From a virus: a DNA stretch of 29,145 nt. A program made the position numbers and the translations under genes. The stretch is taken from IMG/VR virus record IMGVR_UViG_3300003321_000470, positions 1 to 29,145 of that record; one strand, given 5' to 3'. Each line of letters opens with the position of its first letter. Position 1 is the first letter of the stretch. The notes under the pieces were generated by a model. The model had not been told where the DNA came from. It worked only from the letters and a program-made list of their open reading frames with translations, and did not search any database. Shown in pieces: positions 1 to 29,145 of this stretch.

Positions 1-192
1 CCGCGCAGTGACGACGATGCGGCGATGCTGGATTGGCTAGCCAGTTGCGGAGACTTCACAGCTCGCACCGTCCCGAGCATCCCGCACGACTACGAACTCG
101 AAGTCGAGGGTGACGACGACGCATACCGCGTCTTCAAGGGCGAGAACTTGCGGGACTGCGTTCGCGCCGCCATGGCGAAGGAGAACGGGTGA
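1..192 (+). CDS. Hypothetical protein, C-terminal part (5' end outside window)
   Basis: The frame is open from the first base and ends at TGA 190-192, giving 63 residues of the C-terminus. The visible part is acidic in the middle (EVEGDDDAYRVF) and ends in a short helix-like stretch (LRDCVRAAMAKENG). I do not recognise a family. The next gene's ribosome-binding site (AAGGAG, 177-182) and start codon lie inside its last codons, so it belongs to the same plus-strand operon and is probably translationally coupled to it. The start and total length cannot be known from this window. Confidence 0.6.
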   Translation, partial: PRSDDDAAMLDWLASCGDFTARTVPSIPHDYELEVEGDDDAYRVFKGENLRDCVRAAMAKENG

Positions 193-416
193 TGGCCGCG
201 CTCGCGCCGGCACAGCGCGGGCTGCTGGAACGAGCTGCTCGGAGCCCGTTCGGCCTCGTGGACGTTCGTGGCCTGCGCACGGCGGAATCGCTCGCTCGGC
301 TCGGGCTCATGAAGCACCTGGGCAGCTCTCGAACCCTGTCGTGCGCCGCCTCGTTCCAGATCACGGACTCAGGACGCGCCGCTGTTGCGCAGGAGGATCC
401 CCACAATGCGAAGTGA
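192..416 (+). CDS. Small winged-helix-like phage protein
   Basis: This gene encodes 74 residues. ATG 192 is chosen because AAGGAG at 177-182 sits 9 bases upstream; GTG at 189 is the alternative and adds one residue. The layout is that of a minimal winged helix: an N-terminal helix (LAPAQRGLLERAA), a middle helix (RTAESLARLGLMKHL) and a C-terminal wing-like end (SFQITDSGRAAV), as in small MarR/PadR-like phage proteins. A DNA-binding or regulatory role is inferred from that layout only. Its last 11 bases overlap the start of the next gene. Confidence 0.6.
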   Translation: MAALAPAQRGLLERAARSPFGLVDVRGLRTAESLARLGLMKHLGSSRTLSCAASFQITDSGRAAVAQEDPHNAK

Positions 417-1140
417 AGAAGCCCTCAAGCTGGCGCGCGAGGCGCTGGTCAAGCTGTCCGAAAAGCCGAGCGTGTTCGATCGCTCCCGCGCCGGCATCGC
501 TGCCGCCATGGGCGAGCGCCGCAAGATCGCTGAGGACGCGCTCGCATGCTTCGACGCCGCCCTTGCCTCCCACGCTGGCGCAGCGGTGCAGCAAGAGCCG
601 ATCGACATGGTACTGCACTGCCCGGCGTGCGGGATGCAGCACGTCGACGCGCCCCAGGATCATCCGCTCGACCCCTGGCTGAACCCGCCTCACCGCTCGC
701 ACCTGTGCAAGGGCTGCGGCCACATTTGGCGCCCGGCTGACGTGCCAACCAACGGCGTCGCCGCGGTCAAGACGCGCGGGAAGGCCGACTCGCCAATCGC
801 GCCAGGCGCGGTGCAGCCACCGCGGAAGCCCGACTGGGAGCTGAGGCTGGAAGGTGCTGAGGCCTTCGCGGAAGCCTACGGCGAGCAGGACGACGCGGGG
901 CGGGAGGGGCGCGAGCCGCTGAGCGAGGCGACGATCGACGAATGGGTGCTGCCCGGCGAGGTGCGCGCCCAGGGCGACTATGCCTGCATCCTGTGGGCGA
1001 TCCGCAAGACCGAGCAGTCGCACGGCATCCACAGCATTGCCGAGCCGGGCAAGAACTGGGAGCATTGCAAGCACGCGCAGGGTGGCGCGAAATGCGTCAG
1101 CCATTGCGGCGACCCTATCTGCCTGAACCAAAAACCGTGA
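406..1140 (+). CDS. Zinc-ribbon phage protein
   Basis: This gene encodes 244 residues. ATG 406 follows AGGAGG (391-396) at good spacing; an in-frame TTG at 385 lies upstream of that site and is less likely. The N-terminal 60 residues look helical. A zinc-ribbon follows at about residues 69-107: HCPACG, then about 30 residues later LCKGCGHIW, so two CxxC knuckles. The text around it (NPPHRSHLCKGCGHIWRPAD) resembles a conserved hypothetical protein I know from Burkholderia-type phages. The C-terminus has a second cluster of Cys and His (WEHCKHA, KCVSHCGDPIC). Nucleic-acid binding is plausible; the function is unknown. Confidence 0.75.
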   Translation: MRSEEALKLAREALVKLSEKPSVFDRSRAGIAAAMGERRKIAEDALACFDAALASHAGAAVQQEPIDMVLHCPACGMQHVDAPQDHPLDPWLNPPHRSHLCKGCGHIWRPADVPTNGVAAVKTRGKADSPIAPGAVQPPRKPDWELRLEGAEAFAEAYGEQDDAGREGREPLSEATIDEWVLPGEVRAQGDYACILWAIRKTEQSHGIHSIAEPGKNWEHCKHAQGGAKCVSHCGDPICLNQKP

Positions 1141-1181
1141 CGGCCGGCTGCCCGTCGTTTTCTCTCGAAAGGAAGTCCATC

Positions 1182-1589
1182 ATGCTCCGAAAAACCGACC
1201 TGAAAACCTTCGCGACGGTCGTCGCGGTCATGCTGCTCTGCACCCTGTGCTTCGTCGCCTGGAACCCCGCGCACGCGGCGCCGAGCGGGCAGAACGCCGC
1301 GCCGCTGGTCTCGCACAACGTCGACGACTCGACCTTCACCGTCCTGCCTGCGGGCCACGACACGGTGAATTTCATGCACGTCGTGCCCAACGACACGCGC
1401 CAGGCCTCGCCCGCGCTGACGCCCAGCCTGAACGACCGGCCGCGTGTCGACGCCTACGGCAAGCCCACGACCGTGGCGCCGTTCCTGTGTCCGGGGCACT
1501 GCCCCCACGACACGTGCTACACCGGGTACAAGTGCACTCCCAACGCCCAGCCAGAGGGCATCGACAAGCTGCGCCGCGAGCGAGTCTGA
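1182..1589 (+). CDS. Exported small protein with signal peptide
   Basis: This gene encodes 135 residues, starting at ATG 1182 with AAAGGAAG at 1168-1175. The N-terminus is a classic Sec signal: basic MLRKTDLK, a hydrophobic core (FATVVAVMLLCTLCFVAW) and a likely cleavage after AHA at about residue 31. The mature part is Pro/Asp-rich and near the end carries four Cys spaced C-x3-C-x4-C-x5-C (LCPGHCPHDTCYTGYKC), suited to two disulfides or a metal site in the periplasm. I do not recognise a family. As a phage-encoded envelope protein in an early-type cluster it could alter the host surface or exclude superinfecting phage, but that is speculation. Confidence 0.7.
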   Translation: MLRKTDLKTFATVVAVMLLCTLCFVAWNPAHAAPSGQNAAPLVSHNVDDSTFTVLPAGHDTVNFMHVVPNDTRQASPALTPSLNDRPRVDAYGKPTTVAPFLCPGHCPHDTCYTGYKCTPNAQPEGIDKLRRERV

Positions 1590-1603
1590 CGCGAACGTGA
1601 CGT

Positions 1604-1647
1604 CTCGGCGGCGCGATGCGGTTTCGCTCAAAGCTCGCGCCGCCGAG
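1604..1647. other. Perfect 13-bp inverted repeat (hairpin)
   Basis: CTCGGCGGCGCGA (1604-1616) is the exact reverse complement of TCGCGCCGCCGAG (1635-1647), with an 18-base loop. A second hairpin follows at about 1699-1717 (GCGGGGC, TTTGC, GCCCCGC). Both lie in the 201-base gap 1590-1790 between two plus-strand genes. Neither has a T-tract, so they are more likely RNA processing, stability or Rho-linked structures than classical terminators. Confidence 0.5.
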
Positions 1648-1790
1648 CGCTGACCTACGCTCCGCGGTCTCACGGCTCGTCGCCGCCGAGATCGCGGAAG
1701 CCAAGCGGGGCTTTGCGCCCCGCAACCTGGTTTCCCATCATCCTGGCCGAGCTCGCCGCAGCGCGTGCCGAAGTCGAAAGGTTCCTCGAC

Positions 1791-2228
1791 ATGGCCCTCC
1801 CCACCAACCATCCGCGCGCCGAAGAGGTGACGCCCCGCTTCAAGGCAACCGGGCTGCGCCTCGTCGCCGCGTCGAGCTGCGAAGCCGATCTCGATGGCGC
1901 CGTCAGCCGGCTCGTGCACGTGCACCTGGCCACACCCAGCGCGCTTCACCCCCTCATCGGCGTTTCGGTGCTCATGCCCGCGGCCGACACCTTCGACTGG
2001 GATCTCTTCGTTGACGTGCTGCTCGAGCCCGGCAGCCTGCCCCCGGGCGTGCAGTCGGGCGTCATCGAGTCCTTGCGCAAGGCCGGGCATCGCTACCACG
2101 TCAAGGATGGCGGCCTGCGCGGCGTCGCGCGCCTGAGCCTCTTCTCGGTCGACATCGAACCCTCGCTGGCTGGCATTCCGCCCGAGCCTGTGCCGGCTGT
2201 CGAGGAAGACGATGAAGCCTTCTGGTGA
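1791..2228 (+). CDS. Hypothetical protein with acidic FW tail
   Basis: This gene encodes 145 residues. ATG 1791 is preceded by GAAAGG at 1776-1781; the frame stays open upstream to a TTG near 1713, but that start has no good ribosome-binding site. The protein is mixed alpha/beta with a conserved-looking core (HPLIGVSVLMPAADTFDWD) and no domain I recognise. It ends in VEEDDEAFW. The same acidic-aromatic ending closes the small terminase subunit, and the motif occurs twice inside the primase, so it may dock on a shared partner, as the acidic tip of single-stranded-DNA-binding proteins does. The 3' end overlaps an ATG (2212) that could extend the next gene. Confidence 0.7.
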   Translation: MALPTNHPRAEEVTPRFKATGLRLVAASSCEADLDGAVSRLVHVHLATPSALHPLIGVSVLMPAADTFDWDLFVDVLLEPGSLPPGVQSGVIESLRKAGHRYHVKDGGLRGVARLSLFSVDIEPSLAGIPPEPVPAVEEDDEAFW

Positions 2229-2241
2229 AAGGAGAACTGAA

Positions 2242-2598
2242 ATGTTGCGTTGCAAGCCTGACGATCTCGCCTACATCAACCGCGGGCCGAATGCGGGGTG
2301 CTTGGTCAAGTGCCTGCATTTCGATCCGTCCCACGTCCACGAAGATGCGCCCGGGCGTGGCTGCTGGAAGATTCGATCGGTGGGCCGTCAGCTCAACACG
2401 ACCGCTTGGCGTGAATACACGTTCCTCGGCTTCACGTGGCGCCGTCATGTGCGCAAGGGCGTCCCGGCGCTCGAGGGGATGGTGCCCGACTTCGCGCTGA
2501 CGCCGATCCGTGATCCTGGAGAGCAGGCCGCCGACGAGTTCGCGGCGCGCCGGCAATCTTCGTTCCCCGTTGGGCAGGAGGACGCCGTACACTGCTAG
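2242..2598 (+). CDS. Small conserved phage protein, beta-barrel-like
   Basis: This gene encodes 118 residues. ATG 2242 has a strong site, AAAGGAG at 2228-2234. An in-frame ATG at 2212, also with a GAGGA site, would add ten residues (MKPSGERRTE) and overlap the upstream gene; I prefer 2242. The N-terminus (LRCKPDDLAYINRG, NAGCLVKCL, GCWKIRSVG) resembles the short SH3/KOW-like barrel proteins common in early regions of proteobacterial phages. The C-terminal 40 residues look disordered. The function is unknown. It is the last gene of the left plus-strand cluster. Confidence 0.7.
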   Translation: MLRCKPDDLAYINRGPNAGCLVKCLHFDPSHVHEDAPGRGCWKIRSVGRQLNTTAWREYTFLGFTWRRHVRKGVPALEGMVPDFALTPIRDPGEQAADEFAARRQSSFPVGQEDAVHC

Positions 2599-2606
2599 CC
2601 CGGCCA

Positions 2607-2645
2607 CAAAGAAAAGGCCCCGAGCTGTTGGAGCAGCGCGGGGCC
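2607..2645 (-). terminator. Intrinsic terminator, minus strand
   Basis: GGCCCCG (2616-2622) pairs with CGGGGCC (2639-2645), with a smaller GCT/AGC pair in the loop. Read on the minus strand, the stem is followed by TTTTCTTTG. This is a textbook intrinsic terminator for leftward transcription, yet no convincing minus-strand gene lies just to its right. Confidence 0.55.
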
Positions 2646-2746
2646 GGAGGTGGCAATCTGCGAGGTCAAACGCACGTGCCAGATGACGAACAGCATTCTA
2701 CATGCCTGCACGGCTGTGTAGGCAACCCCCAACAACACCAACGCCC

Positions 2747-2783
2747 AGCCCGGCCGCACGCGAGTGCGCGACCGGGCTTTCTG
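2747..2783 (+). terminator. Terminator-like hairpin before primase
   Basis: AGCCCGG (2747-2753) pairs with CCGGGCT (2772-2778). Inside it CGCAC and GTGCG pair around a GCGA loop. TTTC follows. It ends about five bases before the primase ATG, so it either stops the upstream operon or controls primase translation. Confidence 0.5.
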
Positions 2784-2785
2784 CC

Positions 2786-5782
2786 ATGACGACACCCGAT
2801 CTACTCCCTATCCTGCGTCACTCAAGCCGGCGCATGTCCAAGCACTGGTTGCCTGACGGCACCCTGCGCCCCTACGACGACGCCAAGTATTACCGGCTCG
2901 AGCAGCGGCCCGTCTCGTCGCTGGCAGACCTGTCGGCAACCCTCACTGAGCTGGAGCACGATCCACACGCCTGCGTCATCCGCGGGCAGTGGGTCGGCGC
3001 GGAAGAGGCCGAGCGGCGCGACGCGGCCGAGTACCGCAAGGGCAAGGTGCGGCGCGCCCTCGCCCAATTCGACGACGCACCGCGACGTTGGATGCTCGTC
3101 GACGTCGACCGCTACGAGCCCAAGCGCGCGGCCGCGGTGGGCGACGAGGACGCCGCGATCGCCGAGTTCGTGCGCGAGTGCCTGCCGCCCGAATTCTGGG
3201 GCATCGATTGCCATTGGCAGTACAGCTCGAGCGCGGGCAGCGCGGGCGCAGGGCGTGCGCTCAAGCTGCACCTGTGGTTCTGGCTGGACAAGGCTGTCGA
3301 CTCGGCCACGCTCACGGTCTGGGCCAAAGGCCGCCCGAACGTCGACGCGGCCGTCTACCGCACCGTTCAGCCCCACTACACCGCGGGGCCGACCTTCGAC
3401 GCGGGCGTGCGCGACCCGATCGCGCGCCGCTCGGGCTACTACGAGGGCTTGGCCGGCGACGTGGTCCGCCTCAACCTGTCCAAGGTGAGCGACGTGGCCG
3501 CGCGCGCGGCGCGCGAGACGGGCGGCGGGCGGCATGTCGTGCTGCGCGGCATCGCGACCGCCGACGCCGTCGCGGCGCGCCTGGCCGAGCTGGGGCTGGT
3601 CAAGTCGCAGGCCCGCGGCGGCGAGCTCAACATCGTGTGCCCCTTCGCCGAGCTGCACACCGGCGGCGCCGCGGGGCAGGACGGCGAGACGTCCACCCAG
3701 TATTTCCCCGCCCACACCCACGGCTTCCGGGTCGGCAACTTCAAGTGCATGCACGCGCACTGCGACGGCCGGCCGCGCGCCGTCTGGCTCGCACGGCTCG
3801 ACCTGCGCGACGAAGACGGCGAGATCCTGCGCGGACGCGAGGAAGGCCCGAGCGCCGAGGGCTTCGGCCCGGTCGAGGACGACGGCGAAGCGGGCGACGA
3901 AGACGCGCGGACCGCTGACCCTACTGACGACGAGGACTTCTGGACGCCTGTCGCCGAGACGGTGGACGAGGTCAACCGTTCGGACGGCAGCGACGATGAG
4001 GACTTCTGGACGCCGATCCCGGAGCCCGCTGGGGGAAGCGCGCCAGCGCGCGAGGAGCGGCGCGCGGTGGACCGCAGCGCCGCGCGCGCCACGGCAGCCG
4101 AGAGCGCGGCTGCGCCCGAGGTCGAGCTGAAGTCCATTCCCCAGGCCAAGCACCTGTGCACCGACCAGGCCAACGCGCGCCGGCTCGAGAAGAAATTCAA
4201 GTCGAAGGCCTTCGTCGCCGATGGCGTCTGGCACACCTGGGACGGCAAGCGCTGGGCGCGCGACGAGCGCGACGTCTGGGTCATGGCCTGCAAGCTGTCG
4301 GCCATCGTCAAGGCCGAGGCCGCTGCCTGGCTCGCGCGCCCGGCCGCCGACGCATCCGAGGCGAAGGTGAACGCGGCCGTGGCGGCGGCGCTCGAGAAAT
4401 GGTCGACGAAATGCGAAATGAAGGGAACGATCGAAGCCGCGGTCGGCCTGGTGCGGAAAATCCTGGCCGTCGATTCCGAGAAATTGGATTCCGATCCGTG
4501 GGCGCTGAATTGCCTAAATGGCACCGTGGATTTGCGCACCGGCGAGCTGCGTGAGCACCGCGCCGAAGATTACCTGACGAAGCTGGCCCCGGTGAATTTC
4601 CGCCCTGAGCTGCTGAAGCTCATGCGCAACGGCACGGTGCCCGCGGAGGGGCAGGCCGGCCGCCTGTGGCGCCGAACGCTCGCCCAGATCATGCTGGAGG
4701 TGGACGGCTGGGGTGAGGCGGGCGGCCCGATGACCGAGTTTTTCCAGCGCTGGGCGGGCTACTGCGCGACGGGCTCCGTGCGCGAGCAGGCTTTTTGCGT
4801 GCTGCACGGCGACGGCCGCAACGGGAAATCGACGCTCATGGAAGCGCTGGCCGCTGCGCTCGGGGACTACGCGAGCAGCGCCGCGCCGGGGCTGCTGTCG
4901 GCGAGCAAGGGCGGCGACCGGCACCCGACCGAAATCGCGGATCTCAGGGGTAGGCGGATGGTCACCGCGCACGAGACGGGCGAGGGCTGCGTGCTGCGCG
5001 AGGATTTCGTCAAACAAGCTACGGGCGGTGACGTCATGAAGGCGCGCGTGATGCGCGGGGATTTCTTCGAATTCCGGCCGACGCACAAGCTGCAGCTCCT
5101 GACCAACCACAAGCCGGCGATCCGCGGCCAGGATCAGGGCATCTGGCGTCGCGTCATGCTGGTGCCGTTCATGGCGCGGTTCGGCGACGCCGAGGCCGTG
5201 CGGGCGGGCGATGCGCACTGGGAGCGGGATGTGGGCCTGATGGCGCGGCTGTTGGAGCGGCGCGAGCTCGAGGCCGTGCTGGCGTGGATCGTGGCCGGGG
5301 CGATGGAGTGGGCGGCCAACGGGCTGCGGCCGCCCGAAATGGTGTTGGCCGCGTCGCGGGCCTACCGGTCGGAGCAAGACCGGATCGGGCAATTCCTGGA
5401 GGAGTGCTGCGAGGTGGCGCGCAGCGTGGGGCAGGCGATGGGGGTTGGCGAGGCCGAGGCGGCGCGGGCGGTCAAGGAGCGGGGAATCGGCGTGCGGGAG
5501 GCGTGCGTGACGGGCGACGCGGTCGGCCCGTGGCGGGCGGCGCTGGTTCTCGGTTCGGGTGGCAAGGGCGGGGGGCTGTATCCGGCCTATCAAGCCTGGT
5601 GTCGGGAGTCGGGTGTCATGGCTCAGTCGCGGCAACGGTTCCTCGCGGCGCTGGAAAAGCTGGTGCCTGGATATTCCTGCCCGCCCCGGGAGCTCACGAA
5701 GGTGGCGGGGGTGCGGCGCTGGGTGGTCTACGTGTACGGGCTCAGGCTGCTCGACATCGAGGGGGAGGAAATCGAGGATTGA
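2786..5782 (+). CDS. P4-type primase-helicase (replication protein)
   Basis: This gene encodes 998 residues from ATG 2786. The start is uncertain: no candidate (ATG 2702, 2786 or 2834) has a Shine-Dalgarno site. Domains in order: an archaeo-eukaryotic primase-like region with MLVDVDRY (D106, D108) and KLHLW (H162); a zinc-binding stretch with C285, H291, C321 and C326; an acidic linker with two DDEDFWTP copies (residues 381 and 403); a D5_N-like domain (NCLNGTVDLRTGEL); and an SF3 helicase with Walker A GDGRNGKST (675-683), MVTAHET, KLQLLTNHKPAI and arginine-finger region GIWRR (785-789). The family makes RNA primers and unwinds DNA at the phage origin, and in phage P4 it also binds origin repeats. 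Repeats of that kind lie about 45 bases downstream. Confidence 0.92.
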   Translation: MTTPDLLPILRHSSRRMSKHWLPDGTLRPYDDAKYYRLEQRPVSSLADLSATLTELEHDPHACVIRGQWVGAEEAERRDAAEYRKGKVRRALAQFDDAPRRWMLVDVDRYEPKRAAAVGDEDAAIAEFVRECLPPEFWGIDCHWQYSSSAGSAGAGRALKLHLWFWLDKAVDSATLTVWAKGRPNVDAAVYRTVQPHYTAGPTFDAGVRDPIARRSGYYEGLAGDVVRLNLSKVSDVAARAARETGGGRHVVLRGIATADAVAARLAELGLVKSQARGGELNIVCPFAELHTGGAAGQDGETSTQYFPAHTHGFRVGNFKCMHAHCDGRPRAVWLARLDLRDEDGEILRGREEGPSAEGFGPVEDDGEAGDEDARTADPTDDEDFWTPVAETVDEVNRSDGSDDEDFWTPIPEPAGGSAPAREERRAVDRSAARATAAESAAAPEVELKSIPQAKHLCTDQANARRLEKKFKSKAFVADGVWHTWDGKRWARDERDVWVMACKLSAIVKAEAAAWLARPAADASEAKVNAAVAAALEKWSTKCEMKGTIEAAVGLVRKILAVDSEKLDSDPWALNCLNGTVDLRTGELREHRAEDYLTKLAPVNFRPELLKLMRNGTVPAEGQAGRLWRRTLAQIMLEVDGWGEAGGPMTEFFQRWAGYCATGSVREQAFCVLHGDGRNGKSTLMEALAAALGDYASSAAPGLLSASKGGDRHPTEIADLRGRRMVTAHETGEGCVLREDFVKQATGGDVMKARVMRGDFFEFRPTHKLQLLTNHKPAIRGQDQGIWRRVMLVPFMARFGDAEAVRAGDAHWERDVGLMARLLERRELEAVLAWIVAGAMEWAANGLRPPEMVLAASRAYRSEQDRIGQFLEECCEVARSVGQAMGVGEAEAARAVKERGIGVREACVTGDAVGPWRAALVLGSGGKGGGLYPAYQAWCRESGVMAQSRQRFLAALEKLVPGYSCPPRELTKVAGVRRWVVYVYGLRLLDIEGEEIED

Positions 5783-5810
5783 GCCCATTTCGGGGGGCTC
5801 CGAGACGGCT

Positions 5811-5940
5811 AGGGGTTAACCCTCGGTTGCACAGTTGCACAGTTTGCACAATTTTTCTCTAATTATCGCTATAAACTAAAAAAATCATCTATATATAATA
5901 AAAGGGGAAAAAACTGTACATCTGGAACAACTGTGCAACT
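5811..5940. other. Putative replication origin: iterons and AT-rich tract
   Basis: Three direct copies of an 8-mer lie at 5827-5834 (TTGCACAG), 5835-5842 (TTGCACAG) and 5844-5851 (TTGCACAA). An exact inverted copy, CTGTGCAA, lies at 5931-5938, and a 6/8 match in the same inverted orientation at 5914-5921. Between them 5851-5913 is almost pure A+T in a roughly 65% GC genome (for example TATATATAATAAAA). GGGTTAACCC (5813-5822) is a palindrome just before the first copy. Repeats flanking an easily melted tract next to a P4-type primase-helicase match the origin layout known for phage P4; the repeat sequence itself differs. Confidence 0.55.
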
Positions 5941-5993
5941 CGGGGCGCGGGCTGCGCGACCCTGGCAGCCAGCGCGGCCACGCCCGGGCGAAA

Positions 5994-6028
5994 TAAAAGC
6001 CGGATTCCCTGGGGAGATCCGGCTTTCA
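5994..6028. terminator. Bidirectional intrinsic terminator
   Basis: AAAGCCGGAT (5996-6005) and ATCCGGCTTT (6017-6026) form a perfect 10-bp stem with an 11-base loop. The minus strand reads into TTTTATTT and the plus strand into TTTC. It sits between the converging primase gene and the minus-strand operon and would end both; the minus-strand side is the stronger. Confidence 0.75.
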
Positions 6029-6076
6029 TGATGTGGAATGGTTGACGGTGTCAACTTTGCAGGACTTTGCAAGTCT

Positions 6077-6229
6077 TCAGGTGCAGGCTTCCACGGTGGT
6101 TGTCGGGTGGATGTAGAACGAAGGGCCGGCCTTGCCGACGGGCTTGGCGCGGTCGGCATCGGTCTTTTCCCAGACGTGGCCCTCGTTGAAGAAGCGGCCG
6201 CCCAGCAGCAGGAGACGGAAGGAAATCAT
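6077..6229 (-). CDS. Small hypothetical protein, last gene of minus operon
   Basis: This gene encodes 50 residues, from ATG (complement of 6227-6229) to TGA (complement of 6077-6079). The protein begins MISFRLLLLGGRFFNEG and ends FYIHPTTTVEACT. The pattern of a short basic/hydrophobic strand, FNEG, then a Tyr-rich C-terminal strand resembles small proteins I know next to DUF932 genes in other phages. It starts 6 bases after the stop of the upstream minus-strand gene, so it is probably coupled to it; its own ribosome-binding site is weak. The terminator at 5994-6028 follows about 50 bases later. The function is unknown. Confidence 0.6.
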   Translation of the reverse strand: MISFRLLLLGGRFFNEGHVWEKTDADRAKPVGKAGPSFYIHPTTTVEACT

Positions 6230-6235
6230 GTTGGC

Positions 6236-6469
6236 TCACTTGGCGAAGATGTGGGCGTAGGAACCGTCGGGGAGTTCACCGCTGACGAAGTCGCCGAAGC
6301 GGGAACCGTTATGCGCGTTGAGCAGGCGGCTCGCCGCTTCGCGGTGGTTTTCGCGGGCGTCGAGTTCGTGCTGATAGCTGTACGTGTCGTTTTTCTCGCC
6401 CCAGGTCGCTTTCAGGCGGGCGCCACGGGCGGGGGTAGCAGGCAAAAGCTTGGTGTGAATGGCGAGCAT
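6236..6469 (-). CDS. Small conserved phage protein beside DUF932
   Basis: This gene encodes 77 residues. The start ATG (complement of 6467-6469) has GGAG eight bases upstream on the minus strand. The N-terminus MLAIHTKLLPATPARGARLKA is typical of a small conserved family usually found beside DUF932 genes in phages and plasmids, with a central helix (ENHREAASRLLNAH) and a short C-terminal strand. The role is unknown. A hairpin with a T-rich flank (6493-6508) separates it from the DUF932 gene and could lower its expression. Confidence 0.7.
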   Translation of the reverse strand: MLAIHTKLLPATPARGARLKATWGEKNDTYSYQHELDARENHREAASRLLNAHNGSRFGDFVSGELPDGSYAHIFAK

Positions 6470-6483
6470 GGTGGGTTCTCCAG

Positions 6484-6510
6484 GAAAGAGAACCCCGCTT
6501 GCGCGGGGCG
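6484..6510 (-). terminator. Weak terminator or attenuator inside minus operon
   Basis: CCCCGC (6493-6498) and GCGGGG (6503-6508) pair around a four-base loop that reads GCAA on the minus strand, a GNRA-type tetraloop. The minus strand then reads TTCTCTTTCC. It lies just after the DUF932 stop codon and before the next ribosome-binding site, so it may partly stop transcription. Confidence 0.45.
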
Positions 6511-6516
6511 GGTTGG

Positions 6517-7509
6517 TCAGAGGGCGAGCAGGGTTTCGAAGGCGGAATCCTTCAGGTCAGCATTCGGCCCCCACTGCGAGGAAATGAAGCGGTTCTCGGC
6601 CGTGCGCGAAGCGGCGTGGTGGTCGGTGAATTCGGTCACGGCTTGCAGCAGGCCGTAAGCGGTGCCGTGCACGCCGTCGAGGTTGGCGCCCTGGGCAGCG
6701 CCGATTCGGCTGTCGGTGCCGAAGAGGTTCATAATGGTTTTCCAGCCGCGGGTTTCGCGCACCTTCGCGTGGACTTCGGAGCGCTCGTCGCCGTCGGCCA
6801 GGATCTTGGCCGTGAGGTATTCGGCTTGCACGCGGTTCACGGGCTTGTTCGCGAGCCGCATCATCGCGTGCTGGAATTCGCGCCACTTGGTTTGGGACAG
6901 ACCCATGTCGGCCTTGACGCGGTCGGCGTCGAACTTCGTGCGGTGGGTGATGCGCATCGCGGCCTTGCCGTCACGAGCCATGCGCAGCGTATTGGCGCAG
7001 ACCACGCGCACGGTCGTGAGGCGGGCTTCGGTGGCGAGCGACCCGTCGGCGCTTGTCGACAGCAGGAGGTAGCCGTTGATGCGATCGTTCCAGGTGACCG
7101 GTGCCGCTTCGCCCATCTTGGCCGTAGCCCAGAAGCGGCGGCCACCTTGCAAGGTGCCCATGGCCGACAGCTCCATGCCGGCGGCGCCGACGAGGTCGCG
7201 GAAGAATTCGACGACTTCGCCGGGCTGGACGACCTTGTAGCCGGCGCTCACGATGCCGAGAGCGGACTTGGTGTCCGAGCGGAACAGAACGTGCTGATCG
7301 TCCATGATGCGCTGCTGGTCGCCTTCGCCGTAGCGTACGCGGCTGCGCTTGACCAGCCAATCCATGCCGGATTCGCGCTTCCAGTAGTCGACGTCATGGA
7401 CGTGATCGGCGGGCACCTCGTGGCCGAGGCCGTGCCAAGCGGCGCCTTCACGGCCGTTATAGGCGAATTCGAATTGACCGTTGGCGCGCTGGGTGAGTTC
7501 GTGAGACAT
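6517..7509 (-). CDS. DUF932 phage/plasmid-like protein
   Basis: This gene encodes 330 residues. The start MSHELTQ (complement of 7507-7509) has GGAGC eight bases upstream; the frame is open further but without a site. It matches the DUF932 (TIGR03299-type) family: an N-terminal WHGLG segment, then RFWATAKMG, GYLLLSTSADGSLATEA, VRVVCANTLRMA and a long helical C-terminal half including RTAENRFISSQWG. Length is normal for the family. These proteins are widespread on phages and conjugative plasmids, but their biochemical role is not established. It is the main gene of a four-gene minus-strand operon, with a perfect palindrome (7552-7571) in its leader. Confidence 0.88.
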   Translation of the reverse strand: MSHELTQRANGQFEFAYNGREGAAWHGLGHEVPADHVHDVDYWKRESGMDWLVKRSRVRYGEGDQQRIMDDQHVLFRSDTKSALGIVSAGYKVVQPGEVVEFFRDLVGAAGMELSAMGTLQGGRRFWATAKMGEAAPVTWNDRINGYLLLSTSADGSLATEARLTTVRVVCANTLRMARDGKAAMRITHRTKFDADRVKADMGLSQTKWREFQHAMMRLANKPVNRVQAEYLTAKILADGDERSEVHAKVRETRGWKTIMNLFGTDSRIGAAQGANLDGVHGTAYGLLQAVTEFTDHHAASRTAENRFISSQWGPNADLKDSAFETLLAL

Positions 7510-7551
7510 GGTTTTTGCTCCAGGAATTGAGCGCTGCGGGATTGCAGCCGA

Positions 7552-7571
7552 TTGCAGCGCACGCGCTGCAA
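7552..7571. repeat. Perfect palindrome in DUF932 leader
   Basis: TTGCAGCGC, AC, GCGCTGCAA is a perfect 9-bp inverted repeat with a two-base centre, 43 bases upstream of the DUF932 start on the minus strand. GCGCTGC at 7531-7537 can pair with GCAGCGC (7554-7560) instead, so two hairpins compete. It may be an operator or an RNA switch. Confidence 0.45.
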
Positions 7572-7582
7572 GGTGGCTGGAA

Positions 7583-7909
7583 TCAGGCGGGCAAGCCGTT
7601 ACGCGACAGAAATGCTCGTGCTTCGCTGACCACGGTTCGGCGCATGTCGGCGTAGTAGCCGTCATCTGTTACGAAGTCAGAGAAATTCACGTAGGCGCAG
7701 CAGCCGAGGTAGTCGGTGGCGAGGTCCCGCCCTTCGAGCGATGCGGTCACGCGAGCCGCAAACCACTCGCAGCGCCCCTCCTGGATGTCGGCGACGGTAT
7801 CGGCGCAGCAGTCATCGAAACTGTCTTCCGGCGCGCAGTCTTCGGGATCGGCGAAGAAACTGACAGTGAAGCCTTCGAATTCTTCGGTATGGATCAGGCG
7901 AGTAGACAT
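7583..7909 (-). CDS. Hypothetical acidic protein, first gene of minus operon
   Basis: This gene encodes 108 residues. The start ATG (complement of 7907-7909) is preceded by GGAG at six bases. The protein is acidic and Cys-rich (FADPEDCAPEDSFDDCCADT, LGCCAYVNFSDFV) and ends in a helix (ADMRRTVVSEARAFLSRNG). It resembles conserved small phage proteins with a YLGxCCY-type core, whose function is unknown. It opens the minus-strand operon, downstream of the palindromic control region at 7982-8043. Confidence 0.7.
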   Translation of the reverse strand: MSTRLIHTEEFEGFTVSFFADPEDCAPEDSFDDCCADTVADIQEGRCEWFAARVTASLEGRDLATDYLGCCAYVNFSDFVTDDGYYADMRRTVVSEARAFLSRNGLPA

Positions 7910-7981
7910 TTCGGACTCCGTGACGTGGGAGATTAAAGACCATTTCGGGACGTCAGGTATTTGCCGTCCTCAGTAGAGACT

Positions 7982-8043
7982 GTATCAGCTGATACGTTAT
8001 CACGAATAGGTGAAAACCCTCAGAAGTGCGCTAATGGTTAGCG
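7982..8043. promoter_or_regulatory. Control region with two palindromes
   Basis: GTATCAGCTGATAC (7982-7995) is a perfect 14-bp palindrome, followed by a related half site (GTTATCAC). CGCTAATGGTTAGCG (8029-8043) is a 6+3+6 palindrome. They lie in the 295-base gap 7910-8204 between the leftward DUF932 operon and the rightward packaging genes. A loose plus-strand promoter (TTGCCG, 16 bases, TATCAG) overlaps the first palindrome. Repressor-type operators for divergent promoters are the simplest reading. The repressor is not in this window. Confidence 0.45.
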
Positions 8044-8204
8044 TGCTAAGTATCTCGGATCGAGTTCTGAGGAATCCCGAATCCGCCCCAAAAACCGCTA
8101 AAAATGGCTCGGGAAGCGCAATAAAACACCACAAAACGCCATCCCAAAGCACGATTCTTGCGCGCTACAATGGACGCCTACCACACTTCCCGGCTGGAAC
8201 CAAC

Positions 8205-8531
8205 ATGGCATCACTTTGCAGGCTTGAGAACACCGACAACGACCCCTTCGTGATGGGGATCCTGGTCACGTGGGACGATCCTGGCGCGAGTCCTGTGCAG
8301 AAGGTAGTTAGCTTCCGTTCGGAGCAGCCCTGCAAGGTGGAACAGACGGCCCGCGTCATCGTGGAACAGCTCATTGAGCGGGTACGGGATACCGTATGGC
8401 TGAATGCGACCAACTGGGTCAGCCTGACCGCAGCCGTGTGCGCGCTGCTCGAGGCCTGGAACGGCGACGTGATGCGGGTTCCTGGGGCCTCGGAAGAGGT
8501 GGGGGTGCCACAGGGGAGGGGTCCGCATTGA
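8205..8531 (+). CDS. Hypothetical protein upstream of terminase
   Basis: This gene encodes 108 residues from ATG 8205. The frame is open from a GTG at 8010, but the upstream part is A-rich, low-complexity and unlike coding sequence, so the later ATG is preferred; only a weak GGA precedes it. The core has a beta-strand (FVMGILVTWDDPG) and a helical part (VEQTARVIVEQLIERVRDT, SLTAAVCALLEAWNGDV). No family is recognised. It is the first plus-strand gene after the control region and is separated from the small terminase gene by a repeat-bearing gap. Confidence 0.55.
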   Translation: MASLCRLENTDNDPFVMGILVTWDDPGASPVQKVVSFRSEQPCKVEQTARVIVEQLIERVRDTVWLNATNWVSLTAAVCALLEAWNGDVMRVPGASEEVGVPQGRGPH

Positions 8532-8575
8532 GGAGGGGGTGTACCCCTTTGGATTTGACGGGTCACCACAACCCA

Positions 8576-8660
8576 CGAACCGAAAATCGAAATTTCTGGA
8601 AAATGCGAACCGAAAATCGAAATTTCTGGAAAATGTGAACCGAAAAACGAAATTTCTGGA
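8576..8660. repeat. 30-bp tandem repeat array upstream of terS
   Basis: Units start at 8576, 8606 and 8636. The first two 30-mers are identical (begin CGAACCGAAAATCGAAAT, continue TTCTGGAAAATG) and the third differs at a few positions and at its end. Each unit contains the palindrome GAAATTTC. An inverted piece (ATTTTCGG, 8719-8726) and two CTAAAAAT copies 10 bases apart (8701, 8711) follow. The block is AT-rich against its surroundings. A 30-bp period is about three helical turns, so identical sites face the same side of the DNA. Confidence 0.8.
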
Positions 8661-8769
8661 ATCACGACCCTTGTTTTTCGCAATGTGAAAAAGCCAGTTC
8701 CTAAAAATTGCTAAAAATATTTTCGGAATTTCGGATCGGGCCACCCAGATTTGAAGGAGTTTGCGAGTT

Positions 8770-9741
8770 ATGGCACTTGAGAACCGCGCCCACGAGCTGT
8801 TCGCGCAGGAATATGCGAAGCACCACAGCTCCCGGAAGGCCGCCATGGCAATCGGGCTGCACCCAAACGGGGGCAACCGCCTACTGCAGCGCCCGGAAAT
8901 CCAGAAGCGCGTCGACCAGCTCGCGGACATGGCCTTCTCGAAGGAGAACATCACGGCCTTCCGGGTGATCCGGGAGCTGGCCCGGATCGCTTTCGCGGAT
9001 CCGCGCGGGCTGACCGACGAACACGGCTGCTACCTGCCGCTGCACGAGTTGGACGACGACACGGCGGCCGTGATCGCGGGCGTGAAGGTGGCAATCGAGG
9101 GCGGCAAGCGGGGCAAATTGAAGCGCGGCCACGCCGAGGAGGGCAACGAGGAAGAGACCGAGCTGACCGTGGTCAAGGACTACAAGATGGTCGGCAAGAC
9201 GGAGGCGTTGATCACGCTGGCGAAGCACTTCAAGCTGATCGGGGACGAGGCCGACGGGGCGAACGCGCTGGCGAATGCGCTGGCCGACCGGCTGAACGCG
9301 GCCAAGCGCCGCGAGCAGGCGGCCCAGGATGCGGAGGATGCGGTCGTGCGCGCGCCGACGGCGGCCAAGCGCTCGGGAGCGGGCCTCCTGAGCTACGGGA
9401 TGCCGGACGAGCCGTCGAATCCGCACGACGTGACCAATCCGCGGCTGCGGCGCGCACAGTTCGATCCGGAATCGCTACACTTTGACCTGCCGGGCGCGGA
9501 GGTGGCCACTGGGGTGACGAAGGAAGCTGTCGCAGCAACCAATGCCCCGACCGCCGCGTCCGGCGCCACCCAAGGCGGCATCGACATGCTGGCCGACCTG
9601 GACGCCGACGCAGATTTCCTTGAAGATCATCCGGTGCCCCCGACGCCTTCCAGCCGACCCGGATCGGGGTTTCTCGTGACCCCTGCCGGCCAGGCCCAAC
9701 CTGCCACCCCCCGAGGAGACGGCGATGAAGTTTTCTGGTGA
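8770..9741 (+). CDS. Terminase small subunit
   Basis: This gene encodes 323 residues. ATG 8770 has GAAGGAG at 8753-8759. Residues 1-60 form the helix-turn-helix DNA-recognition part of Terminase_2-type small subunits (HELFAQEYAKHHSSRKAAMA, then RLLQRPEIQKRV). Residues 60-165 hold the family core: AFADPRGLTDEHG, HELDDDTAAVIAGV and MVGKTEALITLAKHFKLIG. The subunit recognises phage DNA and recruits the large subunit to cut it. The C-terminal 150 residues are a long low-complexity extension, unusual for the family, ending in GDGDEVFW, the acidic-aromatic tail also found in the protein at 1791-2228. Repeats at 8576-8660 are a candidate binding site. Confidence 0.85.
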   Translation: MALENRAHELFAQEYAKHHSSRKAAMAIGLHPNGGNRLLQRPEIQKRVDQLADMAFSKENITAFRVIRELARIAFADPRGLTDEHGCYLPLHELDDDTAAVIAGVKVAIEGGKRGKLKRGHAEEGNEEETELTVVKDYKMVGKTEALITLAKHFKLIGDEADGANALANALADRLNAAKRREQAAQDAEDAVVRAPTAAKRSGAGLLSYGMPDEPSNPHDVTNPRLRRAQFDPESLHFDLPGAEVATGVTKEAVAATNAPTAASGATQGGIDMLADLDADADFLEDHPVPPTPSSRPGSGFLVTPAGQAQPATPRGDGDEVFW

Positions 9742-9964
9742 CTCCACGCATCCGGCCCGCGCGGTCGACCCGCAGCAGTTCCGCGCACAGGCGACCGGCA
9801 TCGGCCAGACCCGCTCGGCCAGCCTCATGACCGGCGGCATGCGCGCGCAGCGCGTCGTCGATCAGACCGACCCGGCCTGCCGCGCCGCCATCCCGTCGGC
9901 CGAGGGCTTCCCGTCGCAGACGACGGACGAACGGCTCGCGGAAATCCTTCGGGGCGCGCGGTGA
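9725..9964 (+). CDS. Small hypothetical protein between terminase genes
   Basis: This gene encodes 79 residues. ATG 9725 overlaps the end of the small terminase gene by 17 bases, with GAGGAGA (9713-9719) as its site. The protein starts MKFSGDSTHPARAVDPQQF and is basic and Gly/Ala/Arg-rich in the middle, with a short C-terminal helix (TTDERLAEILRGAR). It looks largely disordered and I recognise no family. Its TGA overlaps the next ATG, so the three small genes between the two terminase subunits are probably translated as one coupled unit. Confidence 0.65.
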   Translation: MKFSGDSTHPARAVDPQQFRAQATGIGQTRSASLMTGGMRAQRVVDQTDPACRAAIPSAEGFPSQTTDERLAEILRGAR

Positions 9965-10242
9965 TGCCCGTCACCAGCGAGGGCACGCTGCTACCGCTTC
10001 TGCCATCGCGCATGCAGTGCGTCAAGCAGGAAGCCGACGAGCTCCACGGACGCATCAACGAGCTATCGGCCTTCGTGCGTGATCCGGAGCGCTTCGACCG
10101 GATCGACGTCGCCGAGCGGCGTGACCTGCTCGATCAGCTGCGCGTGATGCGCGAATACCTCGGCCTACTCGATCGACGTCTGCGTCGATGCCTGGCCGAA
10201 TTCGCTGACCTCGCCGGTACGCCGACGCACCATCCGGTCTGA
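9964..10242 (+). CDS. crAss001_48-related small helical protein
   Basis: This gene encodes 92 residues. ATG 9964 overlaps the previous TGA (ATGA-type); GTG 9961 is possible. The body is one amphipathic helix pair (MQCVKQEADELHGRINELSA, then RRDLLDQLRVMREYLGLLDR) with a short FVRDPERFDRI link, the pattern of the crAss001_48-related family: a lead-in LLPSRMQ, an E-L-x-x-R-I-x-x-L-x-x-F segment, and Q-x-x-x-M-x-x-Y-x-x-x-L. Such proteins are widespread in phages, and their function is unknown. It sits between the small and large terminase genes. Confidence 0.7.
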   Translation: MPVTSEGTLLPLLPSRMQCVKQEADELHGRINELSAFVRDPERFDRIDVAERRDLLDQLRVMREYLGLLDRRLRRCLAEFADLAGTPTHHPV

Positions 10243-10246
10243 CGTC

Positions 10247-10426
10247 ATGGCCATACCCACGGACGAGCCCACCACGCGGCTCGACGAGTTCGACGCCGAC
10301 GAGTGGTTCGAGGTGTGCCGTCGGCTACGGCCGGAGGTGACGCGCGAAGAATTCGACCAGATGTGGGCCGAATTCGCCGCGCTCAAGGCCGCGCGCAGCG
10401 AGTGCGCGAATCGCCTGCCCGCATGA
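10247..10426 (+). CDS. Small acidic protein before large terminase
   Basis: This gene encodes 59 residues, ATG 10247 to TGA 10424-10426. It is acidic with four Trp/Phe pairs in short helices (LDEFDADEWFEVCRRLRP, then TREEFDQMWAEFAALKAARS). This layout, E-W-F-x-x-C-R then R-E-E-F-D-x-M-W, resembles short phage proteins often encoded just before the large terminase gene. The function is unknown. It ends one base before the GTG of the large terminase gene, which has no ribosome-binding site of its own and probably depends on translation of this gene. Confidence 0.65.
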   Translation: MAIPTDEPTTRLDEFDADEWFEVCRRLRPEVTREEFDQMWAEFAALKAARSECANRLPA

Positions 10427-10427
10427 C

Positions 10428-12101
10428 GTGCCGCGCGCCCGTGTCGACCCGAAGCCCCAGGCCCTGTTCGACCGCCGCCTCGGCGGCGACCGGGCGGTCA
10501 AGGATCTGCAGGGCAAGCTCGACGAGCTGGGCTTCGCGCCGCCCCCGATCAAGATCCGCCGGACGGACATCGTGAACGAGCTGGTGATCAAGAACACGCC
10601 CCTCGACGAGCTGTACGACAAGCTCGCGGGCTTCCGCGACAACCCGACCGGCTTCGTGCACTGGGCCTTCCCGTGGGGCGAGCCAGGCACGGATCTCGAG
10701 GACAAGGAAGGCCCCGAGCCGTGGCAGCTCGATCAGCTGAATCGCATCGGCGAGGCCATCCGCGCAGGCGGCTCGGCTGGCTGCGTGATCGAGGAGGACG
10801 TCGCGTCCGGTCACGGTGTGGGCAAGTCGGCGCTCGTCTCGTGGATCGTGCTCTGGGCGATTTCGACGGCCGCGGACACGCGCGGCGCGGTCACGGCCAA
10901 CACCGACACGCAGCTCAAGCAAAAGACCTGGGCCGAGCTGACGAAGTGGTACAGCATCTTCATCGCGAAGAAGCTCTTCAAGCTCACGGCCACAGGCATC
11001 ACGATCGCCGATGACGACGAGCGCGCGAAGAAGTGGCGCATCGACGCGGCGCCCTGGTCGAAGGAAAACACCGAGGCCTTCGCCGGCTTGCACAACCAGG
11101 GCAAGCGCATCCTGATCATCTTCGATGAGGCCTCGGCCATCGACGACAAAATCTGGGAAGTTGCGCGCGGCGTGTTGTCGGACGCGAAAACCGAAATCGT
11201 CTGGCTGCGCTACGGCAACCCGACGCGCACGAGCGGTGAATTTTTCAAGCAGCACTCGAAGGGCTCGGAGTCCAACGAGCGCGGGAACATGGTCCACACT
11301 TCGGTTCGAGTGGACTCGCGCTGCATCAGCTTCACGAACAAGGAAGAGCTGCAGAAGCTCGTCGACGAGTACGGCGAGGACTCCGACTTCGTGCGCGTGC
11401 GCATCAAAGGCATGTTCCCGCGCGCGGGCTACGACAACTTCATCGCCCCGGGCACGGTCACGGAGGCCCGCCGGCGCAGGCTCGACCCCTACGTCTACCA
11501 GGCGCACCAGCTGATCATGTCGATCGACCCGGCGCGCTTCGGCAACGACTTCACGGTCGTCACGGTGCGGCAGGGCCTGCGCGTGCACTACCAGGTGGCC
11601 CTCGCCGGCTACGACGGTCCGGCCGCCTCAGGCAAGGTGCTCGAGCTGCACCGCAAGCATGGTGGGCAGATCGCAGCGATCATCTACGACGCGATCGGCA
11701 ACGGCGCCGACCTCGATTCGGCGCTGCGCCGCATGCAGGTCGCGCTCGGGGCGACCGTGCTGGTGCCGGTCATGTGGAATCAGCCGGCGAAAAATTCCGA
11801 CGAGTATTTCAACCAGCGCTCCGAGGCCTGGGGGAAGATGAAGGAATGGCTCGAGCACGGCTGGATCCCGGACGATGACGACCTCGGCGACCAGATTTCG
11901 AGCCTTCTGTACGGATACGACGCGCGCATGCGCATCCAGCTCGAGTCGAAGAAGGATGCGCGCAAGCGCGGCATCAAATCCCCGGACAAGGCCGACTCGC
12001 TGGCGCTGTCGTTCCTCGTCGACCTGATCGACCGCAAGACGACGACCGCCAAGGTACGGCCGGTGCGGCAGCGCCGCGTCATCTGGACGCAAACCCGCTG
12101 A
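10428..12101 (+). CDS. Terminase large subunit
   Basis: This gene encodes 557 residues from GTG 10428, one base after the preceding stop. It is the ATP-driven DNA-packaging motor and headful or site-specific nuclease. ATPase motifs: Walker A GHGVGKS (128-134), Walker B ILIIFDE (D233, E234) and coupling motif GNPTRTSGEF near residue 263. RNase H-like nuclease motifs: SIDPARFG (D367), IIYDAIG (D421) and DKADSLAL (D520, D523). All expected catalytic residues are present and length is normal. It docks on the portal protein, whose gene follows after a 248-base gap that looks like an RNA gene rather than a simple spacer. Confidence 0.93.
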   Translation: MPRARVDPKPQALFDRRLGGDRAVKDLQGKLDELGFAPPPIKIRRTDIVNELVIKNTPLDELYDKLAGFRDNPTGFVHWAFPWGEPGTDLEDKEGPEPWQLDQLNRIGEAIRAGGSAGCVIEEDVASGHGVGKSALVSWIVLWAISTAADTRGAVTANTDTQLKQKTWAELTKWYSIFIAKKLFKLTATGITIADDDERAKKWRIDAAPWSKENTEAFAGLHNQGKRILIIFDEASAIDDKIWEVARGVLSDAKTEIVWLRYGNPTRTSGEFFKQHSKGSESNERGNMVHTSVRVDSRCISFTNKEELQKLVDEYGEDSDFVRVRIKGMFPRAGYDNFIAPGTVTEARRRRLDPYVYQAHQLIMSIDPARFGNDFTVVTVRQGLRVHYQVALAGYDGPAASGKVLELHRKHGGQIAAIIYDAIGNGADLDSALRRMQVALGATVLVPVMWNQPAKNSDEYFNQRSEAWGKMKEWLEHGWIPDDDDLGDQISSLLYGYDARMRIQLESKKDARKRGIKSPDKADSLALSFLVDLIDRKTTTAKVRPVRQRRVIWTQTR

Positions 12102-12114
12102 ACCGTGCTACGCT

Positions 12115-12336
12115 CGCACTGCCCCTCAACGGCAACAGGTTCCAGGATTGGGAATAGAGCGAACGGCGCCCTTGCGGCGCCGTTCCAATCTGCGTAGACT
12201 GCCGAAAGACTTGGCGGTCCCGCTACCGACATGAGTAGCCAACGTAGACGCGTGAAAATGGACGCGGGAGCCTTGAAATGTAAGCCGTGAGCTGCCGAAG
12301 TCCCTGAAACCCGCCCTCGTGGCGGGTTTCTTGCTT
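12115..12336 (+). ncRNA. Candidate structured RNA between terL and portal
   Basis: The 248-base gap has no credible reading frame but dense pairing. Hairpin A is a perfect 10-bp stem (12161-12170 with 12176-12185), extended by GATTG/CAATC (12146-12150, 12186-12190). A long-range helix of 11 pairs with one bulge joins 12208-12218 to 12291-12302 and encloses CCCGC/GCGGG (12219-12223, 12264-12268). An intrinsic terminator ends it. CTGCCGA occurs three times (12199, 12292, 12340) and CGTAGAC twice (12193, 12243). A weak extended -10 (TGCTACGCT, 12106-12114) could start it. It could also be only a structured mRNA leader. The class is unknown to me. Confidence 0.4.
12306..12336 (+). terminator. Intrinsic terminator before portal gene
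   Basis: GAAACCCGCC (12306-12315) and GGCGGGTTTC (12321-12330) make a perfect 10-bp stem with loop CTCGT, followed by TTGCTT. It lies 20 bases before the portal ATG, inside what should be one late operon, and so implies a new start, read-through or antitermination. Confidence 0.7.
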
Positions 12337-12349
12337 ATACTGCCGAGCC

Positions 12350-14536
12350 ATGACCAATCCTCTCGTCCAAGTCGTTGGCCTGCAGGAGCTCATGAAGCGA
12401 GAGCAGGAAGCGCCGCCGAAGGTCAAGGACCTGGACGGCGATGCGCTGGAATCTGCGCTCGCGGGTCATTTCCGTTTGGCCTGGAGCCACAACAAGCTCG
12501 GGCGCTTCCGGATCGAGGAGCAGTTGATCCGCGACCTGCGCGCGCGCCGCGGCGAGTACGGCCCGAGCGAACTCGGGCAGATGCAGCAGGCGAACAATGG
12601 CGGCCTGAACATCGTCTGGGCGCCGCTCACCGAGACGAAATGCCGCGCCGCGTCGGCCTGGATCCGCGAGATCGTGCTGCCCGTGGGCGAGCAGCCCTGG
12701 GGCGTCGATCCGAGTCCACTGCCCGACCTGCCCGAGCCGGTGAAGAAGACGATCGTGGCCTCGGCGGTGCAGCAGGCGCAGCAGGTCATGCAGCAGGCCT
12801 ACGCCGCGGGCGGGGGCATCCCCGGCCCGGGCGAATTCCGTGACATGGTCATCCAGCTCGGAGAGAAGCTGAAGGATCAGGCCGAGAAGGGCATCACCAA
12901 GTCGGCCAAGGAGCGTGCGCAGCGCATGGAGCAAACGATCGGCGACCGGCTGATCGATGGCGGCTACTACGAGGCGATGGACGCCTTCGTCGAGGACTTC
13001 GTCACCTACCCCGCGGCGCACCTGAAAGGCCCCTTCTACACGAACAAGACGATGCTCGAGTGGGGGCCGAACTGGGAGGTGCAGATCAAGACCGTCCCGG
13101 TGCAGACGTGGAAGCACGTCTCGGCCTTCGACGCCTATCCGGCGCCGGCCGCCACCTCCCCGCAGCGCGGCAACTTCATCGAGCGCGAGCGCTATCGCCG
13201 CGACGAACTCGCCGCGCTGCGCGGACTGCCCGGGTACAAGGACGACCAGATCAATGAGTGCCTCGAGCAGTACACGAACGGTCACCTCGAGGCCTGGCTC
13301 TGGACAGAGTCGGAGCGGCAGCGCCTCGAGCAGCAGACCACGTGGTGCTGGCTGTCGCCGCCGGGCGTGATCGACGTCCTGAACTGCTGGGGTTCGGTGC
13401 CCGGGTGGAAGCTCAAGTCCTGGGGCGTCGAGGGCATCGACGACGAGTACAAGGACTACGAATGCAACGTCATGCTCTGCGGACGCTTCGTGCTCTACGC
13501 CGCGCTGAATCCGCACCCGCTGAACCAGCGGCCGTACCACAAGGCGTGCTACGACGAGATCCCGGGCGCGTACTGGGGGCGCTCGATCCCCGGCCTCGCG
13601 CGGTCCGCACAGCAGTTCTGCAACGCCGCCGCGTGCTCGCTCGCCGACAACCTGTCGATCGCGAGCGGGCCGCAGGCGTGGGTGCACACCGACCGGCTGG
13701 CCGACGGTGAGCAGTCGCTCGAGCTGTTCCCGTGGAAGGTCTGGCAGCTGAAATCCCAGGCCGACCAGGGCACGAACCCGGGCGTGGGTTTCTTCCAGCC
13801 CGACGATCGCTCGGAAAAGCTGCTGAAGGTCTACGAATTCTGGGAGAACAAGGCCGACGACGCCACGGGCATTCCGCGCTACACCTACGGCAACGAGAAC
13901 GTGGGCGGCAGCGCGGACACGGCCTCGGGCCTGTCCATGCTGATGAACAACGCGGCCAAGGGCTTGCGGCGCGCGATCTCGTCGATCGACCTGAACGTGA
14001 TCGCGCCCACGATCAACCAGACCTTCGTCTACGAAATGATGTACAACCCCGATCACTCGATCAAGGGGGACAACGTCATCGTGCCGCGCGGCGCGGCCGC
14101 GATCCTGATCCGCGAGTCGGCGCAGCAGCGTCGCCTGCAGTTCCTGACCCTCACGGCCAACCCGATCGACGCCCCGATCATCGGTCAGCGCCACCGCGCC
14201 GCGCTGCTGCGGCAGACCGCGGCCGCGCTCGAGCTGCCCGTCGACGAGGTGGTGCCGAGCGACGAGGAGATCCAGGCCAACATGGCGCAGGCCGCGCAAC
14301 AGCAGCAGGCGATGATGCAGGCCCAGATGCAGGCTCAAGCCCAGAAGGAAGCCGCGATCTCGCAGCGCGAGTCGAACGCGCAGTCCACGCAGGCCATCGC
14401 CGATATCGTCAAGGCGGCGATCACACAGGCGATGCAGTCGTCGAAGGGCCAGGGCGGCAACCCGCTCGCCCTTCTCGGGGGCAGTGGCGCCGCCGCGCCC
14501 GCCACGGCCCCTGCCCCTGAACCGGCGCTCGCCTGA
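12350..14536 (+). CDS. Portal protein (head-tail connector)
   Basis: This gene encodes 728 residues from ATG 12350. There is no Shine-Dalgarno site; a -10-like TATACT (12336-12341) stands eight bases before the ATG, as it does before the gene at 16724. The protein has the position (directly after the large terminase) and size of podovirus portals. It has a mixed alpha/beta body with an acidic N-terminal wing, a segment near residues 375-430 (HPLNQRPYHKACYDEIPGAY, then GLARSAQQF) and a Gln-rich coiled-coil C-terminus (residues about 640-690) like the barrel of long portals. The dodecamer is the DNA entry and exit ring of the capsid. The assignment rests on context and overall pattern. Confidence 0.85.
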   Translation: MTNPLVQVVGLQELMKREQEAPPKVKDLDGDALESALAGHFRLAWSHNKLGRFRIEEQLIRDLRARRGEYGPSELGQMQQANNGGLNIVWAPLTETKCRAASAWIREIVLPVGEQPWGVDPSPLPDLPEPVKKTIVASAVQQAQQVMQQAYAAGGGIPGPGEFRDMVIQLGEKLKDQAEKGITKSAKERAQRMEQTIGDRLIDGGYYEAMDAFVEDFVTYPAAHLKGPFYTNKTMLEWGPNWEVQIKTVPVQTWKHVSAFDAYPAPAATSPQRGNFIERERYRRDELAALRGLPGYKDDQINECLEQYTNGHLEAWLWTESERQRLEQQTTWCWLSPPGVIDVLNCWGSVPGWKLKSWGVEGIDDEYKDYECNVMLCGRFVLYAALNPHPLNQRPYHKACYDEIPGAYWGRSIPGLARSAQQFCNAAACSLADNLSIASGPQAWVHTDRLADGEQSLELFPWKVWQLKSQADQGTNPGVGFFQPDDRSEKLLKVYEFWENKADDATGIPRYTYGNENVGGSADTASGLSMLMNNAAKGLRRAISSIDLNVIAPTINQTFVYEMMYNPDHSIKGDNVIVPRGAAAILIRESAQQRRLQFLTLTANPIDAPIIGQRHRAALLRQTAAALELPVDEVVPSDEEIQANMAQAAQQQQAMMQAQMQAQAQKEAAISQRESNAQSTQAIADIVKAAITQAMQSSKGQGGNPLALLGGSGAAAPATAPAPEPALA

Positions 14537-14548
14537 ACGAGGTTCGCC

Positions 14549-14671
14549 ATGGCCAACCCCCTGACCGCCGGCTACCACCAGCTGCCCAACGGCTACTGGA
14601 TCAAGGACTCGGACAACTCCGGGCCGTACGTTTTCACGGGAACCGCGATGGTCCTGGCGGGCCACGCATAA
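14549..14671 (+). CDS. 40-aa mini-protein: free copy of the spike anchor
   Basis: This gene encodes 40 residues, with GAGG six bases before ATG 14549 and a proper TAA. It reads GYHQLPNGYWIKDSDNSG then PYVFTG, nearly the same as residues 6-30 of the tailspike that starts 13 bases after its stop. At DNA level 14570-14635 matches 14700-14765 with only 6 differences in 66, and the ribosome-binding sites are alike, so this is a recent tandem duplication. It stays in frame with a clean stop. It may be a remnant of a replaced spike or a working adaptor that occupies the same virion site. Confidence 0.7.
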   Translation: MANPLTAGYHQLPNGYWIKDSDNSGPYVFTGTAMVLAGHA

Positions 14672-14684
14672 CGAGGAGCTCGCC

Positions 14685-16691
14685 ATGACCGGTCTTGCCG
14701 GCTACCACCAGCTGCCCACCGGCTTCTGGATCAAGGACTCGGACAGCTCGGGGCCTTACGTCTTCGACGGGGCGAGCATGCAGCTCGTGCCCAACGGGCC
14801 AGTCGCACCGTACTCGGTCAGCCAGGTCGCGGCCGGCGTGACGGGTGTCCTTGCCTACCAGGCGAGCGGCTACGGGATGACGCCGTCGGGGGCGAGCACG
14901 GTCATCACGAAGTGGGATCGACTCTACGCACGAAGCGCGACTGCACTGAAGGCCGATCTCATCTACAGCATGCTGCCGGAGTTCGCGGATTTCGGTTCGC
15001 AACTTTCGGGTACACCCACGGGGTATTCGGCGATCTACTTCGACAGCACCGCCGCCGGGGGCGGCGATGGCTCGATCGGCACGCCTTACAACTCGATCGA
15101 AGGACGTACGTTTGCGACGGCCAACCAGGTCGTGTACCTGAAGCGCGGCTCGGTGTTCCTGGTCACGGCCGAGGCCCAGCAGACCTGTACGGTCACGGCC
15201 GACAATGTGCACTTCATCGCCTACGGCGATCCCTCGCTGCCGCCGCCGCTCATCACGGGCGCCAAGGCCGTGGCTGCGAGTGCGTTCGCGCTCAACGGCA
15301 GCGAGTACCGCGCAGCACTCGCCCGCACGCTGGCAACCCAGTGCATGGCGGTCTGCTTCTCCGATTCAATGAACCTGGTGTTGCCGAACGGTACACCCGG
15401 TTCGCTCACCACGGGCCAGGCCGGCGCAGACAACACCTACGTCTACTTGAAGGACAACCCGGGCGCGACGCGCACGCTTTACGTGAGCGTCGTGCCGTCG
15501 GTGGTCCGCGTCCAGGCAAGCCATTTCCGGGCCGAAGGCGTGTTCGTCGGCTACGGGACGAACAACTCGTGGCAGCTGGCACCGCCCAACGCCACGGCTG
15601 TCGTTTACACCGACGCCATCTTGCGTGACTGCGGGAGCTATTTCGCTGGCAACGAGGGCTGTCAAATCGGCAACGGCAGCGACCGGACAGCGGGCTACTC
15701 GAATGTCAAGCTGATCCGCTTCACGGATGAAGGCGCCTACAACAACGGCATCAGCAGCGTCGGCGAGGACAGCAACACCTACATCATCGAGGCAATTTGC
15801 CACGGCAAGATCCGCGGGCTCGGCGCGAGCGGCTCCTACACCGGCGCGTGGTCACAAGGGGGCTATTTCAACGACGCGATCACGGCCCACGGTGTCGGTG
15901 CAGGCCCGTGGTACGTGCTGGGATGCCTGTCCACGAACGCGCAGGAAAACGGCATCGATCTGGTCGGTGGCCCGGGCAACCTGGACGCGCACGTGGGTTC
16001 GATCGTCCTCTACAACCGCATCGCGTATATGGGCCAACCGGGGTTGTTGCTCTGGCACCGCAACACGGTGGCGATGGGCAACATCGTCACGTTCTGCCAG
16101 CAAGACGGCGTGCGCATCGGCGACTCCACCTATCCGGCCACCGCGGGCGGGGGCGTGGTCGCAGGCAACTATTTCGAGAATTGCGGGCTGGCTTCCGGTT
16201 CGGCGGGCCTGGGAATCAGCTGGCAAGGTGTCGTGTTCGAGCGCAACACGGTCGTCATCAGCTCCGGCGCAGTGCGCTCGGCAACCGGTCTCGTCGATCT
16301 GACGGGTGCGATCCTGGGAACGGCGATCACCAGTGCGTTCATTCGCGCCAACCTGATCATTCAGCAAAACAGCGGCGACATCGTCAACATGAACTCGTCA
16401 AACGCTGCCCTGATCGCGAATCTGGGGTGGCGGGAAAACTGCTACGTGACCGCGGTCGCGACAGCGTTCCATTACGGTGGCACAACCACGACATTCGCGA
16501 CGTGGCAATCCACGAACGAACGGTCATCGACCAATTTCGCGAACGAAACCGCCGCGGCAACGAGTGGCACATTCCACAAGCCGGCGATCGGTTCGGCTCT
16601 CGAAACCGGCGGCCGATTTTCGCTGCCGTGCTACGACATCAACGGGCAACGGCGTTACACCGGCGTCGGCGCGAGTGCGTCGTCCGATTGA
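14685..16691 (+). CDS. Tailspike 1, beta-helix depolymerase-like
   Basis: This gene encodes 668 residues, with GAGGAG before ATG 14685. The first 35 residues are a short virion-anchoring module (GFWIKDSDSSGPYVFDG), repeated in the mini-gene just upstream. From about residue 110 the sequence is a right-handed parallel beta-helix: SAIYFDSTAAGGGDG, VVYLKRGSVFLV and NVHFIAYGD, then many short N/G/V turns such as GNYFENCG and ERNTVVISSGAV. This is typical of pectate-lyase-like spikes that bind or cut capsule or O-antigen chains; catalytic residues cannot be assigned by eye. Its place between portal and scaffold genes is unusual, since spikes normally sit in the tail module. Confidence 0.82.
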   Translation: MTGLAGYHQLPTGFWIKDSDSSGPYVFDGASMQLVPNGPVAPYSVSQVAAGVTGVLAYQASGYGMTPSGASTVITKWDRLYARSATALKADLIYSMLPEFADFGSQLSGTPTGYSAIYFDSTAAGGGDGSIGTPYNSIEGRTFATANQVVYLKRGSVFLVTAEAQQTCTVTADNVHFIAYGDPSLPPPLITGAKAVAASAFALNGSEYRAALARTLATQCMAVCFSDSMNLVLPNGTPGSLTTGQAGADNTYVYLKDNPGATRTLYVSVVPSVVRVQASHFRAEGVFVGYGTNNSWQLAPPNATAVVYTDAILRDCGSYFAGNEGCQIGNGSDRTAGYSNVKLIRFTDEGAYNNGISSVGEDSNTYIIEAICHGKIRGLGASGSYTGAWSQGGYFNDAITAHGVGAGPWYVLGCLSTNAQENGIDLVGGPGNLDAHVGSIVLYNRIAYMGQPGLLLWHRNTVAMGNIVTFCQQDGVRIGDSTYPATAGGGVVAGNYFENCGLASGSAGLGISWQGVVFERNTVVISSGAVRSATGLVDLTGAILGTAITSAFIRANLIIQQNSGDIVNMNSSNAALIANLGWRENCYVTAVATAFHYGGTTTTFATWQSTNERSSTNFANETAAATSGTFHKPAIGSALETGGRFSLPCYDINGQRRYTGVGASASSD

Positions 16692-16715
16692 CGTCCGCGC
16701 AATAGCTGATATATT
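16688..16715 (+). promoter_or_regulatory. Sigma70-like promoter for leaderless transcript
   Basis: TTGACG (16688-16693), a 16-base spacer and TATATT (16710-16715) make a good sigma70 promoter. The ATG of the next gene starts nine bases after the -10 box, so the predicted RNA would begin at or within two bases of the start codon. No Shine-Dalgarno site is present. The -35 box overlaps the stop codon of tailspike 1. Confidence 0.5.
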
Positions 16716-16723
16716 GCCCGACA

Positions 16724-16987
16724 ATGCAGCTTACGACCGCGCAGCTTCAGTTTTTGGGGCGCCTTTCGCGAACCCCGGATGGAGCGATGCTGGTTCAGCT
16801 GCTGCGAGACATGGTTGCCAATCGCGACAAGGCAGCGCGTGACGCCAGAGGCGAGGAGGTCCACCGAGCCCTAGGCGCCGCGGATGCGCTGGACAAGTTC
16901 ATCGCCGACATCGAGAACGCCAACCAGAGTCTCGCCCGCCTCCAGGCAGCGCCCGCGAAGCGCTTTAACCCGGTGGCCGGTACCTGA
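16724..16987 (+). CDS. Small conserved phage protein before scaffold
   Basis: This gene encodes 87 residues from ATG 16724. There is no ribosome-binding site; a promoter immediately upstream would give a leaderless message. The protein is almost all helix: LTTAQLQFLGRLSRTPDG, AMLVQLLRDMVANRDKAARD, a GEEVHRALGAADALDKFI segment and a short basic tail. This pattern, with T-P-x-G after the first helix and R-x-x-G-x-x-x-x-L-x-x-F later, fits a small conserved phage protein usually encoded between portal and scaffold genes. The function is unknown; an assembly factor is possible from position alone. Confidence 0.7.
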   Translation: MQLTTAQLQFLGRLSRTPDGAMLVQLLRDMVANRDKAARDARGEEVHRALGAADALDKFIADIENANQSLARLQAAPAKRFNPVAGT

Positions 16988-17027
16988 AACCCCAACACGC
17001 AGAGCCCTCGCGGGCAGCGGAGACTGA

Positions 17028-18074
17028 ATGGCCGACGAACCGAGCAGCACGCCTCTTCCCCGAGCCGTGATCCGGATGCGCGACAACGTGAACAAACGAG
17101 TCGACGAATACCGGGCACGGCAGCTTCAAGGCAAGGAGGGGGCGCCGCCGCCCGCCTCGTCCGATCCCCCGCCGGATGGCACACCTCCGGCTCCCCCCGT
17201 GGCTCAGCCACCCGTGCCGCCGAATCCTTCGCAAGATCCACGGCACGAGACGGTCGAGTTTTGGCGCGGACGCGCCACCGGCGCCGAGGGCATCCTCAAG
17301 CGCCAGACGGAGGAGCTACGAGAAGCCCGCCGGCAGGTAGCCGAGCTCACCGCGCAGGTTGAAGATCTGCGCCGAGCGCAGGCCCAGCCCCCGGCACCGT
17401 CGCCCGCCGCGGCGACGCCCGATGTCCTGGCGTTCTTCACGCCGGAAGAAATCGAGCGCTACGGCGAAGAGCAGTGCCGGAAGATGATGAACGTCGCCAT
17501 CACGGCGGCGCGCGGCGAGATCACCACCCAACTCGAGAAGCGGGTTAAGCCCCTCGAGACCCGGGTCGCAACGGATGATCAGCAGCGCGCGCAGCAGGCC
17601 CGTGCGGCGTTCAACGCGGAGCTCGATCGGCTCCTTCCGCCCGACTGGCGGGAGATCGATCGCAGCCCCGAGTGGCTGGCCTGGCTCGGTGAAGTCGACG
17701 ACCGTACCGGAGAAACTCGGGCGACGACCCTGCAACGCCTCAACGCGCGCAACGACGCGCCGCGGTGCGCCAGGATCTTCCTCGAGTACCTGGAATCGCA
17801 GGGCCGGCCGCACGCAACCGCGACGCCTTCCGCGCCGCTGCCGCCTGCGGCCCCTGTGCCCGCCGCGCCGCGGCCGCCCGTGACCCCTGGGGGTTCCGGA
17901 GCCGGCGGCAGCGACGGGACGCCGCCCGCCCGCGCCGAACGGCTGACGCCGCCGACGCAGGCCGAGATCCGGGACTTCTACAAGCGCGCGTCGCTGGGCA
18001 AGGTGTCGGACGAAGAGCGGACGCTGTTCGAGCGTCGTCGAGCCCTCCTGTACCCGCGCGGCACCGCTCCCTGA
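17028..18074 (+). CDS. Scaffold (capsid assembly) protein
   Basis: This gene encodes 348 residues, with GGAG before ATG 17028. It has the composition of a head scaffold: a disordered Pro/Ala-rich N-terminal third (about residues 38-68), a coiled coil (KRQTEELREARRQVAELTAQ, about residues 85-120), a second Pro/Ala linker, a helical middle (TPEEIERYGEEQCRKMMNV), another Pro/Gly-rich linker and a charged C-terminal helix (TQAEIRDFYKRASLG, then DEERTLFERRRALLY), the usual coat-binding end. It lies directly before the coat gene. Scaffolds guide shell assembly and leave before DNA enters. The assignment is by composition and position. Confidence 0.8.
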   Translation: MADEPSSTPLPRAVIRMRDNVNKRVDEYRARQLQGKEGAPPPASSDPPPDGTPPAPPVAQPPVPPNPSQDPRHETVEFWRGRATGAEGILKRQTEELREARRQVAELTAQVEDLRRAQAQPPAPSPAAATPDVLAFFTPEEIERYGEEQCRKMMNVAITAARGEITTQLEKRVKPLETRVATDDQQRAQQARAAFNAELDRLLPPDWREIDRSPEWLAWLGEVDDRTGETRATTLQRLNARNDAPRCARIFLEYLESQGRPHATATPSAPLPPAAPVPAAPRPPVTPGGSGAGGSDGTPPARAERLTPPTQAEIRDFYKRASLGKVSDEERTLFERRRALLYPRGTAP

Positions 18075-18078
18075 TGGA

Positions 18079-18099
18079 GTCGGGGCTGCGCGCCCCGAC
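18079..18099 (+). other. Hairpin in coat-gene leader
   Basis: GTCGGGGC, TGCGC, GCCCCGAC is a perfect 8-bp stem with a five-base loop, between the scaffold stop and the coat ribosome-binding site (AAGGAG). There is no T-tract. A 5' stabiliser or processing site for the coat message is likely. Confidence 0.55.
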
Positions 18100-18116
18100 A
18101 CCACAAGGAGCACATC

Positions 18117-19046
18117 ATGGGCGTGTCCCGCGATTCCAGCCTGCCCGACTACGGTCCGGGCAGCAATGTCAACTACATCCCGGAAATTTATTCCGGGAAG
18201 CTGGTCGAGAAGTTCTACAAGACCACCGTCTTCGGCGAGATCGCCACGACCGACTACGAGGGCGAGATCGCCGCCTACGGCGCGCAGGTCAAGATCCGCA
18301 CGGTGCCCGACATCGTGGTCAGCGACTACGTGGTCGGCGGCGGCCTGTCGCCGCAGTACCCGAGCTCGCCGTCCGTCACGCTGGTCATCAACCGCGCCAA
18401 GTCGTTCGCGGTCGCGCTGACCACCGTCGACGCCCGCGAGTCGGACATCGACATGGCCGACGTGTTCGCGAACGACGGCTCGATCCAGCTGCGCATCGCC
18501 GCCGACGCCGACGTCCTCACGACGATCCCGGCGCAGGTCTCGGTGCACAACCAAGGCACCACGGCCGGTGCCGACACGAACGCGATCAACCTGGGCGACT
18601 CGTCCAACCCGGTCGTCATCACCAAGACGAACGTCGTCGACTTCCTCACCGACTGCGGTACGGTGCTCGACGAGCAGAACGTCCCCGACGACGGCCGCTG
18701 GATGGTCATCCCGCCGTGGATGAACGGCACGTTGCTCAAGTCCGATCTGCGCATCGCGTCGCTGGCCGGCGACGGTGTGTCGATCGCCCGCAACGGCAAG
18801 GTCGGCATGGTGGCGCGGTTCACGCTCTACAACAGCCGCCAGACGCTGTCGCAGACCTCGCCTGGCCCGGCGAACTACATCATGTTCGGCCACTCGGCCG
18901 GCCTGACGTTCGCGGCGCAGATCCTCGAGAACGAAATGATCACCAACCCGAGCGACTTCGGCTACATCATCCGCGGGCTGATGGTCTACGGCTTCAAGGT
19001 CATCAACGGCAACTACATCGGCACCGCCGTGGTGGCGCGCGGCTGA
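18117..19046 (+). CDS. Major capsid (coat) protein
   Basis: This gene encodes 309 residues, with a strong AGGAG site six bases before ATG 18117. It has the look of an HK97-fold coat: an N-arm (YIPEIYSGKLVEKFYKTTVF), a backbone-helix region (DARESDIDMADVFANDGS), a beta-rich axial part (NVPDDGRWMVIPPWMNGTLL) and a C-terminal part with FGHSAGLTFAAQILENEM and YGFKVINGNYIGTAVVARG. It follows the scaffold gene as expected and its message is flanked by stable hairpins, as for a highly expressed gene. It builds the icosahedral shell. The subfamily cannot be fixed by eye. Confidence 0.88.
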   Translation: MGVSRDSSLPDYGPGSNVNYIPEIYSGKLVEKFYKTTVFGEIATTDYEGEIAAYGAQVKIRTVPDIVVSDYVVGGGLSPQYPSSPSVTLVINRAKSFAVALTTVDARESDIDMADVFANDGSIQLRIAADADVLTTIPAQVSVHNQGTTAGADTNAINLGDSSNPVVITKTNVVDFLTDCGTVLDEQNVPDDGRWMVIPPWMNGTLLKSDLRIASLAGDGVSIARNGKVGMVARFTLYNSRQTLSQTSPGPANYIMFGHSAGLTFAAQILENEMITNPSDFGYIIRGLMVYGFKVINGNYIGTAVVARG

Positions 19047-19054
19047 TCCACGAG

Positions 19055-19083
19055 GGTAGCGCTGCCTGACGGGCAGCGCTACC
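19055..19083 (+). other. 12-bp hairpin after coat gene
   Basis: GGTAGCGCTGCC (19055-19066) and GGCAGCGCTACC (19072-19083) form a perfect 12-bp stem with loop TGACG, nine bases after the coat stop. Without a T-tract it is more likely a 3'-end protector of the coat message or a partial terminator. Confidence 0.6.
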
Positions 19084-19108
19084 ATCGCGCAACTTCCAGG
19101 AGAATTCC

Positions 19109-19336
19109 ATGGGCAAGCTGACTTCGAACAACCCCTACCTGAAGGGTCCCGACACCTTCAAGACCGACCCGGACATCATCAGCGACGAGCTGTCGAAGTC
19201 CGGCTCCAAGGCCAAGGCCCGCTACCCGAGCGGGATGGCCAGCGTCGAGCCCGGGGGCGGCCCCGCCTCCGGCTCGGCCGGCGCGGGCAACATGAAGCGC
19301 CGGGCCTACACGCCCGGCGGCCCGTCCGGTTCGTGA
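19109..19336 (+). CDS. Small Gly/Ser-rich protein after coat gene
   Basis: This gene encodes 75 residues, with AGGAG before ATG 19109. The N-terminal half is polar (SNNPYLKGPDTFKTDPDIIS), the centre basic (KSGSKAKARYPSG) and the C-terminal half Gly/Ser/Pro-rich (EPGGGPASGSAGAGN). It looks disordered and I recognise no family. Its place right after the coat gene, bracketed by a hairpin and a terminator, suggests a minor head or decoration protein, but this is only position-based. Confidence 0.6.
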   Translation: MGKLTSNNPYLKGPDTFKTDPDIISDELSKSGSKAKARYPSGMASVEPGGGPASGSAGAGNMKRRAYTPGGPSGS

Positions 19337-19342
19337 TCCCCG

Positions 19343-19367
19343 CGGGCGCCGCCAGGCGCCCGTTTTT
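19343..19367 (+). terminator. Intrinsic terminator after head genes
   Basis: CGGGCGCC (19343-19350) and GGCGCCCG (19355-19362) form an 8-bp stem with loop GCCA, followed directly by TTTTT. This is the clearest plus-strand terminator in the late region, and it separates the coat gene pair from the neck genes, which must be reached by read-through or a separate start. Confidence 0.78.
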
Positions 19368-19390
19368 CCACCCCAGTCCAGGAGAACTCG

Positions 19391-19903
19391 ATGAACGGAT
19401 CCATCCAAGGCAGCGTCCCCAACGAAGCCGGAGGCTTTAACGCGCTGGTCGAGGCGACGCGCGCGAAGTACAAGCAAGACAAGCAGACCCCGTTCTACAT
19501 CAACGTGAACGACGGCCGCCTCATCCCGAACACGATCGCCGTGCGCGGGCACGCGCATCCCACCACCGGCGACATCGTCCCGGAAACGCGCAACGCGGAC
19601 TACGTGCCCTATCACGGCGATCCGAAGGCCTCGCTCGAGGAGCGCATGAAGTGGCTGCGCACGGCCAACACCGCGCCGCGCCGCGTGATCACGAGCGCTT
19701 CGGTCACGGAGCCCGAGCGCATCGATCTCGACAAGATGTCGAAGGAGCAGCTCGAAAATTTCATGCTCACGGAATTCGGCATGCGGCCGCCCAAGGGCGC
19801 CGACGTGCGCACGCTGCGCAAGATGATCCTGGCCGCCAACGGCACGCCCGCGCCGGAGCAGGCGAAGCCGCAGGTCACGTCGACCGACGACGCGATCGGC
19901 TGA
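19391..19903 (+). CDS. Virion-region protein with SAP/HeH-like end
   Basis: This gene encodes 170 residues, with AGGAG before ATG 19391. The N-terminal 100 residues have a beta-strand pair (PFYINVNDGRLIPNTIAVRG) and a helix (SLEERMKWLRTANTAPRR) without a family I recognise. Residues about 118-150 (DLDKMSKEQLENFMLTEFGM, then DVRTLRKMIL) follow the helix-extension-helix (SAP/HeH-like) pattern found at the ends of several phage structural and DNA-associated proteins. The tail is disordered. It lies between the coat and neck genes; a head-completion or DNA-contact role is possible, not shown. Confidence 0.65.
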   Translation: MNGSIQGSVPNEAGGFNALVEATRAKYKQDKQTPFYINVNDGRLIPNTIAVRGHAHPTTGDIVPETRNADYVPYHGDPKASLEERMKWLRTANTAPRRVITSASVTEPERIDLDKMSKEQLENFMLTEFGMRPPKGADVRTLRKMILAANGTPAPEQAKPQVTSTDDAIG

Positions 19904-19917
19904 TCCGGAGGTGAACC

Positions 19918-20559
19918 ATGGCGCTCACGGCCAACACCATCGTGGCGCGGGTGCGCCAGACGTTGCTCGATCCGGCGCCGGGTGGCACCTGGATCGATGA
20001 CGAGCTGATCGCGCACCTGAACGCCGGGATCGCGCAGCTGATCGCGCTCAAGCCCGATGCACTGCCGACCGAAACCGACGTCGTGATGGTGGCTGGCGTG
20101 GCACAGTCGTTGGGCACCAACGGCGTCCTGTTCATGGACTGCCTGCGCAACGCGGCCGGCAACAAGGTCACGGTGCAGCCGATCCACGAATTCGTGCGTG
20201 TGCGCGCGGGCTGGGCGCAGGACGCCCAGAGTGCCAACACCGAGTACGTGCTGTTCGATCCGCGGCTTCCACGCACGTTCTGGGTCTACCCGCCCGCCAT
20301 ATCGGAGACGCACCTCCCCGTGCTCCAAGGCACGCAGCCGGCGCGGGTGGCCGCGCTTACGGATCCGATCGGCGTGCCCGATCAGTGGGAGTCGGCGCTC
20401 TGGACGTACGTCGTCGCGTGTGCGTACGCGAAGGACGGCACCCGTCAGGATCTCGAGAAAACTCGCGAGTTCATGAAAATGTTCACGGACTGGATCAACG
20501 CGAACACGCAAGTGGTTCGCGCGATGGGAGCGAAGTCCGACATCGAAGGCCGGCAATGA
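19918..20559 (+). CDS. Neck/adaptor protein, copy 1 of 3
   Basis: This gene encodes 213 residues, with GGAGGTG before ATG 19918. The layout is that of head-tail adaptors: an N-terminal helical part (WIDDELIAHLNAGIAQLIAL), a beta-rich middle (EYVLFDPRLPRTFWVYPPA) and C-terminal helices (YAKDGTRQDLEKTREFMKMF). The next gene is a clear paralogue, about half identical by eye, with the shared blocks NGVLFMDC, VTVQPIHEFVR and VLFDPRLPR; the one after is a more distant relative. I relate it to DUF6682-type podovirus proteins. Such proteins form the ring joining portal and nozzle. Its stop overlaps the next start (ATGA). Confidence 0.72.
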   Translation: MALTANTIVARVRQTLLDPAPGGTWIDDELIAHLNAGIAQLIALKPDALPTETDVVMVAGVAQSLGTNGVLFMDCLRNAAGNKVTVQPIHEFVRVRAGWAQDAQSANTEYVLFDPRLPRTFWVYPPAISETHLPVLQGTQPARVAALTDPIGVPDQWESALWTYVVACAYAKDGTRQDLEKTREFMKMFTDWINANTQVVRAMGAKSDIEGRQ

Positions 20560-21200
20560 CCCTCCAAGCCTCCGCCATCATCACGCCCGTGCGCGCGACG
20601 TTGCTCGACGCCACGGGCGTGACGTGGACGGACGCCGAGCTGATCGGTTACCTCAACGCGGGGGTGACGCAACTCGTGGGCTTGAAGCCGGACGCCAACT
20701 CCGTGGAGAACGACGTCGACCTCGTGCCAGGCGTCGCGCAGGCACTGCCGGCCAACGGCGTGCTGTTCATGGACTGCATCCGCAATTCCACGGGCAACCG
20801 GGTCACGGTGCAGCCGATCCACGAGTTCGTGCGCACGCACCCGACCTGGGCGCGTGACGCCGCCGACATCAACACGGTCTACGTGCTGTTCGATCCGCGG
20901 CTGCCGCGCAACTTCTGGGTGTGGCCGCCGGCCCCGAGCGACGACGGCATGCATCTTCCAGTGATGTACGGCGCAACGCCCACGCGCATCGCGGCGCTCA
21001 CGGATGAAATTGGCGTCCCGGATTACTGGGAGTTCGCGCTGGGGGCTTTCGTGCTCGCGCGGGCCTACGCCAAGAATTCGAGGCGCCACGACATCGTGAA
21101 GTCGAAAGAGTTCATGGACCGGTTCCTGACCCTGGTTGGCGGCACGACGCAGACCGAGCGGCTGATGGCAGGCCGGGCCGACGTGGAAGGCAAGCAATGA
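20556..21200 (+). CDS. Neck/adaptor protein, copy 2 of 3
   Basis: This gene encodes 214 residues from ATG 20556, overlapping the previous stop by four bases. It is the close paralogue of the gene upstream: WTDAELIGYLNAGVTQLVGL, NGVLFMDCIRN, VTVQPIHEFVR, VLFDPRLPRNFWVWPPAPS and ALTDEIGVPDYWE all align without large gaps. Both copies are intact, so each is probably used; they could form mixed or stacked rings, or one may be a spare under divergence. The neighbours are all neck and tail genes. It overlaps the next gene in the same ATGA manner. Confidence 0.72.
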   Translation: MTLQASAIITPVRATLLDATGVTWTDAELIGYLNAGVTQLVGLKPDANSVENDVDLVPGVAQALPANGVLFMDCIRNSTGNRVTVQPIHEFVRTHPTWARDAADINTVYVLFDPRLPRNFWVWPPAPSDDGMHLPVMYGATPTRIAALTDEIGVPDYWEFALGAFVLARAYAKNSRRHDIVKSKEFMDRFLTLVGGTTQTERLMAGRADVEGKQ

Positions 21201-21838
21201 CCACGGTTGCCGACATCATCGTCACGGCGCGCGAGCGGCTGTTCGACCCCGGCAGCGGTGCCGGGTGGACGGATTCCGAGCTCACCGACTACCTGAACCG
21301 CGCGCAGCAGCGCATCGCGTTCCTGAAGCCGGACGCTTACTGCGTGCATGGGAATATCGCGCTCGTGGCCGGGATCGTGCAGACGCTTCCCGCGGGCGCC
21401 GTGGCGCTGATCGAGCTGGTGAAGAATTTCGCCTCCGGCCGCATCATCGAGCAGGTCGATTTCGATCTGCTGAAGGCCTCGGACTGGTACTGGCCGGCTG
21501 GCACCGCGGCCACGTCCGTCGAGTGCTACGCGGCCGATCCGCGCGACCCGCTGAAGTTCTACGTCTCGCCGCCCGCCGCGGTGGGCACGCTCGTCGAAGC
21601 GGTCTACGGCCTGGTGCCCCCGCTGCTCACGCTCACGACGCAGGCGATCGTGATCCCCGACAGCTACATCCCGACGTTGGTCGACGGGATGCTTGCGCAG
21701 GCCTGGGGAAAACCGTCCGCGCGGCAGGACCCGAGCAAAGCCACCTACCACCAGCAGCTGTTCGACGCGGCGCTCGGCGTGAAATCCAAGGCCCAGTTCT
21801 CGTGGGCGCCCAAGGTCGGCCGGAGTCCGGATCAATGA
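21197..21838 (+). CDS. Neck/adaptor protein, copy 3 of 3 (divergent)
   Basis: This gene encodes 213 residues from ATG 21197, overlapping the previous stop by four bases. It keeps the family pattern of its two neighbours, with N-terminal GWTDSELTDYLNRAQQRIAF, LKPDA, a VAGIVQTLPAG strand, a beta middle (DPRDPLKFYVSPPA) and C-terminal helices, but lacks the shared FMDC and PIHEFVR blocks. Of the three it looks most like the single-copy version I know from related podoviruses, so it may be the ancestral adaptor, with the two upstream copies being extra. It is followed by a fourth, unrelated-looking neck gene. Confidence 0.7.
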   Translation: MTTVADIIVTARERLFDPGSGAGWTDSELTDYLNRAQQRIAFLKPDAYCVHGNIALVAGIVQTLPAGAVALIELVKNFASGRIIEQVDFDLLKASDWYWPAGTAATSVECYAADPRDPLKFYVSPPAAVGTLVEAVYGLVPPLLTLTTQAIVIPDSYIPTLVDGMLAQAWGKPSARQDPSKATYHQQLFDAALGVKSKAQFSWAPKVGRSPDQ

Positions 21839-22479
21839 ACTACACCGACATCGACGACGTGCTGCAGAACGTGCGACAGATCATCCGCGGCTGCCCGCCG
21901 GTGACCCTGCGCCGGGCCTTCATGCGCGCGGCGCGCGAGTGGTGCCAGCAGACCCAGTGGTTGCGCATGACGGTGGCGGGCGCGACGACCGCGAACACGC
22001 AAATCTACACGCTCGGCTCCGATGCGGATCTCGACATCAGTGCGTTGCGCGCGATCTCCGTCACGGACTCGGCCGGCGGCGCGAGCGGCCTCGCACCGAC
22101 CGATTCGACGACGTGGAATCCGAACCTGAGCAACGGCCTCCCGCGGCGCTACTGCTACGTGCCCGAGGGTCAGTTCGCGCTGAACCCGACCCCGGACAAG
22201 GTCTACGCGCTGTCGATCGGCCTCATCGTCATCCCCAAGGAAACGACCCGGAATGTGCCCTCGTCGATTCTCGTGAAGTACAGCAACGACATCGAGGCCG
22301 GCGCGCTCGCCTACCTGCTGACGATCCCGGGCCAGCCGTGGACGGATCTGCCCCGCGGTGAGCGGGAGGCCCGTGCTTTCCAGGCCGGGATCGCCAACGG
22401 CAAGACCGACGCGCAGCGTGCGTACAACACGGGCTCGATGCGTGCCCGGTCCCGTCCTTTCCTCGTGGGGTCACGATGA
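21835..22479 (+). CDS. Head-tail connector-like protein
   Basis: This gene encodes 214 residues from ATG 21835, with an ATGA overlap. The N-terminus (YTDIDDVLQNVRQIIRGCPP, then RRAFMRAAREWCQQTQWLR) is helical and the middle is beta-rich (YCYVPEGQFALNPTPDKVYA), ending in a helix (DLPRGEREARAFQAGIANG) and a basic tail. It has no sequence likeness to the three paralogues before it, but the size and helix-beta-helix layout are that of another neck protein, perhaps the second ring between adaptor and nozzle. It overlaps tailspike 2 by four bases. Confidence 0.68.
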   Translation: MNYTDIDDVLQNVRQIIRGCPPVTLRRAFMRAAREWCQQTQWLRMTVAGATTANTQIYTLGSDADLDISALRAISVTDSAGGASGLAPTDSTTWNPNLSNGLPRRYCYVPEGQFALNPTPDKVYALSIGLIVIPKETTRNVPSSILVKYSNDIEAGALAYLLTIPGQPWTDLPRGEREARAFQAGIANGKTDAQRAYNTGSMRARSRPFLVGSR

Positions 22480-24479
22480 GTTTCGCTGTCGATGCAGTCG
22501 CCGAGACCTTGACCGGTTTCGGGGTGGACGTCCCCGGTGTCACGGGCGACGGAGCCGCCTTCGGGGGCGTGGAACTGCAATTCCAGTCGCAGGGTGTCGA
22601 CCTGGGCGACCCGAACGCAAGCATCCTGGACTTCAATTTCGGCACCATCGCCAAGCGCGGCACCGGTGGCGACGCGAACAAGGTCACCCTGAAGATCGTC
22701 GGCGCCGAGTGGGACATCAACTCGTACCTCACCGACGAGGAGATCGCTGACACGCGCAACCCCGACGGACCGACGATCGATCTGACGGACAAGATCCAGG
22801 GCGCGCTCGACTATCTGGCAGCCCTCTACGCGGGCACCCCCGCGGCGAATGACCGGGCGGCGAGCTTCTGCGGCTACTTGCGCCTGCACGGCTCCTACCT
22901 CGTGCGTCAGCTCTCGCTGATCCCGACGATCGGGATCCAGGGCGACAACATGCGTGACACGATCCTCGTTCAGGCGAGCGGGGCGACCGACCACATGATC
23001 CGCGTGCTGGCGCGCTTCGGCAAGATCGACGGCGCGCGCAGCGTCTACTGCATGCTGCGCGACTTCTCGATCCTGGGCAACGGTGGCTTCGGTCCAACGG
23101 AACTCGACGGCAATGGCTACGTGCCGGCGCCGCTGCACGGCGTCTACGTCGAGAGCGCGGGCAACGACCCAGACCACCAGAGCAACTACCGCTACAACTC
23201 GGTGCTGATGCTGCACGTCAGCATCAGCTACATGAGCGGGTCGGCGGTTTCCGTCGTGCTGTCGCGGCACGCGCCGAAGCTGCGCTTCTGCTACTTCGCG
23301 AAATGCGGCCTGACCGCGCTCAGCGATGGCACCTATCCGTCGGGCGTGTTCATCGGCTCGGACTCCGATGCCGAGGTGCTGCACTGCGGCTCGGGCGGCC
23401 ACGGCGGCCACTCCTACGAAGTCCGGGCCTGCGAAACGATCCAGTTCAACGGCGGCGATTGCTGGCAGTCGCACAACGCCAACCTCAACTACCGGGCACT
23501 GTTCCTGTACGGTATGCGATATGCCGTGATCCGCGGACTCGACATCAACGGTGCGCTCGAGTACCAGGGCGTGCCGCCCACGACGCCGGAGCGTGTCACC
23601 CCGTTCCGGGTGCTGCACAACAATTTCCGCTTCCGCCTGGGCAGTTTCGGCACGAACGATGACGACGGCCAGCCCTCGCCGCTCGAAGCCTACATCATCA
23701 TGGCGCACGCGCCCATGGCGATCAGCGCGCACAACACGTTCACGCCCTACTACAAGTCGGACGGCACCATCGGCGCGCGTCCACAGTACATCTATTCGCT
23801 TTCGAGCCAGACGATCCTGTGCGCGAGTGACGTGCTCCCTGATCCGACCGACCCGAACTGGCCGGCGGGGCAAGACATCAACGTCACGCCGGACTACACG
23901 ACGATCACGAACGACTTCAGCAAGCTTGTCGGAACCTGGGGCGCGCAGGATGCCCTCGCCGGCCTGCATCGTCAGCTGTTCCTGCGTACGGGATTCGTCG
24001 AAGGCGTCGACTCAGGCGCGGTCGGCCGCACGAACGGTGACAACGTGCCGATCTGGGCTGTCGGGTGGAACAACATCAGCAACGTCAACCGGGCTCAGGC
24101 GATCGTACTCGCCTCCGGCGCGACCGCGGATGTCGCAACGCTCAATCTGGCACCCGGGCGCTATAAGCTGTACGGCAAGGTGCAGTACGTCGCCAACGCC
24201 GTCAGCCACGCGGTGTGCAAGATGGGCATCGGAACCGTCTCCGCGCCGGCAAGCATCCCCGACACCTCCGCGAAGAACTACACCGCGGAGGTCGTCTCGT
24301 TCCCGGCAGCTGAAACGGGCGACATCCACAGCCAGTCGATCGGCCCCGTGTTCATCACGGTCGATCGAGCGGACACCCCTCTCGGTAGCACCATCACTTA
24401 TTACCTGAGCGTCAACGCCACCTTCACCGGTACAGGGCTGGCCGCCTTCGCGGCTTTCAAGGTGGAGCGCTTCACGTGA
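22476..24479 (+). CDS. Tailspike 2, beta-helix protein
   Basis: This gene encodes 667 residues from ATG 22476 (ATGA overlap). The N-terminal 100 residues (GVELQFQSQGVDLG, then KVTLKIVGAEWDIN) differ from spike 1 and would anchor it at another site. From about residue 130 a parallel beta-helix follows (TIGIQGDNMRDTILVQ, VYCMLRDFSILGNGG and HAPKLRFCYFAKCG), and the last 130 residues form a beta-sandwich-like end (APGRYKLYGKVQYVANAV, ITYYLSVNATFTGTG). It probably binds or degrades a surface glycan. With spike 1 at 14685 the phage has two spikes of almost equal length that share no anchor. Confidence 0.78.
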   Translation: MSFAVDAVAETLTGFGVDVPGVTGDGAAFGGVELQFQSQGVDLGDPNASILDFNFGTIAKRGTGGDANKVTLKIVGAEWDINSYLTDEEIADTRNPDGPTIDLTDKIQGALDYLAALYAGTPAANDRAASFCGYLRLHGSYLVRQLSLIPTIGIQGDNMRDTILVQASGATDHMIRVLARFGKIDGARSVYCMLRDFSILGNGGFGPTELDGNGYVPAPLHGVYVESAGNDPDHQSNYRYNSVLMLHVSISYMSGSAVSVVLSRHAPKLRFCYFAKCGLTALSDGTYPSGVFIGSDSDAEVLHCGSGGHGGHSYEVRACETIQFNGGDCWQSHNANLNYRALFLYGMRYAVIRGLDINGALEYQGVPPTTPERVTPFRVLHNNFRFRLGSFGTNDDDGQPSPLEAYIIMAHAPMAISAHNTFTPYYKSDGTIGARPQYIYSLSSQTILCASDVLPDPTDPNWPAGQDINVTPDYTTITNDFSKLVGTWGAQDALAGLHRQLFLRTGFVEGVDSGAVGRTNGDNVPIWAVGWNNISNVNRAQAIVLASGATADVATLNLAPGRYKLYGKVQYVANAVSHAVCKMGIGTVSAPASIPDTSAKNYTAEVVSFPAAETGDIHSQSIGPVFITVDRADTPLGSTITYYLSVNATFTGTGLAAFAAFKVERFT

Positions 24480-26221
24480 CCCGCGTTGCGCACGAGCAGT
24501 TCGGCGGCATCGCGCCGCGGGTGGGGCCGACGCGGCTGCCACCCGGCGGCGCGCAGGACGCGATGAACGCGAAATTGCTTTCGGGTGACCTGGAAGCGTG
24601 GCGACAGTTCGCGGCCACGAAGACGCTCGCGATGTCGGCGCCGGTGCTGTCGATCTACCTGCTGGGTGGCGCCTGGTTGTCGTGGAGCGTCGATGTCGAC
24701 GCCGCGCGGGGGCCGGTGGCGGGCGACACGACGCTGCGCCTGTACCTGACCGGCCCGGGCGCCTACTCGACGCCGCGCTTCACGAACTACGATCTCGCCA
24801 CGACCGGTGCGGAGCCGTTCCCCGTGACCACACGCCCGCTCGGCGTGCCCGCTCCGGAAGACCCGCCGCTGGTGTCCTGCACGGTCTTCTCCGGGGCCAC
24901 GCCGACCGAGACCACGTCCTACGTCTATACCTACGTCAACGACCTTGGGCAGGAATCGGCGCAGTCCCCGGCGGCAACCACCGATAGTTTCGGGGGGAGT
25001 TTCATCTTCTCGCCCGACGGCACCGGCAGCGGTGACAATACCGTCGAGAATTCGATTTTCGTTCCAATAATCTCGACGGATATCCCGTCGGACTACAACA
25101 TCGTCGCGTGGCGTCTTTACCGTGCGGTGAGCGGCGCGACAGGCACGGTTTTCCGATTTGTTTCTGAATCGGCAATTGGCGTTACTGTCGTGGGCGATTT
25201 TCATGCCGATCAGCTACTCGGTGACGTGATTCCGACCGCCCCGGATTGGGATCTTCCGCCGAGTGATATGCAGGGTATCCTCGCGTTGCCGAACGGGGTC
25301 ATGGCTGGTTTTTCCAAGAACCAGTTGTGCCTCTCGGCAATCGATTTTCCGCACGCGTGGCCGGTCAGTAATCGCTACGCCACCGATACCGATATCGTTG
25401 GTATCGGAAACATCGATACGACCGTCGTCATCTTCACGAAGTCGTTCCTGTACGTGGCGTCGGGGGTCGACCCGGCAGCCTACGTTATGTCGAAATTCGA
25501 GGTGCCGCACGCAGGCGTCTCGAAGCGCTCGATCGCCTACGTCGATGGCGTGGGCGTGATCGGCGCGACGGCCGATGGGCTGCGCGTCGTGCGTGGCCCA
25601 GGGCAGTCGGAGCTGATCACACGCCAGTTCTTCACGCGCCAGCAATGGCAGGCCCTCAACCCGATATCGATCCTCGGTACCTCGCACGACTCGGTCTACT
25701 TCATGTTCTACGATACCGGCCTCTCAGCCGGCCGGGGCGGGTACGCACTTGACGTGACGCCCGGAGGCTTCGGCCTCGTGCCGCTGTCATTCCACGCCTC
25801 CGCGGCCTTCAACGATCCAGAGACCGACCAGCTGTTCCTCGTGCTCGCCACGGTCAATGAGCCGACAGCAACCGGACTGCCGCTCGCGTCAACGGCACCC
25901 ACCGCCGACGGCGTGACGATTTTCGAGTTCGATTCTCCGGACGGCGACGGGTTGCTCGTCTACCGATACCGTACACGGCTGAACGAACTCGCGATTCCGG
26001 CTGCACCGCTGATTGCGATGCTACGCGCGGCCGACTACACGAATATTGTGTGGCGCATCATTGGCGACGGCGCAGTCATCTTCGAAGCTGCAATCTCGAG
26101 TATCGGCGAGTTCACGCTCCCCGACCTGGGGAGCGTCTACGATTATCTCGAGTTCGAGCTTATCGGCACGTCAACCGTGCGGAATGCGCAAGTCGCCGAA
26201 GACGTTGAGGAACTGCAATGA
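24476..26221 (+). CDS. Tail nozzle / stabilisation-type protein
   Basis: This gene encodes 581 residues from GTG 24476, overlapping the previous stop. The N-terminus (FGGIAPRVGPTRLPPGGAQD, then AMNAKLLSGDLEAWR) is the signature opening of a podovirus tail-nozzle family. The rest is beta-rich with repeated blade-like units (VIFTKSFLYVASGV, GVGVIGATADGLRVVRGP and DSVYFMFYDTG), as expected of a beta-propeller like P22 gp10 or T7 gp12. It would seal the tail end and hold packaged DNA. Length fits. The exact family is inferred from the opening motif and context. Confidence 0.75.
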   Translation: MTRVAHEQFGGIAPRVGPTRLPPGGAQDAMNAKLLSGDLEAWRQFAATKTLAMSAPVLSIYLLGGAWLSWSVDVDAARGPVAGDTTLRLYLTGPGAYSTPRFTNYDLATTGAEPFPVTTRPLGVPAPEDPPLVSCTVFSGATPTETTSYVYTYVNDLGQESAQSPAATTDSFGGSFIFSPDGTGSGDNTVENSIFVPIISTDIPSDYNIVAWRLYRAVSGATGTVFRFVSESAIGVTVVGDFHADQLLGDVIPTAPDWDLPPSDMQGILALPNGVMAGFSKNQLCLSAIDFPHAWPVSNRYATDTDIVGIGNIDTTVVIFTKSFLYVASGVDPAAYVMSKFEVPHAGVSKRSIAYVDGVGVIGATADGLRVVRGPGQSELITRQFFTRQQWQALNPISILGTSHDSVYFMFYDTGLSAGRGGYALDVTPGGFGLVPLSFHASAAFNDPETDQLFLVLATVNEPTATGLPLASTAPTADGVTIFEFDSPDGDGLLVYRYRTRLNELAIPAAPLIAMLRAADYTNIVWRIIGDGAVIFEAAISSIGEFTLPDLGSVYDYLEFELIGTSTVRNAQVAEDVEELQ

Positions 26222-26667
26222 CCGGCATCGCGATTCCACGCCCCGACCGCGACGGCAATATCCCGGCGCGAGCCGTCGTTGAATTCTGCACGCAGGTCAT
26301 GCAGCAGCTCGAACAGCTGCAGCGGCAGCTCATGACGCCGTCGGGGGCAAGCGTGCAGGACGCGATCAACGGTCTCTTGAAGCAGCCCGACGGCGTCGTG
26401 GTGAAGGTGGCTGGCAACCTGTTCACGGCCCCTATCGGCGACACCAGCGGCCTCAAGCTGACCGTGAAGCAGTCCCCGAGCAGCACCGTCACCAATGCCG
26501 CGCTGACGGTACCGTTGCTGGCCGGCGTCGCTGACGGCGCCGACGGGCTGCTCGCCAAGAGCGGTGCGGGGGCACTGCAACCGCGCACGCTGGTGGCCGG
26601 AACCGGTTTCGTATTCACGATCGACAACGCGAACGGCGCCGGGGGGAATCCGACGTTCCACACGTGA
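26218..26667 (+). CDS. Small virion-region protein, coiled coil plus beta
   Basis: This gene encodes 149 residues from ATG 26218, with an ATGA overlap. It has an N-terminal amphipathic helix (AVVEFCTQVMQQLEQLQRQL) suited to a trimeric coiled coil, then a Gly/Ala/Thr-rich beta part (GVVVKVAGNLFTAP, LVAGTGFVFTIDNANG). No family is recognised. A short fibre-like or needle-like tail part is a fair guess from the coiled-coil-then-beta order and from its place after the nozzle gene. Confidence 0.6.
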   Translation: MTGIAIPRPDRDGNIPARAVVEFCTQVMQQLEQLQRQLMTPSGASVQDAINGLLKQPDGVVVKVAGNLFTAPIGDTSGLKLTVKQSPSSTVTNAALTVPLLAGVADGADGLLAKSGAGALQPRTLVAGTGFVFTIDNANGAGGNPTFHT

Positions 26668-27062
26668 TCGCCGGCACGCCTTTCCTGTTCGCGGAGCCGG
26701 GCACGGAAGGAGCGACGATCGCCCACGCGCTTCTCGGCACGCGACACCGGCTGATGACGCTCGCCGAAGTGTACGAACTCAAGGCACAATGCGAGGACGG
26801 TTCGGCCTGGTGCTTGATCGGGCCGGTGGGGGTCTTGGTCGTATCACTCGAGCCCGCGGGAGACGAGCTCGAATTGTTCGTGAAGCTCGCCGTGAGCAGC
26901 GAGCACGGAGCCTTCCGGCGCTGCGAGCGCCACATTCGCGCAATCGCGCGGGAACTCGGAGCGGCGCAGATCGCTTTTCAGGCCCGCCGGCGCGGGTGGG
27001 GCCGAGTCCTCGGCCCGAACTGGCAACGGCGTGGGAGCGTCGAATTCGTGAGGAGCGTGTGA
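26664..27062 (+). CDS. Hypothetical GNAT-like small protein
   Basis: This gene encodes 132 residues from GTG 26664, overlapping the previous stop. A beta-strand pair (CLIGPVGVLVVSLEPAGDEL), a helix (FRRCERHIRAIARELGAA) and an Arg-rich end (RRRGWGRVLGPNW) give the alpha/beta order of the GNAT acetyltransferase fold, as in small proteins found among podovirus ejection genes. No acetyl-CoA loop (Q/RxxGxG/A) can be recognised, so enzyme activity is doubtful. It overlaps the next gene by one base. It could be a virion or assembly protein. Confidence 0.55.
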   Translation: MIAGTPFLFAEPGTEGATIAHALLGTRHRLMTLAEVYELKAQCEDGSAWCLIGPVGVLVVSLEPAGDELELFVKLAVSSEHGAFRRCERHIRAIARELGAAQIAFQARRRGWGRVLGPNWQRRGSVEFVRSV

Positions 27063-27724
27063 TGGCTGGAGGCAGCGGAAAGGTCGGCGAAACGAGCGCG
27101 CAGGTCGCGCTCGCCCAGCACGCGCAAGACGTCATGGACGACTACAAGGCGCGCTGGCTGCCGGTGCAGCAGAGGTTCGCTGGGCAAATCGAGAATCTCG
27201 GGACGCCGGGCTCGGCACTGCGCAAGGAAGCCATTGCCCACGCCTCCAACGACGAGGCGATCCAGTTTGCGGGCGCCCGTGACAAGGCGCTTGCGGCCGC
27301 CGCGGCGCGCGGTATCCAGGCAGGCGGCGGCCGGTTCGATCTCGGCGTGACCGGCCTCGAGAGCAGCGAGGCCAAGGGCTCGGGCCTGAGTGCCGTCCTC
27401 AGCGACCAGATGGTCAACGACGCTTACACCAAGGGCCTGACCTCGCTCATGCAGATCGGCCAGGGCCAGGCGACCGAGGTGGGGCAAGGACTGGAATCCC
27501 AGGCGCGCGCGAGCGGCATTCAGGCACAAGCCGACGCGCAGGCCGCGCTCGAGAACACCGAAGCGAATGCAGGCGCGGCCGGCACGGCGCTGGGTCTCGG
27601 GATCCAGCAAGGCGCGAGCTGGCTGCAGAATCGACCGCCTCCGGTCACGACCGGCTCGAACCCGAACGGCTACCTCGGCACCCTGAACAACCCGTCCGCT
27701 TACGTGGCGGGAAACGGAGGCTGA
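27062..27724 (+). CDS. Putative internal virion (ejection) protein A
   Basis: This gene encodes 220 residues, with AGGAG upstream of ATG 27062 (TGATG overlap). It is helical and Ala/Gln/Gly-rich (DVMDDYKARWLPVQQRFAGQ, TSLMQIGQGQATEVGQGLES), with Gly-rich turns and a disordered C-terminus. It shares the W/F-x-P-x-x-x-x helix idea with the next gene. Small helical proteins after the nozzle gene are, in podoviruses, typically ejected with the DNA to form a channel through the cell envelope. The role is inferred from position and composition. Confidence 0.62.
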   Translation: MAGGSGKVGETSAQVALAQHAQDVMDDYKARWLPVQQRFAGQIENLGTPGSALRKEAIAHASNDEAIQFAGARDKALAAAAARGIQAGGGRFDLGVTGLESSEAKGSGLSAVLSDQMVNDAYTKGLTSLMQIGQGQATEVGQGLESQARASGIQAQADAQAALENTEANAGAAGTALGLGIQQGASWLQNRPPPVTTGSNPNGYLGTLNNPSAYVAGNGG

Positions 27725-27725
27725 G

Positions 27726-28286
27726 ATGGGCTTTTTCGATACGCTCGTGAATCCAGGGAGCCTGTTCGGCGAAGGCGCCAAGGGGCCGCTGCAAAACGGG
27801 CTCGAGGCTTCCTACAACGGCTTCGGTGCGACCAAGGACCTGCTCAGTGCCACCGGTGATCGGCTCAGCGGGAACGGCGGTCCGCCGCCTTCGACGACGG
27901 CGAGCGATATCTACGCGGAGCTGACGCGCGAGCAGTGGGAGAACTACGTGCAGACCTTCGTGCCGATCGAAAACCAGTTGATCGCCTACGCGACCAACGA
28001 CCAGCAGCCGCTGCTCGAGGCCCAGGCCGCGCAGAAGGACGTGCTGGGGCAGTTCGACCAGACCGGCGCGAACGAACAGCGCCGGCTGCAGTCGCTCGGT
28101 ATCACACTGTCGCCACAGGAAGCTGCAGCGAGCGCGCGCGTGCAAGACAACGACCGCGCGCTCGCCGTCGTCCAAGGGCAGAACCTGGCGATGGACCTCA
28201 CGCGCCAACGCCAACAGGGCATCCTCGGCAACCCGGCGCCCAGCACCGGCTCGATCGCTGCGCAGGCGAGTGGCCTGCAGGTCTAG
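27726..28286 (+). CDS. Putative internal virion (ejection) protein B
   Basis: This gene encodes 186 residues, with GGAGG before ATG 27726. The N-terminus is Gly-rich with an amphipathic start (MGFFDTLVNPGSLFGEG). Residues about 60-160 are helical and Gln-rich (REQWENYVQTFVPIENQLIA, VVQGQNLAMDLTRQRQQG). It resembles gene 27062-27724 in composition and in the W-x-x-Y-x-x-x-F-x-P start of its main helix, so the two may be distant relatives or partners in one ejection complex. The function is inferred only. Confidence 0.6.
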   Translation: MGFFDTLVNPGSLFGEGAKGPLQNGLEASYNGFGATKDLLSATGDRLSGNGGPPPSTTASDIYAELTREQWENYVQTFVPIENQLIAYATNDQQPLLEAQAAQKDVLGQFDQTGANEQRRLQSLGITLSPQEAAASARVQDNDRALAVVQGQNLAMDLTRQRQQGILGNPAPSTGSIAAQASGLQV

Positions 28287-28295
28287 GAGAACATC

Positions 28296-28574
28296 ATGGC
28301 CGGCATTCAAGGTGCATCGCTCGCGAGCGTGGGCCTGGGAATCCAGAAGGAAGCCCTCGACGAATTTTCAGCGACCGCCAACGAGGAAGCGCGCCGCAAC
28401 GCCGAGAACACGCAGATCGAAGCGCAGCGCAAATCCGGGAACATGGCCCTCGGCAGCACGGTCGGCGGCCTGGCCGGCGGGGCGATCGCAGGGGCCGAAT
28501 GGGGCTCCGCGGCCGGGCCGTGGGGCACGCTGGTCGGCGCCGTTGCGGGCGCCCTGTTCGGCAAACTTTTCTGA
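28296..28574 (+). CDS. Glycine-zipper membrane/ejection protein
   Basis: This gene encodes 92 residues, with AGGAG before ATG 28296. The N-terminal half is a polar helix (EALDEFSATANEEARRNAEN). The C-terminal 40 residues are two glycine-zipper helices (STVGGLAGGAIAGAEWGSAA, TLVGAVAGALFGKLF), the kind that pack tightly in membranes. Such a protein carried in the virion could insert in the inner membrane during DNA ejection; a holin is the alternative, but no endolysin gene is near. It has no signal peptide. Confidence 0.65.
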   Translation: MAGIQGASLASVGLGIQKEALDEFSATANEEARRNAENTQIEAQRKSGNMALGSTVGGLAGGAIAGAEWGSAAGPWGTLVGAVAGALFGKLF

Positions 28575-28584
28575 GGAGTGAGCG

Positions 28585-29145
28585 ATGTCAGTCGGCGGTT
28601 CCGCAGCGCAAGGCATTCAGTCCGGGTTCGAGCTCGGGCTGCAAGCCGACGCGGCCCGGCAGCGCCGCTACGAGTTCGAGCGCGAGCACGCCCTGCGCGA
28701 GGAAGCGCAGGCGCGGCTGAACAAGCAAGAGGAGGACCGCTACGGGCGTCTCGTCGATGAAACGCGCCTGCGTGCCTTCGAACAGCAGCTGCAGGCCGCG
28801 GAGAAGGACATCGCGCGCTACGCCTCGATCGGGCAGCAGCCCCCCGAGGATGTCCTGCATCGCGCTGTCGCAGCGCGCATCCAACTGGAAGATGCGCAAC
28901 AGCAGCTCGCCACGACCGGGCGGCTGCAGCAACCGGCCGGGGTCACGGCCATGCCCGCGCCGCGGGCGAACGTCGCTAGCGCCGCGGTGCCCGCTTCGGC
29001 GCCCGTGCAGGGCATCCTGAGCACGTCGCCTGCCACCCCCGCGCCCGCGCCGGCCGTGCCGCCCGCGGGGGTGGGGGTGGGGGCGACCTCCGGGCTCGGC
29101 CCCCAACGCGTCCCGGCGGGTATGCCGCAGCCGCTCGACGACACG
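28585..29145 (+). CDS. Coiled-coil virion protein, N-terminal part
   Basis: ATG 28585 follows GAGGAG; the frame is open to the end of the window (187 residues, no stop), so the gene continues to the right. Residues 15-100 are a long charged, Gln/Arg/Glu-rich coiled coil (YEFEREHALREEAQARLNKQ, FEQQLQAAEKDIARYA). Then comes a Pro/Ala/Val-rich linker (APVQGILSTSPATPAPAPA). This is how large internal virion proteins of podoviruses begin, and its place after the other ejection-type genes agrees, but the C-terminal domain that would prove it is missing. Confidence 0.65.
   Translation, partial: MSVGGSAAQGIQSGFELGLQADAARQRRYEFEREHALREEAQARLNKQEEDRYGRLVDETRLRAFEQQLQAAEKDIARYASIGQQPPEDVLHRAVAARIQLEDAQQQLATTGRLQQPAGVTAMPAPRANVASAAVPASAPVQGILSTSPATPAPAPAVPPAGVGVGATSGLGPQRVPAGMPQPLDDT

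Follow-up and report, generated by a model that had tools for sequence, protein, structure and literature searches.

The lambda late promoter PR' makes a short, terminated 6S RNA. In phi29, the packaging RNA (pRNA) has the gross layout of a closing helix with two hairpins, and formation of the pRNA ring requires loop–loop complementarity of at least 4 nt. The phi29 pRNA bridges the ATPase and the portal, and initiation of packaging requires it (PMC7617512). Lambdoid prophages carry the small RNAs (sRNAs) AgvB and AsxR at moron sites, insertion-tolerant places in the late region where the cargo differs among related phages; these sRNAs lie downstream of PR', are 51–60 nt long, have a conserved 3' part and bind Hfq (PMC4104026). 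Such moron-site sRNAs are the nearest described situation to the one reported here, although the RNA we predict lies between terL and portal, measures ∼130 nt and has no relative that we could find. A limited search of the literature revealed no described RNA at the terL–portal position.

The window, i.e. the whole stretch of DNA analyzed (29,145 nt), is a 29-kb IMG/VR virus record. Its terL–portal gap spans 248 nt (12102–12349), bounded by the gene for the large terminase, terL (10428–12101, plus strand; phrog_2), and the portal gene (12350–14536, plus strand; phrog_332/phrog_1216, Pfam SU10_portal). The true start of terL may be internal, e.g. at 10503. A TerS/TerL pair of the classical type is encoded by the phage. 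The initial annotation held the gap to be devoid of reading frames, and this was borne out: there is no plus-strand frame of at least 60 aa, and the longest has 30 codons. We rejected a 19-codon frame (12231–12290; MSSQRRRVKMDAGALKCKP), which lacks both a good ribosome site and any relative, and tblastx against all loci gave nothing convincing for a remnant of a protein gene. Related phages include contigs binned in one Rubrivivax MAG and one Chromatiaceae MAG, which hints at Gram-negative hosts. Elsewhere in the window, three related genes in tandem (19918–21838) each match the structural-protein family phrog_399. A very AT-rich stretch (5858–5918), containing TATATATAATAAAAGGGGAAAAAA, adjoins the primase gene in this genome of 66% GC, and is possibly a strong promoter or an origin.

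Two perfect 10-bp hairpins are present in the gap, both as initially annotated. The first is the inverted repeat GAACGGCGCC-cttgc-GGCGCCGTTC (12161–12185, plus strand), which has no T tract and overlaps the –35 position of a candidate promoter, P1; it is possibly an operator or an upstream hairpin. The second (12306–12330), with a 5-nt loop and a T-rich tail, forms an intrinsic terminator (12306–12335, plus strand), so that the predicted RNA unit has a terminator of its own, as looked for in an accessory RNA. When the gap was shuffled with its dinucleotides preserved, even a single perfect 10-bp hairpin turned up in only 8 of 3000 sequences, which argues that neither of the two arose by chance. 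The entire gap is more stable than its shuffles (z = –3.66). Similar terminators, of the form CCCTGAAR-CCCGCC, are present in relatives.

The gap holds two –10 hexamers that the first reading overlooked, at 12195 and 12336; they set an RNA unit apart from a promoter for the portal gene. P1 (12173–12200, plus strand) consists of TTGCGG (–35; 12173–12178), 16 nt, and TAGACT (12195–12200). Its –35 element is weak, matching the consensus at three of six positions, and a strict promoter scan does not call P1; its –10 element belongs to the class TA[CGT]ACT, which is strongly enriched in the gaps of relatives, on the plus strand only. From TAGACT, the RNA would start at about 12207. The portal promoter, P2 (12336–12349, plus strand), comprises TATACT (12336–12341) followed by 8 nt to the portal ATG. 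TA[CGT]ACT occurs four times on the plus strand of the 29-kb window, and two of these copies fall within the 248-nt gap. Because the hexamer classes were picked after inspection of the gap sequences, and such hexamers are in any case avoided in GC-rich coding DNA, the strand contrast within gaps is the better control: in the gaps of 66 relatives, the density of TA[CGT]ACT is 0.75/kb on the plus strand but 0.03/kb on the minus strand. In the flanking terL and portal genes (175 kb), the plus strand has no copy at all, and YATAAT shows the same pattern (0.95 versus 0). The distance from the pre-portal hexamer to the ATG is 8 nt in 21 of the 66 relatives and 7–11 nt in most other matches with short spacing. 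With a spacing of 8 nt, the portal mRNA would have little or no leader. The sequence TGTGCATAA/TGTGGATAA, found at the site of the portal promoter in several relatives, also resembles a DnaA box.

The predicted small RNA (12207–12335, plus strand) is ∼130 nt long, both ends being placed from P1 and the terminator. This P1-to-terminator length is better supported than the ∼220 nt proposed earlier, which is probably too long. In the MFE fold of a transcript from 12207, an 11-pair closing helix joins 12208–12218 (GACUUGGCGGU) to 12291–12302 (GCUGCCGAAGUC, one base bulged) and encloses two predicted 5-bp hairpins with 8-nt loops, hairpin 1 (12222–12239; loop CGACAUGA) and hairpin 2 (12249–12266; loop GAAAAUGG), all on the plus strand. 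The closing helix begins one base after the predicted transcript start. The long-range helix of the initial annotation is thus recovered as the MFE pairing of this transcript, but an equally strong helix was found in 16 of 300 shuffles, making it only marginally better than chance. For the body lacking the terminator (12207–12305), z is –0.92, and 34 of 200 shuffles were equally stable. When transcription reads in from upstream, an alternative three-way junction (12189–12248; 7 + 9 + 5 bp) is preferred and reuses the same strand: nucleotides near 12210–12219 can pair upstream (12198–12206) or downstream (12291–12302), and the two folds are mutually exclusive. Folding predictions therefore make the long-range structure plausible, as one that the RNA can form rather than one demonstrated.

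In line with the claim that the RNA is undescribed, an Rfam scan matched no family. Homologues of the window RNA were not recovered by blastn and nhmmer against the terL–portal loci, by BLAST of phage records, or by an exact 18-mer search of IMG/VR, which returned no second record. We also scanned IMG/VR with a helix descriptor (GACTTGGCRG-N58-88-CYGCCGAAGTC); its two matches both lie within coding genes and were discarded. With a covariance model of the RNA, 80 loci gave no match, and 300 genomes from the same order as the L120-bearing Rubrivivax MAG gave a single weak one, L344. L344 was rejected as a homologue: hairpin 1 is missing, terL and portal are not nearby, and ∼0.1 such matches are expected by chance across the whole search.

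We then compared the locus across relatives, a check that the initial annotation had proposed. Searching IMG/VR and bacterial genomes with TerL and portal yielded >300 loci, from which, after de-duplication, 78 junctions were compared (the window and 77 others; portal identity at least 52%). The terL–portal distance ranges from near zero (a few nt) to about 2.2 kb. One caveat here is that several negative distances may be artifacts of how the terL stop was assigned (visual inspection showed this for L058), and hence the count of very short gaps is approximate. Short gaps established directly measure 8 nt (L121), 29 nt (L080), 40 nt (L078), 42 nt (L108 and L225) and 43 nt (L086). Terminators of good score are present in 29 of the 78 gaps, compared to 2.4 expected from shuffles, and some gaps hold short units with a terminator. 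What fills the slot varies: some gaps carry tRNA genes, others small genes of the HNH type or of other kinds, others again unrelated structured RNAs, and some are empty. Frames of >100 aa occur in about 30 gaps, some of them HNH-like as judged by eye. The slot tRNAs are specific for Ala (L041, L043), Met and Pro (L068), Pro (L101) and Met (L307), with one undefined (L104), and a TA[CGT]ACT-type hexamer lies a few nucleotides upstream of the tRNA gene in L041, L043 and L101. These genes share place and strand with the window RNA, although neither ARAGORN nor Rfam detects a tRNA in the window.

Two comparisons of close relatives are informative. First, L042 has an RNA-like sequence closed by a 9-bp helix in place of the tRNA-Ala of L041 and L043, while the promoter and the downstream flank are the same. 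Second, L056 has a cassette of promoter, RNA and terminator that is missing from the otherwise similar L058, which retains the portal promoter; the RNA of this cassette was not found elsewhere in the L058 record. These data indicate that the slot is optional and its content replaceable. Presence or absence at a fixed place with intact flanks, as looked for in an accessory RNA, is thus seen for the slot, while the exact RNA of the window is known from one record.

Other RNAs in the slot deserve mention. An RNA family without a name occupies L063 (5501–5593), L075 (3428–3526), L081 (4584–4682) and L082 (1516–1614). Its members have a common core, CCGAAGGAMACGGA ... GCTGGCGAGGGTWTCGYTGCCACGC, and variable stems, and the closing helix seems, by eye, to be changed on both sides; there was no Rfam match, and a pattern scan of IMG/VR retrieved these phages only. 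Small cassettes follow terL in the gaps of L217, L288, L313, L094, L052, L017 and L263. Their RNAs include a stretch complementary to a ribosome site and its start codon, e.g. CCATGGTTTGNCYTCCTTGA, and may be anti-Shine-Dalgarno RNAs or, alternatively, short antisense genes; the relatives' own records showed no clear trans targets. L070 (4569–4825) and L088 (4530–4859) have in common an 8-bp closing repeat, TTGCACAT/ATGTGCAA, around two hairpins of different sequence, and single-sequence folds favor other pairings.

Taken together, the gap is most likely a self-contained, insulated accessory RNA gene, probably trans-acting, with the portal transcribed separately, a reading to which we assign a probability of roughly 0.55. 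A host-type promoter, P1 (–10 TAGACT at 12195), would start a transcript near 12207; this transcript would fold round the closing helix and end at the intrinsic terminator near 12335, giving a discrete RNA of ∼130 nt. The terminator would insulate the RNA unit from the structural operon, and the portal would be transcribed anew from P2, whose TATACT stands 8 nt 5' of the ATG. During infection, the RNA would then most likely act in trans, as an optional regulator or decoy, rather than in DNA packaging. The activity of P1, the exact ends of the RNA, its fold and its action in trans are all things we infer from the sequence. Because the slot is filled variously or empty in relatives, the RNA is probably an optional accessory and not part of the packaging motor. 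Points against this reading are the weak –35 element of P1, the z score of the RNA body and the negative homologue search.

Alternatively, the gap may be no more than a boundary element, where terL transcripts are terminated and portal transcription restarts, the stretch between being decayed cargo or spacer and the RNA a functionless by-product. Such a boundary seems to us rather unlikely, but it is a serious rival, since the RNA body lacks unusual stability or conservation: it folds at chance level and no conservation was found. In addition, cargo is freely gained and lost in the slot, and the gaps of L046, L050 and L086 contain the portal promoter and little besides. What a boundary does not need is a second promoter hexamer within the gap, placed at the start of the closing helix and of a class otherwise absent on that strand of the flanking genes.

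A cis-acting leader of the portal gene, the other role suggested initially, fares worse, and we regard it as improbable. Here, transcripts from P1 or from upstream would be attenuated at the terminator, with controlled read-through into the portal and head genes in the style of the lambda late promoter; the agent of read-through could be a protein, a put-like fold or a switch between two competing structures. The order of elements (promoter, short leader, terminator, structural genes) fits this scheme and recalls PR' and 6S RNA, where a promoter and a short structured transcript with a terminator likewise precede the late genes. The two exclusive pairings of 12210–12219, with 12198–12206 or with 12291–12302, could supply the switch. 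However, in contrast to PR', a conserved portal promoter, P2, with its recurrent 8-nt spacing to the ATG, follows the terminator here, and relatives dispense with the RNA unit: the cassette-free L058, L050 and L086 keep that promoter alone, and tRNA genes can occupy the same place. A leader is therefore not favored. The L056/L058 difference, together with the very short gaps, argues against obligatory leader control and equally against an essential packaging RNA.

Finally, a phi29-like packaging RNA bridging portal and terminase, the analogy first drawn from the position between terL and portal beside the packaging functions and extended here by a gross layout in which a closing helix encloses two hairpins, is very improbable, because an RNA of the motor should be conserved with it, and yet none is present in relatives with similar TerL and portal (TerL 48–62% identical; gaps of 8–46 nt or other cargo), no packaging-RNA family of Rfam was matched even at E values up to 10, TerS and TerL are both present and ordinary, and the loops CGACAUGA and GAAAAUGG are complementary over 3 nt only (CAU/AUG) in a fold that is itself uncertain. 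Of the separate RNA first proposed, then, a discrete terminated unit is likely, while a role in packaging is not supported and one as a portal leader is not favored.

The accessory RNA reading replaces the packaging-RNA story with a testable one, built on a fixed slot between terL and a near-leaderless portal promoter. We further speculate, with considerable doubt, that this phage group keeps an exchangeable RNA-cassette slot, in which unrelated and undescribed small RNAs perform one infection task, e.g. host take-over. If true, the RNA of the window would be one of several slot RNAs that serve a common task in infection. The slot of this little-studied phage group collects small RNA genes, several of which match no described family, and this makes the terL–portal junction a good place to seek phage-encoded regulatory RNAs.
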